This document shows, one piece after another, positions 1 through 64,000 of a DNA stretch of 64,000 nt; position 1 is the stretch's first letter, and every line of letters begins with the position of its first letter. The stretch lies in the NCBI GenBank assembly GCA_025964675.1, contig JAOPYI010000062.1, positions 1 to 64,000 of the forward strand, written 5' to 3'. The notes beneath the pieces are model-generated. The model made no database searches, was not told where the DNA came from, and saw only the letters and a program-made list of their open reading frames with translations. The translations under genes were made by a program, and so were the position numbers. This DNA is from Sphaerisporangium sp. GTDB lineage: Bacteria; Actinomycetota; Actinomycetes; Streptosporangiales; Streptosporangiaceae.

Positions 1-347
1 AGGTGGAATACTTCTCGCCGGTTCGTGGCCGCCTCCCGGTTGCCGGGGCGCGTCTGGGGAACGCCGGAGTCCTTCTTCACAGGGTCGTACGGGGCGAGCA
101 GTTCCGCAACCGTGTGTCCGGGAAACATGCGCTCGAGCACCCTGCAGTGGTCGGCGTGGGGCTTGGTCTTCAGGTGGCCTTTGAGCCAGCGGCCGAACGC
201 CTCGCGGCTCGGCGACGAGCCGATCAGATTCCGGTCGATGCTGCGGGCCACCTTGTCGTACTCCAGGCAGAACGCCCGGTGCGTCTCCTGGTGACGCTTC
301 AGCAGCAGCGCCTTCAAAAGTGTCGGCTGGCTGGGCACCGGCACCAC
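1..347 (-). CDS. HTH-type regulator N-terminus (partial)
   Basis: The gene runs off the left edge, so only about 115 N-terminal residues are visible. It reads VVPVPSQPTLLKALLLKRHQ, followed by an all-helical stretch with FGRWLKGHLKTKPHADHCRVLE and a MFPGHTVAELLAPYD segment. This looks like the divergent helix-turn-helix proteins that are common and multicopy in Streptosporangiaceae. I recognise them by their KALLLKRH opening and the RWL recognition-helix region. Tandem GTG codons at 342-347 directly follow an in-frame TAG; the upstream GGAGAG supports starting there. No ligand or target can be inferred. The missing C-terminus may hold a TPR or other sensor domain. Confidence 0.6.
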   Translation of the reverse strand, partial: MVPVPSQPTLLKALLLKRHQETHRAFCLEYDKVARSIDRNLIGSSPSREAFGRWLKGHLKTKPHADHCRVLERMFPGHTVAELLAPYDPVKKDSGVPQTRPGNREAATNRREVFH

Positions 348-573
348 CTACTCTCCGCGTTCATCGGATGACTTAGTGCAATCGCTCCCTCACGGTAGAT
401 CTCACCGCTCCTGACTTCCCGGCTTTTCCGGCACTTGATCGAGTACGACACAGAGGTGACACGTATTCGACAGCTTGACGACCCCTCATGGCGCATCTGA
501 ATGCTGCTCGCCGCCATACGTGCTTCCTAGCGTCACCGCCGAACACCGGAAGCGAGCAAAGGAGGTGTGACAA

Positions 574-1083
574 GTGCCCGGCGAAGACGATGGAGCCGGC
601 CTGTCGAGACGAAAACCCATCCCGCCACGCTGTGAAGGGCCTGTGCGGGAACTTCCTCCCGGAGAAGGACATCCGACTACGATGCGCGACGACGCCATGA
701 GCATCCGGCTGCTGGATAAGGCCGTGTTCCCTGCCACCGAGGCAGCCGTGGGTGAGGCCCGGCGATGGATGCGGAAGATCCTCCACGGCCATCCGCGCTG
801 CGACGACGCCGTACTCCTGCTGTCCGAGGCGTTCACCAATTCCGTCGTCCACACCCGCTCCCCGGTGATCGGCACGGTCGTACTCATGGAGGAGGACGGC
901 TGCGTTCAGATCGAGGTCATCGATGACGGGGCTGACACCATGCCCTCCGCGTGCCGCCACTCCCCCGACGACCTCGCGGAATCGGGACGTGGAGTCCGGC
1001 TGATCCGCGCGTTGTCGAGCCGGTGGGGATTCAGCGAGGAGAACCCCCGCTGCGTCGTATGGTTCGCCCTTGATCCGCGGTGA
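574..1083 (+). CDS. RsbW-like ATP-binding protein (HATPase_c_2)
   Basis: This 169-residue protein has a GHKL ATPase fold: the N-box SEAFTNS lies near residues 84-90, the G1 box around DDGAD, and the G2-like ESGRGVRLI near 135-145. Stand-alone proteins of this type in actinomycetes are anti-sigma-factor or serine-kinase homologues that bind anti-sigma antagonists. The first 40 or so residues are not part of the fold. The GTG start is chosen because a near-perfect Shine-Dalgarno (AAAGGAGGTG, 558-567) sits six bases upstream. Internal ATGs at 682 and 697 would also give an intact domain. No partner sigma or antagonist gene is adjacent, so its target is unknown. Confidence 0.82.
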   Translation: MPGEDDGAGLSRRKPIPPRCEGPVRELPPGEGHPTTMRDDAMSIRLLDKAVFPATEAAVGEARRWMRKILHGHPRCDDAVLLLSEAFTNSVVHTRSPVIGTVVLMEEDGCVQIEVIDDGADTMPSACRHSPDDLAESGRGVRLIRALSSRWGFSEENPRCVVWFALDPR

Positions 1084-1202
1084 TCCATGCGTCGCACAGG
1101 TTGCTCTCATTGTGAGCTGAAGCCGGGGAGCGCGGCGGCGAACTTTGCCGGGCTCCCCGGCGTCTAATGCCGTGTTCCGCGGACGAGACGACGGGTGATC
1201 GC

Positions 1203-4200
1203 ATGACGGGGAGCCTGCGGCCGGAGGATCCGGAGCGGCTGGGGGAGTACTGGCTTGCGGGGCGGCTGGGTGCCGGTGGGCAGGGCGTCGTGTACGAGGC
1301 GTACGACGGTGAGGGGCGCCGGGTCGCGATCAAGGTGCTGCACGGTGACGCGGCGACCGATCCGGAGCTGAAGGGCCGGTTCTGGCGGGAGGCGACGGCG
1401 GCACGTCGCGTGGCCTCCTTCTGCACCGCGCGCGTCATCGCCGCCGAGCTCGACGGGCGCCCGCCGTACTTGGTCAGCGAGTACGTCGAGGGGCCGAGCC
1501 TGCGTCATGCGGTCCAGGAGGGGCGCACCTTCGGCGGCGACGACCTGCACCGGCTGGGGACGGCGATCGCGACGGCGCTGACGGCGATCCACGAGGCCGG
1601 GGTGATCCACCGGGACCTGAAGCCCGACAACGTGCTGCTCGGCCCGGACGGGCCGCGGGTGATCGACTTCGGGGTCGCGCGGACGCTGGAGATGTCATTG
1701 ACGTCGACCGGGCTGGTGGCGGGGACGCCGACGTACATGGCACCGGAGGTGTTCACCGGGCAGCGCGCGGGGGGTCCGGCGGATGTGTTCGCCTGGGGCG
1801 GCGTGATGCTCTTCGCCGCCAGTGGAGAGGATCCGTTCAAGGCCGAGAGCCTGGGCGGGGTGATGCATCGCGTGCTGTCGGTCGACCCCGACCTGGACGT
1901 CCTGCCCGAGTCCCTGAGGCCTCTGGTGGGTGCCGCCCTGCGCAAGGAGCCACTGGACCGCCCCACGGCCAGGGATCTGCTCCTGACCCTGGTGAGCGGG
2001 GGCGGCCCCGTCGACGCCGCGCGCCTGCTGGAGGAGGGCAGCCGCGCGGCGGGGAGCGTGCGTCCGGCGGACGCGCACGACCCCGCGCTGGGCACGCTGG
2101 CCGAGGACGCCTACGGCATGCTCTCTCCCACGGAGCGGAACGTCGTACCCGAGGTCTTCCTTCGCATGGTCGCCGTCGGCCCCGACGGGGAGCTCACCAC
2201 CCGCCGGGTACCCGAGGACGAGCTGCCGCCCGAGGCGGATCGCGTCCTCCAGGTCTTCTCCTATGTGCTGTCCAGGCGGGACGGCGAGGTCTCCCTCGCT
2301 CGCCCGGCGCTGCTGCGCGCGTGGCCGAGGCTGCGTTCCTGGACGGCGGAGGAGCGGGACGGCCTCACCGCGCACGCCGGAATCCGCACGCAGGCCCGCC
2401 AGTGGGCAGGGCAGGACCGCCGCGACGGTGACCTGTTGCAGGGAAGCCGCCTTGACGCCGCCGTGCACTGGGCCGCCACCGGCCGCCGCCACCTCTCCCT
2501 CAACCCACTCGAACGGGACTTCCTCGACGCCTCGACAGCGCTGACCCGCCGCCGCGCCCGCCGCCGCCGGCTGCTCACCCTGGCCCTGGCGATCCTGCTG
2601 GTCGTGTCGCTGGCGGGTGGTGGCCTGGCGACCTATCAGGGCAGCCAGATCGCCGAGCAGCGTGACAGGGCGAAGGGCCGCGAGCTGGCCTACCTGGCCG
2701 GCACCCTCCGCACCACCGAACCCACCACCGCGATGCTGCTGAGCGTCGCCGCCTGGAAGCTGGAGGCGAGCGCCGAGGCGCGCTCCAGCCTGATGTCCTC
2801 ACTCCACCAGCCGGAGACCGCCGTCTTCCGCGACCCCCCTGTGAGGGCGTACTCGGAGCGGGCGATGAGCCAGGACGGGCGCCGGCTCGTCAGCGTGTCG
2901 AGGAACGAGATCCGCCTGTACGACGTGCGGGCGCAACGCCTCGTCAGGCGCATCGCGCCCAGCATCAGCGGCCGGATCTTGCGCGGTGTCGCGCTGAGCC
3001 CGAGCGGGCGACTGGTGGCCGTGGCCACCGAGAAGGAGATCGCGGTCTGGGACCTGGTGACCGGCGGGTCACGCGGGAAGCTGCCGGTCCCCGTCGGGAC
3101 GCAAGACGAGAGGCCGTACTTCGGCGGCGACGAGTCCGAGGTGGCCGTCGTGGAGGCCGACAACGAGCCGTTCATATGGGATCTCACGACCGGCAGGACG
3201 TACGGCCGGGAGGGGAACCGCTGGAGTGGAACCGCCCCCGCCGTCTCCCCCTCGGGGCGCCTGACCGCCATGCTGGATTCGTACCAGAGGCTCGTTGTGC
3301 GAAGGATTCCCGGCGGAGTCAAGGATGCGCGGTTCCGCCGAGCGTGCCCGGGAACCGTCGGCGCGGTCACCTTCAGCCCGGACGGCAAGGTTCTGGCATG
3401 CGCGGGACGGGAGATCAGGCTCGTCGCCACAGACACCGGCAAGCCACTTCCCCTGTACCAGGGTGACGATTGGTGGTGGACCGAGACCGGCGCGTCCGAG
3501 GCGACCAATGCCGCGAGCGCCGGCCTTCGGTTCAGCGCCGACGGGCGGTTCCTCGTGGGGTTCGCCGACCGGAGCATCAGGGTCTGGCGGGTGGCCGACC
3601 AGCGGCAGGTCTTCGGGTACCGGGCCGAAGGCGAGGTGACGGACGTGCGATTCGACTCCGGCGGGGGCACGCTGCGCTACCTACTGGACGACTCGGTGAT
3701 CAGCCTGGACCTTCATCCGCTGGCGACGTCGACGCGCGCGGCCGGCAAGATCTTCAAGGTGGGCCTGAGCCCCGACGGCCGGTGGATGTCGGCCGAGACG
3801 ACCGACTCCACTCCGATCCGGCTCTGGGACGTGAGGCGGCACCGGTTCGCCGGACCGCTTCCCGGGACGGCCGACTCAGGAGTGCCGGCCGTCTTCGACG
3901 CTCGTAGCCAGACCATGGTCACTGTCTCCGACCCCGACAAGCTACGTGCCTGGGACGTCGGCACCCTGAAGCAGCTATGGAGCTTCACGGTGCCCTCGGG
4001 CTTCATGGTGGAGGGCAGGGCGTTCAGCCCCGACGGCACGACCTTCGCGGCGTCGCTGGTCAGCATCGTCGAGCCGCTCAGGGCCCGCTTGCTCCTCTGG
4101 GACGCCCGCACCGGGCACCCGGTCAGGACGATGCGGCTCGACACGGAAACGGGAGACATGACCTTCACGCCCGATGGCCGCAGGCTCGCCACCACGGCTG

Positions 4201-4715
4201 GACAATTCATCGACGCCGCTTCCGGCAAGCAGGTCGGTCTGGGGTTCAACACCTCATCCTTCGGCGGCGTGATCGCGCTCAGCCCTACGGGCACGTCGCT
4301 CGCCGTGAGCGGCGGCGAGGGGCGGATCGCCTTGTGGGACACACGCGGGCCGACTCCCGTGCCACCCATACTGCATGGAGCGGCGGAGAACATCGCGTTG
4401 ATGGCCTTCTCGTCCAAGGGCGACATCCTGGCAACGGTGGGCGAGACCGGGACGGTCCAGCTCTGGGACATGGGCGCCAGACGGCGCCTCGGGGACGCCA
4501 TCAAGCTGTACGGCGATGTCGTCATGAGCCTGGCGTTCACCCCGGACGCTTCGCTGGTCTACGTCGCCGATCAGAGCGGCACCATCTACGAGTTGCCGGT
4601 CGCCGACCAGCGGGTGGCCGAGGCAGTGTGCGCACGAGCCGCACGTACGCTCACCAGGCAGGAATGGGAACGTTACCTCCCTGACCTGCCTTATCGGAAT
4701 GTCTGCTCTTCCTGA
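1203..4715 (+). CDS. Ser/Thr kinase fused to STAND-type helices and a WD40 propeller
   Basis: About 1,170 residues. The N-terminus is a complete Hanks-type kinase: glycine loop GAGGQG, VAIK lysine near 44, HRDLKPDN near 136-143 and DFG near 155. Residues about 280-450 match the winged-helix and helical segment usual in nSTAND1-WD40 proteins (RPALLRAWPRLRSW, RLDAAVHWA, LERDFLDAS). A transmembrane helix follows near 456-478 and then a beta-propeller to the end, closing with the family-typical TRQEWERYLPDLPYRNVC. The STAND P-loop NTPase itself is missing; the kinase occupies its place. ATG 1203 is preferred over ATG 1167 because it begins the conserved kinase lead-in. It is probably a membrane-anchored signalling protein; substrates are unknown. 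Confidence 0.88.
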   Translation: MTGSLRPEDPERLGEYWLAGRLGAGGQGVVYEAYDGEGRRVAIKVLHGDAATDPELKGRFWREATAARRVASFCTARVIAAELDGRPPYLVSEYVEGPSLRHAVQEGRTFGGDDLHRLGTAIATALTAIHEAGVIHRDLKPDNVLLGPDGPRVIDFGVARTLEMSLTSTGLVAGTPTYMAPEVFTGQRAGGPADVFAWGGVMLFAASGEDPFKAESLGGVMHRVLSVDPDLDVLPESLRPLVGAALRKEPLDRPTARDLLLTLVSGGGPVDAARLLEEGSRAAGSVRPADAHDPALGTLAEDAYGMLSPTERNVVPEVFLRMVAVGPDGELTTRRVPEDELPPEADRVLQVFSYVLSRRDGEVSLARPALLRAWPRLRSWTAEERDGLTAHAGIRTQARQWAGQDRRDGDLLQGSRLDAAVHWAATGRRHLSLNPLERDFLDASTALTRRRARRRRLLTLALAILLVVSLAGGGLATYQGSQIAEQRDRAKGRELAYLAGTLRTTEPTTAMLLSVAAWKLEASAEARSSLMSSLHQPETAVFRDPPVRAYSERAMSQDGRRLVSVSRNEIRLYDVRAQRLVRRIAPSISGRILRGVALSPSGRLVAVATEKEIAVWDLVTGGSRGKLPVPVGTQDERPYFGGDESEVAVVEADNEPFIWDLTTGRTYGREGNRWSGTAPAVSPSGRLTAMLDSYQRLVVRRIPGGVKDARFRRACPGTVGAVTFSPDGKVLACAGREIRLVATDTGKPLPLYQGDDWWWTETGASEATNAASAGLRFSADGRFLVGFADRSIRVWRVADQRQVFGYRAEGEVTDVRFDSGGGTLRYLLDDSVISLDLHPLATSTRAAGKIFKVGLSPDGRWMSAETTDSTPIRLWDVRRHRFAGPLPGTADSGVPAVFDARSQTMVTVSDPDKLRAWDVGTLKQLWSFTVPSGFMVEGRAFSPDGTTFAASLVSIVEPLRARLLLWDARTGHPVRTMRLDTETGDMTFTPDGRRLATTAGQFIDAASGKQVGLGFNTSSFGGVIALSPTGTSLAVSGGEGRIALWDTRGPTPVPPILHGAAENIALMAFSSKGDILATVGETGTVQLWDMGARRRLGDAIKLYGDVVMSLAFTPDASLVYVADQSGTIYELPVADQRVAEAVCARAARTLTRQEWERYLPDLPYRNVCSS

Positions 4716-4889
4716 CCCGCCCTACCGGAACGCACGTCTCCGCGATCTACGGCCATGCCTGCTCTGGCCGTGGCTTGCTGGACATGAAGACCAGCCTGAA
4801 TCGCCGTAGTCACGATCTTGGATGTCATCTACCGTTAAGCCGCGTCCGCATGGTTTTTGACCGTTAAGGACGGTGTAGGAGGAAATACG

Positions 4890-7133
4890 GTGGACCAGTT
4901 GGTTCTCAGAGCGCAGCAGTGGGTCAACTCGGTTTATGGGAATGTCGCCGGGTACCGGCCCATCCCGGAGGACGGAAGAACCGGCTGGGCGACCATGCGG
5001 GCGCTTGTGGAAGCTCTCCAGCATGAGTTGGGCATCACCCCGCTGAGCGGCACTTTCGGACCGGCCACCCTGCAAGTTCTCACCGCCGCGTGGCCGGTCG
5101 TCGACGCGGACACGCCGAGCCCGAACATCGTCAAGATCGTGCAGTGCGGGCTCTACTGCAAGGGCTACAACGGCAGCGGCATATCCGGTACTTACGACTC
5201 GATCACCGGCACCAGCGTGACACGGCTGAGAACGGACATGGGGGTCGACGGCGCCTTCCCTGCGGGTGGCGTCGTGCCGAAGGTGTTCCGGGCGTTGCTC
5301 ACGATGGACGCGTACGTCCTCGCCGACGGCGGATCCGGGCGGACACGGGAGATCCAGCAATGGTTGAACTCCGCATATGTCAGCCGTCAGGACTTCTTCG
5401 TCATCCCGTGCGACGGGCGCTTCTCCCGCGACCTGCAGAGGTCGCTGCTCCGGGCGATCCAGTTCGAGCTCGGGATGGAAAGCGCCGCCGCGACCGGGCG
5501 GTTCGGCCCCGCCACGCAGGCGGGGATCACGAGCCAGGCCGTCCTCGGCCCCGGCGCCGTCGACTCGGAGACACGGTTCGTACGGCTGTTCCAGGCAGCG
5601 ATGATCTTGAACGGATGGGACGTCCCCTTCGACGGGGAGTACACCACCGACATGGCGGACACGGTCGCGGCGTTCCAGGAGTTCGCGCGGCTCCTGCCGG
5701 GCAACGGCATCGCCGGTTACCAGACATGGGCGGCGCTGCTGGTGAGCAACGGCGACCCCACCCGAAGGGGAACGGCGTGCGACTGCGTCACCGAGATCAC
5801 CCCCGCCCGGGCCGACACGCTGAAGGCCGAAGGCTACGGCACGGTCGGGCGCTACCTGACGAACTCGCCGAACTCGTCGTTGAACAAGAGGATCCAGCCA
5901 GGCGAGCTGGACACGATCGCGTTCGCGGGCCTGAGCGTGTTCCCGATCTACCAGACGGGCGGTCACACGCCCGACTACTTCTCCCCCGAGCAGGGAGCCG
6001 AAGACGCACTGGCCGCTCTGGAGGCCGCCCGTGACCACGGGTTCGTACGCGGGACCACGATCTACTTCGCGGTCGACTTCGACGCGGTCGACGGCGACGT
6101 CACCGGGCGGATCATTCCCCACTTCCGGCGGCTCGCCGCTCACCTGAAGCACTACGGCGGCGACTTCAGCGCAGGGGTCTACGGGCCGCGCGACGTCTGC
6201 GGCCGCCTGGCTCGGGAGGGTCTGACGGTGTCCAGTTTCGTCTCGGACATGTCGACCGGTTTCCGCGGCAACCTGGGCTTCCCGCTGCCCGCCGACTGGG
6301 CGTTCGACCAGATATCGACCATCACCGTCGGCACGGGTCCCGGCAGCGTCGAGATCGACAATGACGTGGCATCGGGCCGGGACCCGGGCCAGTCGCTGTT
6401 CGTGCCGCCCGTCACCAGCGCCCACCCGCTCGACGTGCGTTTCGACATGTCCCGCCGCGACGAGCTGCTGGACGACCTCATGACGTGCATGGCATCCATG
6501 GAGGTCCACGAGATGCCACTGATCTGGCCCAACTCCACCGAGCACTCACTGGACATGGTCCTGCGGCAGGACGCGCTGATCACCGGCCTGAGCCGGGTGT
6601 ACCGGATGCGCAAGGCACTGATCCAGAGCCAGGTCTTCTGGGCGACGCGCAGGATCACCCCTGAGGACGCCCTGGCCGATCTCGCCGTCATGGCTTACTA
6701 CGGTTATCGCGCCGAGCTGGAGGCCTGGCAGGCGTCGCCGCCGGAGCGCCGGGCGACGACGCCCCCGCCCACCGCCCCTTACCCGCGGAAGGACGACACG
6801 AGCACCGGCGTCGGGCAGATTCACGCGCGCGCCGCGATCGCGGCGCGCAACCACGCGGCCGGCGCCGGTGTCATCGCGTCGGAGCCGCTGGACCCCGACG
6901 ACTGGCAGGTGATCCGGTCGGTCTGGCGGCGGCTCCGCGAGGATCCCGAGTACAACATCAGCACCGTGCCTCTGGTGCTCCTCACGTGCGCCGACGAGAC
7001 CGGCGCGGGCGGAGACCCTCTCGCCTATGACGCGAGCCGGCTCGTCGATGTGATGGACCGCTACAGCGGGAACGGAAGTGAACTGGCGCACATCTACGAG
7101 GTTTTCGAGACGTACAACGCATCCACGAGATGA
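4890..7133 (+). CDS. DUF1906 glycoside-hydrolase-like protein with peptidoglycan-binding-like repeats
   Basis: 747 residues starting at GTG 4890, which is preceded by GGAGGA at ideal distance; an upstream in-frame TTG (4857) has no such site. Residues 1-290 contain repeated peptidoglycan-binding-like units (VLRAQQWVNSVYG, REIQQWLNSAYV, GRFGPATQAGI). Residues about 297-510 form a DUF1906/Rv2525c-like TIM-barrel domain (GYGTVGRYLTN, TIYFAVDFDA, GVYGPRDVCG, DWAFDQIS). The last 230 residues are helical and unrecognised (MSRRDELLDDLMTCM). No signal peptide is visible, so it is either exported by a non-Sec route or cytoplasmic. Family members are suspected cell-wall hydrolases, but catalysis is not established. 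Confidence 0.82.
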   Translation: MDQLVLRAQQWVNSVYGNVAGYRPIPEDGRTGWATMRALVEALQHELGITPLSGTFGPATLQVLTAAWPVVDADTPSPNIVKIVQCGLYCKGYNGSGISGTYDSITGTSVTRLRTDMGVDGAFPAGGVVPKVFRALLTMDAYVLADGGSGRTREIQQWLNSAYVSRQDFFVIPCDGRFSRDLQRSLLRAIQFELGMESAAATGRFGPATQAGITSQAVLGPGAVDSETRFVRLFQAAMILNGWDVPFDGEYTTDMADTVAAFQEFARLLPGNGIAGYQTWAALLVSNGDPTRRGTACDCVTEITPARADTLKAEGYGTVGRYLTNSPNSSLNKRIQPGELDTIAFAGLSVFPIYQTGGHTPDYFSPEQGAEDALAALEAARDHGFVRGTTIYFAVDFDAVDGDVTGRIIPHFRRLAAHLKHYGGDFSAGVYGPRDVCGRLAREGLTVSSFVSDMSTGFRGNLGFPLPADWAFDQISTITVGTGPGSVEIDNDVASGRDPGQSLFVPPVTSAHPLDVRFDMSRRDELLDDLMTCMASMEVHEMPLIWPNSTEHSLDMVLRQDALITGLSRVYRMRKALIQSQVFWATRRITPEDALADLAVMAYYGYRAELEAWQASPPERRATTPPPTAPYPRKDDTSTGVGQIHARAAIAARNHAAGAGVIASEPLDPDDWQVIRSVWRRLREDPEYNISTVPLVLLTCADETGAGGDPLAYDASRLVDVMDRYSGNGSELAHIYEVFETYNASTR

Positions 7134-7139
7134 CCGGCG

Positions 7140-8969
7140 TCAGGTGATCCGGTCGACGTCGGCGTAAGGCTCGCCGGACAGCGTCAGATAGCCGGGTCCC
7201 CGGTCGAAGAACGCGGCCGGACGGGCGGCGCGCAGGTCCGCGCGGAGACTCTCCGTGGACTCGACGTCGACCGTCGGCTCGGCCGCCGGGCCGTACAGGA
7301 TGACGCCGTAGTCGTCACGCGCGCCCTCGGCGGAGACCTTGCCGTCGCGTACGTCCGCCGCCACCAGCGCCGCGTCACGATCGTACGGCGAGCCCCAGCC
7401 GCCGCCTCCAGTGGTCCTGACCCGGACGATCTCCCCCGCCTTCACCGGGAAGTCGTCGACCAGGCCCTCCATCTCCTGGTCGCCGACGGTGACGAGGAAC
7501 GGGCGCCCGGCCCTGCCGCCGTTCACTCCCCAGCACGCGAGGATCGACCGGTCAGCGATGGACATGAACGAGGCGTCGCGCAGCATCCGGATGTGCTTGT
7601 CGTACCCGAGTCCGCCACGGTAGAGGCCCGCTCCGCCGGAGTCGCGGGCGAGGCCGAGCCGCTCGACCCGGAACGGCCAGCGAGACTCGGCGAACTCGAC
7701 CGGGATGTTGCGCGAGTCGGGGACGACGTGGATCGTGTCCTCCCCGTCGGCGTACCAGCGACCTCCGGACCCGCCGCCGAGCACCTCTCTCATGAGGTAC
7801 GGCCGGCCGTCGTGGTCCTCTCCGTACACACCGGTGTAGCGGATGGTCTCCTGGTCGGCGGGCATGCGCCCGCCGGTGGCCTTGGCGAGGACCCCGGCGA
7901 GCACGCCGAGCAGGCGCAGGATGACGAAGGTGCGGGCGTTGGTCGGCGCCGGGAAGACGGGCGTCAGCAGGGTGCCCTTCCCGGGGAACCTCATCTCGAT
8001 CAGCGGGACGACGCCCTCGTTGACGTCCAGCTCCGCCATCCGCTCCGGGGTGTCGGCGAGGTTGCGGAGGATGGGCGCGAGCCACTTCTTCAGGAACACC
8101 CCGTCGGCGTAGTCGCCGGCGTGGTTGATCGGTCCCTTGGCCTGCGGTGACGTGCCGGTGAAGTCGATGACGAGCGGCTTGTCCGCCGCGTGGTCGACGG
8201 TCAGCGTGATGCGCTGGGCGTGCAGCCTGGGCTCGTCCACGCCGTCGTGCTCGGCGTAGTCCTCCCAGACGTGGACGCCCTCGGGGATCTTGGCCAGCAG
8301 CTCGCGCCGGAACGTCTCGGTGGTCTTGGAGATGATCGCGTCGAAGCACGCCTCCACCGCGGCCCTGCCGTACCGGTCGAACAGCTCGCCGAGGCGGCGG
8401 GCCCCCATCAGGCAGGCCGAGCACTCGGCGTCCAGGTCCCCCGCCAGGGAGTCGGGCATGCGGGAGTTCCTGGTCATGATCGTCAATGCGGCGCGATTGG
8501 GGACGCCCCGGTCCCACAGCTTGATCGGCGGCACCATCAGCCCTTCCTCGAAGGCGCTGCGGGCGTGCGAGGGCATCGAGCCGGGTACGGCTCCGCCGAT
8601 GTCGTCGTGGTGGCCGAACGCCTGCACGAAGGCGACCACCTCGCCCTCGTTGAAGACCGGCACGGTGACGCACAGGTCCGGGAGGTGCCCGATGCCTCCC
8701 TCGGAGAGATAGACGTCATTGTGGAAGAAGACGTCGCCAGGGTTCATCTCGGAGACCGGGAAGTCCCTGACGATCGGCTGGACGAGGGCGGAGTACGAGC
8801 GGCCGGTCAGTTTGCGCAGCCGTATGTCATGGATGCCCGCACGGAAGTCATGCGCGTCGCGGATCATCGGCGAGCGCGCCGTACGGGCGATGGCCGTCTC
8901 GACCTCCATCTCCACCGACGCGAGCGTGCCCTCGACGATCTCGACCAGCACCGGGTCAACCGCTGTCAC
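7140..8969 (-). CDS. hyuB: Hydantoinase B/oxoprolinase family protein
   Basis: 609 residues, full length for the HyuB family, with typical features IRDAHDFRAGIHD, DVFFHNDVYLSEGGIGHLPD, DFTGTSPQAKGPIN and GGGSGGRWYADGED. HyuB works with HyuA in ATP-dependent opening of cyclic amides such as N-methylhydantoin or 5-oxoproline. The GTG start overlaps the hyuA stop by four bases (GTGA), indicating translational coupling. The substrate cannot be read from the sequence. No racemase, carbamoylase or transporter is adjacent. The purine/pyrimidine-type genes at 20-31 kb are far away but may be metabolically related. Confidence 0.9.
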   Translation of the reverse strand: MTAVDPVLVEIVEGTLASVEMEVETAIARTARSPMIRDAHDFRAGIHDIRLRKLTGRSYSALVQPIVRDFPVSEMNPGDVFFHNDVYLSEGGIGHLPDLCVTVPVFNEGEVVAFVQAFGHHDDIGGAVPGSMPSHARSAFEEGLMVPPIKLWDRGVPNRAALTIMTRNSRMPDSLAGDLDAECSACLMGARRLGELFDRYGRAAVEACFDAIISKTTETFRRELLAKIPEGVHVWEDYAEHDGVDEPRLHAQRITLTVDHAADKPLVIDFTGTSPQAKGPINHAGDYADGVFLKKWLAPILRNLADTPERMAELDVNEGVVPLIEMRFPGKGTLLTPVFPAPTNARTFVILRLLGVLAGVLAKATGGRMPADQETIRYTGVYGEDHDGRPYLMREVLGGGSGGRWYADGEDTIHVVPDSRNIPVEFAESRWPFRVERLGLARDSGGAGLYRGGLGYDKHIRMLRDASFMSIADRSILACWGVNGGRAGRPFLVTVGDQEMEGLVDDFPVKAGEIVRVRTTGGGGWGSPYDRDAALVAADVRDGKVSAEGARDDYGVILYGPAAEPTVDVESTESLRADLRAARPAAFFDRGPGYLTLSGEPYADVDRIT

Positions 8970-11050
8970 TCGCCCGCTCCTTCCGTGGTCGCGTTGTCCG
9001 TGGTCCGGCGGACCACGAGGTTGCCGTGAGCGTCCGCCTCGGCCGTGAAGCCCGGATGCAGGGGAAGCGTCGAGCCGTACTCCTCGATCACCGCCGGTCC
9101 GGTGACGACGTCACCACGGCCCAGCTCGCCACGCCGGTAGACGGGCGCGGTCCACCAGCCGTTCTCCTGAAGCCGCGACTCCTCGTCGAAGTAGACCCGC
9201 CGCTCACCCGACGCCGCCGTCGTGCCGCCCTCCGCCGGGGGAAGCTCGGGGATGGCGGGCCGGGTGATCGGGCCGATGCCGGAGACGCGCAGGTTGACCC
9301 ATTCGACGGCGTGCCGGGGGTCGTCGCGGTAGCCGTACCCGTAGAGCTTCTGGTGCGCTTCGTGGAACCGGTCGAGCACCTCGGCGCGCCACGCCTCATC
9401 GAGGGGACCGGCCGGGGCGGGCACTCGGACCTCGTACGCCTGGCCGTAGTAGCGCAGGTCGGCGCTGCGCGCGTACACGTGGCGGTCGCCGGGGAAGCCC
9501 TCGCGGTCCAGCGCCCCGGCAGCCTGGGACTCCAGATCACCGAGGATGCCGGCCGCCGTCTCCAGGGACAGGTCGCGGGTCACGTGCGTGCGGACGTAGT
9601 CGTTCTTGACGTCCACCGTGAGCAGCCCGAACGCCGACACGTTCCCGGGGTTGGGAGGCACCACGACCGCCGGGACCGACAGGATGTCGATCAGGCGGCA
9701 GACCAGCAGTGGCCCGGAGCCGCCGAAGGCCACCATCGGGAAGTCGCGCACGTCGAGCCCGCGCTTCACGGTGATCTGCCGGATGGCGTTCGACTGGTTG
9801 AAGGCGCTGATCTCCAGGATGCCGACGGCCGTGCGCTCCGGCGACAGGCCGAGCTTGTCCGCCAGGGCCTCGACGCCGGCCCTGGCCGCGCCCGCGTCGA
9901 GGGGAATCTCGCCGCCGAGCAGGTGGGGCGGCACGCGGCCGAGAAAGACGTGGGCGTCGGTGACCGTGACGTCGGTGCCGCCCTTGCCGTAACAGATCGG
10001 CCCAGGGTCGGCTCCCGCCGACTTCGGCCCGACCTTCAGCGTGCCCTCGGGCGAGATCCAGGCGATCGAGCCGCCGCCCGCGCCGACGGTCACGATGTCG
10101 ATCATGGGGATCTTGCAGGGGTACCGGCCGATGGAGCCCTCTGTGGTGAGGGACGGCTCGCCGTCGACGACGACCGCGACGTCCGTCGAGGTGCCGCCCC
10201 CGTCGAGCGTGATCACCGAGGGGTGCCCCGCCGTGCCGGCGATGAGCGCGGCGCCGAGCGCCCCCGCCGCCGGGCCTGACAGCACCGTCGTGATCGGCTG
10301 GTGGACCACCTCGGACGCCGACAGCACCCCGCCGTTGCTCTTCATCACCGAGAACGGCATTCCCAGGCGCGAGGACAGGTTCGCGATGTAGCGCCGCATG
10401 GTGGGCTTGACCGCGGCGTCCACCAGGGTCGTCACCGAGCGCTCGTACTCGCGGTACTCCCGCAGCACGTCGCTCGAGATGGACACGACCGCGCCGGGAT
10501 GCTCCCGCTCGAGCACGGCCCGCATCCGCCGCTCGTGCGCCGGGTTGGCGTAGGAGTGCAGGAAGCACACCCCGATGGCGGTGACGCCCTGGTCTCGGTA
10601 CCACCGTGCCACTTCCGCGGCTTCCTCCTCGTCGAACGGCCGCACCTCCTCGCCGAGGTGGTCGAGCCGCCCGCCGACCGTCTTCACCCGGTGTACGGGG
10701 ACGATGCGCGGCGGTTTGACCCAGAAGTACGAGTTGCCGTAGCCGTCGGGGACGCTCTGCCGGGCGATCTCCAGGATGAACTCGAACCCCTCGGTGGTGA
10801 CGAAGCCCAGGTCGACCGGGCGGTCCTCGAGGAGCTGATTGGTGGCGACGGTCGTGCCGTGCACGATGCCGCCGACGTCGGACAGGCTCAGGCCGGAAAG
10901 GACTTTGTGCACGCCGTTCATGAACCCGTCCGCCGGGTTCGCCGGAGTCGAGGGGGTCTTGGTCGTGGTGATCTCACCGGTCTGCTCGTCGACGGCGACC
11001 ACGTCGGTGAACGTGCCTCCGGTGTCGACACCGATACGGACGCTGCGCAT
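8966..11050 (-). CDS. hyuA: Hydantoinase A/oxoprolinase family protein
   Basis: 694 residues. The N-terminal phosphate loop IGVDTGGTFTDVVAVD and the later HGTTVATNQLL, GPAAGALGA and ITLDGGGTSTDVAVV place it in the ASKHA-fold HyuA/ATP-dependent hydantoinase family. It forms the ATP-using subunit with HyuB encoded directly downstream. The ATG at 11048-11050 is chosen because MRSVRIGVDTGG is the usual beginning of the family; a longer frame upstream to 11104 shows no conservation. The start lies in a 181-bp divergent region shared with the lipoprotein gene at 11232. Confidence 0.9.
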   Translation of the reverse strand: MRSVRIGVDTGGTFTDVVAVDEQTGEITTTKTPSTPANPADGFMNGVHKVLSGLSLSDVGGIVHGTTVATNQLLEDRPVDLGFVTTEGFEFILEIARQSVPDGYGNSYFWVKPPRIVPVHRVKTVGGRLDHLGEEVRPFDEEEAAEVARWYRDQGVTAIGVCFLHSYANPAHERRMRAVLEREHPGAVVSISSDVLREYREYERSVTTLVDAAVKPTMRRYIANLSSRLGMPFSVMKSNGGVLSASEVVHQPITTVLSGPAAGALGAALIAGTAGHPSVITLDGGGTSTDVAVVVDGEPSLTTEGSIGRYPCKIPMIDIVTVGAGGGSIAWISPEGTLKVGPKSAGADPGPICYGKGGTDVTVTDAHVFLGRVPPHLLGGEIPLDAGAARAGVEALADKLGLSPERTAVGILEISAFNQSNAIRQITVKRGLDVRDFPMVAFGGSGPLLVCRLIDILSVPAVVVPPNPGNVSAFGLLTVDVKNDYVRTHVTRDLSLETAAGILGDLESQAAGALDREGFPGDRHVYARSADLRYYGQAYEVRVPAPAGPLDEAWRAEVLDRFHEAHQKLYGYGYRDDPRHAVEWVNLRVSGIGPITRPAIPELPPAEGGTTAASGERRVYFDEESRLQENGWWTAPVYRRGELGRGDVVTGPAVIEEYGSTLPLHPGFTAEADAHGNLVVRRTTDNATTEGAGE

Positions 11051-11231
11051 GCCTTCAGTGTTTACTGAACCCCTCGAGCCTCCGGAATCAGCAAGATTCG
11101 CCAAGGAATCGACCTCTCATCGGCAGTTCTCGTCCTCCAGCAAGGCCGGCCAGCACCTCGGACCTCGCATCCTACGCAAACCCCTTACCACGCATGCGGA
11201 ACCCAGCGGCCGCGGGAACGGTAGGAGAGGC

Positions 11232-12491
11232 ATGGAGCGACGCGACTTCTTCAAGATCACGGGCGGCCTCGCGGGCGCGGCCCTGCTGACGTCCTGCACG
11301 GGGAAACCGGCCGCCAACCCCCCGTCCCCCGGAAGCGGCACGCCGAGACCCCCTGCCCAGGTCCTCTACGCCGACGTCTCGGCCCATCTGTCGGCCCTCG
11401 ACGCGGCAAGCGGCAGCACGATCCTCTCCGCGGCCCGGACCGTGCCCGCGGCCGACTGGGGGCGCCTCTACACCGTGTCCCCGGCGAGCGAACTGCTGAC
11501 CCTCGACGCGCGGACCGGCGGGGAGGTGACCCGCACCACCGTTCCACCCGGCATCGTCGCCCGCGTGGTGTCCCCGCACGGAAACGCGGTGGCCCTCGGC
11601 GCCCCTCCCCCCGCCTCGCCGTACGGCAGGCCGGGACGCCGTGCCACGACGCTGGTCATCGCCGACCCCACCGGATCCACGGCGCCCAAGGTGGTGCGCC
11701 TGAACGGCAACTTCGAGCCGGACGGCTTTTCCATCGACGGCGATGTCCTTTTCGTCCTGCAATATCTCCCCGCCACCTCGCCGGACAGCTACCGCGTCAG
11801 GGCGTACGACATCCAGCAGGGGTCGCTCGGGCCCCTGCTCACCCGCGACAAGCAACCCGTGCCGAAGGGCGCCGAGGAGACCATGCGGGGCGACGGGCGC
11901 GTCGCCGTGCTCGCCCCCGACCACCAGCGGCTCTACACGCTCTACACCCACCAGCCCAACCACCTGCACACCCGCGACCTGGTCGCCGGGCGGACGAAGG
12001 CAGTCCACGCGTTCGTCCACGTGCTGGACCTGGGCCAGCGCTGGGCGTACTGCCTGGACCTGCCCGCGCCGTTCGGGCGGGGTCCGGCGGAGGGCCACGC
12101 GCTGGCCGTCTCCTCCGACGCCCTGTACGTCTACGACGGCGCCAGCGGGACCCTGGTGCAGGCGAGCACCGAGTCGCTCCGGATCCAGCGGACCGCCTCG
12201 ATCGGCACGGCCTCCGGCACGGCTTCGGCCGCCACCGCCGGAGGCTCGCTCTACGTGGCCGCCGGGCCGTCCGTGCGCGCCGTCGACCGCGGATCCCTGG
12301 CCGTCCGGGGCGAGTGGAGGTTGCCGGCCGCGGCCCGGGGCGTCGCGGTGAGCCCGGACGAGACCAGCGTCTACGCCGGCGTCACCGACGGTGTCGTTCG
12401 CTTCGACAGCCGGGGGGGTCGCGAGCTCTCGCGTGTGGCCGTCCGGGGCCTCTCGCAGCTCCGCTACGTGTCCGCCCAGACCAACGGGTGA
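11232..12491 (+). CDS. Tat/lipoprotein-type beta-propeller protein
   Basis: 419 residues starting at an ATG behind GTAGGAGAGG. The N-terminus MERRDFFKITGGLAGAALL is a twin-arginine signal, followed by a lipobox ending LLTSC, so it is probably exported folded and lipid-anchored. The mature part is a repeated beta-propeller of the YVTN/PQQ type (VLYADVSAHLSALDAASG, GGSLYVAAGPSVRAVD, VAVSPDETSVYAGVTDGV). No catalytic residues are recognisable, and a structural, binding or sensing role is possible. Divergent from hyuAB. Function unknown. Confidence 0.75.
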   Translation: MERRDFFKITGGLAGAALLTSCTGKPAANPPSPGSGTPRPPAQVLYADVSAHLSALDAASGSTILSAARTVPAADWGRLYTVSPASELLTLDARTGGEVTRTTVPPGIVARVVSPHGNAVALGAPPPASPYGRPGRRATTLVIADPTGSTAPKVVRLNGNFEPDGFSIDGDVLFVLQYLPATSPDSYRVRAYDIQQGSLGPLLTRDKQPVPKGAEETMRGDGRVAVLAPDHQRLYTLYTHQPNHLHTRDLVAGRTKAVHAFVHVLDLGQRWAYCLDLPAPFGRGPAEGHALAVSSDALYVYDGASGTLVQASTESLRIQRTASIGTASGTASAATAGGSLYVAAGPSVRAVDRGSLAVRGEWRLPAAARGVAVSPDETSVYAGVTDGVVRFDSRGGRELSRVAVRGLSQLRYVSAQTNG

Positions 12492-12554
12492 CCACGCTGG
12501 TCCAGGCGTCACAGTGCGCATGAACCCCGCCCCGCCCGGGCGTCCGCCGAACTG

Positions 12555-12560
12555 TATGCT
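12555..12560 (+). promoter_or_regulatory. Putative -10 element for a leaderless tdk transcript
   Basis: TATGCT ends eight bases before the GTG start of tdk, and there is no Shine-Dalgarno. This spacing would place the transcription start at or beside the start codon, giving a leaderless mRNA, which is common in actinomycetes. No clear -35 is visible. Confidence 0.4.
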
Positions 12561-12568
12561 GACGCCCC

Positions 12569-13231
12569 GTGAGTGAAACGTCCGCCCTGTCGACCGCTCC
12601 CGCGCACCCCCACCGCGATGGAGTGCTGAGGTTCTTCCACGGCCCGATGGACTGCGGCAAGTCCACGCTCGCGCTGCAGATGAACTACAACCACGGCCGC
12701 CAGGGCAGGCGGGGCCTGGTGCTCACCAAGCACGACCGCTCGGGCGGGCCGAGGGTCACCAGCCGTATCGGCCTCGGCCTGGAGGCGATCGAGGTCACCG
12801 ACGACCTCGACCTGGTCGCGCTCGTACGGGCGCACGAGCGCGTCGACTACCTCATCTGCGACGAGGCGTGCTTCTACACCTTGCCCCAGATCGAGCAACT
12901 CGCCGACCTCGTCGACGAGCACGGGATCGACGTCTACGCCTTCGGCCTCGCCTCGGACTTCCGGTCGCGGATGTTCCCCGCGGCGCAGCGCCTGTTCGAG
13001 CTGGCCGACGAGGTGTCCCGGCTCCAGGTGGAGGTGCTGTGCTGGTGCGGGCGCGAGGGCAGGCTGAACGCCCGCGTCGTGGACGGGGTCATGGCGCTCA
13101 CCGGGGAGCAGGTCGTGATCGCCGACACCGACGGCTCCCAGGTGCACTACCGCGTTCTGTGCCGCCGCCACTACCGCACCGGCGACCTCGGCGCCTCACG
13201 GCCCGCGCGCCTGTCTCCCACACCCGCCTGA
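12569..13231 (+). CDS. tdk: Thymidine kinase
   Basis: 220 residues, type II thymidine kinase, the pyrimidine salvage enzyme making dTMP from thymidine and ATP. Walker A is GPMDCGKST (residues 25-33). The Walker B/lasso region reads LICDEACF (about 95-102), where DEAQF is more usual. A zinc ribbon is formed by CWCGREG and a later CRRHYR pair. The first 18 residues are an unconserved extension. It is convergent with the FrnE-like gene, with only a few bases between stops. Translation starts at GTG with no ribosome-binding site, so leaderless translation is likely. Confidence 0.92.
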   Translation: MSETSALSTAPAHPHRDGVLRFFHGPMDCGKSTLALQMNYNHGRQGRRGLVLTKHDRSGGPRVTSRIGLGLEAIEVTDDLDLVALVRAHERVDYLICDEACFYTLPQIEQLADLVDEHGIDVYAFGLASDFRSRMFPAAQRLFELADEVSRLQVEVLCWCGREGRLNARVVDGVMALTGEQVVIADTDGSQVHYRVLCRRHYRTGDLGASRPARLSPTPA

Positions 13232-13236
13232 TCCGT

Positions 13237-13908
13237 CTACACCACGCAGACTCCGTCGTCGTAGGCGTCGCCCGTAGCCGAAGGGGTCTGGCCGGTGAGG
13301 GTGGCGACCTCCTCCAGGGCGCCCAGCAGCGTGTCCTCGGGCTGCGCGCCCGAGACGGTGTACTTGCCCTCGAAGAGGAAGAGCGGCACCCCGCTGATGC
13401 CGAGGTCGCGCGCACGGTCGAGCTGGGCACGAGTCTCCTCGGCGCCGTCCTCACCGTCGAGGGACACCTGAAGGCCGGCCTCGGCGGCGAGCGTGGTGAG
13501 GGTCTCGCGGCTGCCGATGTCAAGGCCGTCGGTGAAGTGGGCGCGGAACAGCCGCTCGGCCATCTGCTCCCCCTTGCCGTGCCGGGTCGCCGCCAGGATG
13601 AGCCGGTGGGCGTCGAAGGAGTTCGCGTGAATCGCGCGGTCCATGCGCAGGTCCAGCCCCGACTCGCTGGCGGCGCCGACCACCCGGCCCATGAGCTGGC
13701 GCGTCTGCTCCTGCCCGCCGAACTTGCGCTCCAGCCATGTGCTGAGCGGCTGACCGAGGGACTCCGCCTCCGGCGCGAGCTGGAACGGGCGGAACTGCAC
13801 CTCCACCTCACCGCCCTGGTCGCGGTAGCGCTCCACCGCGCGGGCGAGCCGGGTGTGGCCGATGTAGCACCACGGACAGACGACGTCAGAAAAGATCTCA
13901 ACCTTCAC
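13237..13908 (-). CDS. DsbA family oxidoreductase, FrnE-like
   Basis: 223 residues. The thioredoxin-fold active site CPWC is at residues 11-14, in MKVEIFSDVVCPWCYIGHTR, followed by the helical insertion and GISGVPLFLF (cis-proline loop), as in the FrnE/2-hydroxychromene-isomerase branch of DsbA. There is no signal peptide, so it works in the cytoplasm. Likely roles are disulfide or glutathione/mycothiol-dependent chemistry; the physiological substrate is not known. An additional Cys lies three residues from the C-terminus (DDGVCVV). Confidence 0.88.
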   Translation of the reverse strand: MKVEIFSDVVCPWCYIGHTRLARAVERYRDQGGEVEVQFRPFQLAPEAESLGQPLSTWLERKFGGQEQTRQLMGRVVGAASESGLDLRMDRAIHANSFDAHRLILAATRHGKGEQMAERLFRAHFTDGLDIGSRETLTTLAAEAGLQVSLDGEDGAEETRAQLDRARDLGISGVPLFLFEGKYTVSGAQPEDTLLGALEEVATLTGQTPSATGDAYDDGVCVV

Positions 13909-13954
13909 AACAGGCTGAACCAGGCACCTCAGGCATACATTCCGGACGAGCCCC

Positions 13955-14857
13955 TCACGGGGCGGACAAGATGTCGTCCATTCTGGAGGCGAGCTGGAGA
14001 GGGTCGTCGCCGAGCAGCGCGGACGTCGCGCGCCACCAGGCGAACCACTCGCCGCTGCGCCACATCCAGTCGACCCGCTCGATCGCGGCGATCACGTCAC
14101 CCTTCGCCTGCCACCACGGGCCGACCTGCTCGGCCGTGGCACCGTGGCGCAGCGCCCACTGGCGCAGGAGCTCGGCGGCCCGCTGGTCCACCGTGACGGC
14201 GTACGGGTCGGGGTCCTCGCCGGGGAGGGGGTGGGGACCGAGCCCCGCCGCCACGCCCCAGCTCCACTGGGCCTCGGCGGGTCTGGAATAGCGCAGCGAG
14301 GCGAAGTCGAGGTTGGAACCCAGCCTGCCGTCGGGCCTCTCCACCACCACGGCGTCCAGGCGGCCGCCCGCGTCGAACGCGACGACCAGGCGCAGGCCCG
14401 GAGCGGCGTCCTCGGGAAGGCCGACACGATCCTCCGCCTGCCAGGAGTTGAGGTCGACAGAACCGATCGGCGCGCCCCACGCCACGTCGGCGGTGTCGTC
14501 GGCGACCCACGCCGCCAGCATCTCGAGCACGGTGAGGTCGGTCCACGGCTCGATGGCGGTGTTCGCGGCGAGCACCTCGTCGGGCGCGGGGATCTTCCCG
14601 TCGCGGCCCGCCGACCACCAGCCCTTGCCGAGCACCCCTGTGCCGATGAGCAGCCCGGCGGTCGCGGCCAGCTCGGAGGACCGCCTCGTGAGCGCGGCCC
14701 CCTGCGCCAGCTCGGCGCATCGGGCCATGCGGTCTTCGCCGAGCACGGCTCTCGCCTCGTCCAGCAGCGATCCGGCCGTCGGGTGCTCCTCACCCAGCAG
14801 ATCATGGATGAGCCGTCGGGCCTCCGATCGAGCGTCCTCCGCACGGAACTCTCGCAT
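13955..14857 (-). CDS. Conserved-looking protein of unknown function
   Basis: 300 residues that I do not recognise. It is acidic, rich in Trp, without signal peptide or membrane helices. The N-terminal half is helical (EDARSEARRLIHDLLG); the middle looks beta-rich (LRLVVAFDAGGRLDAVVVERPDG); the C-terminus contains VDWMWRSGEWFAWWRATSALLG. The start ATG is preceded by TAACGT (14864-14869 on the reverse strand) with no ribosome-binding site, which fits a leaderless transcript. Codon use matches its neighbours. Confidence 0.6.
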   Translation of the reverse strand: MREFRAEDARSEARRLIHDLLGEEHPTAGSLLDEARAVLGEDRMARCAELAQGAALTRRSSELAATAGLLIGTGVLGKGWWSAGRDGKIPAPDEVLAANTAIEPWTDLTVLEMLAAWVADDTADVAWGAPIGSVDLNSWQAEDRVGLPEDAAPGLRLVVAFDAGGRLDAVVVERPDGRLGSNLDFASLRYSRPAEAQWSWGVAAGLGPHPLPGEDPDPYAVTVDQRAAELLRQWALRHGATAEQVGPWWQAKGDVIAAIERVDWMWRSGEWFAWWRATSALLGDDPLQLASRMDDILSAP

Positions 14858-14984
14858 ATCCCCACGTTACGCCCGGAGATCCTCTTCCGCGAGATTCCGT
14901 GACAACCTTGGAATACCCCGGCGCGTACGGCACGCTGAGCTGCGCTGACGCCGGAACGGCGACTCGTGCACGGGTGAACGCGGC

Positions 14985-15704
14985 TTACCGCCGGCGGCCC
15001 GTGCGGCCGAGCACCCAGCCGATCACGGCGCTGCCGAGCGCGACGCCCGCACCCATGCCGAAAGCCGCCAGCACCGGCCAGACCGGGGCGCCGGCCCGCC
15101 GGCCTCGCGGCCGCTCGAAGACCTGCCCCGCCTCGCGCTCGAAGACCTGGCCCGCACCTACTGGAGACCCGCTCGCCTCGAGCGCTGAGCCTTCCGCCGG
15201 GGCCGGAGTGCCGGCCGTTGCGGACGGCACGAGCGCCACCTCGGCGGGGCCGCCGGCAGCCGGGCCGACCTGGAGGTGGTGCTCGACCGCGCTGAAGAAC
15301 TCGCCGGCGGTCTTCTTGGCGACCGAGCCCAGCATCCGCTGCCCCACGCCGCCGATCATGCCGCCGACGACGGCCTCGGCGTCGTAGTCCACCCGGGTCG
15401 AGCCGCCGTCGACCTCGCTCAGCCGGATCCGCACGGTGGCGTCCACGGTGCCGGGGGCTCCGGCGCCCCGCGCGCGGAGCGTGAACCGCTCGGGCTCCTC
15501 GGGGTCGGACAGGGCGACCTCTCCCTGGTAGACGCCCTTGATCGAGGCGACGCCCGCGCTCACCGTCATCCGGTAGGTGTCGGCGCCCGTGGCCTCGAGG
15601 CGCTCACATCCCGGGATGGTCCGCACCAGGACCGCCGGATCCTGAAGGGCGGCCCACACGCGACCTCGGTCGACCCCGACCACGGCACTGCCAACGACCT
15701 TCAT
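14985..15704 (-). CDS. CoxG/SRPBCC-family protein with C-terminal membrane helix
   Basis: About 240 residues. Residues 1-150 have the SRPBCC fold of carbon-monoxide-dehydrogenase subunit G proteins (VWAALQDPAVLVRTIPGCERLE, VKGVYQGEVALSDPEEPERF-like segments, GGMIGGVGQRMLGSVAKKTAGEFF). A low-complexity linker then leads to a C-terminal transmembrane helix (WPVLAAFGMGAGVALGSAV) with an Arg-rich end. CoxG proteins recruit or mature molybdenum hydroxylases at the membrane. The nearest such enzyme here is encoded at 20-24 kb, but not in the same operon. ATG 15704 is chosen over GTG 15710 because GGAGGTG lies five bases upstream of it. Confidence 0.85.
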   Translation of the reverse strand: MKVVGSAVVGVDRGRVWAALQDPAVLVRTIPGCERLEATGADTYRMTVSAGVASIKGVYQGEVALSDPEEPERFTLRARGAGAPGTVDATVRIRLSEVDGGSTRVDYDAEAVVGGMIGGVGQRMLGSVAKKTAGEFFSAVEHHLQVGPAAGGPAEVALVPSATAGTPAPAEGSALEASGSPVGAGQVFEREAGQVFERPRGRRAGAPVWPVLAAFGMGAGVALGSAVIGWVLGRTGRRR

Positions 15705-15963
15705 GGACACCTCCGATTCCGAGAGACTAGAGACTTGCCCATGACGCGGATAAGGGCAACATCTGCCCGCTGGTGACGCCAGGGGTCATCAGTTCTCGCC
15801 TGCCCGCGGCCGCCTGCCCCGCGGAGATCACGCTAACACCACGGCCCCGACCGGCCGCACACGCTGAAAACTCGTCGATGTCGAACTATGGCCAGTGGTC
15901 CTTGCGAAGAGCTCGCGGCTGAAGCCGCGGGTGATCGCGGGGTTGCGGCAAGGGATCATCCCG

Positions 15964-16980
15964 GTGGCAAGATGGCTCACCATGATCTGGGGACGGACGG
16001 CGTTACGCGTCGCGCTCGGGGTGGCACTGGCGGGGATCTGCTCGGCAAGCGGCACCGTCCCGCCGGCCGCGTCGGAGGCCGCCCTACCACCCCTCGCGCG
16101 CTCCGGCACGGTCCCCTCTGACGCGACTCCCTACCCCGCTCCCACCGCCTTCCCGTCCTCCGCCCCCATCCCCTCCGCGTACGCGACTCCGTACCCCGGC
16201 CCCACCCCCTCCGCGAGCGTGACGTCCCCCGGTCCCACGGGGGCGCTCCCCGGGCCCGGCGAGGTCGGGCGCATCCGCGAACGGCCCGGCGGCCTGCCTC
16301 CGGTGATCACGGCGATCCCGACGAAGCGCAAGGTCGTCTTCCTCACCATCGACGACGGCTGGGAGCAGGATCCGGGGTTCGTCGAGCTGGTCAGGGAACG
16401 CGGGGTCCCGATCACGGTATTCGCCATGCGGGACGCGGTGGAGGCCAGGGGCGTGCCCGATCCCTCGGCGGTCGGCGGGCACTACGTCGGCGCGGGCAAG
16501 TGGTCGTACTTCCGCGAGCTGCGCGACCTCGGCGTGCCGATCGAGGACCACACGCTCACCCACCCGGACCTCTGGCAACTCGGATACAAGCAGCAGAAGG
16601 CCGAGATCTGCGGCTCCGCCAAGGTCATCACGAGGGAGATCGGGCGACGCCCCGTGCTCTTCCGGCCGCCCTTCGGCAACTTCGACGAGGCGACCATCCG
16701 GGCCGCCAAGGCGTGCGGCCTACCGGCCATCCTGCTGTGGACGGCCAGCGTCCAGCCGGGCGGGAAGATCTCCTATCAGACCCCCGACAAGAAGCTTCAC
16801 GCCGGCGACATCCTGCTGCTGCACTTCCGTGCCCATCTGGCCAGGGACTTCCGCATCCTGCTGGACAAGATCGAACGGCAGGGATTCGAGCTCGGTGACC
16901 TGAACGCCTACCTCGGGGCGGCCCGCGTCCTGGCCCCCGCTCCCCCCGGCGGCGTACTCCTGCATCAGCCCCTGGGGTGA
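15964..16980 (+). CDS. Polysaccharide deacetylase (NodB-like), exported
   Basis: About 338 residues. A short basic start and hydrophobic stretch (TALRVALGVALAGICSASG) form a signal peptide. Then comes a Pro/Ser/Tyr/Ala-rich linker with repeated 'ATPYPGPTP'-like motifs, and a NodB homology domain: TIDDG near residue 128, HTLTH near 197, RPPFGN and DILLLHF. These supply the Asp and two His metal ligands of carbohydrate esterase family 4, which de-N-acetylate peptidoglycan or chitin-like glycans. GTG 15964 has AAGGGA upstream; ATG 15982 and GTG 15895 are alternatives. Confidence 0.82.
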   Translation: MARWLTMIWGRTALRVALGVALAGICSASGTVPPAASEAALPPLARSGTVPSDATPYPAPTAFPSSAPIPSAYATPYPGPTPSASVTSPGPTGALPGPGEVGRIRERPGGLPPVITAIPTKRKVVFLTIDDGWEQDPGFVELVRERGVPITVFAMRDAVEARGVPDPSAVGGHYVGAGKWSYFRELRDLGVPIEDHTLTHPDLWQLGYKQQKAEICGSAKVITREIGRRPVLFRPPFGNFDEATIRAAKACGLPAILLWTASVQPGGKISYQTPDKKLHAGDILLLHFRAHLARDFRILLDKIERQGFELGDLNAYLGAARVLAPAPPGGVLLHQPLG

Positions 16981-17288
16981 CGCGCCCGGCCCGGCCGGGG
17001 ACCGACCATTGGATATGCCGCCGGAAAGACCTGGGGGCCGATCCAGGGACGGCGGGGCAGGGGTCCTCCCTTCCGGACGCCCCGGCGAGCGCTCCCGGTT
17101 TCGCAGGGTGGCCAGGTGCCGCGAGCGGGGGGCGGCCGGTCGACGGCGAGCCCGTACGGAGGCCGGGCTCGCCGGTGTGACGAAGATCGCAGAACTCGCG
17201 GCACCTTCCCCACTCGTTTGCTCTACAGGCTGTAGTACTACTAGAAGTAGAACTACGACGTGTAGAGCTCCTTACCCGTGAGGGAGAC
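16981..17288. other. Intergenic region upstream of cydA
   Basis: About 300 bases without a convincing gene. The first 200 are G+C-rich and featureless to me. From 17210 the composition drops sharply and contains the CTAC/GTAG operator array and presumably the cydAB promoter. Confidence 0.7.
17223..17265. promoter_or_regulatory. Three CTAC-N5-GTAG operators at 15-bp period
   Basis: CTACAGGCTGTAG (17223-17235), CTACTAGAAGTAG (17238-17250) and CTACGACGTGTAG (17253-17265) each have inverted CTAC/GTAG arms around five bases, separated by two bases, so the period is exactly 15 bp. The first site is a perfect 6+1+6 palindrome. The array ends 23 bases before the cydA ATG and covers the only plausible core promoter region. 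The half-sites resemble those of BlaI/MecI/CopY-type winged-helix repressors; that assignment is inference. Confidence 0.75.
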
Positions 17289-18737
17289 ATGGACGCACTG
17301 GACCTGGCGCGGTGGCAGTTCGGGGTCACCACCGTGTACCACTTTCTCTTCGTACCCTTGACGATCGGACTCGGGATCTTCGTCGCCGGGCTGCAGACGG
17401 CCTGGCATCGCACGGGCCAGTACCGCTATCTCACGCTGACCAAGTTCTTCGGGAAGCTCTTCCTGATCAACTTCGCGATGGGCGTGGTCACGGGCATCGT
17501 GCAGGAGTTCCAGTTCGGGATGAACTGGAGTGAGTACTCCACGTTCGTCGGCGACGTCTTCGGAGCACCCCTGGCGCTGGAGGCGCTGCTCGCGTTCTTC
17601 CTGGAGTCGACGTTCCTCGGCCTGTGGATCTTCGGCTGGGAGCGGCTGCCCAAGAGGATCCACCTGGCGTGCATCTGGGCCGCCGCCATCGGATCGAACC
17701 TGTCGGCGTACTTCATCCTGGCGGCGAACGCCTGGATGAAGCATCCGGTGGGCTACGAAGTGGTCGGCGGCCGAGCCCGGATGACCGACCTGTGGGCCGT
17801 GCTGACCAACTCCACGGCCCTCGCCCAGGTGCCCCACGTGATCGCCGCCGCCTTCGTCGTCGCGGGAGGGTTCGTCATCGCGGTCAGCGGCTACCGGATC
17901 CTGCGCGAGCGCCGCCTCGCCGCCGACCGGGGCGCCACCGTGCCCCTCACCCGGGCGGCGCGCGGCCGGGTGAGCGGCACGGCCGACCCGGCCATGTGGC
18001 GGACCAGCCTTCGCGCGGCGCTCGTCATGACGGCCATCGCGGGGGCGGTCGTCGCGGGGAGCGGCGACATGTCGGGGCAGCTCCTTAGCGAGCAGCAGCC
18101 CATGAAGCTGGCCGCCGCCGAAGGTCTCCGGCACGACGAGAAGGGAGCGCCGTTCTCGCCCTTGCCGGGTCTCGAGGTGCCGAAGGTGCTCAGCCTGCTG
18201 GCCGCGCACGACCCGAACGCCGAGGTCCAGGGCATCGACGACATCCAGCGGCGGTACGAGAGCAGGTTCGGCCCCGGCGACTACCAGCCGAACCTCCCGG
18301 TGGTGTTCTGGTCGTTCCGCGTCATGGTCGGGTTCGGGCTGACCACGGTAGGCCTCTCGGTCCTCGGGCTCTGGGCGACACGGCGCCGCCGCGGGACGCC
18401 GGAGTGGTTCGCCAGGGTCTGCCTGCTGGCGCTCCCCCTGCCCACCCTCGCGATGGTCGCCGGGTGGCTGCTCAGCGAGATCGGGCGGCAGCCCTGGACC
18501 GTGCAGGGCGAGCTGCTCACGGCGGCCAGCGTGTCCCCCGGGGTGGCCCTCAGCGAGGTGGCGATCTCCCTGGCGATCTTCACGGTCCTGTACGGCGTGC
18601 TCGCGCTGGCCGAAGCGAAGCTGCTGGTCCGGCACATCAAGGCGGGGCCAGAACCCGTCGGGCCGTCCCCCGGACCCGACCTGCCGGATGACGCCGGCGC
18701 AGAGGCGGCCCCGCTCGTCCCGACCCTGATGTACTAG
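17289..18737 (+). CDS. cydA: Cytochrome bd ubiquinol oxidase subunit I
   Basis: 482 residues and nine predicted membrane helices. The quinol oxidase of high oxygen affinity binds haems b558, b595 and d in this subunit. Visible features are the N-terminal axial His (WQFGVTTVYHF, near residue 18), GIVQEFQFGMNWSEYSTFVGDVFGAPLALEALLAFFLEST with the proton-channel glutamates, HVIAAAFVVAGGF with the second axial His, and a short Q-loop (PKVLSLLAAHDP). The Q-loop is of the short type. Starts at ATG with GAGGGAG upstream. cydB follows after nine bases. No cydDC transporter genes follow, unlike many actinobacterial cyd operons. Confidence 0.96.
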   Translation: MDALDLARWQFGVTTVYHFLFVPLTIGLGIFVAGLQTAWHRTGQYRYLTLTKFFGKLFLINFAMGVVTGIVQEFQFGMNWSEYSTFVGDVFGAPLALEALLAFFLESTFLGLWIFGWERLPKRIHLACIWAAAIGSNLSAYFILAANAWMKHPVGYEVVGGRARMTDLWAVLTNSTALAQVPHVIAAAFVVAGGFVIAVSGYRILRERRLAADRGATVPLTRAARGRVSGTADPAMWRTSLRAALVMTAIAGAVVAGSGDMSGQLLSEQQPMKLAAAEGLRHDEKGAPFSPLPGLEVPKVLSLLAAHDPNAEVQGIDDIQRRYESRFGPGDYQPNLPVVFWSFRVMVGFGLTTVGLSVLGLWATRRRRGTPEWFARVCLLALPLPTLAMVAGWLLSEIGRQPWTVQGELLTAASVSPGVALSEVAISLAIFTVLYGVLALAEAKLLVRHIKAGPEPVGPSPGPDLPDDAGAEAAPLVPTLMY

Positions 18738-18746
18738 GAGAACGCC

Positions 18747-19676
18747 ATGGAGCTCACCACCGTCTGGTTCGTGGTCATCGCGTTCCTGTGGACCGGTTAC
18801 TTCGTGCTCGAGGGCTTCGACTTCGGCGTCGGCGCGCTGCTTCCCCTGCTCTCCCGGAGCGAGGACGAGCGCAGGCAGCTGCTGGCCACCATCGGCCCGG
18901 TCTGGGACGGCAACGAGGTGTGGCTGATCACGGCCGTCGGCGCCATGTTCGCGGCCTTCCCCGCCTGGTACTCCGGGCTGCTCAGCGGCTTCTACCTGCC
19001 GCTGGTCATGGTGCTGGTCTCGCTCATCGTGCGCGGAGTGGCCCTGGAGTGGCGCGGCAAGGTCGAGGCCAGGGAGCGCGCGCTGTGCGACGCGGGCATC
19101 GTGACGGGCAGCGTCGCCACGGCGTTCCTGTGGGGGGCGATCTTCGGCAACCTGCTGTACGGCACCACCCAGGCGACCGTGCTCGGCGGGGCGCTCTCGC
19201 TGGCGCTGGCCGTCCTGCACGGCGCGGTTTTCGTCGCGCTGAAGACCGCGGGACCGCTTCGCTCCAGGGCACGCCGCGCCGCGCTTGCCGTCGCGGTCGT
19301 CGCCCTCCCCGTCGCCATCGTGGCGCTCCCCGCGCTCCCGTCCGCTGGACAGGATGGGGCGGACTGGACCTCGCATCCGCTGCTGTGGGCCGCTGCCGTG
19401 GCGGCCATGGTCGCCCTGGCCGCCGCCGTCGCGCTGATCTGGCGCCACCGCGAAGGGTGGGCGTTCACCGCCACCGCCGCGTCGATCGTGCTGGCCACCG
19501 GCGCGCTCTTCGGAAGGCTGTGGCACGCGCCGCTTCCCGGCCTCACGGTGGCCGAGGCGGCCTCCGGCCCGTACACGCTCGGGATCCTCACCTGGATCGG
19601 GCTGATCGCGCTGCCGTTCGTGCTGGCGTACCAGGGGTGGACCTACTGGGTGTTCCGCAGGCGCGTCACCGCCTGA
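18747..19676 (+). CDS. cydB: Cytochrome bd ubiquinol oxidase subunit II
   Basis: 309 residues, on the short side for CydB, with typical WTGYFVLEGFDFGVGALLP and GPVWDGNEVWLITAVGAMFAAFP near the N-terminus and eight to nine membrane helices. It pairs with CydA in the bd oxidase. An AGGAG ribosome-binding site lies seven bases before the ATG. A strong terminator hairpin follows at 19701, so cydAB is a two-gene unit. The haem-transport/assembly genes cydDC must lie elsewhere if present. Confidence 0.95.
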   Translation: MELTTVWFVVIAFLWTGYFVLEGFDFGVGALLPLLSRSEDERRQLLATIGPVWDGNEVWLITAVGAMFAAFPAWYSGLLSGFYLPLVMVLVSLIVRGVALEWRGKVEARERALCDAGIVTGSVATAFLWGAIFGNLLYGTTQATVLGGALSLALAVLHGAVFVALKTAGPLRSRARRAALAVAVVALPVAIVALPALPSAGQDGADWTSHPLLWAAAVAAMVALAAAVALIWRHREGWAFTATAASIVLATGALFGRLWHAPLPGLTVAEAASGPYTLGILTWIGLIALPFVLAYQGWTYWVFRRRVTA

Positions 19677-19700
19677 GCCGGCCGGCGCGGCCGAAGGCCC

Positions 19701-19730
19701 GCGGGCGCGGACCGGAAGGTCCGCGCCCGC
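19701..19730. terminator. Hairpin terminator after cydAB
   Basis: A 13-bp perfect G+C stem (GCGGGCGCGGACC with its complement) closes a GGAA tetraloop, 24 bases after the cydB stop. It sits between convergent genes, so it can act in both directions. There is no U-tract. Confidence 0.75.
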
Positions 19731-19746
19731 TTCGCCGCCGACGTGG

Positions 19747-20154
19747 TCAGCAGGTGGGGCCCACGGCGTCGATCCTCCTGCCGAAGTTGGTGTCGTACGC
19801 CTTGGCGTAGTCACCCTTGTTCACCTTGCGCTTCTCCTGCGGCTTCCAGTCGATGAAGCAGCCCTCGGCGTTGGCGATGAAGGAGTAGACGTGGTCGTGG
19901 AGGTTCGACGGCATGTCGCGGTAGCCGCTCGACGGCTTCCAGCTCCACGACGGCCCGGAGTAGTTACGGTCGTGCCAGAAACAGATGTCCCCGTCCGCGC
20001 AGCTCGCGGCCGCACGCCGGAATGCCGCGGAATCCTGGGAGGCCGCGCTCGGCGGCGCCGCCTCCGCCGGAGCCGGGGCGGCGAACGCCACCATCATGAG
20101 CCCGATGACGCCCGTCGCCGCGGCGACGCGCTTCGTGCGTGTCTGTGGCTGCAC
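19747..20154 (-). CDS. Secreted peptidase-inhibitor-I36/crystallin-like small protein
   Basis: 135 residues starting at GTG behind GAGGAGG. The N-terminus (RTKRVAAATGVIGLMMVAFA, then an APAPAEAAP cleavage region) is a signal peptide. The mature part has CADGDICFWHDRNYSGPSW, YRDMPSNLHDHVYSFIANA and paired cysteines, as in the I36 peptidase-inhibitor family related to beta/gamma-crystallins and Streptomyces metalloproteinase inhibitors. The likely role is extracellular protease inhibition or binding; the target is unknown. It stands alone with its own promoter. Confidence 0.72.
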   Translation of the reverse strand: MQPQTRTKRVAAATGVIGLMMVAFAAPAPAEAAPPSAASQDSAAFRRAAASCADGDICFWHDRNYSGPSWSWKPSSGYRDMPSNLHDHVYSFIANAEGCFIDWKPQEKRKVNKGDYAKAYDTNFGRRIDAVGPTC

Positions 20155-20229
20155 TGCGGTTCCTCCTCGTGTCCGGTTGCGCCGGAGACGCCCCTGCTCG
20201 GTGGCGATCTCCAAGCTCTTCCGTCACGC

Positions 20230-20257
20230 AATGTAGCAAGGAGAACACGGAGTGCAA
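20230..20257 (-). promoter_or_regulatory. Putative sigma70-type promoter of the secreted I36-like gene
   Basis: Read on the reverse strand, TTGCAC (20257-20252) and TACATT (20235-20230) are separated by 16 bases, about 76 bases before the GTG start at 20154. The surrounding DNA is less G+C-rich than average. Confidence 0.5.
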
Positions 20258-20326
20258 TGATCCTTTCCGGCCACAGCGAGCTGGCGGACACGGCAGGGAA
20301 GAGTCGCCACCGAGACAGAGAGAGGG

Positions 20327-22717
20327 TTACGACGCCGCGAGAGCCCGCAACTCATGGAGGTCGGAGGGCGAGATGGGCATCCGGTCGATCGTGATGCCCT
20401 CGGCGTCCTCGATGGCCGAGGCGATGACGGCGGACACCGGGATCACCCCCGCCTCGCCCGCGCCCTTGATCCCGAGGGGGTTCAGCGGCGACGGCGTCTC
20501 CAGGTGGGCGGTCTCGATGTACGGCACCTCCGTGGCGTACGGCATCAGGAAGTCCATGAAGGAGGCGTTCAGGAGCTGCCCGTGGCCGTCGTACACCATG
20601 CGCTCGTACAGCGCGCCGCCGACGCCCTGGGCCACTCCCCCGTGGATCTGCCCTTCGACGATCATCGGGTTGATGAGCCTGCCGCAGTCGTGCACGACGG
20701 CGTACCGCAGGATGCGGATCTCGGCGGTGTCCGGGTCGGTCTCGACGATGGCCGCGTGCATGCCTGAGGCGAAGGTCGAGCGCACCGGGGAGAAGTAGTC
20801 GCGGCCCTCCAGTCCCGGCTCCTCGCCCTCGTCCACGGGCGGGCGGTCCATCGAGGCGACCCCTGAGAACTGCGTGGCCCGCTTGGTCTCCTCGTCGAAG
20901 GCGTACCGCAGGGGGTTGGACAGCACGGCGACCGTCCCCAGGGGGATGGACGCGCCCGGGTTTCCGACCACGTGGACCACACCGTCCTCGATCTCGAGGT
21001 CGCGCGGATCGGCCTCCAGCGCGTCGGCGGCGATCCTCAGCGCCTTGTCACGCACCTTGCGGCAGGCAAGGGCGATGGCGTTGCCGCTCATCACCGCGGC
21101 GCGCGAGGCGAACGTGCCGACGGCGTACCCGAAGCGCCGCGTGTCGCCCGTCACCACAGAGACCTTGTCCAGCGGCACCCCGAGCTCGGTGGCGGCGATC
21201 TGCGCGAACACCGTCTCGTGCCCCTGTCCCTGCGAGGTGAGGCCGGTGGAGACGTGCACCCGCCCGTCGGAGGTCACCTGCACGTGGCCGCCTTCGTACG
21301 GCCCGACACCCGTGCCCTCGACATAGCAGCCGATGCCGATGCCGAGCCGCCGCCCCCGCGCCTCGGCCTCCGCCTTCAGCGCCGCGAAGCCGTCCCAGCC
21401 GATCAGCTCCTTGATCATCCTCAGCGACTCGGGGTAGTCGCCGCTGTCGTAGATCAGCGGGCGGCCGTCCTGGAAGATCAGGCCCTGGTCGTAGGGGAAC
21501 TGGTCGGGCTGGATGAAGTTGGCCGCGCGCACCTCCGTGCGGTCGAGGCCCAGGTGGGCCGCGATGCGGTCCATGGTGCGCTCCATGCAGAACACCCCCT
21601 GCGGGCGTCCGGCTCCGCGGTACGGCGTGACCTGCACCGTGTTGGTGTAGATCGAGGTGAACTCCACGCGGTAGGCGCCGATGCGGTACGGCCCGAGTAG
21701 CTGGGTGGCGGTGATGATCGGCACGATGATGCCGTACGGGGTGTAGGCGCCGTGGTCGTGCAGGATCGTCACGTCCAGGCCGAGGACGTGGCCCTGGTCG
21801 TCGAAGCCGACGCGCACGTGCTGCACCTGGCCGCGCTCGTGGGCCGAGGAGATGAAGTGCTCGCGGCGGTCCTCGATCCACTTGACCTCCTGGCCGAGCA
21901 GCATCGCCGCCCACGGGACGAGAACCTCCTCCGGCCAGGGGTGCACGATCTTCACGCCGAACCCGCCCCCCACGTCCGGGGCGATCACCTCGACCGACGG
22001 CAGGGGCAGGCCCAGCTTCGACGCGATGGCCATCCGGACGCTCGTGGAGGTCTGCGTGGAGGAGAAGACCCGCAGCGACCGGTCGTCCGCGTCCCACCGG
22101 GCGTAGACGCCCCGGCCCTCCAACGGCATGGACGCGCTGCGCTCGAAGTCGAGCCGGAACGACAGCACGTGGGGCGCGGCGTCGATGGCCTCGCCAGCTC
22201 CCAGGCCCTGCGGGGACGGCACCTCCTGGACGAGGTGGGCGCCGGCGTTGCCGGGAACGTCCTGGTGGACGAGGTGGGCGCCCTGCGCCGCCTCCTCGAT
22301 GCCGACGACCGGCTTGAGGAACTCGTAGTCCACCTCGATGAGGGCGGCGGCGTCCTCGGCGAGGTAGCGGTCGCGGGCCACCACCATCACCACGGGCTCG
22401 CCGACGTGCCGGACGATCTCCCTTGCGAGCGGGTAGGCGGTGCGGCCGTGGGTCAGCGCCGGGTGCGGGATCAGCAGGGGAAGCGGGTCGCGGACCCGCT
22501 CAGGCAGGTCCTCCCAGGTGTAGATCGCGACCAGGCCGTCCACGTCCAGGGCGGCCGACACGTCGATGTCGCGGATGCGGGCGTGCGCGTGCGGCGACCG
22601 CACGAACGCGGCGGCGAGCGCGCCGTTCCCGAGGTCGTCGACGTAGCGGCCCTGCCCGGTGATCAGCCGCAGGTCCTCCCTGCGCTGGACCCGCTCGCCG
22701 AACAGCTTCGTCGTCAC
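20327..22717 (-). CDS. Molybdenum hydroxylase large (Moco) subunit, xanthine dehydrogenase/form II CoxL type
   Basis: 796 residues, the molybdopterin-binding subunit of a three-subunit hydroxylase. It begins with the typical GERVQRREDLRLITGQGRYVDD, has the active-site-loop region VTPYRGAGRP (about 365-374) and the catalytic-glutamate motif KGAGEAG near residue 760. The loop is the form II type (RGAGR) and not the CSFR loop of true CO dehydrogenase. The natural substrate is therefore probably an N-heterocycle or aldehyde. The start ATG follows the small-subunit gene with a four-base overlap. A PucR regulator and a uracil-type permease encoded nearby favour a pyrimidine or purine substrate. Confidence 0.88.
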   Translation of the reverse strand: MTTKLFGERVQRREDLRLITGQGRYVDDLGNGALAAAFVRSPHAHARIRDIDVSAALDVDGLVAIYTWEDLPERVRDPLPLLIPHPALTHGRTAYPLAREIVRHVGEPVVMVVARDRYLAEDAAALIEVDYEFLKPVVGIEEAAQGAHLVHQDVPGNAGAHLVQEVPSPQGLGAGEAIDAAPHVLSFRLDFERSASMPLEGRGVYARWDADDRSLRVFSSTQTSTSVRMAIASKLGLPLPSVEVIAPDVGGGFGVKIVHPWPEEVLVPWAAMLLGQEVKWIEDRREHFISSAHERGQVQHVRVGFDDQGHVLGLDVTILHDHGAYTPYGIIVPIITATQLLGPYRIGAYRVEFTSIYTNTVQVTPYRGAGRPQGVFCMERTMDRIAAHLGLDRTEVRAANFIQPDQFPYDQGLIFQDGRPLIYDSGDYPESLRMIKELIGWDGFAALKAEAEARGRRLGIGIGCYVEGTGVGPYEGGHVQVTSDGRVHVSTGLTSQGQGHETVFAQIAATELGVPLDKVSVVTGDTRRFGYAVGTFASRAAVMSGNAIALACRKVRDKALRIAADALEADPRDLEIEDGVVHVVGNPGASIPLGTVAVLSNPLRYAFDEETKRATQFSGVASMDRPPVDEGEEPGLEGRDYFSPVRSTFASGMHAAIVETDPDTAEIRILRYAVVHDCGRLINPMIVEGQIHGGVAQGVGGALYERMVYDGHGQLLNASFMDFLMPYATEVPYIETAHLETPSPLNPLGIKGAGEAGVIPVSAVIASAIEDAEGITIDRMPISPSDLHELRALAAS

Positions 22718-23202
22718 GCCTCATCACCCATCAGCTCGGCCGCGCGGTGGACCGCCTTGACGATGTTCTGGTAGCCGGTGCAGCGGCCCAGGTTGCCCGA
22801 GATGCCCTCGACCACCTCGTCGTCGGTGGGCGAAGGGTTGTCGCGCAGCAGGGCGGTGGCCGAGCACAGGAAGCCGGGGGTGCAGAAGCCGCACTGCAGC
22901 GCGTGGCACTCGGAGAACGCCCGCTGGACCGGCGACAGCGACCCGTCGGGCCCGCTCAGACCCTCGACCGTGGTGATCTCGTGGCCGTCCACGGAGACCG
23001 CGAAGGTCAGGCACGACCGCACCGGCGCGCCGTCCAGCAGGACCGTGCAGCACCCGCACACGCCGTGCTCGCAGCCGACGTGGGTGCCGGTCAGGCCGAG
23101 CTCGCGGCGGAGGCAGTCGGACAGCAGCCGCCGGCCCGGCACCTTAGCCTCCCGAAGGACCCCGTTCACCGTAAGCGTGATCTCGTGCAGCGCCTCACCC
23201 AT
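22714..23202 (-). CDS. Molybdenum hydroxylase small [2Fe-2S] subunit
   Basis: 162 residues. The N-terminal plant-ferredoxin-like cluster has Cys44, Cys49, Cys52 and Cys64 (HVGCEHGVCGCC, then VRSCLTF). The C-terminal cluster domain has QCGFCTPG and ISGNLGRCTGYQNI. In most family members the last motif is NLCRCTGY; here the first Cys of the CxC pair is Gly, so one ligand of the cluster nearest the molybdenum appears to be missing. Transfers electrons from Moco to FAD. Overlaps both neighbours: eight bases with the FAD subunit and four with the large subunit. Confidence 0.88.
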   Translation of the reverse strand: MGEALHEITLTVNGVLREAKVPGRRLLSDCLRRELGLTGTHVGCEHGVCGCCTVLLDGAPVRSCLTFAVSVDGHEITTVEGLSGPDGSLSPVQRAFSECHALQCGFCTPGFLCSATALLRDNPSPTDDEVVEGISGNLGRCTGYQNIVKAVHRAAELMGDEA

Positions 23203-24091
23203 GAGAGGTCTCCTCCGCTCGTTCGTCCGCGGCCTCCTGTGCGGCGATCCTCAGCGCCCGCTCGGCCAGGACCCCGGTGAGGTGCCGGCGGTAGGCGGCG
23301 GTCGCGTGGATGTCCCCCTCGGGATCGATGCGGTCCCGTACATCTCGCGCCACAGCGGCCCAGTCGACCGAGGCGGCGGGCCGGTGGGCGCACACCTCGG
23401 ACACATCGAGAAGGACCGGGACCGGGCCGACGCTCACGCAGGCGACCCTGGCCGAGGCGATCCGGAGGTCCTCGTCGAGGCTCACCACGGCGGCGGCCCC
23501 CGCCATGGCGTAGTCGCCGTGCCTGCGCGCGACCTCGCAGAAGGCGCTGCCGGTGCGGGGTGGCAGGGAGGGGAAGAACGCTGAGACGGCCAGCTCGCCC
23601 GGCTCGACGGCCGACTCCAGCGGGCCGGTGAAGAACGCGGCCGCCGGGACCTCCCGCACGGGGCCCGCGTGCCGCGCCAGTCGTACCGACCCGTCGAGGA
23701 CGGTGAGCACGGCGGGCAGCTCGGCCGAGGGGTCGGCGTGGACCAGGCTGCCGACGACGGTGCCGCGGTTGCGGATCACCGGGTGGGCCACCAGCTTGAG
23801 CGCGGCCCGGAGCAGGGGCTGGGCCCTCGCGACGGAGGACGAGCGCTCCACGGCCGCGTGCCTGGCCAGCGCGCCGACGCGCACGCCGCCCTCCTCCACC
23901 GAGACGGTGTCGAGGGCGGCGACGCGGTTGATGTCCACCAGGTGCGACGGCGCGGCCAGCCGCATGTTGAGCAGGGGGATCAGGCTCTGGCCACCGGCAA
24001 GCACCTTGCCGTGCGGCCCCGCCCCGGCGAGGATCTCGAGGGTCTCGCCGAGGCTGCGGGGCGCGTGGTAGTCGAACGCCGAAGGCTTCAC
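23195..24091 (-). CDS. Molybdenum hydroxylase medium (FAD) subunit
   Basis: 298 residues. It starts FDYHAPRSLGETLEIL and carries the FAD diphosphate-binding motifs AGGQSLIPLLNMR and TVVGSLVHADPSAELP, typical of CoxM/XdhB flavoproteins. It passes electrons from the FeS subunit to the terminal acceptor. The GTG start overlaps the permease stop (GTGA) by four bases, and an open frame continues antisense-like far upstream but lacks family similarity. The order permease-FAD-FeS-Moco with overlapping stops and starts indicates one operon. Confidence 0.88.
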   Translation of the reverse strand: MKPSAFDYHAPRSLGETLEILAGAGPHGKVLAGGQSLIPLLNMRLAAPSHLVDINRVAALDTVSVEEGGVRVGALARHAAVERSSSVARAQPLLRAALKLVAHPVIRNRGTVVGSLVHADPSAELPAVLTVLDGSVRLARHAGPVREVPAAAFFTGPLESAVEPGELAVSAFFPSLPPRTGSAFCEVARRHGDYAMAGAAAVVSLDEDLRIASARVACVSVGPVPVLLDVSEVCAHRPAASVDWAAVARDVRDRIDPEGDIHATAAYRRHLTGVLAERALRIAAQEAADERAEETSHG

Positions 24092-25464
24092 GTGCTGCTG
24101 TCGCTCCCTTCCACGAGAACCGGCGCGGGCCCGGACTCCACCGCCGGCCGCGACCGCCCGGCGATCGCGCGCAGCAGGTGGTATCCGCCGAGCACCACGA
24201 TCGTGCCGAGCGCGATGCCGGCCAGCGAGAAGCCGTTGGTGATCTGGTGGGACACGGGCCCGATGGCGAGGATGATGCCCGCTCCGATCGGCACCATGTT
24301 CACCGGATCGGAGAAGTCGACGCGGTTCTCTATCCAGATCTTGGCGCCCAGCAGGCCGATCATGCCGTACAGGATGACGGTGATGCCGCCGAGCACGCCA
24401 CCCGGGGTGGCGGCGACCAGCGCGCCGAACTTCGGGATCAGTCCGAACAGGATCGCGACGACGGCGGCGATGTAGTAGGCGGCCGTGGAGTAGACCCGGG
24501 TGGCCGCCATGACGCCGATGTTCTCGGCGTACGTGGTGGTGGGCGAGCCGCCGACCGCGGTGGCCACGGCCGTTCCGACGCCGTCGGCGAAGACCGCGCG
24601 GCCCATGTACGGGTCGACGTCGGTGCCGGTCATCTCGCCGACGGCCTTCACGTGCCCGATGTTCTCGGCGATGAGGGCGATGACGGCCGGCAGGACCAGC
24701 ACAATGGCGGACCCCGCGAACTGCGGCGCGTGGAATGTCGGCAGCCCGAACCAGGGGGCGTCCGCGACCGCCTGGAAGTTCACCCGTGGGTGGGTGTCGA
24801 CTTTTCCGATGCCCGCGTTGAAGGCCGTGATGTTCCCGAAGGCCTTGTCGGCCACCCAGGAGAGCACGAAGCCGATGACCAGTCCGAGCAGGATGCCGAT
24901 GCGCCCGATGAACCCCTTGAAGGCCACGATGATGACGAAGGTGACCACCATGGTGATCAGGGCTATCCACTGGTCCTGCGGCCAGTAGACGTCGGACACG
25001 ACGTAGGCGAGGCCGAATCCGATGAGCATGACGACCGCGCCGGTCACGACGGGCGGGAAGACCTTGTTGATGGCCCGGACGCCGAGGTAGTGGATCGCGA
25101 CGCCGCACAGGGCCAGCACGACGCCGGCCACCAGGATCGCGCCCGTCACCGTGGCGCTGTCGCCCCCGGCCGCGCGGATCGCGACCACGGCACCGACGAA
25201 CGACGCGGACGTGCCCAGATAGCTCGGGATCCTGCCCTGCACGATCAGCAGGAACAGGATCGTGGCGACGCCCGACATCATGATCGCCAGGTTGGCGTTC
25301 AGCCCCATCAGCAGAGGGAACACGAACGTGGCACCGAACATGGCGATGACGTGCTGCGCGCCGAACCCGACCATGCGTGGCCAGCTCAGCCGCTCGTCGG
25401 GCTTGACCACCTCCCCCGGGGCCAGACCCCGCCCGTCGCCGTGCAACTTCCATCCGAAGGCCAT
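24088..25464 (-). CDS. NCS2 nucleobase permease, uracil type
   Basis: 458 residues with about 14 membrane segments. The signature reads TTTYAENIGVMAATRVYS, and IALIAENIGHVKAV precedes it. The first position of the NAT signature is Glu, as in uracil permeases (UraA/RutG/PyrP), whereas xanthine and urate transporters carry Gln. This suggests import of uracil or a similar pyrimidine. First gene of the permease-hydroxylase operon; 276 bases separate it from pucR. A possible -10 (TAATGT on the reverse strand, 25623-25618) would give a 5' leader of about 150 bases. Confidence 0.88.
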   Translation of the reverse strand: MAFGWKLHGDGRGLAPGEVVKPDERLSWPRMVGFGAQHVIAMFGATFVFPLLMGLNANLAIMMSGVATILFLLIVQGRIPSYLGTSASFVGAVVAIRAAGGDSATVTGAILVAGVVLALCGVAIHYLGVRAINKVFPPVVTGAVVMLIGFGLAYVVSDVYWPQDQWIALITMVVTFVIIVAFKGFIGRIGILLGLVIGFVLSWVADKAFGNITAFNAGIGKVDTHPRVNFQAVADAPWFGLPTFHAPQFAGSAIVLVLPAVIALIAENIGHVKAVGEMTGTDVDPYMGRAVFADGVGTAVATAVGGSPTTTYAENIGVMAATRVYSTAAYYIAAVVAILFGLIPKFGALVAATPGGVLGGITVILYGMIGLLGAKIWIENRVDFSDPVNMVPIGAGIILAIGPVSHQITNGFSLAGIALGTIVVLGGYHLLRAIAGRSRPAVESGPAPVLVEGSDSST

Positions 25465-25740
25465 GAGAGCCCCTTCACTGACCGGGCCGGGCGGTCGGTG
25501 GCCACCCCGCAGGCGGACCTCCGCGGCGTATCGCTGCTGTCTCTGTGTCGCTGTTGACTACGCCCGAGCGAGGCGCCCCGCGCGGTGAACGCCGGGGAGT
25601 CCTCTCCCGTTGCGGGCACATTAGACCTGTGAACGGGCGCCCACATGGTAAGGAGTTGCCAAACGTGCCGCACCGACCAGCAGTCCTCTTGCGCACCAGC
25701 ACTCCCAGAGTCCCGTGAGGGTCTCCAGAGGGCGGCACGA

Positions 25741-27312
25741 TCAGATCCCGCGCATGCGGAGCACGTGCAGGGCCAGTGTCAGGTTGAGGCGCAGGTGGGC
25801 GTCCTCGGTGAAGTTGCCGAGCATGCGTTCCAGCTTGCCGATGCGGTACCTCAGGGTGTTGTAGTGGAAGTGCAGGCGGCGCGCGGTCTCGGCGACGTTG
25901 AGGTTGGTCTCCAGCAGCACCTGGAGGGTGCGGCGAAGGTCGGCGTTCTCGGCGTCCTCGTCGAGGGCCAGCGGGCCGAGGGTCTCCTTCACGAAGGCGT
26001 GCAGCTCGGCGGTGTCGTTGACCAGCGACAGGAGCCGGTAGACGCCGAGCTGGTCGAAGTGGGCGACGGCGCCCGTCCCGTGGAGCTGCCGCCCTACCCT
26101 GGCGGCCTTCAGCGCCTGCCCGTAGGCGTCGGGCAGCGTTTCGGCCCCCTGGGCGACCCTGCTCATGCCCGTGGAGAAGGTCGCGGGCTGGCAGTCGGCG
26201 AAGGCCGCCACGGCGTCCTTGGCCAGGCGGGTCATGTCGACGCCCGATCCTACGACCGCGACGACCTCGTGGGAGAAGCCCGCCACGGCGCCGCGCGGAT
26301 CGTGCCGCCTGAGGGCGGTGACCCACGCGGTGAGCAGCCGGTCGGGCGGGATGTCCCACTCGGGGTCGATCTCGGCGACGAGCACGCCGACGGGCCGTTC
26401 CAGATCCCACCCGAAGGCGCGGGCCCGCGAGGCGATCCTGGACCCGCCACGGCCGGTGAGGACGTCGCGCAGGAAGTCGGCGCGATACTTGCTCTCGACG
26501 GCGGTGACCGCCTCCTGCCTGGTCACGACCAGGGCGGCCACCGTGGCGGCACGTTCCAGAATGCTGATGTCGCCGTCCCGCATGGCGCCCGCGGGGCTGT
26601 GGGCGACGATGCGCCCGTGGTGGTGTCCGCCCGCGACGACGGGGACGACGGTGTAGTCGCCGCCGGAGACCGCCGGGGCGGCCCGCAGCAGCACGGCGTC
26701 TCCCGCGGCGTCGAGAACGTTCCCGGCCGGGTCGACCACGGCCACGGCCACGTCGAGCAGCCCGGCCACCTCGGCGACGACCTCGCGCAGCCCCCCGCCG
26801 GCCAGCACGATCTGCACGAGCGCCCGGTGGGCCTCCTCCGTGCGGGCCAGCAGGGCGGCCTGCCGGTTGAGGATGTCGGTGAGCACCTGGTTGAGGATGT
26901 CGTCGAAGCCGACGTCGTTGGGCAGCAGGATGAGGGGGAAGCCGAGCCGGTCGGCCTGCTCCACCATCTCGGCCGGAAGCTCGTCGACGTACCTGCCGAG
27001 CTTGATGCCGAGCGCCGCGAGGCCCCGCTCGTCGAGGTCGGTGACGAGCCTGCCGAGTGACTGTGGGGTGTTCCGCAGGGGATATCCCGTTGTGAGCAGC
27101 AGCTCATGGGGTTTCACCCATGCGAGGATGTCGGGCACCTCCATGACGTTGAGTCGCTGGACGATGCGGTCGAGGCCGGTCCTGCCCCCGATGAGGCGGG
27201 CGCCGGCCAGTGTGGAGACGCCGAGAACCTCCCCCACGGACACACCGTGAATGATGGTGCCCGTGGAGGCCAAACGCATCGCCGGGGGTGATGGGTCCGC
27301 TGTCATGGTCAT
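25741..27312 (-). CDS. pucR: PucR-family transcriptional regulator
   Basis: 523 residues with the three-part PucR architecture. The N-terminal PucR sensor domain (VGEVLGVSTLAGARLIGG to LNRQAALLARTEEAH) is followed by a GGDEF-like middle domain. The C-terminal HTH_30 (LLETNLNVAETARRLHFHYN, TLRYRIGKLERML) lies near 470-505. Members activate or repress purine and related ring catabolism in response to intermediates such as allantoin. It lies between the permease/hydroxylase operon and the divergent AllH-AllF-AllG genes, so it is the obvious candidate regulator of both. Starts at ATG 27312; a second ATG is two codons on. Confidence 0.92.
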   Translation of the reverse strand: MTMTADPSPPAMRLASTGTIIHGVSVGEVLGVSTLAGARLIGGRTGLDRIVQRLNVMEVPDILAWVKPHELLLTTGYPLRNTPQSLGRLVTDLDERGLAALGIKLGRYVDELPAEMVEQADRLGFPLILLPNDVGFDDILNQVLTDILNRQAALLARTEEAHRALVQIVLAGGGLREVVAEVAGLLDVAVAVVDPAGNVLDAAGDAVLLRAAPAVSGGDYTVVPVVAGGHHHGRIVAHSPAGAMRDGDISILERAATVAALVVTRQEAVTAVESKYRADFLRDVLTGRGGSRIASRARAFGWDLERPVGVLVAEIDPEWDIPPDRLLTAWVTALRRHDPRGAVAGFSHEVVAVVGSGVDMTRLAKDAVAAFADCQPATFSTGMSRVAQGAETLPDAYGQALKAARVGRQLHGTGAVAHFDQLGVYRLLSLVNDTAELHAFVKETLGPLALDEDAENADLRRTLQVLLETNLNVAETARRLHFHYNTLRYRIGKLERMLGNFTEDAHLRLNLTLALHVLRMRGI

Positions 27313-27371
27313 GCTCCAGGGTGGAACGCCGTTTCAGAGATTCTGACGGAACACTACGTCTGTCAACAAGA

Positions 27372-27396
27372 GCCAACTCTCCGGAGAACTGTTGGC
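27372..27396. promoter_or_regulatory. Inverted repeat between pucR and allH-like gene
   Basis: GCCAAC and GTTGGC (6-bp arms, 27372-27377 and 27391-27396) flank a 13-base centre that itself holds the palindrome TCTCCGGAGA. It sits in the 150-bp divergent region and is a candidate PucR operator. The assignment rests on position only. Confidence 0.5.
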
Positions 27397-27462
27397 ATCT
27401 TTCTCCGTACGGTGAATCTCCAAGACCGTTCTACGGTCTCCCCAGACTCGCGGGGAGGCCGA

Positions 27463-28359
27463 GTGACACTGGGGACGCGTACACGGATCCAACATCGCGC
27501 GCCGTCGCATGCCAAGGTGTTCGGCGCCGCCAGCACAGCGCTGCGCCCTGCGCTCGAGTCGCCACGGCGGCCCGCGCGGGTGCTGGCGGTGTTCCCGCTT
27601 GGCGTCTACCTGGAGATCCGTACCGACGTCGAGCCGTTGGTCGTCGCCGTCGTCACCGGAGAGGCGACACGGCTGCCCAACGCCGTCGTGCTCGGCGACC
27701 CGCTGCCGGCGACCTCGGTCGGGGACGAGGCGGCCGTCGGCGACGGGTGCATCGAGATCGGCCGCGTCACCGTTCGCGTCCGCCGCTGGTGGGATCCGTC
27801 CCCCTCGCTCGGCCCCGTGGACCTGCCACGGCTCGCGCTGGTGCTCCCGAGTTTCGGCGAGATCTGCCAGGCGTCGGCCCGCAGGCCCGGTCTGGACCTG
27901 GACGGCGCGGCAGCGCTTCTGGCCGAGGGCTGCGCCGGAGGCTCGCTGACAAAGGTCATCACCGCCGCCGAGCAGCTCATGGGCCTCGGTCCCGGGCTGA
28001 CACCCAGCGGCGACGACATGCTCTCGGGCGTGCTCGTGGCACTTCGCCGGCTCGGCCGGGCGTCGGGCGTGAGCAGGGCCGTGTGGCTGGCCGACTGGCT
28101 CGCGGCGACGGTGGCGTTCGACGCCCGCACCCGCACCACTCCGATCTCCGCGACGCTGCTGCACTGCGCCGCCCAGGGCCAGGCGTGCGCGGACGCGCTG
28201 GCGGTGCTGCGCGGGATCGCCGGCCACCAGCCCCTCGCACCGGCCGTGCACCGGCTGCTCCGGCTCGGCCACACCTCCGGCGCCGACCTCGCGTGGGGCC
28301 TGCGCACGGGCCTGGCCGCGGTGGTGGCCCTCGGCGGGAACCCGCGAACGACCAGGTGA
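27463..28359 (+). CDS. allH: DUF2877/AllH-like oxamate carbamoyltransferase subunit
   Basis: 298 residues. The DUF2877 (YlbF) hallmark GLGPGLTPSGDDMLSGVLVAL is near 183-203, and FDARTRTTPISATLL follows. In E. coli, AllF (FdrA), AllG (YlbE) and AllH (YlbF) together form oxamate transcarbamylase of allantoin catabolism. All three homologues are present here in order H-F-G. GTG 27463 is chosen because GGGGAGG lies six bases upstream; the open frame to 27412 is unconserved. No carbamate kinase (allK) gene is adjacent. The N-terminus is the least conserved part. Confidence 0.82.
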   Translation: MTLGTRTRIQHRAPSHAKVFGAASTALRPALESPRRPARVLAVFPLGVYLEIRTDVEPLVVAVVTGEATRLPNAVVLGDPLPATSVGDEAAVGDGCIEIGRVTVRVRRWWDPSPSLGPVDLPRLALVLPSFGEICQASARRPGLDLDGAAALLAEGCAGGSLTKVITAAEQLMGLGPGLTPSGDDMLSGVLVALRRLGRASGVSRAVWLADWLAATVAFDARTRTTPISATLLHCAAQGQACADALAVLRGIAGHQPLAPAVHRLLRLGHTSGADLAWGLRTGLAAVVALGGNPRTTR

Positions 28360-28446
28360 GTTACCGCGTTATGGCTCCCCGTACGGGACACGGCGAGCGA
28401 TGATCGACAGTGGGACGGATTTCATACGAGGGGCGGTGAGCGACCG

Positions 28447-29820
28447 TTGACGGATCTGGTGGATGTGCGTGCGGGGCTCTATCACGACTCGGTGAGCCTG
28501 ATGCGGATCAGCCAGGCGCTGAGCTCCCGCCCGGGTGTCACCGTCGCGGTGGTGGCCATGGCGACCGAGCTGAATCTCGGCCTGGCCAGGGAGGCCGGGT
28601 TCGAGATCGCCGAGGCAGGGCCGACCGATCTGCTCGTCGCCATACGTGCCGAGTCCGAGGCGGCGATGAAGGACGCGGGGGAGGAGCTCGACCGGCAGTT
28701 CGCGGCCCTGGCGAGGGGCGGTCAGTCGGGTGGGCCGAGGGCCGAGAGCGCGCCGCGCACCACCCGGTCCGCCGCCAGGGCGTGGGACGCGACGCTCGCG
28801 TTGGTGTCGGTCCCCGGCCGGCACGCCTTCGCCGAGGCCATGGACGCGATCGACGCGGGCCTGTCCGTGATGATCTTCAGTGACAACATGCCCGTCGAGC
28901 TGGAAGTGCTGCTCAAGGACCGCGCGAAGGAGCGCGGCGTGCTGGTGATGGGCCCCGACTGCGGCACGGCGGTCGTGGGCGGGGCGGGTCTGGGCTTCGC
29001 CAACGTGCTCCGCCCTGGGCCGGTCGGCGTGGTCGCCGCCTCCGGCACCGGCGCCCAGCAGGTGACGTGCCTGCTGGACCATGCGGGCGCGGGGGTGAGC
29101 CACGTTCTCGGCGTCGGCGGCAGAGATCTGTCGGCGGCCGTGGGCGGCAGGTCCACACTGGTGGCTCTGTCCGCCCTGGACGCCGATCCGGCCACCGAGC
29201 TCATCGTCCTGATCTCCAAGCCGCCGGCCCCCGAGGTCGCCGACATCGTGCGCCAGGCCGTCGAGCGGCTGGGGACGCCCGTCGTCACCGCCCTGCTCGG
29301 CGCCGGGCAGGACGACCTCACCACGGCCGCAGAGAAGGCCCTGCGCGACCTCGGCGTCACGGTGCCCGAATGGCCCTCCTGGACCGTCCCGCAGCAGGCG
29401 GGATCCGCCGATCTGTGCGGTCTGTACTCCGGCGGCACGCTGTGCGCGGAGGCCCGCATCATCGCCGGCACCGGCTCGTTCATCGACTTCGGCGACGACC
29501 AGTACACCGTAGGCCGGGCGCATCCGATGATCGATCCCACCATGCGCCTCGAGGCGCTCGGTCGGGCCTCGGGCGTCGTGCTGCTCGACGTGGTGCTCGG
29601 CAACGCCGCCGAGCCCGACCCCGCTGACCGGCTGGCCCCCGCGATCCGCGAGGCCCGGGAGCGGGGCGCGGCCGTGGTGGTGGCCCTGGTCGGCACGGAG
29701 TCCGACCCGCAGGGCCTGCGCCGCCAGGCGGACGCCCTGGTCGCGGCCGGAGCGTCCGTGTTCACCTCCAACGCGGCCGCCGCGAGGCATGCCACGAGCC
29801 TGATCGGGAGTGCCCAGTGA
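28447..29820 (+). CDS. allF: FdrA/AllF-like acyl-CoA-synthetase-fold subunit
   Basis: 457 residues. FdrA proteins resemble the alpha subunit of succinyl-CoA synthetase: here MGPDCGTAVVGG, GPVGVVAASGTGAQQVTCLL, SHVLGVGGRDLS and ELIVLISKPPAPEVAD, then a second domain with FIDFGDDQYTVGRAHPMIDP. In E. coli it is one subunit of oxamate transcarbamylase. The frame begins at TTG 28447 with only a weak GGGGCGG upstream, 87 bases after allH. No better start is visible before the conserved region. The stop overlaps the next gene by four bases. Confidence 0.85.
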   Translation: MTDLVDVRAGLYHDSVSLMRISQALSSRPGVTVAVVAMATELNLGLAREAGFEIAEAGPTDLLVAIRAESEAAMKDAGEELDRQFAALARGGQSGGPRAESAPRTTRSAARAWDATLALVSVPGRHAFAEAMDAIDAGLSVMIFSDNMPVELEVLLKDRAKERGVLVMGPDCGTAVVGGAGLGFANVLRPGPVGVVAASGTGAQQVTCLLDHAGAGVSHVLGVGGRDLSAAVGGRSTLVALSALDADPATELIVLISKPPAPEVADIVRQAVERLGTPVVTALLGAGQDDLTTAAEKALRDLGVTVPEWPSWTVPQQAGSADLCGLYSGGTLCAEARIIAGTGSFIDFGDDQYTVGRAHPMIDPTMRLEALGRASGVVLLDVVLGNAAEPDPADRLAPAIREARERGAAVVVALVGTESDPQGLRRQADALVAAGASVFTSNAAAARHATSLIGSAQ

Positions 29821-31199
29821 CGTTGTCCATGCTCGACGGCGAGCCTCGCGTGATCAGCGCCGGCGCCGCCGTGCTCGCCGAGGCGCTGGACCAGCAGGCC
29901 GTGCCACGCCTCGGGGTCGACTGGCGGCCGCCGCTCCCGGGCACCTCCGAGGCCCTGCTGAAGGTGCTGGCCGACCCGCGCAGGGAACGGGCGAACGAGC
30001 TTGCCGTGGGCCGGCTGCTCTCGGCCCGCCCGCAGCTCGTGGGAGTGCGTCCCGCCGGGGAGGTGCTCGACCTGCCGCCGCGCACGTTCTTCCACGCCGG
30101 TCCTCCCATCGACTGGGAGCGTGCCTCCGGCCCCATGCGCGGGGCGCTGATCGGCGCCGCCATCTTCGAGGGCCTTGCCGCCGACGCCGAGGAGGCCGAG
30201 CGCCTGCTGGTCTCGGGCAGCGTGATGCTCGACTCCTGCCACCACCACCGCACCGTCGGGCCGATGGCCGGGGTGGTGAGCCCGTCGATGTGGATGTTCG
30301 AGGTCCTCGACGTCGAGCACGGCGGCACCGCCTACTGCTCGCTGAACGAAGGCCTGGGCAAGGTGCTGCGGTACGGCGCCTACGGGCCGGAGGTCGTCGA
30401 GCGGCTGCGCTGGATGGGCGACGTGCTCGGGCCCGTGCTCGCGGGCGCGCTTGCCCTGAGCGGTCCGATCGACCTGCGGTCGCTCATCGCCCAGGCGCTC
30501 CAGATGGGCGACGAGCTACATAACCGTAACCGCGCCGCCACCTCTCTGCTGGTCCGCGAGATCGCCCCGGCGATCGTCGAGGCGTCCCCGGAGCACGCCG
30601 CCGCCGTCCTGCGCTTCATCAACGGCAACGATCACTTCTTCCTCAACGCCGGGATGGCGGCGGGCAAGGTAAGCGCCGACGCCGCGAGGGACGTACCCGG
30701 CTCCTCCCTCGTGGTCGCCATGGCGCGGAACGGCACCGATTTCGGGATCCAGGTGTCCGGGCTCGGGAACAGGTGGTTCACCGGTCCGGCCGGGGTCCCC
30801 GACGGTCTCTATCTCGGCGCGTACGGGCCGGACGACGCCAACCCCGACATCGGCGACTCCACCATCACCGAGACTTCCGGCCTTGGCGGGTTCGCCATGG
30901 CCGCCGCCCCGGCGATCGTCCGCTTCGTCGGCGGTGACGTGTCGGACGCGATAGCCGCCACCCGGTCCATGTACGAGATCACGCTGGCCGAGCACCCGGC
31001 GTACCAGATTCCCGGGCTCGGCTTCCGGGGAACGCCCACGGGGATCGACGTCGCGCTGATCGCGAGGACGGGGCAGCTGCCGATCGTCAACACCGGCATC
31101 GCGGGCCGCGTGGCGGGCACCGGGCAGGTCGGCGCGGGTCTGGTGAGCCCGCCGGCCGAGGCGTTCACCGCGGCTCTGGCCGCGCTCGCCGAGAAGTAA
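29817..31199 (+). CDS. allG: DUF1116/AllG-like subunit
   Basis: 460 residues of the DUF1116 (YlbE) family: PPIDWERASGPMRGALIGA, INGNDHFFLNAGMAAGKV, VAMARNGTDFGIQVSGLG, and GGFAMAAAPAIVRFVGG. Third component of the predicted oxamate-transcarbamylase-like complex. The GTG overlaps the allF stop (GTGA), indicating coupled translation and stoichiometric synthesis. Carbamoyl phosphate formed by such an enzyme would normally be used by carbamate kinase or feed arginine/pyrimidine synthesis; no such gene is in the window. The true substrate in this aerobic actinomycete is open. Confidence 0.85.
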   Translation: MTLSMLDGEPRVISAGAAVLAEALDQQAVPRLGVDWRPPLPGTSEALLKVLADPRRERANELAVGRLLSARPQLVGVRPAGEVLDLPPRTFFHAGPPIDWERASGPMRGALIGAAIFEGLAADAEEAERLLVSGSVMLDSCHHHRTVGPMAGVVSPSMWMFEVLDVEHGGTAYCSLNEGLGKVLRYGAYGPEVVERLRWMGDVLGPVLAGALALSGPIDLRSLIAQALQMGDELHNRNRAATSLLVREIAPAIVEASPEHAAAVLRFINGNDHFFLNAGMAAGKVSADAARDVPGSSLVVAMARNGTDFGIQVSGLGNRWFTGPAGVPDGLYLGAYGPDDANPDIGDSTITETSGLGGFAMAAAPAIVRFVGGDVSDAIAATRSMYEITLAEHPAYQIPGLGFRGTPTGIDVALIARTGQLPIVNTGIAGRVAGTGQVGAGLVSPPAEAFTAALAALAEK

Positions 31200-31337
31200 A
31201 AGAAGACTGAATTCCCATTGACCCGTTTTTGACCCTAATATCAGTGGCCAGCCTCACCGTCTTGATGACGCACATGATCCATGCCTGATCCATAAATGGG
31301 GATATGACGCGGACGAGCGTGAATTGGGGACCGCGGT

Positions 31338-33683
31338 ATGACGACCGATCGGCGGCTCGGGATGGCACCCTCCATGGCCGAGGGTAAGAGCCCGATGGGC
31401 GGCGCCGGGGTCGCGCCGGAGGGTCAGGGACGGCTGGTGGGACGGCGGTACCGCCTGCTCTCGCCGGTCGGCCGTGGTGGCATGGGCATGGTCTGGCACG
31501 CCCATGACGTGCTGCTCGACCGTGACGTGGCGGTCAAGGAGCTGATCCTGCCGTTCGGCCTCGACCACGCGGGCAAGCAGGTCGCCCACCGCCGCATGCT
31601 GCGCGAGGCCAGGTCCGCCGCGCGGCTCAGCCACCCTGGCATTGTCACCGTCCACGACGTCGTCGAGGAGGACGGCCGTCCCTGGATCGTCATGGAGCTG
31701 GTCCGCGCCTGGTCGCTGGAGCAGGCCGTACGGCAGAGCGGGCCGCTGCCCGTGGTCCAGGCCGCCGAGATCGGCGTCCGCGTGCTCGACGCGCTCCGGC
31801 ACGCCCACGCCGCCGGCATCCTGCACCGGGACGTCAAGCCGGGCAACGTGCTCCTCACCGCCGACCGAGTGGTGCTCACCGACTTCGGCATCGCCGCGAT
31901 AGAGGGCGACGTCACCATCACCCAGACCGGGCTGCTCATGGGCTCGCCCGCCTACATCCCGCCGGAGCGGCTTCAGGGCCGCCCGATCACCCACGCGGCC
32001 GACCTGTGGTCGTACGGCGCGACGCTCTACGCCGCCGTCGAGGGCCGCCCGCCGTACGAGGGGCCGGACGCGGTGGCCGTGCTCGGCGCGGTGCTGACTC
32101 AGGAGCCCAACCGCCCGCAGCGGGCCGGGGCCCTGCTCCCGGTGATCGAAGGGCTGCTGCGGAAGAACCCCGCCGACCGCATGCCCGCCGCCCAGGCCGC
32201 CGACCTGCTGGAGCGGGTGCTGCGCACCCACGGCTCCGGCCTGTCCCTGCGAGGCCCGGACAGATACACCATGACCCCGCTGCCGACGCGGGCCGACTCC
32301 ACACCGGTGCACATGCTTCCTCCCCTCGACCCACCGTCGGGTCCGATGCCCTCGCGCATCATCGAGACCCCGTCGGGTCCCGTGCGCATCCCGTTCGACC
32401 CGAACGCCGCCGACGCGGACGGCGGCCACCCCTACGACGCGCTGCGGAGCCCCTCGGGCCCGCAGCCGGGCAGCCCATACGACGCCCTCCGGAGCACTTC
32501 AGCACCACAGCCGGGCAACCAGTACGACGCCCTCCGGAGCACTTCAGCACCACAGCCGGGCAACCAGTACGACGCCCTCCGCAGCACCTCGGCGCCACAG
32601 CCGGGCAACCAGTACGACGCTTTCCGGAGCACCTCGGCGCCACAGCCGAACCCGTATGACTCGCTCAGGAGCCCTTCGGGTCCGCAGCCGGACCCGTACG
32701 ACGCGCTGCGAAGCCCCTCGGGGCCGAACGACCCGCCCGGCGCGCGGCCCGACCCGTACGACGCGCTCCGCAGCACCTCGGGACCCCAGCCGTTCGACCC
32801 GCTGAGCGGCGGCTCCGCCACGGCTTCGCCCGGCGACGCGCGCGCGGCCGGGGTGACCGGATCCCGAGTGTGGCCGAAGCCCTCCCCGAACCTCGCCGAC
32901 AAGCTCGCCAGGGACCTCGACGGCGACCCGTTCGCCCGCCCGGAGGCCAGGGGCGTCTCCCGCGAGGGACGCCAGGACGGCCCGGGGGCCCGCGCCCGCC
33001 GCCGCCGGCCCGAGGTGGACGACGCCCGCGAGGGGCGCTCCCCCGTCATGATGATCCTCGCCGGCATCGGGGTCGTCGGCGTGGTCGCGGCCCTGCTGTT
33101 CGTGCTGTGGCCCGCGGGCTCCCCGCCGCAGGACCCGGTCGCCGGCCCTCTTCTCGCCACAGGCGGCGCCACCTCCTCGGCCCCCCAGCCCTCGACCGAA
33201 GCCGGGACTTCCGGCGACCCCGCCGTCCCCACCCAGATCCCGGCGAGCTTCCGCACGCGCACCGCGGCCGGCGCGTCGGTCGCGGTCCCGAAGGACTGGA
33301 CGGTGTCCGCCTCCAGCGAGGCGGTGACCTACCTCGGCCCGAAGAACTCCGGGCGCCGCATACAGATCAAGAAGGTCCCCTCGACCGGTGACGACGGCCT
33401 CACCGCGCTCACCAAGGCCAAGGACGAGGCCACCCTCACCGACTACGCCCAGGCCCGGCTGGAGTCCTCGACCTTCGGGAACGGGAAGTGGCAGGCCAGC
33501 GTCTGGGAGTACACCTACACCGCGCTGAACAACGTGACCACCCACGCCATCACGCGCCACATCACGATCGACAGCCATACGGCGTACGAGGTCACGTTCA
33601 CCACGCCCGACGCCGAGTGGGACCACCCGGACAACCGCCAGACGATGGCCGTCCTCTGGAGCAGCTTCAAGCCCGCCTCTTGA
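31338..33683 (+). CDS. Membrane Ser/Thr protein kinase with eight-unit repeat linker
   Basis: 781 residues, PknB-type. The kinase domain (about 38-300) has VGRGGMGMVW, VAVKELI, HRDVKPGN near 163 and DFGIA. A Pro/Ser linker then contains eight repeats of a 14-20-residue motif (consensus YDALRSTSAPQPGNQ), with near-identical DNA in copies two to four. One transmembrane helix (VMMILAGIGVVGVVAALLFVLW) follows, and then an extracellular domain of about 150 residues beginning with a Ser/Pro segment (SFRTRTAAGASVAVPKDWTV to the end). This has no PASTA repeats, so the ligand is unknown. ATG 31338 has only a weak ribosome-binding site. Confidence 0.9.
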   Translation: MTTDRRLGMAPSMAEGKSPMGGAGVAPEGQGRLVGRRYRLLSPVGRGGMGMVWHAHDVLLDRDVAVKELILPFGLDHAGKQVAHRRMLREARSAARLSHPGIVTVHDVVEEDGRPWIVMELVRAWSLEQAVRQSGPLPVVQAAEIGVRVLDALRHAHAAGILHRDVKPGNVLLTADRVVLTDFGIAAIEGDVTITQTGLLMGSPAYIPPERLQGRPITHAADLWSYGATLYAAVEGRPPYEGPDAVAVLGAVLTQEPNRPQRAGALLPVIEGLLRKNPADRMPAAQAADLLERVLRTHGSGLSLRGPDRYTMTPLPTRADSTPVHMLPPLDPPSGPMPSRIIETPSGPVRIPFDPNAADADGGHPYDALRSPSGPQPGSPYDALRSTSAPQPGNQYDALRSTSAPQPGNQYDALRSTSAPQPGNQYDAFRSTSAPQPNPYDSLRSPSGPQPDPYDALRSPSGPNDPPGARPDPYDALRSTSGPQPFDPLSGGSATASPGDARAAGVTGSRVWPKPSPNLADKLARDLDGDPFARPEARGVSREGRQDGPGARARRRRPEVDDAREGRSPVMMILAGIGVVGVVAALLFVLWPAGSPPQDPVAGPLLATGGATSSAPQPSTEAGTSGDPAVPTQIPASFRTRTAAGASVAVPKDWTVSASSEAVTYLGPKNSGRRIQIKKVPSTGDDGLTALTKAKDEATLTDYAQARLESSTFGNGKWQASVWEYTYTALNNVTTHAITRHITIDSHTAYEVTFTTPDAEWDHPDNRQTMAVLWSSFKPAS
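32433..32795 (+). repeat. In-frame 45-bp tandem repeat within the kinase gene
   Basis: Eight tandem coding units. The first four are 45 bp and the next two 42 bp; the seventh is lengthened and the last diverges. Units two and three are almost identical at DNA level, which suggests recent slippage or unequal exchange and possible copy-number variation between strains. Confidence 0.9.
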
Positions 33684-33751
33684 CCGTCCGGGCCGACCAC
33701 CCGCCTCGCGGCATGGTCTGGAGCGGGTGATCATCCGGTCGGCGGACGGTC
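33682..33751. terminator. Large imperfect hairpin spanning two convergent stops
   Basis: GACCGTCC...GGCCGACC (33682-33698) pairs with GGTCGGCGGACGGTC (33737-33751) with a two-base bulge, and inner arms ACCCGC/GCGGGT (33699-33704, 33723-33728) extend it. It begins in the kinase stop codon and ends in the phosphoesterase stop codon, so it is a shared bidirectional terminator candidate. Confidence 0.65.
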
Positions 33752-35402
33752 ATCCGTCGTCGCGCGCGGGCGGCGGCCCGAGCGGGATCGCGACCTCGTC
33801 CTCCAGCGGGGGCTCGACCTCCTGGGGGCGGCAGCCGGTGGCCGCGAAGCACCGGATCCGCAGGACGCCCGCCTCCACGGACACGTGCAGGAAGCTCTTG
33901 AAGAAGGGCGGGGTGTCCCAGTCGGACAGCTCGGAGAAGTAGCGGTGGAACGTGCGCCCCACGGGCAGCCTGAACGGCATGGGCCAGCCGCCGAGGAACC
34001 GGGCCGCCCACTTCATCCGTGTCGTCATCTTCACCGGCTTCCCGTCCCCGGCGGACCCGTCACGTTCACCCGCCCCACCAGGGCTGCCCGCGCCGGCCGG
34101 GGTCGCCGGGACGCCCGGGGTGGCCGGGACGCCCGCGCCCGCCGAGCCGTCGCCCGTGCCGACGGGGCGCGGTGGGGTGTTGCCGATCTGGCGGGACATC
34201 AGCACGAGGCCCTCGTCGGGCGTGAGGTAGAGCCACCGCATGCCGAACCGGTCGCGGTAGAGCTTGCTGTAGAACGACAGCGAGTCACCGCGCAGGGGGT
34301 AGCACTTGAAGTCGTCCTCGCGCACGCCCCCGGTGTCGACCCGGGAGATCGTGTGGGTGGCGTGCATGAACGCCCCTCCCCCGCCGGACACGATGTACTG
34401 GATGGTCCGGCCGCCGGCCTCGACGGGGTAGCGCTGGTAGTTGTGGGTGTCCCCGCCGATGGCGGCCACGTAGTTGTGCGCCGGGTCCCTGACGATCTCG
34501 TCGACCGTGCCGCCGTCCTCGATGGGGCACGGGTGGTAGGCGTTGCGATCGTAGATCGGCTTGCCGGTGATCAGGATCTTGGGCCGGGGGTCGGCCGACA
34601 CCCGGCGCAGCCACGCCCCCTGGTCGCGGTCGATGGAGCCCCGGATGCCGGTGTCGATGCCGACGAGCATGAGTCCGGGCAGGTCGATCACCCAGTACGG
34701 CGCGGGCTGCACGGCCTGCTGCGCGGGGCTCGAGCGCAGGGTCCGGTCCTGGGCCAGGCGCTGCTCGTCGATCTTCTGCGGCTGCGTCCAGAACAGGCCG
34801 CGCAGGCCCGCGGGCGAGAGGGAGAACCCCTGGCGCTTCACCTCAAGCGCGGGCGTGTCGCAGAAGACCCGCATGAACCCGCCGAGCCCGTCGTACCAGT
34901 CGTGGTTGCCGGGGATGGCGTAGATCGGCGCGAGATAATCCTTGTAGGGGCGGAAGAACTTGTCGCCGTACTCGTTGCCCGAGCCTGTGGGGTAGATGAC
35001 GTCGCTCGCGACGACCGTGAAGGCGGTGTCCGCGCCGAGGTTGAGCAGGCCGGGCACCACGGCGTACTGTGAGGCGTCCCCCTCTCCCGTGTCGCCGACG
35101 ATGAGGAAGCTGTACTCAGCCCCGAGATCCGGCTTTATCCGGAAATCGGGGTCGACGCCACGCTGTATCCGCGCCGCCACCCAGCGCCTGCGCACCTCGT
35201 CAGACGGGTCGCCGAAGAGCTGGGCGAGAATCTCGTTGCGCGAGCGCAACAGCGTCCCGAGGTTCAGCCAGGAGAAGCTGCCGTTGCCGGAACGCAGCTT
35301 CTGGAACGTGCCCATCTCCTGGCAGGACCATCCGGCACCCTCTTCCGACACCCGGGACGAGGCCCGCTTCCCGCGCGCGGCCGCCCGCTCAACATCAACC
35401 AT
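33750..35402 (-). CDS. Calcineurin-like metallophosphoesterase
   Basis: 550 residues. Metal-binding motifs are visible in order: SFLIVGDTGEGD, VVASDVIYPTG, IPGNHDWYDG, LITGKPIYDRN and IGGDTHNYQRYP, then a GGGGAFMHATH loop. After the catalytic domain a low-complexity Gly/Ala/Pro stretch (repeats of GVPATP) leads to a C-terminal region of about 120 residues with no recognised domain. No signal peptide is seen. The ATG at 35402 (MVDVERAAARG) is preferred to 35444. Substrate unknown; family members cleave phosphodiesters or phosphomonoesters. Convergent with the kinase. Confidence 0.85.
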   Translation of the reverse strand: MVDVERAAARGKRASSRVSEEGAGWSCQEMGTFQKLRSGNGSFSWLNLGTLLRSRNEILAQLFGDPSDEVRRRWVAARIQRGVDPDFRIKPDLGAEYSFLIVGDTGEGDASQYAVVPGLLNLGADTAFTVVASDVIYPTGSGNEYGDKFFRPYKDYLAPIYAIPGNHDWYDGLGGFMRVFCDTPALEVKRQGFSLSPAGLRGLFWTQPQKIDEQRLAQDRTLRSSPAQQAVQPAPYWVIDLPGLMLVGIDTGIRGSIDRDQGAWLRRVSADPRPKILITGKPIYDRNAYHPCPIEDGGTVDEIVRDPAHNYVAAIGGDTHNYQRYPVEAGGRTIQYIVSGGGGAFMHATHTISRVDTGGVREDDFKCYPLRGDSLSFYSKLYRDRFGMRWLYLTPDEGLVLMSRQIGNTPPRPVGTGDGSAGAGVPATPGVPATPAGAGSPGGAGERDGSAGDGKPVKMTTRMKWAARFLGGWPMPFRLPVGRTFHRYFSELSDWDTPPFFKSFLHVSVEAGVLRIRCFAATGCRPQEVEPPLEDEVAIPLGPPPARDDG

Positions 35403-35457
35403 GCCCCTATCTTTGCCAGGATCTTCCTGCCTCGCACAGTCCATTCGCCAACGGACA

Positions 35458-37083
35458 TCAGGGAATCAGGATGCCCGGGTTGAGGATGCCTGCCGGGTCG
35501 AGGCGTTCCTTGACCGCGCGCAGGATCTCGACGCCCAGATCGCCTATCTCGGCGGCGTAGGCCGCCCGGTGGTCCCTGCCGACTCCGTGATGGTGGGAGA
35601 TCGTGCCGCCCGCGAGCCCGATGGCCTCGTTCACCGCGCGCTTGGCGGTCTCCCACTGGCCCAGGGGGTCGCCGGTCTGCGCGGTGAGCACGGTGAAGTA
35701 CAACGATGCGCCCGTGCCGTACACGTGCGACAAGTGGCACATCACCAGAGGCCCGCCGCCGGAGCCGGACGGGTCAGGCGAGCCGAGGGCCGCGCTGAGC
35801 GTGAGCCGCACGGCGTCGTACAGCCTCGGGATCCCCGACCAGAAGCAGGCAGTCTCAAGCGTCTCCACGGTCGCGCCGGCCGCCAGCAGGGCGTCGCGGA
35901 GGTAGGGCGCGGCGAAGCGGCCGCGTGCCCACGCCTCCCCGGGCTCCGGGCCGAGATAGACGCCTCCCAGCGCTGACAGCGTCGCGGCGGTGCGCTCCCG
36001 CCGGTAGGCGACGTCCTCCCCCTCGCCCTCGTACCCGGCGACGGCAAGGCAGCCCGCGTCGGACTGGAACCCGCCGATCTCCCCCGGCTTGGCGAGGCCG
36101 ATCATGGTCTCGGCCTCGTCGGACAGGCGCAGCACCGTGGGCATCGGCCCCTCCTGGGCCACGCGGCGCAGCGCCGCCGTGCCCCCCTTGAACGAGGAGA
36201 ACCGCCAGCCTTCGTACACCTTCTCGGCCGGTGCCCGCCGCACCCGCAGCCGGAGCGAGGTGATGACGCCGAAGGCGCCCTCCGAGCCGAGGACCAGCTG
36301 GCGCAGGTCGGGACCCGCGGCGGACTTCGGCGCGCGCCCGAGCTCGAGCGTGCCGCGCGGGGTGGCCACGGTGACGCCCACGACCATGTCGTCGAAGCGG
36401 CCGTATCCCGCCGAGGCCTGGCCGCTGGACCGCGCCGCCGCGAAGCCACCCAGGGTGGCGTACTCATAGGACTGGGGGAAGTGCCCGAGGGTCAGCCCGT
36501 GCCCGGCGAGGAGCTGCTCCGCCTGCGGTGCGCGCAGCCCGGGCTCCAGCTCGGCGACCATGGACTCGGTGTCCACCGAGACGAGCCGGTCGAACCGGGC
36601 CAGGTCCAGGGCGACCACCCCCGCGAACCCCCGCCGCGAGGCCACGAGCCCGCCGACGACCGAGGTGCCGCCCCCGAAGGGCACGACCGCGACCCGGTGT
36701 TGCGCGCAGACGCGGAGCACCCGCAGCACCTCGTCGTGCGACCCGGGCAGCAGCACCGCGTCCGGGGCCTCCGAGCCGTCGCCCGCACGCATGCGCAGCA
36801 GGTCGGGCGTGGACTTGCCCCTGGTGTGCCGGATCCTGGCGTCGTCGTCGAACCGGACGTGAGCGGCTCCGACGGCCGTGCGGAGGTCGGCCAGGATCGG
36901 CGGCGACAGCGCCGGGGGGTGCAGCCTGACCTCTCCGAAGCTCGCCGAGGGCTCGGCCGGCTCCCGCACGCCGAGCAGATCGCGCAGCAGCTTGCGCACG
37001 GGTTCGGGCAGCTCGGCGGCCTTGGCGGGATCGCCCCAGCCGGACCAGAGCATCGGTTCGGCGGCGGTGTCGGGAGTTTCCAC
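35458..37083 (-). CDS. FAD-binding oxidase, alkyldihydroxyacetonephosphate-synthase-like
   Basis: 541 residues in the vanillyl-alcohol-oxidase/PCMH flavoprotein family. FAD motifs are VVPFGGGTSVVGGL and LGHFPQSYEYATLGGFAAARSSGQASAGYG. The C-terminal triple-histidine motif HHHGVGRDH is characteristic of alkyl-DHAP synthase, the ether-lipid enzyme. Bacterial homologues also include glycolate/lactate-type oxidases. Divergent from glpD over 71 bases, which suggests shared glycerol-3-phosphate/DHAP metabolism. GTG 37083 is the annotated start; an ATG ten codons on is possible. No ribosome-binding site is clear. Confidence 0.85.
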   Translation of the reverse strand: METPDTAAEPMLWSGWGDPAKAAELPEPVRKLLRDLLGVREPAEPSASFGEVRLHPPALSPPILADLRTAVGAAHVRFDDDARIRHTRGKSTPDLLRMRAGDGSEAPDAVLLPGSHDEVLRVLRVCAQHRVAVVPFGGGTSVVGGLVASRRGFAGVVALDLARFDRLVSVDTESMVAELEPGLRAPQAEQLLAGHGLTLGHFPQSYEYATLGGFAAARSSGQASAGYGRFDDMVVGVTVATPRGTLELGRAPKSAAGPDLRQLVLGSEGAFGVITSLRLRVRRAPAEKVYEGWRFSSFKGGTAALRRVAQEGPMPTVLRLSDEAETMIGLAKPGEIGGFQSDAGCLAVAGYEGEGEDVAYRRERTAATLSALGGVYLGPEPGEAWARGRFAAPYLRDALLAAGATVETLETACFWSGIPRLYDAVRLTLSAALGSPDPSGSGGGPLVMCHLSHVYGTGASLYFTVLTAQTGDPLGQWETAKRAVNEAIGLAGGTISHHHGVGRDHRAAYAAEIGDLGVEILRAVKERLDPAGILNPGILIP

Positions 37084-37154
37084 GTCCTACACTGTGACAC
37101 CGCCCGGTAGTGGTACCCCGTCCGGGCCGCCCCGCTGGAGGAGGTGCCCGGGCC

Positions 37155-38705
37155 GTGAGCTCCTCGCTCAACGCCGCCCGGCGCGCCCGGGAGCTCGCGG
37201 AGGTCCGGGAGACGGTCGTGGACCTGCTCGTCGTCGGGCTGGGCGCCACCGGGGCGGGCGTCGCGCTCGACGCCGCCTCCCGTGGCCTGTCGGTCGCGGC
37301 GATCGACGCCCACGACCTCGCGTTCGGAACCTCTCGGTGGAGCTCCAAGATGATCCACGGCGGGCTGCGCTACCTCGCCAAGGGCCAGGTCGGGGTGGCC
37401 AGGGAGAGCGCGGTCGAGCGCGGCGTTCTGCTACGCCACACCGCCCCGCACCTGGTCACCGCCCAGCCCTACCTCCTGCCTCTGACCCCGGAGGTGTCGA
37501 GTGCCCAGGCCGGGGTCGTGATGGCGGGATACCGGCTCGGCGACCTGCTCAGGGCGTCGGCTGGAACCCCACGCCGGTCGCTTCCCGGCCCGTTCCGCGT
37601 GCCGGCCTCCCGTGCCCTCGCCCTCGTGCCGGCCCTGCGCCCGTACGGCCTGCGCGGCGCACTGGTGTCGTTCGACGGGCGGGTGATCGACGACGCCCGG
37701 CTGGTGGTCGCGATCGGCAGGACGGCCGCCGCGCACGGCGCTCGGATCCTCACCCGGTGCCGCGCCCTGTCCCTGTCGGGCGACGGGGCCGAGGTCCGCG
37801 ACGAGCGGTCAGGAGACACGTTCACGCTTCGCGCACGCAGGGTGATCAACGCGACGGGTGTCTGGGCGGGGCAGCTGACCGCGTCGGTGTCCATGCGGCC
37901 CTCAAGGGGCACCCATCTGGTCCTGCGGCCCGGCGCTCTGGGCGGGCCGCGCGCGAGCATGCACGTGCCGATCCCGGGCGAGGGCGCGCGCTTCGTCCTG
38001 GTGCTCCCCCAGCCCGACGGCCGCGTCTACGTCGGGCTCACCGACGAGCCGGTGGACGGCCCGATCCCCGACGTGCCCGAGGCTCCCGAGACCGACATCG
38101 CGTTCCTCCTGGAGGTTCTCAACTCGGTTCTGGAGACTCCCGTGGCCCGGGCGGACGTGGCGGGCGCCTACGCGGGCCTGAGGCCGCTGCTGACCGGCGA
38201 CGGGCGCACGGCCGACCTCTCCCGCAGGCACGCGGTCGTCGCGGCCCCTGACGGCGTCGTGACGATCGTCGGCGGCAAGCTCACCACGTACCGCAGGATG
38301 GCGGAGGACGCGGTCGACGCGGCGTTCCCGCACGCGCCCCGGAGCCGTACGGCCCGCCTGCCCCTCGTGGGCGCGGGCGCCGCCCCTCCCATGGGCTCGG
38401 GCACCGGGGCGGCCGTGGCGTCCCCGGGCCGGGGCTTGGGCGCTCCTGGCGGTGTCCCGCTCCGGCTGGTCGAGCGGTACGGGTCGGACGCCGCGGCGGT
38501 GCACGAGCTGGCGCGGCGGGACCCGGCGCTGGCGGAGACCCTGCCGCTCGGAATCACGGTCGCCGAGCTGGTGTGGGCGGTACGCCACGAGGGCGCGCTA
38601 GACGCTGGCGACCTGCTGGACCGGCGCACCCGTATCGGCCTGGTGCCGGAGGACCGCGCGGCGGCCCTCACGGCGGCGGAACGGGTGCTGCGCGACCACG
38701 CCTGA
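37155..38705 (+). CDS. glpD: Aerobic glycerol-3-phosphate dehydrogenase
   Basis: 516 residues. The N-terminal dinucleotide fold LLVVGLGATGAGVALDAASRG is followed by SRWSSKMIHGGLRYLAKG, RVINATGVWAGQL and DGVVTIVGGKLTTYRRMAEDA, all GlpD signatures. It oxidises sn-glycerol-3-phosphate to DHAP at the membrane with FAD and passes electrons to quinone. GTG 37155 has GGAGGAGG upstream at good distance. Its divergent neighbour is an alkyl-DHAP-synthase-like flavoprotein that would use the same DHAP pool. Confidence 0.9.
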   Translation: MSSSLNAARRARELAEVRETVVDLLVVGLGATGAGVALDAASRGLSVAAIDAHDLAFGTSRWSSKMIHGGLRYLAKGQVGVARESAVERGVLLRHTAPHLVTAQPYLLPLTPEVSSAQAGVVMAGYRLGDLLRASAGTPRRSLPGPFRVPASRALALVPALRPYGLRGALVSFDGRVIDDARLVVAIGRTAAAHGARILTRCRALSLSGDGAEVRDERSGDTFTLRARRVINATGVWAGQLTASVSMRPSRGTHLVLRPGALGGPRASMHVPIPGEGARFVLVLPQPDGRVYVGLTDEPVDGPIPDVPEAPETDIAFLLEVLNSVLETPVARADVAGAYAGLRPLLTGDGRTADLSRRHAVVAAPDGVVTIVGGKLTTYRRMAEDAVDAAFPHAPRSRTARLPLVGAGAAPPMGSGTGAAVASPGRGLGAPGGVPLRLVERYGSDAAAVHELARRDPALAETLPLGITVAELVWAVRHEGALDAGDLLDRRTRIGLVPEDRAAALTAAERVLRDHA

Positions 38706-38848
38706 AGCCCTTGGTAGCCCGGGGCGGCGCCCACGGCAACCCGGAGGACCAAATCGGTCCGTGACTTATCTCACAGACCGTATCCCCATAGGGATACGCG
38801 AAAAGGACAGCCCGGAATCCTCGGCCCCACATGACCGGCAGGCACCCA

Positions 38849-38867
38849 TTAGGTTAGTCTTACCTAA
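38849..38867 (+). promoter_or_regulatory. Iron box (IdeR/DmdR-type operator)
   Basis: TTAGGTTAGTCTTACCTAA matches the actinobacterial iron-box consensus at 17 of 19 positions and ends 18 bases before the start codon of the next gene. It overlaps a possible -10 (TAGTCT, 38855-38860), so iron-bound IdeR/DmdR would block initiation. Confidence 0.88.
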
Positions 38868-38885
38868 GTCATTCGGGGAGGATGT

Positions 38886-39797
38886 GTGACGACAGAGCGG
38901 GCCCGGGGGTGCGACCACCCAGCGGGATGCCACACAGGAGAGGTGCCGACACTCGCGAGCGCGACCGTCGGCGCCCGGTTCTGGCTGCTCATCGAGCATT
39001 CCGGGCCCTGGGCCTCCCATCTGTCTGACAGCGCGCTGCCTCCCGAGGTCCACGCGCTGATCGACAGGGCGGCCGCGCTCGGCGTCCGGCCCCAGCTCAT
39101 CAGGCCTCCCGGGCGGCGCGCCGCGACGGCGGGGCCGGTAAGGGTGCTGGTGGCCGACACCACGGCGGCCGTCCCGTGGGTCGCCGAAGGGTTCTTCGAG
39201 GACCCCAGAGATCTTGACCTGCGATCTCTTGTGCGCGGAGTGGTTCCGGAGTCCTGCATACTGGTGAAGGAGCCGGTGTTCCTGGTCTGCACGCATGCCA
39301 GGCGCAACGCGTGTTGTGCCCGCATTGGCCTTCCCATCGCGCGGGTTTTGGGTGAAAGCCAGCCGGGAAGAGTGTGGGAAACCACTCATGTAGGCGGCGA
39401 TCGATACGCCGCTAACCTCGTGTGCTTGCCACACGGGCTTTACTACGGCAGCATGTCTCAGGCTGCCGCCATCGCGGTGGCAAACGCGTACCGGCACGGC
39501 GAGATCGTTCTCGACCGCTTCCGGGGACGCGCAGGTATCCCTGAGCCATCGCAGGCCGCCGAGCATTTCGTCCGGGCACACACGGGCGAGCTCTCGGTAG
39601 GCGGAGTGGCCGTGGAATCCACCAGGTCGGACGGTGACGTCACCGAGGCGATTGTGCGCCACGGGGACGTCCGGTTCCGGGTTGTGGTCGAGCGGACGGT
39701 GTTCGCGCCATGCGGTATGGCGTGCGCCGACACGATCACGACCTACAGGCTGGCAGCGCTGGAGACACTCCAGTGCGGCACGCCCGTGCTGACCTGA
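38886..39797 (+). CDS. Sucrase/ferredoxin-like protein under an iron box
   Basis: 303 residues of the Suc_Fer-like family, a thioredoxin-like fold that can carry a [2Fe-2S] cluster. Motifs are SCILVKEPVFLVCTHARRNACCA (the Cys-rich strand), TTHVGGDRYAANLVCLPHGLYYG and a C-terminal CGMACADTITTYRL. The GTG start is 19 bases after an IdeR-type box with GGGGAGG between. Iron-repressed members often assist siderophore release or iron-stress electron transfer, which is inference here. No siderophore genes are adjacent. Overlapping ATGs are absent, so the start is fairly certain. Confidence 0.85.
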   Translation: MTTERARGCDHPAGCHTGEVPTLASATVGARFWLLIEHSGPWASHLSDSALPPEVHALIDRAAALGVRPQLIRPPGRRAATAGPVRVLVADTTAAVPWVAEGFFEDPRDLDLRSLVRGVVPESCILVKEPVFLVCTHARRNACCARIGLPIARVLGESQPGRVWETTHVGGDRYAANLVCLPHGLYYGSMSQAAAIAVANAYRHGEIVLDRFRGRAGIPEPSQAAEHFVRAHTGELSVGGVAVESTRSDGDVTEAIVRHGDVRFRVVVERTVFAPCGMACADTITTYRLAALETLQCGTPVLT

Positions 39798-39910
39798 GGC
39801 CCTGTACGGGGCCGGGAACACCACGGGCTATCCCGGCGTTGGAATCAGGGACGCCATATGCGTCCAATGCGGCACAAACACGAAATACCTCTCACCTAAG
39901 GTGGTTTCTC

Positions 39911-40222
39911 ATGTCTCAGGTACGTCGGCAGATCGCCCGCCCGCGCCCCAGCTGGGGTTGGCAGGATGACGCCGCGTGCCGGGGAGAGGACCTTGTGCTG
40001 TTCTTCGGTCCCGACGGCGAGCGTCAGCCGGAGCGCGACATTCGCGAGCGCAAGGCCAAGGCCATCTGCGCCCAGTGCCCTGTCCGTGCGGAGTGCCTCG
40101 ACTACGCCCTTTCACGTCCGGAGAAGTACGGGACGTGGGGCGGGCTCAACGAGGACGAGCGCGCGTCCGAGCGCCGTCGGCGCATGCGGCGTGCCGCCAG
40201 CGCCGGCGTCAGTGCTGCCTGA
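39911..40222 (+). CDS. WhiB-family [4Fe-4S] regulator
   Basis: 103 residues. The four cluster cysteines are in DDAACRGEDLVLFF and ICAQCPVRAECLDYAL, followed by the beta-turn GTWGG and a basic C-terminus (RASERRRRMRRAASA) for DNA binding. Wbl proteins bind sigma-A region 4 and respond to redox or NO. The paralogue type cannot be fixed without a tree. The ATG is preceded by a perfect 11-bp palindrome CACCTAAGGTG (39893-39903) that also supplies the AAGGTGG ribosome-binding site. Confidence 0.92.
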   Translation: MSQVRRQIARPRPSWGWQDDAACRGEDLVLFFGPDGERQPERDIRERKAKAICAQCPVRAECLDYALSRPEKYGTWGGLNEDERASERRRRMRRAASAGVSAA

Positions 40223-40246
40223 ACCTCCACCGGCATGTTCCCCCAG

Positions 40247-40308
40247 CATGATCATGCGGCTTCTCCGCTCCTGTACGCCTCCAGGGTCGAAATTGCCGCA
40301 TGATCATG
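40247..40308. repeat. 62-bp inverted-repeat element between whiB-like and PRTase genes
   Basis: CATGATCATGCGGC (40247-40260) and its exact complement (40295-40308) flank 34 bases. The terminal parts contain the self-palindrome CATGATCATG. It lies 24 bases after the whiB-like stop, between convergent genes, and may act as a terminator or be a dispersed REP/MITE-like element. No transposase is present. Confidence 0.75.
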
Positions 40309-40376
40309 TGGGTGCCCTCCCCGCCGCGGGGTGACACCCACCGCTTCCCCCGAACCCCTACGCAGGCGACCACCGT

Positions 40377-41033
40377 TCACCGCCCCAGCCGCAGCAGGCG
40401 GAGAACGTCCGCGTCCGTCAGTTGTTCGAACCGTTCGTACCACTGGCCGACAGCGTGGAACCCGGGCGGGGTGGCGAGTACGACCACCTCGTCCGCCTCA
40501 TCTCTCAGCGCCCTGACGGTCCGGGACGACCCGACCGGCACGGCCAGCACCAGCCTCCCGGGCCCCGCCATGCGTACGGCGCGCAGCGCCGCGCGAGCCG
40601 TGCCCCCCGTCGCGAGCCCGTCGTCGACCACGATGACGTCGCGCCCGGCCAGGCCGGGGAGCCGGCGCTCGCCGCGATAGGCCGTCACCCTTCTGGCCAG
40701 CTCGCGCCGCTCCCGCTCGACGATCGGCGCGAGGTCCGACGCGCGGATCCCCAGCCTGAGCAGGAACCCCGAGTCGAACACCGGGTCCCCGCCCTCGGCG
40801 ATGGCGCCCACCCCGAGCTCCGGCTGCTGGGGATGGCCGATCTTCCGGGTCACCAGCACGTCCAGCGGCACGCCCAGCCGTTCCGCGACCGGCGCCGCCA
40901 CCGCCACGCCGCCGCGTGGAAGGGCGAGTACGACCGGATCGGCGAGGCCGGCCTCCGCCAGCCTGTCCGCGAGCAGGTTCCCCGCCTCGGCCCTGTCAGC
41001 GAAGGGCAGGAGGACCTTCCTGCTATCGCCCAT
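40377..41033 (-). CDS. Phosphoribosyltransferase-family protein
   Basis: 218 residues, type I PRTase fold. The PRPP motif reads VIVVDDGLATGGT near 132-144, and the N-terminal part has VVLALPRGGVAVAAPVAERLGVPLDVLVTRKIGHP. This branch is common in actinobacteria and often accompanies stress-response genes; the base substrate is not known and a true nucleotide-synthesis role is doubtful. Start ATG 41033 has GAAAGGGG upstream. Confidence 0.85.
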   Translation of the reverse strand: MGDSRKVLLPFADRAEAGNLLADRLAEAGLADPVVLALPRGGVAVAAPVAERLGVPLDVLVTRKIGHPQQPELGVGAIAEGGDPVFDSGFLLRLGIRASDLAPIVERERRELARRVTAYRGERRLPGLAGRDVIVVDDGLATGGTARAALRAVRMAGPGRLVLAVPVGSSRTVRALRDEADEVVVLATPPGFHAVGQWYERFEQLTDADVLRLLRLGR

Positions 41034-41124
41034 GCCCCTTTCGTACCCTTCCCCCCGTACGGCACGCGGGCCGTACGGGGGAAACCGGCCGTCCCTTCAC
41101 GGGGCGACCGTGGGGACGTCACGC

Positions 41125-42225
41125 TCAGGGGCGCCCCCTGCCGCGTACGGACTTGTGGATGATCTTCCACTTGCGGGTCTCCTCGGAGCGGAGCCGCGCG
41201 TCGGTGCGCCGTGCCATCCACGCCGCCTCGCGCTGGAGCTTGCGCCAGCTCTCAAGGCGGCGTTCCGGCAGCTCGCCCGACTCCATGGCCTCGAGGACGG
41301 CGCACCCGGGCTCACTGTCGTGGGCGCAGTCGGCGAAACGGCAGCTCTCGGCGAGGTCCTCGATGTCGGAGAACACCAGCTCGACGCCCTGGCTCATCTC
41401 GTACAGTCCCACCCGGCGGATCCCTGGCGTGTCGATGACCAGACCCCCGCCGGCCAGCGGGATCAGCTCGCGGTGCACGGTGGTGTGACGGCCCCGGCCG
41501 TCGCCCGCGCGTACCTGCTGGGTCTCCATCACGTACTCGCCCGCCAGCGCGTTGACCAGCGTCGACTTGCCCGCGCCCGAGGCTCCGAGTATGACCGCGG
41601 TGCGGGAGCCGGCGAGGTGGCCGCGCACCACCTCGACCCCCTCGCCCGTGATCGAGCAGACGGCGTGCAGGTCGACACCCGGCGCGACGGCGGCCACGTC
41701 GTCGAGCAGACCGCCCAGATGCTCCCCGACGAGGTCGCACTTGGTGATGAGCACGACAGGCCTGGCCCCGCTCTCCCAGGCGAGGGAGAGCAGCCGTTCC
41801 ACGCGGCCGAGATCGGCGAAGTCGGTGCCGTGCACGGCCGGTTCCGCGACGAACACCACGTCGACGTTGGCGGCCAGCACCTGCCCCTGCGAGTCGCCGG
41901 ACAGGCCGCCCCGGGAGTCGCGGCTGACCCCGCCTCGCACGAAGGCCGTCTTTCTGGGAAGGATCGCCTCCAGCTCGCATCGGCCCTCGGGAAGCCTTCT
42001 GAGCGCGGCCCAGTCGCCCACGCATGGCAGGGCCACGGGGTCGTCGACCGTCGCTCGCCGCAACCGGGCGGCGTACTGCACGTGGAGATGGCCGTCGGCG
42101 GTGATGACATCGGCCGCGCCGCGATCGACGCGGGCCACCCGGGCGGGCACGGTGCCACCGGGAAGATCGGCGGACAGAGACTCATGCCAGCCGAGAGACA
42201 AAAGATCATGACCTTGAGTGGTCAA
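41125..42225 (-). CDS. rsgA: Ribosome small-subunit-dependent GTPase A
   Basis: 366 residues. An N-terminal OB-fold is followed by a circularly permuted GTPase: TKCD (G4) precedes GASGAGKSTLVNAL (G1) and DTPGIR (G3). The zinc knuckle is CRFADCAHDSEPGCAV. RsgA checks late 30S maturation. The only plausible start is TTG 42225. A perfect 7-bp hairpin (42231-42254, GGCACCC/GGGTGCC) sits immediately upstream of the start on the mRNA and could mask initiation. It stands alone. Confidence 0.92.
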   Translation of the reverse strand: MTTQGHDLLSLGWHESLSADLPGGTVPARVARVDRGAADVITADGHLHVQYAARLRRATVDDPVALPCVGDWAALRRLPEGRCELEAILPRKTAFVRGGVSRDSRGGLSGDSQGQVLAANVDVVFVAEPAVHGTDFADLGRVERLLSLAWESGARPVVLITKCDLVGEHLGGLLDDVAAVAPGVDLHAVCSITGEGVEVVRGHLAGSRTAVILGASGAGKSTLVNALAGEYVMETQQVRAGDGRGRHTTVHRELIPLAGGGLVIDTPGIRRVGLYEMSQGVELVFSDIEDLAESCRFADCAHDSEPGCAVLEAMESGELPERRLESWRKLQREAAWMARRTDARLRSEETRKWKIIHKSVRGRGRP

Positions 42226-42369
42226 CTTCGGGCACCCTTCGGGAACCGGGTGCCTGCGGCCTCAGCGCGCGGGCGACACCCGGGAGGAAACGGACACGGG
42301 CATGATCGGAGAGACCCGCATAGTCCTCACCTCCCGGTGGTCGTGGCCGCCTCCCTCAGAAGCGGCGAA

Positions 42370-42397
42370 GCCGGGCCCACTTTATCGCGGGCCCGGC
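42370..42397 (-). terminator. Hairpin terminator after glyA
   Basis: GCCGGGCCC and its exact complement (42370-42378, 42389-42397) enclose a ten-base A/T-richer loop, 73 bases beyond the glyA stop on the reverse strand. Confidence 0.6.
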
Positions 42398-42470
42398 CAC
42401 CCCGGGCAACACATTTACGGCGCGGCACCCGGCTCGCCGCCAGGGCGCCCGGCTCGGAGGCCGGCGGGGC

Positions 42471-43724
<1,254 letters not shown>

Positions 43725-43753
43725 GGCCCTACCCCTTCGTTGGCTCCGGCGAA

Positions 43754-43826
43754 GACCCAGGCGCCCGGCCCCCGCCCCTTTCGCTCCCTGGTGGTAGCCC
43801 ACCCAGACGCGCCAGTCACGTCGCGT
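43754..43826 (-). promoter_or_regulatory. ZTP riboswitch (pfl motif) in the glyA leader
   Basis: On the reverse strand the leader contains CGTGACTGGC (43820-43811), a P2 hairpin with TGGGTGGGCTACCACC followed by AGGGAGCG (43805-43782), and GCGCCTGGGTC (43764-43754). These are the conserved blocks of the pfl/ZTP motif in the right order and spacing. The element begins at the stop codon of the YihY gene and ends 30 bases before the glyA ATG. Confidence 0.85.
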
Positions 43827-44836
43827 TAGACGATAGCGGACTCACCGTTTCGGCTGGTGCCCTCGGCCGGCCACAGGCGGTCGACCTCGGCGTTGAGCGT
43901 CGCGCCGATCAGCACCGCCAGCGCCGTGATGTAGAGCCACAGCAGCACCGCGATGGGGGCCGCCAGGGAGCCGTAGATCGACAGCGGCGAGAACCACGCG
44001 GCCAGCACCTCGCGGAGGACGGCCGCGCAGACGATCCAGATGAGCAGCGCGAGCAGCGCGCCGGGCACCTCCCGCCACCAGCGCGTCCGTACGGCCACGC
44101 TCACGTGGTAGAGCAGGGTGAGGATCAGCACCGACCCGATGACCACCACCGGCCAGTAGAAGACGCTGACCACCACGCTGTACTGGGGCAGCGCTCGTGA
44201 CAGCATCGTCGGCCCCACCACGAGCACGGGGATGACGATCAGGCCGATCACAAGCGCCGCGATGTAGAGGCCGAACGACAGGATGCGTGTGCGGATGATG
44301 CCCCGGGTCTCCCCGAGGCCGTAGGCGATCGAGATGAGGTCGACGTAGACGAACAGCGCCCGCGAGCCCGACCACAGCGCGAGCAGGAAGCCCACGGAGA
44401 TCAGCGAGACCTGGCCGCCCTTCAGCACGTCGTCGAGCAGGGGCTTCACCACACGGTCGACCGTGGTGCCGGTGAACAGCAGGTGGGCCTGCGCGAGCAC
44501 CCACTCGCGGGTCTCGGCCACGGTGCCGGCGCCGAGGATGCCGCTCAGGTGGCCGAGGAGGCCGATCAGCCCGAGGACGAACGGGGGCAGCGACAGCAGC
44601 GCGAAGAACGCCGCCTCGCCCGCGAGCCCGGTCACCCGGTAGTTGAACCCGGCGACCGTGGTCGCGCGGGCCAGCGCCCAGAGCGTGGAGTCCCGGATGG
44701 TCGACCAGGCTTTGGAACCGCGTACGGCTGAAAGGCCGGCGGTGGCGTTCTTGGTGGCCCTGGACCTGACCAACCTCCAGCGAGGCGCCCGCCCCGAGGG
44801 GCCGGACGACCTGGTAGGAGCGTCGGTGGACGTCAT
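43826..44836 (-). CDS. YihY/BrkB-family inner-membrane protein
   Basis: 336 residues from ATG 44836 with six predicted membrane helices (ALLSLPPFVLGLIGLLGHLSG, SLISVGFLLALWSGSRALF, YIAALVIGLIVIPVLVVGP and others) and the family-typical YGLGETRGIIRTRIL and LLWLYITALAVLIGATLNAE. Function of the family is undefined (once misnamed ribonuclease BN). ATG 44860 is possible but has no ribosome-binding site. Its stop abuts the ZTP riboswitch of glyA, so the two may share a transcript. Confidence 0.9.
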   Translation of the reverse strand: MTSTDAPTRSSGPSGRAPRWRLVRSRATKNATAGLSAVRGSKAWSTIRDSTLWALARATTVAGFNYRVTGLAGEAAFFALLSLPPFVLGLIGLLGHLSGILGAGTVAETREWVLAQAHLLFTGTTVDRVVKPLLDDVLKGGQVSLISVGFLLALWSGSRALFVYVDLISIAYGLGETRGIIRTRILSFGLYIAALVIGLIVIPVLVVGPTMLSRALPQYSVVVSVFYWPVVVIGSVLILTLLYHVSVAVRTRWWREVPGALLALLIWIVCAAVLREVLAAWFSPLSIYGSLAAPIAVLLWLYITALAVLIGATLNAEVDRLWPAEGTSRNGESAIV

Positions 44837-45096
44837 GGCATCCAAAGGTATTCGCAACATGGCTCGACGACGACCCCACGCGGCGAGGATCTCGTTCGTG
44901 GCGTCTGCCCCGGGGGGCGCCTCTCTATCGGGTGAGGCATTTGCAACCTCCCATACTAGCTATTTCGGACAAGTCATGCTTGGTCCAATAGCCGGTCACG
45001 GCATGGTCAAAGGAGGCGCCGAGCATGTCCGGCCGGGAGTTCTGACATGGATTACTCATGGGTAACCGAGTCATGTTCCGGAGGAACGGGAGGAAC

Positions 45097-45231
45097 ATGG
45101 AGAACGTGATCTGTGAGAAATGCAAGGCCGACCAGCACGACGAGTGCCGGGGCGGATCCTGGTGCGACTGCCAGCACCGGCCTCCGGACGAGCCGCACGA
45201 GGCTTCGCTCGCGTGGTCACGCCAGGGGTGA
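45097..45231 (+). CDS. 44-residue Cys-rich zinc-knuckle-like protein
   Basis: A short gene with an excellent GGGAGGAAC ribosome-binding site. The protein has Cys6, Cys9, Cys17, Cys23 and Cys25 (VICEKCKADQHDE then GGSWCDCQH) with neighbouring His residues, which suggests one zinc site. It ends one base before an inverted repeat controlling the sulfur leader. I do not recognise a family name. Its position ahead of the sulfur operon may be meaningful, or chance. Confidence 0.7.
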   Translation: MENVICEKCKADQHDECRGGSWCDCQHRPPDEPHEASLAWSRQG

Positions 45232-45282
45232 ATGTCCAAACTGTGGACCGATATTGGACATCCGGCACGCGAAGGGTATCGT
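45232..45282 (+). promoter_or_regulatory. Promoter and operator of the sulfur-assimilation operon
   Basis: ATGTCCAA (45232-45239) and TTGGACAT (45254-45261) form a perfect 8-bp inverted repeat with 14-base centre. The right arm contains the -35 (TTGGAC, 45254-45259). After 17 bases comes the -10 TATCGT (45277-45282). The start point then falls at the A of the leader-peptide ATG (45290), a leaderless transcript. Confidence 0.7.
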
Positions 45283-45289
45283 GTGCGAC

Positions 45290-45373
45290 ATGCCAGTGGA
45301 CCCGCTTCTCGTCGTGCGACGTCACGTCGACTTCCTGCGTGTCCGCAGTGCCATCTGTTGTGACGCCAGTTGA
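45290..45373 (+). CDS. Cys-Cys leader peptide of the sulfite reductase operon
   Basis: A 27-residue leaderless ORF ending RRHVDFLRVRSAICCDAS. Actinobacterial sulfur operons often begin with small peptides of this pattern (RRHVDLxRVxSAxC) with consecutive cysteines near the end, and cysteine-responsive attenuation has been shown for such uORFs in mycobacteria. Tandem TGT codons (45356-45361) are followed by three codons and TGA. The spacing to the downstream hairpins is right for ribosome-controlled attenuation. Confidence 0.85.
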   Translation: MPVDPLLVVRRHVDFLRVRSAICCDAS

Positions 45374-45377
45374 CCGT

Positions 45378-45429
45378 CGCCCCCTGTTGACTTCTGCCAG
45401 CACGGGCGCGTGACAGGCGTCCTTTTCTT
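45378..45429 (+). promoter_or_regulatory. Attenuator: mutually exclusive antiterminator and terminator hairpins
   Basis: GGGCGC (45404-45409) can pair either with GCGTCC (45417-45422), giving a hairpin followed by TTTTCTT (terminator), or, as GGGCG, with upstream CGCCC (45378-45382), an antiterminator aided by an inner CTG/CAG. A ribosome stalled at the Cys codons leaves CGCCC free; one at the stop codon covers it. Confidence 0.7.
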
Positions 45430-45515
45430 GTGCCCCCGCACGCCCCGCCGAGGCGGGAGGCTGCCTGTCCGCGCGTCCGTGTGACCTGATGACCATTCTC
45501 GGCAAAGGACGCACC

Positions 45516-47198
45516 ATGACCAGCCCGCCCAGGCCTGCGAACCGCCACCACAAGCGCCCGCGAGGCGAAGGCCAGTGGGCTCTCGGCTACCGTGAGCCGC
45601 TCAACAAGAACGAGGAGAACAAGAAGAACGACGACGGGCTGAACGTCCGTCAGCGGATCATCGACGTCTACTCGAAGCGGGGCTTCGACTCGATCGACCC
45701 CGCGGACCTGCGCGGACGGTTCCGCTGGTTCGGGCTCTACACCCAGCGCAAGCCGGGCATCGACGGCGGCAAGACGGCGATCCTGGAGCCGGAGGAGCTC
45801 GACGACCGCTACTTCATGCTCCGCGTCCGCATCGACGGCGGCCAGCTCAACCTGGAGCAGCTCCGCGCCATCGCCCACATCGCCAACACCTATGCCAGGG
45901 GCACGGCGGACGTCACCGACCGGCAGAACATCCAGCTCCACTGGATCGAGGTCGAGTCGGTGCCGGCGATCTGGGAGGCGCTGGAGGCGGTCGGGCTGTC
46001 GACCATGGAGGCGTGCGGCGACACCCCGCGTGTCATGCTCGGCTGCCCGCTGGCCGGCATCGACGCCGAGGAGGTCATCGACGCCACCCCCCAGATCGAC
46101 GACACCGTCTCGCGGTACATCGGCGACCAGGCGTTCTCGAACCTCCCCCGCAAGTTCAAGTCGGCGATGAGCGGCTGTCCGGCCCACTGCACTGTGCACG
46201 AGATCAACGACATCGCGTTCGTGGGAGTGGTCGACGAGCACGGCGAGAAGGGGTTCGACCTGTGGGTGGGCGGCGGCCTGTCCACCAACCCGATGCTCGG
46301 CAAGCGGCTCGGCACGTTCGTCCGCCCGGAGCAGGTCCATGAGGTGTGGGCCGGCGTGATCGGCATCTTCCGTGACTACGGGTACCGCCGGCTCCGCCAC
46401 CGTGCCCGCATCAAGTTCCTGGTCAACGACTGGGGGGCCGAGCGATTTCGCGAGGTCCTGGAGAAGGAGTACCTCGGCTACCCGCTGCCCGACGGGCCCG
46501 CGCCCGAGGCGCCCCGGGGCGGCCGCCGTGACCACGTCGGCGTTCACCGGCAGAAGGACGGCAACTACTACGTCGGCTTCGCCCCCAAGGTCGGGCGGCT
46601 CGACGGCGACAAGCTAAGGCTGATCGCCGACATCGCCGAGCGGTACGGCTCCAGCCGCGTCCGCACGACCGTCGAGCAGAAGATGGTCGTCCTCGACATC
46701 GCCCCCGACAAGGTGGACGGCATCGTCGCCGACCTCCAGGCGGCGGACCTCCAGGTCAACCCGAGCACGTTCCGGCGCCAGACGATGGCCTGCACCGGCA
46801 TCGAGTACTGCAAGCTGGCGATCGTCGAGACCAAGGCGCTGGCCTCCTCCCTCATCGACGAGCTGGAGCGCCGCCTGCCCGACTTCACCGACCCCCTGAC
46901 CATCAACGTCAACGGCTGCCCGAACTCCTGTGCCCGCATCCAGGTCGCCGACATCGGCCTGAAGGGCCAGCTCATCACCGACGAGAGCGGCGACCAGGTG
47001 GAGGGCTTCCAGATCCATCTGGGCGGGTCCCTCGGTGTGAACCCCGGCTTCGGCCGCAAGGTCCGCGGGCTCAAGGCCACGGCCGGCGAGCTTCCCGACT
47101 ACGTCGAGCGCGTCCTGAAGAACTACCAGAGCCAGAAGAACGACGGAGAGACCTTCTCCGAGTGGGTGCAGCGCGCCGAGGAAGCGGACCTGAAGTGA
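45516..47198 (+). CDS. sir: Ferredoxin-dependent sulfite (nitrite) reductase
   Basis: 560 residues with the duplicated sulfite/nitrite reductase architecture. The sirohaem/[4Fe-4S] cysteines are in ACTGIEYCKLA and NGCPNSCARIQVAD (C-x5-C ... C-x3-C). Substrate-binding basic residues lie in ADVTDRQNIQLHW and VRTTVEQKMV. It reduces sulfite to sulfide with electrons from ferredoxin, as in NirA/SirA of actinobacteria. The sulfur context decides sulfite over nitrite. ATG 45516 has AAAGGA at good distance; an upstream ATG at 45489 does not. Confidence 0.93.
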   Translation: MTSPPRPANRHHKRPRGEGQWALGYREPLNKNEENKKNDDGLNVRQRIIDVYSKRGFDSIDPADLRGRFRWFGLYTQRKPGIDGGKTAILEPEELDDRYFMLRVRIDGGQLNLEQLRAIAHIANTYARGTADVTDRQNIQLHWIEVESVPAIWEALEAVGLSTMEACGDTPRVMLGCPLAGIDAEEVIDATPQIDDTVSRYIGDQAFSNLPRKFKSAMSGCPAHCTVHEINDIAFVGVVDEHGEKGFDLWVGGGLSTNPMLGKRLGTFVRPEQVHEVWAGVIGIFRDYGYRRLRHRARIKFLVNDWGAERFREVLEKEYLGYPLPDGPAPEAPRGGRRDHVGVHRQKDGNYYVGFAPKVGRLDGDKLRLIADIAERYGSSRVRTTVEQKMVVLDIAPDKVDGIVADLQAADLQVNPSTFRRQTMACTGIEYCKLAIVETKALASSLIDELERRLPDFTDPLTINVNGCPNSCARIQVADIGLKGQLITDESGDQVEGFQIHLGGSLGVNPGFGRKVRGLKATAGELPDYVERVLKNYQSQKNDGETFSEWVQRAEEADLK

Positions 47199-47241
47199 GC
47201 TCCCGACGGCGACTCCGGCCCGAGCTGTACGGGAGGCACGC

Positions 47242-47385
47242 GTGACCGAGCGCGCGGTCCCGTTCCACTGCCCGTACTGCGGCGATGAGGACCTCGAACC
47301 CTACGAGGGCGACGGCGGCTGGTACTGCCGGTCGTGCGCCCGCGCCTTCAAGCTGAAATTCCTCGGCATCGGCGTGCGTTCATGA
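47242..47385 (+). CDS. 47-residue zinc-ribbon protein of the sulfur operon
   Basis: Starts at GTG after GGGAGG. Two CxxC pairs (FHCPYCGDEDLEPY and GWYCRSCARAFKLKF) make a single zinc ribbon. Small genes of this kind sit between sulfite reductase and cysH in Streptomyces and relatives, so it is likely an operon member with an accessory role, perhaps in enzyme assembly or regulation. That role is unproven. Confidence 0.85.
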   Translation: MTERAVPFHCPYCGDEDLEPYEGDGGWYCRSCARAFKLKFLGIGVRS

Positions 47386-47461
47386 CCGGCGGCGAGCCAC
47401 GGGATCCCCTCTCCCTGGCGGCACCCGCACACCTTGAAGAACAAGGAGTAGTGAGCAAGTC

Positions 47462-48190
47462 ATGACACTGGTGGAGATCGAAACGGGCTTGGAACGCCAA
47501 CGCGGCGTGCTCGACCTGCGGGGCATCGTCGAGTCGGCGTCCGAGTTCCTGGAGGAGGCCTCCGCCCGGGAGATCATCCGCTGGGCCGCGGCGACCTTCG
47601 GCGACCGGCTCTGCCTCACCTCCTCGATGAGCGACGCGCTGCTGATCGACCTCGTCAGCAGGGTCAAGCCGGGTGTCGACGTGCTGTTCATCGACACCGG
47701 CTACCACTTCGCCGAGACGATCGGCACCCGCGACGCCGTTCAGCAGGTGTACGACGTCAACGTGATCAACATCACGCCGTCGCGCACGGTCGAGGAGCAG
47801 GCCCGCGAGCTCGGCCCGCGCCTCAACGGCCGCAACCCCGACCTGTGCTGCTACCTGCGCAAGGTCGAGCCGCTGAACCGCGCGCTCGAGCCGTACCTCG
47901 CGTGGATCTCCGGCATCAGGCGCGACGAGTCCCCCACCCGCACCGGCACCAAGGTCGTGGAGTGGGACGCCAAGCGCCAGATGGTCAAGGTGAACCCCAT
48001 CGCCCGCTGGACGCAGGACGACGTCGACAACTACATGGCCGACAACGGCGTGCTCATCAACCCGCTGCACTACGACGGCTATCCCTCGATCGGCTGCGCC
48101 CCCTGCACCCGTCAGGTCGCCCCAGGCGAGGACCCCCGTAGCGGCCGCTGGGCCGGACTCGGCAAGACCGAGTGCGGCATCCACATCTGA
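47462..48190 (+). CDS. cysH: Adenylyl-sulfate (APS) reductase
   Basis: 242 residues. The PP-loop region is CLTSSMSDALLIDLVS, with VDVLFIDTGYHFAET. Two Cys pairs (DLCCYLRK and GCAPCTR) ligate a [4Fe-4S] cluster, which marks the APS-using type, and the catalytic Cys is in KTECGIHI at the very end. It makes sulfite for the upstream reductase. A 27-codon frame (47382-47464) overlaps both the zinc-ribbon stop and the cysH ATG and may serve only for coupling; AAGGAG lies 13 bases upstream, which is long. Confidence 0.93.
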   Translation: MTLVEIETGLERQRGVLDLRGIVESASEFLEEASAREIIRWAAATFGDRLCLTSSMSDALLIDLVSRVKPGVDVLFIDTGYHFAETIGTRDAVQQVYDVNVINITPSRTVEEQARELGPRLNGRNPDLCCYLRKVEPLNRALEPYLAWISGIRRDESPTRTGTKVVEWDAKRQMVKVNPIARWTQDDVDNYMADNGVLINPLHYDGYPSIGCAPCTRQVAPGEDPRSGRWAGLGKTECGIHI

Positions 48191-49047
48191 CCTCCCTCCC
48201 TCCCGACACCATCCAAGGTCCGCCTCTGAACTCCATCCAAGGTCCGCCTCTGGCCCTCCAAGGCCGACCTCTGACGTCCTTTCCGGGGCGCCTCCGGCCG
48301 CTGGTGGCGGTGGCGCACGGGTCACGCGACCCGCGCGCCTCCGCGACGGTGGAAGCCCTCCTGGACGAGGTACGGCTCGCGCGACCCGGCCTCCCGGTCC
48401 ACGCGGCCTACCTCGACCACTCCCGGCCATCCCTAGGCGAGGCGCTGGCGGGTCTGGACGAGGCCGTGGTACTGCCCTTGCTGCTCACCGAGGCCTACCA
48501 CAGCCGCGTCGACATCCCCTCCGCGCTGGGACAGGCGCGGGCGAGCCGTCCTCGGCTCCGCGTCCACCAGGGGGCCACGCTCGGCCCGCACCCGTTGCTG
48601 ATCACAGCCCTGGAGCGCCGGCTGGCGGAGGCCGGCGTGCGGATCGGCGACCCGGACACGGCCGTGGTCCTGGTCTCGGCGGGCTCAAGCGACCGGCGGG
48701 CCAACGCGGTGATCGCCCACCTGGCCCGCACCTGGGCACGCTCAGGCGGCTGGCACTCGGTCACCCCCGCCTACGCCTCCGCCGCCTCCCCCACTCCCGA
48801 GGAAGCTGTGCTGAGGCTCCTCCACGGCGGTCCAAACCGCGTCGTGGTCGCGCCCTACCTGCTCGCCTCCGGCCACTTCGCCGACAAGGTCCGCCGGAAC
48901 ACCCTGGAAGCGGGGGCCTGCGCCGTGGCCGACCCTCTCGGCCCGGCCCCCGAGCTGGTCACCGTCCTGCTCGAACGCTATGCGCAGGCCGTACGGACGT
49001 CCGGCGCCACCGCGAGGACCGGCGAGACCGCCCCAGTTCGGCCCTGA
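48172..49047 (+). CDS. Sirohydrochlorin chelatase (CbiX/SirB-like)
   Basis: The recognisable protein begins LVAVAHGSRDPRASATVEAL and has VVLPLLLTEAYHSRVDIP and VVVAPYLLASGHFADKVR, the metal-binding His pattern of a duplicated CbiX-type chelatase that inserts iron into sirohydrochlorin for the sulfite reductase. The frame opens with GTG 48172 inside cysH, with no ribosome-binding site. Before VAVAHGSR lie 40 unconserved residues made of an IQGPPL repeat, so GTG 48304 is an alternative start. Position in the operon fits sirohaem supply. Confidence 0.85.
   Translation: MRHPHLTSLPPDTIQGPPLNSIQGPPLALQGRPLTSFPGRLRPLVAVAHGSRDPRASATVEALLDEVRLARPGLPVHAAYLDHSRPSLGEALAGLDEAVVLPLLLTEAYHSRVDIPSALGQARASRPRLRVHQGATLGPHPLLITALERRLAEAGVRIGDPDTAVVLVSAGSSDRRANAVIAHLARTWARSGGWHSVTPAYASAASPTPEEAVLRLLHGGPNRVVVAPYLLASGHFADKVRRNTLEAGACAVADPLGPAPELVTVLLERYAQAVRTSGATARTGETAPVRP
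48211..48273 (+). repeat. Short tandem repeat at the start of the chelatase gene
   Basis: ATCCAAGGTCCGCCTCTG occurs at 48211-48228 and 48235-48252 (period 24), with a diverged third copy at 48256-48273. It lies just after the cysH stop. Confidence 0.8.
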
Positions 49048-49088
49048 GACCGCCCTGCCACTCTCACCCAGCGGTGAAATGGGCTTGT

Positions 49089-49112
49089 AAAGTGATATCA
49101 CTTTGCTATGGT
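49089..49112 (+). promoter_or_regulatory. Perfect 16-bp palindromic operator within a promoter
   Basis: AAAGTGATATCACTTT (49089-49104) fills the spacer between a -35-like TTGTAA (49085-49090) and a -10-like TATGGT (49107-49112). A repressor there would block RNA polymerase. The start point would fall at the ATG 49120, a leaderless mRNA. Confidence 0.75.
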
Positions 49113-49119
49113 TATGCCT

Positions 49120-50064
49120 ATGAATGACAACCCCCCACGGACGGTGGCAGCGGTGGAGAAGATCGATGAGGTGGCTGTGGAGATGCCTGCTCCGCAGGTG
49201 AGTGAGCGGCGTCCGCTCAGCGTGTCCGGCTGGCCCATGCTCGGCCTCGCCTTGCTCATGGCGATCGCGGGCGTCCTGATGCTGAACCAGGCGAACGAGG
49301 CGCAGTCCTCCGTCATGGTCCCGGCGGGGATCCTCCTCCTGGTGGTGGCCGTCCTGCTGCTCGGCGGCATGATGGCGATCGCCCCCGGCGAGGCCAGGGT
49401 CGTGCAGCTCCTCGGGCGCTACCTCGGCACGGTGCGCGTCGACGGGCTCCGATGGGTGATCCCCTTCACCCAGAAGCGCAAGATCTCCACCAGGATCCGC
49501 AACCACGAGACCGACGTCGCCAAGGTCAACGACGCCGACGGCAACCCCATCGCGATGGCGGCGGTCGTGGTGTGGCAGGTCGAGGACACCGCGAAGGCGA
49601 TGTTCGAGGTGGACGACTTCGTGGAGTTCGTCGCCATCCAGACCGAGACGGCGGTCCGGCACATCGCGGGCAACTACCCGTACGACTCCCATGACGACGG
49701 CCAGCTCTCGCTGCGCGACAACGCCGACGAGATCACCGGCAAGCTCTCGACCGAGATCGCCGCGCGCGTCGCCTCGGCCGGAGTGAAGGTCATCGAGTCA
49801 CGGATCACCCGTCTGTCGTACGCCCCGGAGATCGCCCAGGCCATGCTGCGGCGCCAGCAGGCCGGCGCGGTGGTCGCCGCCCGGCAGCAGATCGTCGAGG
49901 GCGCGGTCGGCATGGTGGAGGCGGCCCTGCGCCGGCTCGACGCGACGGACGTCGTCGACCTGGACGACGAGCGCAAGGCCGCCATGGTCAGCAACCTGCT
50001 CGTCGTGCTCTGTGGCGACAAGGATGTGCAGCCGATCGTCAACACCGGCTCGCTGTACCAGTGA
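49120..50064 (+). CDS. SPFH/Band 7 membrane protein
   Basis: About 314 residues. Two N-terminal membrane helices (SGWPMLGLALLMAIAGVLML and VMVPAGILLLVVAVLLLGG) precede an SPFH domain (APGEARVVQLLGRYLGTVR, WVIPFTQKRKISTRI, VAIQTETAVRHIAGNYPYDS) and a coiled C-terminal part with RRQQAGAVVAARQQIVEGAVG. Such proteins scaffold membrane microdomains. ATG codons at 49108, 49114 and 49120 are all in frame; 49120 is chosen because it coincides with the predicted transcription start. It is coupled to an RHH protein by a four-base overlap. Confidence 0.88.
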   Translation: MNDNPPRTVAAVEKIDEVAVEMPAPQVSERRPLSVSGWPMLGLALLMAIAGVLMLNQANEAQSSVMVPAGILLLVVAVLLLGGMMAIAPGEARVVQLLGRYLGTVRVDGLRWVIPFTQKRKISTRIRNHETDVAKVNDADGNPIAMAAVVVWQVEDTAKAMFEVDDFVEFVAIQTETAVRHIAGNYPYDSHDDGQLSLRDNADEITGKLSTEIAARVASAGVKVIESRITRLSYAPEIAQAMLRRQQAGAVVAARQQIVEGAVGMVEAALRRLDATDVVDLDDERKAAMVSNLLVVLCGDKDVQPIVNTGSLYQ

Positions 50065-50333
50065 GCGAGCGGAAAAAAATCCTCCTGAGGCTCGATCCGG
50101 CCGTCCACGACGCGATCGCCCGGTGGGCGGGCGACGAGCTGCGCAGCACCAACGCGCAGATCGAGTTCCTGCTCCGCCGGGCCCTGTCCAACGCGGGACG
50201 GCTCCCCGGTGATGTGGGGCGCATGCCCCGGCGTGGCCGGCCCCCGGCCAAAGACGACAACGACGGCGACACCGGGGACCACGACGCCACCGCCGACGGT
50301 GGCGACGCCGGGAGCGACGATGGAGAGGAGTGA
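50061..50333 (+). CDS. Arc/RHH-type small DNA-binding protein
   Basis: 90 residues. The first 45 form a ribbon-helix-helix (SERKKILLRLDPAVHDAIARW, then STNAQIEFLLRRAL); the rest is basic and then highly acidic (KDDNDGDTGDHDATADGG). RHH proteins bind palindromes as dimers of dimers, so it is the natural candidate to bind the 16-bp palindrome at the operon promoter and autoregulate. GTG start within GTGA overlapping the SPFH stop. No toxin gene is adjacent, so it is not a classical antitoxin pair. Confidence 0.85.
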   Translation: MSERKKILLRLDPAVHDAIARWAGDELRSTNAQIEFLLRRALSNAGRLPGDVGRMPRRGRPPAKDDNDGDTGDHDATADGGDAGSDDGEE

Positions 50334-50357
50334 CCGGTGGACGTGCCCGAGTTCCAG

Positions 50358-51206
50358 CTACCGCTGGGGAGGGTACGGCGGCTCGGGGGGATATGGGGGC
50401 GGCGGGGGGCCGCCGTGGCGGGCGTCTCTGCGGGCCTGGCGGCGCTGCTCTCGAAACTCCTCACGCTGCTCGCGCATCGCGTCCTGGTGGCCACGGTGCA
50501 GCTCGTGCCGCTGCGCGTGCAGGGAGCGCGGGTGCTCGCGGGCGTCCTCGCGTACGTCGGCCCGCCTCTCCCCCAGCCACTCGCTCCAGGCGAACCACGC
50601 CCGCTTGATGGGCTTGGCGCGAGAGTCACCGATGACCTTGACGTCGCCCATCACGGCGTACGCGCGGATCCGGATCACCGGGACGTTCTGCCCGGGTGGC
50701 GCCTCCAGGACGTCCACCTTCTTGTCGCCCATGACGGCGATGCCGCTCATATCGACGTCCACGCCGTCCGGCACGATGATCTTCACATCGCCCATCACGG
50801 CGGTGGCCACGATGTCGATCTGGTTGGAGCGCACTTCGGCCTCGCGCAGGTCGATCGTCACATCGCCCATCACCGCCACCGCGCCGATCTCCTGGTCGAC
50901 CCGCCACTTGCCGCGCCGCTTGGTCTCGCCCATGACGGCGACGTACCACCGCCGGTTCGAACCGGGGGGCGCGGGCGCGCTGGGGGAAAACGGCCGGGCC
51001 GCGGCGTCGCGCGGCAGGCCGGTGTTCCCGGGCAGGTCGGCGGTGATCTGCGCCAGTTCGGCGTGGGTGGCGGCGAGGTAGGCGGCCTCGGTGCGATCCG
51101 TCAGCTCCAACAGGGTCAGACGTCCCTCGACGGACGCCTCCCTGAGACGCTCGACCACGGCCTCACGCTCGGCGTCCGAAGCGCGCATACCACCCGGATC
51201 GTTCAT
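50358..51206 (-). CDS. DUF1707 protein with LiaF-like C-terminal beta domain
   Basis: About 282 residues. Residues 5-60 are DUF1707 (MRASDAEREAVVERLREASV, LTDRTEAAYLAATHAEL). The middle and C-terminal region is a right-handed-beta-like cell-wall-stress domain in which 'AVMGD' recurs every 20-25 residues (VAVMGETKRRGKWR, AVMGDVTIDLREAEV, AVMGDVKIIVPDGV, AVMGDKKVDV). A basic, charged tail ends in a PPYPPEPPYPPQ stretch. No membrane helix. The ATG at 51206 follows TAGATT (reverse strand, 51219-51214) at leaderless distance. Function unknown; stress sensing is likely. Confidence 0.82.
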   Translation of the reverse strand: MNDPGGMRASDAEREAVVERLREASVEGRLTLLELTDRTEAAYLAATHAELAQITADLPGNTGLPRDAAARPFSPSAPAPPGSNRRWYVAVMGETKRRGKWRVDQEIGAVAVMGDVTIDLREAEVRSNQIDIVATAVMGDVKIIVPDGVDVDMSGIAVMGDKKVDVLEAPPGQNVPVIRIRAYAVMGDVKVIGDSRAKPIKRAWFAWSEWLGERRADVREDAREHPRSLHAQRHELHRGHQDAMREQREEFREQRRQARRDARHGGPPPPPYPPEPPYPPQR

Positions 51207-51228
51207 GCCCATGAATCTAGCGCGGTGT

Positions 51229-51392
51229 CCCTGACAGTCCGATCCTCCGAAAGGAGGAAACCTGTCAGGGAGCGGACCTCCGCTCCTGCGAAGGGGCGAG
51301 CCTCGTCGGACTTCCGACCGGTCCTCCTAAGGAAGCAGAGCCGTCACAAGGCCCCGCATCAGGCGACCGTCCCCCAAGGGAGGAGAGTCGTC
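51229..51392. repeat. Four degenerate hairpin units between two genes
   Basis: Units at 51233-51266, 51275-51307, 51316-51345 and 51364-51392 each begin GAC, end GTC and centre on a CCTCC-like/AAGG core. Unit one is a double hairpin: CCCTGACAG/CTGTCAGGG (51229-51237, 51262-51270) outside CCTCC-GAAA-GGAGG. The last unit runs into the stop codon of the gene at 51391. Confidence 0.7.
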
Positions 51393-52338
51393 AGGGGCCT
51401 GACATGGCGGGGGCCGTCTCCAGCACGTCACGCGCTAGGGCGGTGTCCCCCTGTAGGTCCGCGGGGAACGTCGCGGGGGCTCCCCGGCCTCCGAGGAGAA
51501 AGCAGAAGGCCACCACGTCGCAGGTGATCTGGGCGTCGACCGGCGAGCCTTCGTCGGGTACGGCGGTCCGGGTGACGTCGAGCGGAATGTGCCATGTCCC
51601 TCCCCCGGGGCCGGTCAGCGTGAGACGTACGGCGCGGCCCCCGCCGTCCACGCCCGAGAACAGCATGGTCCACGGGAGCAGCCGCGCGCAGAAGTCGGCG
51701 GTCTGGTGGAGGTGCTCGGAGGTCGGCCGGGGAAGGGGCAGGCCGATCACCGTGGCGGCGTCCTCGGTGTGGATCCAGGTCTCCAGCATGCGGGCGAGCA
51801 GGTGGTCGGACACGGGAAAGCTCACGCCTCCGGGGGCGATCGGCGTGGCGGCCTCCATCGAGCCGGCACGCTCGCAGATGGCGTCGGCCTGGGCGCGCCA
51901 GTCGGCGCGGGTGCGCTCGGGCGGCTGCCCGTCCGCGAAGGCGATCATGTCGGCGGTACGGCTCAGGACCTCGTTGGCGGCCAGCGGCGGGCCCGCCACC
52001 GGAGCGCCGATCGCGGCGGCGACCAGGCTGTCGGTGGCGGCCAGGTGCGCGACGAGCTGCTGGAGCGTCCAGCCCTCGACGATCTTCTGGGACCAGTCGG
52101 CGGGCGAGGCGGACCCCAGCAGGGACTCCATGGCGGCGACCCGCCCGGCGTACGAGGCGGCGAAGCCCGTGGTGAGAGCGGGACGGCGGGTGGAGCGGGT
52201 CGCCGTGAGGAGCCGCCCGAGTGCGCCGGGAGGCGGCTCGGCGGATGCCTCCACCAGGGCGTCGAGCCTCAGGCGGGTGACCGGGTCGGAAGTGCCGGGG
52301 ATCTCCTGGCCGGGGCCTGCGTGGCGATCCACCGTCAC
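51391..52338 (-). CDS. Maleylpyruvate-isomerase/DinB-fold protein, putative anti-sigma partner
   Basis: 315 residues. The N-terminal part has the helical bundle of the mycothiol-dependent maleylpyruvate isomerase N-terminal family (FAASYAGRVAAMESLLGSAS, WTLQQLVAHLAATDSLVAAAI, SDHLLARMLETWIHTEDAA). The C-terminal part is an SCP2-like beta domain (RAVRLTLTGPGGGTWHIPLD). It overlaps the upstream ECF sigma gene by four bases, the arrangement used by sigma/anti-sigma pairs in actinomycetes. An enzymatic role is possible but the coupling makes sigma regulation more likely. Confidence 0.82.
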   Translation of the reverse strand: MTVDRHAGPGQEIPGTSDPVTRLRLDALVEASAEPPPGALGRLLTATRSTRRPALTTGFAASYAGRVAAMESLLGSASPADWSQKIVEGWTLQQLVAHLAATDSLVAAAIGAPVAGPPLAANEVLSRTADMIAFADGQPPERTRADWRAQADAICERAGSMEAATPIAPGGVSFPVSDHLLARMLETWIHTEDAATVIGLPLPRPTSEHLHQTADFCARLLPWTMLFSGVDGGGRAVRLTLTGPGGGTWHIPLDVTRTAVPDEGSPVDAQITCDVVAFCFLLGGRGAPATFPADLQGDTALARDVLETAPAMSGP

Positions 52339-52901
52339 ACCTCCTTCTCGGCAAGCTCGTCGGCGAGCCTTCGAAGGCCCAGGCGGATCCGGGACTTGAC
52401 CGTCCCCTCGGGCAGGCCGAGCTCCTCGGCCGCCTGACGGTAGGTACGGCCACGGTAGTACGCGAGTTCGATGGCCTCGCGCAGACCCCCTGGCAAGCGG
52501 CTAACGGCCAGCCGTACCCGGTTGGCCTCGTCGGCGGCGAGGACCCAGTCCTCGAGGGGGCTCGGCTCCGGCTCGGCGAGACGGGACCCGAGGGCCGAGA
52601 CTCGATGGCGCTCCTCGGTGCGGACGTGGTCGACGGCACGCCGGTGGGCGATCGTCGCGAGCCACGAGCGCAGCGACCCCCGGTCGGGGTCGAACGCCAG
52701 CGGACGCTCCCAGAAGGTGACGAAGACCTCCTGGACGATGTCCTCGGCCACGACGCGGTCGCGCGTCACCCGCAGCGCGAGCGCCAGCACCAGCGGGTAC
52801 AGCCGATCGTGCACCTCGCCGAGAGCGCTCTCGTCCCCGCCGACGACGCGTTGGTGAAGTAGCCGGTCATCGGTCGTTCCACGCGCCTCCACCGGCCCCA
52901 C
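52335..52901 (-). CDS. ECF RNA polymerase sigma factor
   Basis: 188 residues with region 2 (LYPLVLALALRVTRDRVVAEDIVQEVFVTFWERP, SLRSWLATIAHRRAVDHVRTEERHR) and region 4 (RLPGGLREAIELAYYRGRTY, RQAAEELGLPEGTVKSRIRLGLRRL). It lies in the SigK-like ECF region by appearance. It is cotranscribed with the maleylpyruvate-isomerase-fold gene, a candidate anti-sigma factor. No target promoter motif can be named from this window. Confidence 0.92.
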   Translation of the reverse strand: MGPVEARGTTDDRLLHQRVVGGDESALGEVHDRLYPLVLALALRVTRDRVVAEDIVQEVFVTFWERPLAFDPDRGSLRSWLATIAHRRAVDHVRTEERHRVSALGSRLAEPEPSPLEDWVLAADEANRVRLAVSRLPGGLREAIELAYYRGRTYRQAAEELGLPEGTVKSRIRLGLRRLADELAEKEV

Positions 52902-53015
52902 CCCTCCTATGTCAGCGACCCGAGCATCCCACTGTTCACGCGAAATGTTGAGATGGATGACGAAGCGTGCATCGATATGCCTTACTCAAACGACCGATTC
53001 ATCCGGAGGCTCCCC

Positions 53016-54632
53016 TTGACGCACGACGTCTTCAACCAGGCCCCCCCGCTCACCGGCCACGACGTGTCCGCCGACCCCGCCCTGGTCGAGGGCGTGAAAC
53101 GCGAGGAGGCCGACTGGGCGCTCGGGGAGCTGCGCACCCTCGGGACGCTCGCCGGGTCGGCCAAGGCGCAGGAGTGGGGGCGCCTCGCCAACGAGTTCCC
53201 GCCGGTCCTGCGCACCCACGACAGGTACGGCAACCGGATCGACGAGGTGGAGTTCCATCCCGCGTGGCACGAGCTGATGGCGGTGGCGGTCGGGCACGGC
53301 CTGCACGCCACGCCGTGGGCCTCGCCGAGGCCCGGCTCGCACGTGGCCCGGGCGGCCAAGTTCTACGTGTGGTCCCAGGTGGAGGCAGGCCACGGCTGCC
53401 CGATCTCGATGACCTACGCCAGCGTGGCGGCGCTGCGGCACACGCGGGCGCTCACCGCCGAGTGGGAGCCGCTGCTGACGTCCCGGAACTACGACTTCGG
53501 CCTGCGCCCGGCCGCCTCCAAGCGTGGCGTGCTCGCCGGCATGGCGATGACCGAGAAGCAGGGCGGCTCTGACGTGCGCGCCAACACCACCGTCGCCCGG
53601 CCGCTCGGCGACGGCAACTTCGCGATCACCGGGCACAAGTGGTTCAACTCGGCCCCCATGTGCGACGTCTTCCTCGTGCTCGCCCAGGCCCCCGGCGGGC
53701 TCTCGTGCTTCCTGCTCCCCCGCGTCCTGCCTGACGGCTCGCGCAACGCCATGCGGATCATGCGGCTGAAGGAGAAGCTCGGCAACAGGTCCAACGCCTC
53801 GGCCGAGGTGGAGTACGACGGTGCGCTCGCCTTCCTGGTCGGGGAGGAGGGACGGGGGGTCAGGACCATCATCGAGATGGTCAACATGACCCGTCTGGAC
53901 TGCGTCATCGGCTCGGCCTCGGGCATGCGGTACGGCGTGACGCAGGCCGTCCACCACGCGACCCACCGCACGGCGTTCGGCAGGGCCCTGGCCGAGCAGC
54001 CGCTGATGCGCAACGTGCTCGCCGACCTGGTGCTGGAGTCCGAGGCCGCCACCGCCGTCATGGTCCGCCTGGCCGGGGCGACCGACAAGGCGATACGCGG
54101 CGAGACGGGCGAGGGCGCGCTGCGGCGTACGGCTCTGGCGGCGGCCAAGTACTGGGTGTGCAAGCGCGCCCCGGTGCACGCGGCCGAGGCCCTGGAGTGC
54201 TTCGGCGGCAACGGGTACGTCGAGGAGTCGCAGATGCCCCGGCTGTTCCGGGAGTCCCCGCTCAACGGCATCTGGGAGGGATCGGGCAACGTCGCCGCCC
54301 TCGACCTCATGCGTGCCCTCCAGCGCGAGCCGGAGGCCATCGACGTGTTCCTCGCCGAGACCGCCCTCGCGGGGGGCGCCGACCGCAGGCTCGACGACGC
54401 CGTGGATCGGCTGCGCAAGACCCTGGCCTCGGCCGGGGAGTCGGACGCGCGGCGGCTGGCCGAGGAGATGACGCTCGTGCTCCAGGGCTCCCTGCTGGTA
54501 CGGCACGCGCCCGCCGCCGTGGCCGACGCCTTCTGCGCGTCGCGCCTTTCCGGCGAGTGGGGCCGGGCCTTCGGCACCCTGCCGCGCGGGCTCGACCTGG
54601 ACACGATCGTGGACCGGGCGCGGTATGCCTGA
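53016..54632 (+). CDS. aidB: AidB-like acyl-CoA-dehydrogenase family protein
   Basis: 538 residues, the length of E. coli AidB, with its N-terminal pattern LTHDVFNQAPPLTGHDV, DRYGNRIDEVEFHPAWHELM, AKFYVWSQVEAGHGCPISMTYA and MAMTEKQGGSDVRANTTVA, and the C-terminal ESPLNGIWEGSGNVAALDLMR. AidB binds FAD and DNA and limits alkylation damage in E. coli; its reaction is unresolved. TTG 53016 is chosen because CGGAGG lies seven bases upstream and the protein homology begins exactly there; an ATG 63 bases upstream adds unconserved residues. Confidence 0.9.
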   Translation: MTHDVFNQAPPLTGHDVSADPALVEGVKREEADWALGELRTLGTLAGSAKAQEWGRLANEFPPVLRTHDRYGNRIDEVEFHPAWHELMAVAVGHGLHATPWASPRPGSHVARAAKFYVWSQVEAGHGCPISMTYASVAALRHTRALTAEWEPLLTSRNYDFGLRPAASKRGVLAGMAMTEKQGGSDVRANTTVARPLGDGNFAITGHKWFNSAPMCDVFLVLAQAPGGLSCFLLPRVLPDGSRNAMRIMRLKEKLGNRSNASAEVEYDGALAFLVGEEGRGVRTIIEMVNMTRLDCVIGSASGMRYGVTQAVHHATHRTAFGRALAEQPLMRNVLADLVLESEAATAVMVRLAGATDKAIRGETGEGALRRTALAAAKYWVCKRAPVHAAEALECFGGNGYVEESQMPRLFRESPLNGIWEGSGNVAALDLMRALQREPEAIDVFLAETALAGGADRRLDDAVDRLRKTLASAGESDARRLAEEMTLVLQGSLLVRHAPAAVADAFCASRLSGEWGRAFGTLPRGLDLDTIVDRARYA

Positions 54633-54742
54633 GGCCCTGGGCGTGCCCCGTACGCAGGGAGTCCGGCGCTTGGTGCGTAGTACGTCACCGAGCCGCTACG
54701 GCCGGGAAACCCGGAGGAAACAGCCCGGCGATGTCATGAGAG

Positions 54743-54866
54743 GGACTCACCGCCTGCGGTGAGGCGCACCTAGGGTTCCGCCCTCCCCGACGCGTGAGGG
54801 GCTGGTCCAAGAGGTGCAGGCGGCCTAGGCCGTTCCACGGCGGGACAAAAACCCGGGAGACAGTCT
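54743..54866 (+). promoter_or_regulatory. Guanidine-I riboswitch (ykkC class)
   Basis: The conserved ykkC blocks are all present in order: ACCTAGGGTTCCG (54768-54780), GCTGGTCCAAGAGGTG (54801-54816) and ACGGCGGGACAAAAACCCGG (54837-54856) followed by GAGACAG. A hairpin GCCTC/GAGGC (54875-54890) follows and may be part of the expression platform. It lies 44 bases before the ureohydrolase start codon. Confidence 0.93.
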
Positions 54867-54909
54867 TATCGGCTGCCTCCTGAGTGAGGCGTTCTCGAAA
54901 GGGAGTGCC

Positions 54910-56055
54910 GTGGGCCATCTCCACGACAACTACGGACCCGAGGCCCGCTACGCCGTCGAACGCGAGGCGGAGCTTCCCCTCACCATGCACGAGCGTGAGA
55001 TCGAGCGCGGCCTGGAGTACGGCCTGCCGGGCGCGGACTCGATCGTCGACCGGAGCATCCCGACCTTCTCCCGGGGAGAGCTTCCGCACTTCGCCGGGAT
55101 CAACACCTTCCTCAAGGCGCCCTATCTGGAGGACGTGCGGCGCTGCGGCGAGTACGACGTGGCGGTGCTCGGAGCGCCCTTCGACGGCGGCACGACCTAC
55201 CGCTCCGGCACGCGGTTCGGCCCGCAGGGCATCCGCAAGATCTCGGCGCTGTACGGGCCGTACAGCTTCGAGCTGGGCGTGGACCTGCGGGAGTCGATCA
55301 CGATCGCGGACCTCGGGGACATCTTCACGATCCCCGCCAACATCGAGAAGACGTTCGACCAGATCAGCAAGGCGGTGTCGCATGTCTACGAGAGCGGGGC
55401 GTTCCCGGTCGTGCTGGGCGGCGACCACTCGATCGGCTATCCGACCGTACGCGGCATCGCCGAGCACGTGCCCGGAAATATCGGCATCATTCACTTCGAT
55501 CGGCACGTCGACACCCAGGAGACCGACCTCGACGAGCGGATGCACACCACGCCGTGGTTCCACGCGACCGACATCCCCAATGTGCCGGCGAAGAACCTCG
55601 TGCAGATCGGCATCGGCGGCTGGCAGGCCCCAAGGCCCGGCGTCAAGATCGGCAGGGAGCGCGGCACCACGATCATGACGGTCACCGACTGCGTCGAGAT
55701 GGGCATCGAGGCCGCCGCCGAGCGCGCCCTGGAGGTCGCCTGGGACGGCGCCGAGGCCGTCTGGCTGTCCTTCGACGTCGACTGCCTGGACGCGGCCTTC
55801 GTCCCCGGCACGGGCTGGCCCGAGCCCGGCGGCTTCCTGCCCCGCGAGGTCCTGAAGTTCATCCAGCTCATCGCCGGCGCGCGGCCGCTCGCCGGGATCG
55901 AGGTGGTCGAGTGCTCCCCGCCGTACGACAACGCCGAGATCACCGCCCTCATCGCGACCCGCGTCATCTGCGACACCCTCGGCTGCCTGGTCCGCGCCGG
56001 CCATCTCCCGAAGCCCCCCGCCCCGCACCCGAAGCCCGAGAGGGGACGCGCATGA
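54910..56055 (+). CDS. gdmH: Guanidine hydrolase-type ureohydrolase
   Basis: 381 residues of the arginase/agmatinase superfamily. Metal motifs are GGDHSIGYPT (near 172), HFDRHVDTQETDLD (near 195-208, where most family members have DAHxD) and SFDVDCLDAAFVPGTGWPEPGG. This DRHVD variant and the extended N-terminus agree, as I remember, with the Ni-dependent guanidine hydrolases (Synechocystis Sll1077 type) and not agmatinase. The guanidine riboswitch directly upstream and the importer genes directly downstream support hydrolysis of guanidine to urea and ammonium. Nickel chaperone genes (ghaAB) are not in the window. GTG 54910 has AAAGGGAG upstream. Confidence 0.9.
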   Translation: MGHLHDNYGPEARYAVEREAELPLTMHEREIERGLEYGLPGADSIVDRSIPTFSRGELPHFAGINTFLKAPYLEDVRRCGEYDVAVLGAPFDGGTTYRSGTRFGPQGIRKISALYGPYSFELGVDLRESITIADLGDIFTIPANIEKTFDQISKAVSHVYESGAFPVVLGGDHSIGYPTVRGIAEHVPGNIGIIHFDRHVDTQETDLDERMHTTPWFHATDIPNVPAKNLVQIGIGGWQAPRPGVKIGRERGTTIMTVTDCVEMGIEAAAERALEVAWDGAEAVWLSFDVDCLDAAFVPGTGWPEPGGFLPREVLKFIQLIAGARPLAGIEVVECSPPYDNAEITALIATRVICDTLGCLVRAGHLPKPPAPHPKPERGRA

Positions 56056-57041
56056 AACTCAGGCGTCTCGTCCTGCCCGCCGCCGTCCTCCTCGTCCTGG
56101 GCACAGCCTGCGCCGCCGAGAAGACCGCGGCGCCGCCCGCCGCCACCGGGGCGTCGAAGATCAAGCTCGGCTTCAGCGCGTGGCCAGGCTGGTTTCCCTG
56201 GCAGGTGGCCGAGGAGCAGGGGCTCTTCGCCAAGAACGGCGTGGAGGTGGAGCTGAAGTACTTCGACAGCTACACCGACAGCCTCAACGCCCTGGCCACC
56301 GGGAACATCGACGCCAACAGCCAGACGCTGAACGACACCCTCGCCTCGGCGGCCGGGGGCGCCAAGGAGGCCGTCGTCCTGGTCAACGACAACTCCACCG
56401 GCAACGACCAGATCATCGCCAGGGACGGCGTGAAGAGCCTCGCCGACCTCAAGGGCAGGACGGTGGCCGCCGAGCAGGGCACCGTGGACCACTACCTGCT
56501 GCTACTCGCGCTGCGGAAGGCCGGCCTGACCGAGGCGGACGTGAAGTTCCAGCCGCTGCCGACCGACGCGGCGGCCGCCGCCTTCGTCGCGGGCCAGGTG
56601 GACGCGGTCGGCGTCTTCGCCCCCTTCACCACCACCGCGCTCAAGCGGCCCGGCAGCGCCACGATCGCCAGCTCCTCCGACTTCCCCGGCGCCATCCCCG
56701 ACCACCTCGTGGTGACCAAGGACCTGGTGGACAAGGACGCGAAGGCCGTACAGGCGCTGGTGAAGACGTGGTTCGACACCATCGCCTGGATCGGGCAGAA
56801 CAAGCCGAAGGCCATGGAGATCATGGCGAAGCGGGCCGGGGTGAGCGTCGCCGACTACGAGAGCTACGACAAGGGCACCACGATTTTCACGCTGGACCAG
56901 AACCGCACGGCGTTCGCGAGCGATCTGCCCACCCGCGCCAAGCAGATCTCCGACTTCCTGGTCTCCAGCAAGCTCGTCGACACCGCACCCTCCCTGGACG
57001 GCCTGCTCGAACCCAGGTTCGTCCAAGCGGTCCAGCCGTGA
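56052..57041 (+). CDS. ABC transporter substrate-binding lipoprotein
   Basis: 329 residues; ATG overlaps the gdmH stop by four bases. Signal and lipobox are MKLRRLVLPAAVLLVLGTACA. The mature protein is of the NMT1/taurine/nitrate (SsuA-like) class: KLGFSAWPGWFPWQVAEEQGLF, YTDSLNALATGNIDANSQTL, DLKGRTVAAEQGTVDHYLLLLA. Operon position after a guanidine riboswitch and gdmH suggests it captures guanidine or a guanidino compound. Confidence 0.88.
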   Translation: MKLRRLVLPAAVLLVLGTACAAEKTAAPPAATGASKIKLGFSAWPGWFPWQVAEEQGLFAKNGVEVELKYFDSYTDSLNALATGNIDANSQTLNDTLASAAGGAKEAVVLVNDNSTGNDQIIARDGVKSLADLKGRTVAAEQGTVDHYLLLLALRKAGLTEADVKFQPLPTDAAAAAFVAGQVDAVGVFAPFTTTALKRPGSATIASSSDFPGAIPDHLVVTKDLVDKDAKAVQALVKTWFDTIAWIGQNKPKAMEIMAKRAGVSVADYESYDKGTTIFTLDQNRTAFASDLPTRAKQISDFLVSSKLVDTAPSLDGLLEPRFVQAVQP

Positions 57042-57085
57042 GCGGACAGGCCGCCGCGCCCGTGGTCGCGAAGGAGGCGGCGCCG

Positions 57086-57886
57086 GTGAGCGAGCCCCGG
57101 CCAGGACGGCGGATCCGGCTGCTGAACAGCGCCGTGCCCGCCCGAAGGGTCTGGGTGCTGCGCGCGCTGTCGGTGCTCGGGCCGCTCGCGGCGTGGTGGG
57201 CGCTCAGCGCCAGCGGCCTGGTGAACCCCACCTTCCTGCCCTCCCCCGCCGCCGTCTGGGCGGCGGGGACGGACATGGCGGCGAGCGGCACGCTGTGGAC
57301 GGACCTGACCGCGAGCCTCGGCCGGATCGGGCTGGGGTTCGTGCTGGCGGTGCTGATCTCCGTGCCGCTCGGGTTCACGATGGGCGCGCTTCCCTGGGCG
57401 CAGGCTCTGCTGGAGCCGGTGATCGGCCTGCTGCGCTACCTGCCGGCGTCGGCGTTCATCCCGTTGCTCATCATCTGGCTCGGCATCGGCGAGGCGTCGA
57501 AGGTGGCGCTGCTCGTCCTGGGCGTCGTCTTCTTCAACACCCTGATGACCGCCGACGTCGTACGGCAGGTGCCCCGGCGGCTGCTGGAGGTCTCCGCCAC
57601 GCTCGGCGCCGGCCGCCTGCGGGTCGCCTCCCGCGTGGTCTTCCCGTACGCGCTGCCGGGCATGATCGACGCGATGCGGGTCAACGCGGCGGCGGCCTGG
57701 AACTTCGTCGTCGTGGCCGAGCTGATCGCGGCCACGTCCGGGCTGGGCTACCGGATCACCCGGGCCCAGCGGTTCCTGCAGACGGACCGCATCTTCGCGA
57801 TCCTCGTGGTCATCGGCCTGATCGGGCTGACCATCGACGTCACGCTGCGGCTGCTGCGTACCCGCGTCGGAAGGTGGACGGCGTGA
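57086..57886 (+). CDS. ABC transporter permease (SsuC/TauC type)
   Basis: About 266 residues with six membrane helices and the binding-protein-dependent permease motif ATLGAGRLRVASRVVFPYALPG. GTG 57086 has AAGGAGG eight bases upstream. GTG 57038, which overlaps the preceding stop, is the alternative and would add 16 residues. Forms the guanidine-operon importer with its neighbours. Confidence 0.87.
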   Translation: MSEPRPGRRIRLLNSAVPARRVWVLRALSVLGPLAAWWALSASGLVNPTFLPSPAAVWAAGTDMAASGTLWTDLTASLGRIGLGFVLAVLISVPLGFTMGALPWAQALLEPVIGLLRYLPASAFIPLLIIWLGIGEASKVALLVLGVVFFNTLMTADVVRQVPRRLLEVSATLGAGRLRVASRVVFPYALPGMIDAMRVNAAAAWNFVVVAELIAATSGLGYRITRAQRFLQTDRIFAILVVIGLIGLTIDVTLRLLRTRVGRWTA

Positions 57887-57914
57887 CGGCGTCCCTGGCA
57901 AGGAGGTGGGCCGC

Positions 57915-58682
57915 GTGACATTGCGCCTCGACGGGGTGAGCAAGGAGTTCGCCCCCGGGACACCGGTGCTGGCGGACCTGGACCTCACGATCGCGCCCGG
58001 GGAGTTCGTCTGCGTGGTGGGCGCCAGCGGGTCGGGCAAGTCCACCCTGCTCTCGCTGGTCGCCGGGCTCACGCCGCCCACCACCGGCCGGGTGCTCCTG
58101 GACGGCGAGGAGGTCACGGGGCCGGGTCCCGAACGCGGGCTGGTATTCCAGACGCCGTCCCTCTACCCGTGGCGGAGCGTCGCGCGGAACGTCGCGTTCG
58201 GGCTGGAGTCGCTGGGCGTCCCGCGCGCGCGGCGCGAGGAGCGGGTCGGCCGTCTGCTCGAGGAGGTGGGCCTCGCGAGCCTCGCGGCGGCCCTGCCGGG
58301 GCGGCTGTCGGGCGGCCAGCAGCAGCGGGTCGCCATCGCCAGAGCGCTGGCCTGCTCGCCGCGCGTGCTGCTGCTCGACGAGCCGTTCGGCGCCCTCGAC
58401 GTGCAGACCAAAGAGGACATGCAGCTTCTCATCCGCCAGGTCTGGCAGGACGTCGCCACGACTGTGATCATGGTCACGCATGACGTCGAGGAGGCGATCT
58501 TCCTCGGCCAGAGGGTGCTCGTCCTGTCGTGCGACCCCGGCCGGATCGCCCGTGACCTCGTCGTCGGCCTTCCGAGGGCCCGCTCGCTGGAGGACAAGCG
58601 GTCGACGGAGTTCCTGGCCCTTCGGGCGGAGGTCGAGGATCTCGTCCGTGCCGAGCACCGGGCCCACCAAGCGCGCGTGTAG
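57915..58682 (+). CDS. ABC transporter ATP-binding protein
   Basis: 255 residues. Walker A GASGSGKST, Q-loop LVFQTPSLYPW, signature LSGGQQQRVAIARAL, Walker B VLLLDEPFGALD and the H-loop TVIMVTHDVEEA are all intact. It belongs to the SsuB/TauB/NrtD group. AAGGAGG lies eight bases before GTG 57915. Last gene of the riboswitch operon. Confidence 0.92.
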   Translation: MTLRLDGVSKEFAPGTPVLADLDLTIAPGEFVCVVGASGSGKSTLLSLVAGLTPPTTGRVLLDGEEVTGPGPERGLVFQTPSLYPWRSVARNVAFGLESLGVPRARREERVGRLLEEVGLASLAAALPGRLSGGQQQRVAIARALACSPRVLLLDEPFGALDVQTKEDMQLLIRQVWQDVATTVIMVTHDVEEAIFLGQRVLVLSCDPGRIARDLVVGLPRARSLEDKRSTEFLALRAEVEDLVRAEHRAHQARV

Positions 58683-58724
58683 GTTCGGCTAGGCAACGAC
58701 CTCAATATCGAAGGGATGATCGCA

Positions 58725-59153
58725 ATGGCGACGACACGTACCGCCACGACCCAGTGGAAGGGCGCGCTGCTCGACGGCTCCGGCACGGTCTCGCTCGACA
58801 CCTCGGGGGTCGGGACGTTCGACGTCTCGTGGCCCTCGCGCGCCGAGCAGGCCAACGGCAAGACCAGCCCCGAGGAGCTCATCGCGGCGGCCCACTCCTC
58901 GTGCTTCTCGATGGCGCTCTCTCACGCGCTCGCCCAGGGGGGAACGCCGCCGCAGCAGGTGGAGACGAAGGCCGACGTGACCTTCCAGCCGGGTGAGGGC
59001 ATCACCGGCATCGTGCTCTCCGTGCGGGCCCAGGTCCCCGGCATCTCCGCGGAGGACTTCCAGACCGCCGCGGAGACCGCCAAGGCGAACTGCCCGGTCA
59101 GCAAGGCCCTGTCGGGCACCACGATCACGCTGAACGCCGAGCTGATCGGCTGA
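58725..59153 (+). CDS. osmC: OsmC-family peroxiredoxin
   Basis: 142 residues. Catalytic cysteines are in AAAHSSCFSMALSHAL and KANCPVSKAL, and the N-terminus MATTRTATTQWKGALLDGSG is the OsmC form and not Ohr. It detoxifies organic hydroperoxides with thiols. Starts at ATG with AAGGGA upstream, 42 bases after the ABC ATPase, so read-through is possible. Followed by a strong terminator. Confidence 0.92.
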   Translation: MATTRTATTQWKGALLDGSGTVSLDTSGVGTFDVSWPSRAEQANGKTSPEELIAAAHSSCFSMALSHALAQGGTPPQQVETKADVTFQPGEGITGIVLSVRAQVPGISAEDFQTAAETAKANCPVSKALSGTTITLNAELIG

Positions 59154-59164
59154 GCGGCTCTTCC

Positions 59165-59194
59165 GGCCCCCGCGCGCTCCGGCACGCGGGGGCC
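59165..59194 (+). terminator. Hairpin terminator after osmC
   Basis: GGCCCCCGCG and its exact complement (59185-59194) around a ten-base loop, 12 bases after the osmC stop. Confidence 0.8.
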
Positions 59195-59509
59195 GTTCCA
59201 TGTCCACTTGCTGCCGATCTGCACTGTTTACGTTACGTTTACATGGATATATACTGAAATATCCGTTTCGGGCACTTCTTTGACCTACTTGGGAGGCACC
59301 GGCCTACGGGCACCCCTAGTGGGGCAAAAGATCTGGTAAATCAGTCGTGCAGCCCTAATATCGACTGTAAAGCCGGAACGTAAGCACCCAGGTACGCGGC
59401 AACGGAGCCTTCACCGGAGAGGAGCCGACCAGGCACCCGATCACGACAGCGAGACAGGAAACGCGATCGAGCTGCACCGCTGACCGTTCCACGACAACAA
59501 TGAGGCTAC
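59195..59509 (+). promoter_or_regulatory. Upstream region of glgX
   Basis: 315 bases without a gene. The part 59221-59275 is unusually A/T-rich. It holds a GTTTAC repeat (in ACTGTTTACGTTACGTTTAC) and an inverted repeat GGATAT/ATATCC (59245-59250, 59259-59264). A TTGACC at 59279 may be a -35. A regulatory function is likely but unproven. Confidence 0.5.
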
Positions 59510-61642
<2,133 letters not shown>

Positions 61643-61751
61643 TCCGGACAACGGGCAGGCCTGTAACCCGCGGATCGATACGTCAGTCGTCGAGGATCAC
61701 GCGGATGTGACAAAAATATCTAGATCGACTCCCTGATGTTCATCCAAGGAT

Positions 61752-62192
61752 CTAGTCGGGCCAGGTCCAGAGGGGTACTTCGCGCAGCGGATGGAGCTGG
61801 TCGTCGGTTTCCGCGTGGGAGTTCTGGAGGGCGACGTGGGATCCGAACTCGACGTGGGAGCGGAGGGCTTCACGAAAGGGCGGGTCGGTGGGCAGGCCGG
61901 TGGTGTCGGCGGCGGCCACATAAAGCTCCACGAAGCGGCGGCGTTGCTCTTCGGTGATTTTGAGACCGCGGTGGACGGCGATGAGGTGGGCGAATCCGCC
62001 CATGTCGGTGGTGAAGGTGGTCGGTCCGCCGAAGGTTTCCGCGGTGAAGGCGGTGAGGTGGGCGACGTGGTCGGGGCGTCCGTGGCCGAAAAGGGGCTTG
62101 AGCAGGGGGTCGGCCAGGACGCTGGTGTAGAACGTGTCGATGAAGCGGCGCAGTCCTTCCTGACCGCCGGCGTGCTCAAAAAGGGTCTCCAT
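61752..62192 (-). CDS. Truncated haemoglobin, group II type
   Basis: 146 residues from ATG 62192 (METLFEHAGGQEGLRRFIDT). The 2-on-2 globin features are FYTSVLADPLLKPLFG and the proximal-His region GFAHLIAVHRGLKIT. It may bind O2 or scavenge NO. The ATG lies seven bases beyond TAATGA (reverse strand) without ribosome-binding site, so a leaderless mRNA is likely. The overlapping ATGATTACATCAT (62191-62203) is a 5+3+5 palindrome. Confidence 0.85.
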   Translation of the reverse strand: METLFEHAGGQEGLRRFIDTFYTSVLADPLLKPLFGHGRPDHVAHLTAFTAETFGGPTTFTTDMGGFAHLIAVHRGLKITEEQRRRFVELYVAAADTTGLPTDPPFREALRSHVEFGSHVALQNSHAETDDQLHPLREVPLWTWPD

Positions 62193-62357
62193 GATTACAT
62201 CATTACGCATTTAACCGAAAGTGTCAGCTAATCGTGTAGCTGGAAGGGCGGCGCAAGCAGGACGCGCTCATCGCCTTGCTCAAGGTCATGCTCGTTCAGG
62301 TGGGCGCCGAACCGGGTGGCCCCATCCGGCCGTCGTGGAACCACCTCGCGGAGCCGG

Positions 62358-62753
62358 CTACATGGTGGTCGCGGCCAGCAGGACGAGGATGAAGATCAGG
62401 ACTCCCGCCAGGCCGTGCAGGATCACCGCGAGGAAGGGGAAGCCCTGTTCCGCGCCTCTGGCGTGCCGGCCGTCGCGCAGCCATCGGGTGGACATCACGA
62501 AGCCGAGCAGGCTGGCCAGGCAGAGGAGACCCAGCGACAGCCAGACATAACCGCCGTGGGTGGTGACCACGAAGGCGAGCCACGAGGCGAGCGACGTCAC
62601 CCCCAGCATGGGATGCATGAAGACCAGCGCGGCCGGGAAGCGGGTGACCTTGGTCTTCTGCCGGCCTGGCCTTCCTCCTGCCAGCCACAGGCAGAGGAGA
62701 TAGATGCCGAACCCAGTGGTGACGAGCCACACCGTCACAGTGACCACCCGCAC
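62358..62753 (-). CDS. Small four-helix membrane protein
   Basis: 131 residues with four likely membrane helices (VTVWLVTTGFGIYLLCLWLAG, LVFMHPMLGVTSLASWLAFV, VWLSLGLLCLASLLGFVMS, VILHGLAGVLIFILVLLAA) and His residues in helices two and four (MHPM, LHGL). The pattern could suit haem coordination, but I recognise no family. Starts at GTG; no clear ribosome-binding site. Confidence 0.65.
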   Translation of the reverse strand: MRVVTVTVWLVTTGFGIYLLCLWLAGGRPGRQKTKVTRFPAALVFMHPMLGVTSLASWLAFVVTTHGGYVWLSLGLLCLASLLGFVMSTRWLRDGRHARGAEQGFPFLAVILHGLAGVLIFILVLLAATTM

Positions 62754-62919
62754 GCGCGCCCTCCCGATCCCCGGAGTTCTACTCCCCTACATCTTGAGAC
62801 CGCCGCGTAACGCTACGCATGCCATGTCTAACATTTCGCTATATATGTTGAAGCGTTACGTCAAGGATCTCCGATCCCGCTCGCGTGCCGGGGCGCCTGC
62901 CTGTGCCAAGGTAGACAGC

Positions 62920-63639
62920 GTGCGACGCATTCTTCCCAGCTCAGCGGACGACGTCGATCTCGCCGAGGCCTACGCCTACCCCCGCGGCGATTGGCTGCGC
63001 CTCAACATGGTGGCGGGCGCCGACGGGGGCGCATGGCTGAAGGGCCTGTCCGAAGGCCTGTCCGGCAAGGGCGACCGGCGCGTGTTCGGGGTTCTGCGCG
63101 GCCTGGCCGACGTGGTGGTGGCCGGCGCCGCGACCGTGCGCACCGAGGGGTACGGCCCCGCCCGCCCGCGCGTGTCATGGCGGGAACTGCGCCAGGGCCG
63201 GCCGCTCGTCCCGCCGATCGCCGTCATCACCCGGCGGCTCGACCTCGACCTGGGGAGCCCGCTGTTCATCGAGGCGGAGCCGTACGCCAGGACGATCGTG
63301 ATCACCACCGAGCGTGCCCCGAAGGACCGGCGCGACGAGGCCGCCAGACACGCCGAGGTGATCGTCGCGGGCGATGAGCGCGTGGACCTGACCCTCGCCA
63401 TGGACGCGCTGCGCGAGCGCGGCCTCGGCCGGGTGCTCTGCGAGGGCGGCCCCCGGATCAACGCGCAGATGGCGGCGGCCGGCCTGGTGGACGAGCTGTG
63501 CCTGACGATCAGCCCGCTCATGGCCGGCGGAGACGCGGCGCGCATACTCAACGGCCCGGCCTCCACCATCCGGCTGCGTCTCTCGCATGTCCTCGAGGAA
63601 GAAGATTTCCTGTTCTGCAAGTACACCCGGGAGTCGTGA
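62920..63639 (+). CDS. RibD C-terminal (pyrimidine/dihydrofolate-reductase-fold) protein
   Basis: 239 residues. The DHFR-like NADPH fold of the RibD C-terminus is visible: WLRLNMVAGADGGAWLKGLS, VFGVLRGLADVVVAGAATVRTEGYGP, VLCEGGPRINAQMAAAGLVDELCLTISPLMAGG. The deaminase half of RibD is absent, so it may be a stand-alone reductase of riboflavin-like or F420-type pathways; the substrate is unknown. GTG 62920 with a weak AAGG is chosen because conservation starts shortly after. Confidence 0.82.
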   Translation: MRRILPSSADDVDLAEAYAYPRGDWLRLNMVAGADGGAWLKGLSEGLSGKGDRRVFGVLRGLADVVVAGAATVRTEGYGPARPRVSWRELRQGRPLVPPIAVITRRLDLDLGSPLFIEAEPYARTIVITTERAPKDRRDEAARHAEVIVAGDERVDLTLAMDALRERGLGRVLCEGGPRINAQMAAAGLVDELCLTISPLMAGGDAARILNGPASTIRLRLSHVLEEEDFLFCKYTRES

Positions 63640-64000
63640 TGAACCTTCCCGCCCAGACCAACCTTCCTCCGGAGATGAACCTTCCGGTGGCCCCGCCCGT
63701 GGCGCCGATGCTGGCCAAGGCCATCAAGGAGCTGCCGTCGCAGGACGGCACGATGCTGTACGAGCCGAAGTGGGATGGTTTCCGCTGCATCGCCTTCCGC
63801 GACGGCGACGAGGTCTACCTGGGAAGCCGCAACGAGCGACCCTTCAACCGCTACTTTCCCGACCTGATCGAGGCCGTCAAGCGAGAGCTGCCCGAGCGGT
63901 GCGTGGTCGACGGCGAGATCGTGCTGCGGCAGGGTCAGATCCTCGACTTCGACGCCCTCCAGCAGCGCATCCACCCGGCGGCCTCGCGGGTGAGGCTGCT
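63639..64000 (+). CDS. ATP-dependent DNA ligase (N-terminal part)
   Basis: The gene continues past the window; 120 residues are visible. After a MNLP-repeat start comes MLAKAIKELP, the nucleotidyl-transfer motif YEPKWDGFR (active Lys) and VVDGEIVL (motif III/IIIa), as in LigC/LigD-type ligases used in bacterial end-joining or repair. The ATG overlaps the preceding stop by one base (TGATG). Confidence 0.9.
   Translation, partial: MNLPAQTNLPPEMNLPVAPPVAPMLAKAIKELPSQDGTMLYEPKWDGFRCIAFRDGDEVYLGSRNERPFNRYFPDLIEAVKRELPERCVVDGEIVLRQGQILDFDALQQRIHPAASRVRL

Follow-up and report, generated by a model that had tools for sequence, protein, structure and literature searches.

The nirA-cysH operon in the window (the whole stretch of Sphaerisporangium sp. 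DNA analysed, 64,000 nucleotides) is probably regulated by a cysteine-responsive, ribosome-mediated attenuator of transcription, for which a response in expression is predicted. An earlier note had described at this site a complete cysteine attenuator with a leaderless Cys-Cys leader peptide and switchable hairpins; as a whole, its observation was confirmed, and its interpretation was supported in part. Profile matches place the leader in a sulfur/cysteine-gene context: 142 nt separate the leader ORF from a NirA-type gene, and cysH and a CbiX-type gene are located downstream of the latter. Judged from gene order and strand, cysH and the CbiX-domain gene likely belong to the same operon as the NirA-type gene. 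No NCBIfam equivalog model matched the NirA-type protein at its cut-off, and therefore these models do not decide between sulfite and nitrite as the substrate. The elements of the locus are listed below.

45234-45248, plus strand: possible operator, an inverted repeat (GTCCA-N5-TGGAC) ahead of the -35 element (sequence)
45254-45282, plus strand: putative promoter TTGGAC-17-TATCGT, 7 nt ahead of the leader ATG (sequence and comparison)
45290-45373, plus strand: leader ORF, MPVDPLLVVRRHVDFLRVRSAICCDAS, 27 residues, stop TGA at 45371-45373 (ORF list and NF042934 match)
45356-45358, plus strand: invariant UGU at motif position 14, the putative Cys sensor codon (comparison of nirA loci and class-wide leaders)
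45359-45361, plus strand: second Cys codon, non-conserved (tandem Cys in 29 of 81 nirA loci)
45362-45367, plus strand: arm 1, GACGCC, within the leader, pairing with arm 4 (paired in 100% of cells, 30 rows)
45378-45382, plus strand: arm 2, CGCCC, 5' arm of the antiterminator 2:3 (97.2% of scored cells paired)
45404-45409, plus strand: arm 3, GGGCGC, common to antiterminator and terminator (sequence, alignment pairing)
45416-45422, plus strand: arm 4, GGCGTCC, 3' arm of the terminator and also the partner of arm 1 (alignment pairing, folding)
45423-45429, plus strand: T-tract TTTTCTT (sequence; in 20 of 30 rows, at least five of the 8 nt that follow arm 4 are T)
45463-45478, plus strand: arms 5 (GCCTG, 45463-45467) and 6 (GCGTCC, 45473-45478) (covariation of 3:6 and 4:5)
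45504-45512, plus strand: arm 7, the nirA Shine-Dalgarno sequence AAAGGACGC, maskable by arm 6 (sequence, alignment pairing)
45516-47198, plus strand: NirA-type sulfite/nitrite reductase gene, the gene predicted to be regulated (NIR_SIR E 2e-59, NIR_SIR_ferr E 1e-41)
47462-48190, plus strand: cysH, PAPS/APS reductase (NF002537 E 1e-79, above cut-off)
48172-49047, plus strand: CbiX-domain protein, sirohydrochlorin chelatase type (PF01903 E 9.5e-38)

The comparison comprised 81 nirA loci, i.e. the window and the 80 best NirA loci, divided into 30 Streptosporangiaceae rows outside Nonomuraea, 16 Nonomuraea loci and 35 others; the 30 rows were picked by genus after the alignment had been viewed, and several of them are near-identical. 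First, the leader core was observed upstream of nirA in all 81 loci (RRHVD in 80 and RLHVD in one), and the 14-codon core showed a pN/pS of 0.114 (80 of the 81 loci, L044 being left out). The same genome carries five further leaders of this type, three at E < 1e-5 and two that reach only E 0.06-0.08 and were accepted by motif; the genes behind the five include a DUF4395 gene with rhodanese, flavin reductases, NMT1-type binding proteins and a 2-oxoacid oxidoreductase. Weak matches in the leader search at E <= 10 provide no evidence by score, because 10 of the 14 control genomes match as well. Second, a -10-like TA[TG]..T was present 6-8 nt upstream of the ATG in all 30 Streptosporangiaceae rows and TGGACA in 75 of 77 loci, and a Shine-Dalgarno-like site before the leader was seen in none of the 77 (L044, L046, L047 and L048 were left out of this count of the 81). 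The promoter spacing suggests that the leader transcript starts at or beside the AUG. Support was found for a Cys leader of putatively leaderless type ahead of a sulfur operon. The range of 45232-45516 given in the earlier note does contain all of the elements, but the Cys-Cys leader itself starts at ATG 45290. The ATG at 45232 opens a different frame, ending at 45363, so that this position marks no more than an approximate left limit, one that includes the promoter.

Third, UGU was observed at motif position 14 in all 81 nirA loci and in all 94 class-wide leaders examined, including 10 that were unmatched in the main count and were read separately. The nirA genes of the group prefer UGC over UGU (630:37), and UGU is thus a rare codon there. 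The base following the position-14 UGU was never G. The earlier note had emphasized tandem Cys codons; the TGTTGT is indeed located at 45356-45361, albeit 9 rather than 10 bases before the stop, but a tandem occurs in only 29 of the 81 loci, with a single Cys at the sensor place in 52, and the constant feature is the one UGU. A polycysteine tract near the leader end was not found in the window, which has two Cys codons. UGU and UGC encode the same amino acid and are read by the same tRNA. We tentatively hypothesize, as a possibility rather than an expectation, that the leader is a composite sensor and not a simple Cys-codon counter. The conserved RRxVDxxRV nascent chain, located 13 to 5 residues ahead of the codon, would prime the ribosome, and an obligatory, weakly decoded UGU at a fixed distance, never seen before G, would act as the trigger; UGU instead of UGC might report something finer than charging, e.g. 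decoding by sulfur-modified versus unmodified tRNA-Cys. The same would apply throughout the class Actinomycetes, irrespective of whether the output is a terminator or the masking of a Shine-Dalgarno sequence. A change of UGU to UGC would offer a one-base probe of what the ribosome senses in these leaders.

The RNA segments named in the earlier note were found in place (CGCCC at 45378-45382, GGGCGC at 45404-45409, GCGTCC at 45417-45422 and TTTTCTT at 45423-45429), but the attenuator described there as complete lacked helix 1:4, the one with compensatory variants between families. This helix (GACGCC:GGCGTC; 45362-45367:45416-45421) links the leader end to the terminator arm, and different complementary sequences were observed in other genera and families (77 of the 81 loci scored, L029 being among those left out), although the helix of the window taken by itself is not special compared with shuffles, 12 of 100 being as good. 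In helix 2:3, no pair was changed on both sides in the 30 rows, and the covariation of the terminator helix 3:4, a stem of six pairs, was equal to that of shuffles. Both helices were therefore rejected as covariation-supported; the arms of both are nearly invariant, and because they hardly vary, their covariation carries little information.

Dynamic changes in the pairing of the terminator arm with ribosome position were observed in a fold model in which only RNA 3' of the ribosome folds and the transcript extends up to the T-tract. In the 30 Streptosporangiaceae rows, this pairing was 0.97 in free RNA, fell to 0.31 for a ribosome on the Cys codon and was 0.88 for one at the stop, compared with 0.57, 0.54 and 0.52 in 1200 shuffles, and the switch was seen in 25 of the 30 rows versus 14.1% of shuffles. 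In a codon scan with the footprint edge at P+15, the minimum of 0.31 fell on the Cys codon, and pairing was back at 0.88 at the stop; with edges of P+13, P+15 and P+17, 18, 25 and 17 of the 30 rows switched, with the minimum at codon +1, 0 and -1, respectively. The proposed effect of stalling was supported by this folding, local pairing being lowest at the Cys codon or within one codon of it, depending on the footprint edge. The mutually exclusive hairpins are likewise chosen by ribosome position in those 25 rows, but in only 9-10 of 30 if pairing across the ribosome is allowed, and the local stem at the stop is then 0.32-0.34; the proposed step of reaching the stop codon restores the stem if RNA behind the ribosome is barred from pairing and not otherwise. 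The switch is hidden in a scan with all upstream RNA free to pair, since leader RNA behind the ribosome then engages arm 4. With a stalled ribosome, the window attains 0.10 for 2:3 in its exact register, yet the pairing of arm 4 falls to 0.43. In full-length RNA at equilibrium, 1:4 exceeded 0.5 in only 10 of the 30 rows and was 0.01 in the window, in which both arm 3 and arm 4 pair with segments located further downstream. The arms, their conservation and the position-dependent folding up to the T-tract are thus computational results, and folding at full length counts against a part of each of the transcriptional, translational and combined readings discussed herein.

A TTTT no more than 75 nt from the leader stop was present in 21 of the 30 Streptosporangiaceae rows, compared with 66 of 4050 random 75-nt windows. 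The corresponding counts were 6 of 16 for Nonomuraea and 6 of 35 for the other loci, and the TTTT was missing in 9, 10 and 29 loci of the three groups, respectively. A U-tract directly behind the terminator stem was found in the window. The T-tract of the earlier note is real at its position, but such tracts are most frequent in a single group of genera, whereas the leader family is class-wide. Signals from the window by itself were weak: one terminator-like site was found in 700 bases versus 0.3 expected and six in 20 kb versus 4.6 expected, the fold z-score was -1.74, and sub-folds ranged from -0.2 to -1.7; the case consequently rests on the comparison between loci. These unremarkable single-sequence scores, together with the two helices without covariation (2:3 and 3:4), would suit an explanation in which the leader is conserved on other grounds, with the hairpins arising by chance in a G+C-rich spacer. 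That explanation was already disfavoured and is highly improbable, as it is opposed by the switching rate and the T-tract frequency given above, by the complementarity of arm 1 and its partner in differing sequences and by the fact that the leader family is known.

Herein, we infer a leaderless start, real termination and cysteine as the signal, and propose the following model of transcription attenuation. The leader AUG would be the first codon of the transcript, and ribosome loading would be immediate. When charged Cys-tRNA is scarce, the ribosome would halt with the UGU at 45356-45358 in the A site, covering arm 1 and leaving arm 2 uncovered, so that arm 2 takes arm 3; with arm 3 taken, arm 4 would be left without a local stem, and the polymerase would pass the T-tract into nirA. 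When cysteine is ample, a ribosome at the stop codon would cover arms 1 and 2, and the 3:4 terminator stem would form. If no ribosome is present, 1:4 and 2:3 would jointly produce an extended stem, likewise adjoining the T-tract.

Arm 5 is able to pair with arm 4, and arm 6 with arm 3 or, alternatively, with the nirA Shine-Dalgarno sequence, opening the way to translational attenuation. In this reading, stalling of the ribosome would make arms 3 and 4 available to arms 6 and 5, and the Shine-Dalgarno sequence would be released from arm 6, the T-tract being a lineage-specific addition or incidental. We consider this unlikely, although not negligible. The covariation of 3:6 and 4:5 was 0.144 versus 0.085 in shuffles, with 0 of 500 shuffles as high, and the pairing of 6:7 alone (88.8%) was above the maximum of 500 row permutations (87.1%). 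Nonomuraea and other genera retain the leader and arm 1 and have fewer T-tracts, and the mycobacterial cys leaders have been described in this way in the accessible parts of two reports (PMC13236596, PMC9031893). However, Shine-Dalgarno accessibility at equilibrium was independent of ribosome position (means of 0.48-0.55 in the 30 rows), and in 15 Nonomuraea rows it fell from 0.51 to 0.36-0.38 with arm 1 covered; L036, in which no Shine-Dalgarno sequence was recognised, was left out of these folds, and L029 was folded on the wrong stretch. A clear equilibrium switch of the nirA Shine-Dalgarno sequence was rejected on this basis. In the window, 3:6 (0.86) and 4:5 (0.99) dominate without a ribosome, and 3:6 drops to 0.35 with a stalled one, the reverse of that model. 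Moreover, the covariation of 1:4, 2:3 and 6:7 together, 0.130, was exceeded by a slide of +2 columns (0.138), and the T-tracts in 21 of the 30 rows would be left unexplained. The arms of both helix sets coexist in the same 30 rows, which might indicate both outputs in series, the terminator closing the leak from a ribosome on the stop codon and the Shine-Dalgarno sequence being masked in addition. This arrangement appears quite improbable, as each output is predicted only, more parts are used than needed, and the folding evidence against translational switching applies here too.

The leader family that this peptide resembles, with scores below the cut-offs of NF042934 and of the mycobacterial Ms4527A/Ms5788A leaders, is already known, and the present form is set apart by the T-tract hairpin and the invariant, rare Cys codon. 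The window peptide matched NF042934 (cis_reg_atten, putative leader peptide), a model covering the peptide only and no RNA structure, with 25.2 bits and E 9.2e-6, below the cut-off of 27, its core being aligned over the whole profile (1-19 of 19); a Nonomuraea counterpart scored 37.3 bits, above the cut-off. At E <= 0.001, NF042934 was detected in 110 of 148 sampled genomes of the class, indicating the reach of these leaders, and in 0 of 14 control genomes. The match of the window to NF042936 (leader_Ms4527A, the mycobacterial nirA leader) was 21.1 bits, E 1.7e-4, below the cut-off of 45, and two leaders of the class-wide set (L095 and L097) exceeded the cut-off for Ms5788A and matched NF042934 as well. 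At gathering thresholds, the Rfam matches within the window were limited to Guanidine-I and ZTP, and an Rfam family at the leader site was therefore rejected. Polycysteine leaderless short ORFs of mycobacteria were reportedly described by Canestrari et al. in 2020, with Ms4527A before nirA and Ms5788A before the cysA2 locus.

As far as the available portions of the literature extend, the mycobacterial leaders share with the present one the RRxVDxxRV core, a Cys near the end and the nirA context (PMC4633059), as well as the leaderless type, here predicted; there, a polycysteine tract is coupled to translation attenuation (PMC13236596; PMC9031893, citing Canestrari 2020), whereas one or two Cys codons and a T-tract hairpin are found here. 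Seliverstov et al. (2005) reported leaders with Cys codons before actinobacterial cys genes, similar to the present one in this respect, with no obvious terminators according to the sections available (PMC1262725), in contrast to the T-tract hairpin and the pairing dependent on ribosome position observed herein. The uORFC-8-2 motif of Rhodobacterales cysS resembles the window in tandem Cys codons, two stems, a U-run and proposed ribosome-mediated transcription attenuation, but it belongs to other bacteria and another gene, and UGC is dominant there, as its partial text indicates (PMC8632094), whereas UGU is invariant at position 14 here. Regulatory codons and competing structures are also common to the trp/his/leu attenuators, in which, in the portion of the source at hand, codon choice matters and leu CUA is the paradigm (PMC1183508); the present leader differs in that only a single regulatory codon is conserved, a leaderless start is predicted and the peptide ahead of the codon is strongly conserved. 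In the accessible part of the reannotation of S. lividans, eight leader peptides are listed and none is assigned to cysteine (PMC8079986). In a limited literature survey, with few subscription papers, no earlier mention was encountered of either the UGU codon or terminators for such leaders. A form bearing a T-tract may be added to a leader family that, in the sources as far as available, is described either as translational or as having no obvious terminators, and the locus suggests how one sensor could serve different outputs in neighbouring genera.

With respect to the possible operator upstream of the promoter, GTCC-N6-8-GGAC was present in 49 of 77 loci, and the form GTCCG-N5-CGGAC was noticed by eye in the Actinomadura rows.

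Several findings in the present study point to a very likely cysteine-responsive attenuator at the nirA locus, for which transcription termination is the better supported, though unproven, main output in the window. First, a short Cys-containing leader precedes genes for a NirA-type reductase, cysH and a CbiX-domain protein in a 7.77 Mb genome (313 contigs) whose closest named loci by NirA are from Sphaerisporangium (the best two at 92-93% identity, the own genome being possibly absent from the comparison). The segments and T-tract proposed in the earlier note lie where it placed them, and its Cys-Cys leader was recovered, with a Cys-to-stop gap of 9 bases instead of 10 and the start corrected to 45290. 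The features are as follows.

45290-45373, leader MPVDPLLVVRRHVDFLRVRSAICCDAS
45362-45367, arm 1, GACGCC, inside the leader
45378-45382, arm 2, CGCCC
45404-45409, arm 3, GGGCGC
45416-45422, arm 4, GGCGTCC, followed by TTTTCTT
45473-45478, arm 6, GCGTCC, able to mask the nirA Shine-Dalgarno sequence
45504-45512, arm 7, the nirA Shine-Dalgarno sequence AAAGGACGC

A -10 box, TATCGT, lies 7 nt before the leader, with TTGGAC another 17 nt upstream (the promoter scan scored the overlapping TGGACA). No Shine-Dalgarno-like sequence was observed before the leader AUG among the 77 scored of 81 upstream regions, and a -10-like box 6-8 nt before the AUG was present in 30/30 rows outside Nonomuraea, all from Streptosporangiaceae genera; this absence and this spacing fit a leaderless start. 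An inverted repeat ahead of the -35, GTCCA-N5-TGGAC (45234-45248), is a possible operator; it is altered yet symmetrical in other genera, and GTCC-N6-8-GGAC occurs in 49/77. The interval that separates the leader promoter from the divergent upstream gene holds a small Cys-rich ORF (45058-45231; CxxC..H..C..WCDCQH), with a counterpart upstream of nirA in 57/80 relatives and, in Pfam, a weak zinc-finger match alone, under the cut-off.

Second, the leader resembles a known family. NF042934 was matched over its whole length (E 9.2e-6; 25.2 bits against a cut-off of 27), and the mycobacterial Ms4527A and Ms5788A leader models gave weaker matches. The core was found in all 81 nirA loci (the window and the 80 best NirA loci), as RRHVD in 80 and RLHVD in L044, and its pN/pS of 0.114 (80 of the 81) shows that the peptide itself is kept, not the codon alone. 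Class-wide, a match at E <= 0.001 was obtained in 110/148 genomes versus 0/14 control genomes. Besides the nirA leader, the own genome carries five more, three at E below 1e-5 and two at E 0.06-0.08, the latter accepted by eye from the motif.

L081, E below 1e-5, ahead of an NMT1-type binding protein
L082, E below 1e-5, ahead of a 2-oxoacid:ferredoxin oxidoreductase gene, whose link to sulfur is not obvious
L083, E below 1e-5, ahead of a DUF4395 gene, then rhodanese
L085, E 0.06-0.08, ahead of flavin reductases
L086, E 0.06-0.08, ahead of an NMT1-type binding protein

Third, the Cys codon at motif position 14 (45356-45358 in the window) is UGU in 81/81 nirA loci; Cys codons within those nirA genes are UGC in 630 cases and UGU in 37. 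UGU and UGC are probably decoded by one tRNA. The same codon was found in 94/94 class-wide leaders (84/84 motif-matched, plus 5 and 5 others), a set of 26 families by label that combines 5 from the own genome, the nirA leader being left out, with 29 and 60 from class-wide searches, and in which 2 have the same core as one of the nirA loci above. Elsewhere in the 84 leaders, Cys codons had UGC:UGU ratios of 45:3 (position 7), 28:6 (position 12), 4:0 (position 13) and 25:10 (later), and when 90 leaders were aligned on this Cys, the third base was invariant at codon 14 alone among 19 codons. G never follows this codon (0/81 nirA loci, 0/92 correctly placed class-wide leaders), compared with 193/667 Cys codons in nirA genes, or 9/37 for UGU; because the class-wide leaders are nearly all the top-scoring of their search and include related sequences, Fisher values for the next base overstate independence. 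The absence of G could instead reflect a constraint on residue 15, since GNN codons are limited to V, A, D, E and G. These results suggest a composite sensor, in which a weakly decoded codon and a conserved nascent chain would keep a constant spacing.

Helices 1:4 and 2:3 are compatible and can form together, and 3:4 is the terminator of the earlier note. In an alignment of the window and 29 further rows, with genera picked after viewing an earlier alignment, 1:4 was paired in 100% of cells with one both-side change, 2:3 in 97.2% with none, and 3:4 in 93.9% with the same covariation as shuffles; thus, the alignment gives no choice between 2:3 and 3:4. Arm 1 and its partner appear to differ jointly between families, the GACGCC/GGCGTC form being replaced by the following variants, read by eye from single-locus duplex output.

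Nonomuraea, TGCGACGC/GCGTCGCA
Actinomadura, GGTGACGCC/GGCGTCACC
Streptomonospora, CAACGTCGGC/GCCGACGTTG
Nocardiopsis, AGCGTCGGT/ACCGGCGCT
Actinoallomurus (locus L048), TTGACACTG/CGGTGTCAG

The single-locus duplex score beat at least 95/100 shuffles in 39/77 loci and fell short of this in 38/77, the window included; in several rows a duplex other than arm 1 with its partner scored best.

Thirty transcripts ending just past the T-tract were folded with pairing restricted to RNA 3' of the ribosome, and the predicted local structure is decided by where the ribosome sits. The last five bases of arm 4 had a mean pairing of 0.97 without a ribosome, which fell to 0.31 when UGU occupied the A site and was 0.88 when the stop codon was reached (1.00, 0.43 and 1.00 in the window, where the exact 2:3 register reached only 0.10 on stalling), and this switch occurred in 25/30 rows versus 14.1% of 1200 shuffles. 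With the assumed footprint edge at P+15, pairing stayed at or above 0.97 up to codon -3, was lowest at the Cys codon (0.31) and returned to 0.88 at the stop; the minimum was 0.26 at codon +1 for P+13 (18/30 switching) and 0.36 at codon -1 for P+17 (17/30). When upstream RNA was permitted to pair across the ribosome, the local stem was 0.03-0.06 when stalled and just 0.32-0.34 at the stop, with 9-10/30 switching. Stall-induced loss of the stem is therefore common to all the assumptions tried, but its return at the stop codon is not. At equilibrium in full-length RNA, 1:4 exceeded 0.5 in 10/30 rows; its value in the window was 0.01, since arm 3 paired there with arm 6 and arm 4 with arm 5 instead. 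The model thus depends on folding that precedes synthesis of the downstream RNA.

These downstream pairings may indicate a rival, translational output, which may coexist with termination and in which arm 6 can mask the nirA Shine-Dalgarno sequence, while arm 3 can pair with arm 6 and arm 4 with arm 5. Mycobacterial cys leaders are described as translational in the relevant passage of the literature, the covariation of 3:6 with 4:5 was 0.144 versus 0.085 in shuffles (0/500 as high), and 6:7 pairing exceeded 500/500 row permutations, although these counts are inflated by related sequences. However, a slide of +2 columns matched the score of 1:4 with 2:3 and 6:7 (0.138 versus 0.130), opening of the Shine-Dalgarno sequence on stalling was not seen in equilibrium folding, and 3:6 in the window fell upon stalling from 0.86 to 0.35 rather than rising.

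As for termination, TTTT lies no more than 75 nt from the leader stop in 21/30 Streptosporangiaceae rows outside Nonomuraea, 6/16 Nonomuraea rows and 6/35 others, against 66/4050 random windows; the T-tract is thus most frequent in a single lineage, whereas the leader is class-wide. Only one of the 21 TTTT-bearing rows, the window, has tandem Cys. After the T-tract lies a hairpin (45434-45462; CCCGC..GCGGG), which reads CTCAC..GTGAG in Microbispora rows by eye from the alignment. In the passages concerned, Cys leaders, including that of nirA, have been proposed in mycobacteria (PMC4633059), actinobacterial cys leaders are described with obvious terminators absent (PMC1262725), a Rhodobacterales cysS leader combines tandem Cys with a U-run and UGC dominates (PMC8632094), and the choice of regulatory codon is treated (PMC1183508).

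Two riboswitches were also observed in the window.

43748-43829, minus strand, ZTP riboswitch (scoring 40.2 bits where the threshold is 39), directly ahead of a serine hydroxymethyltransferase-like gene named by eye
54759-54861, plus strand, Guanidine-I riboswitch
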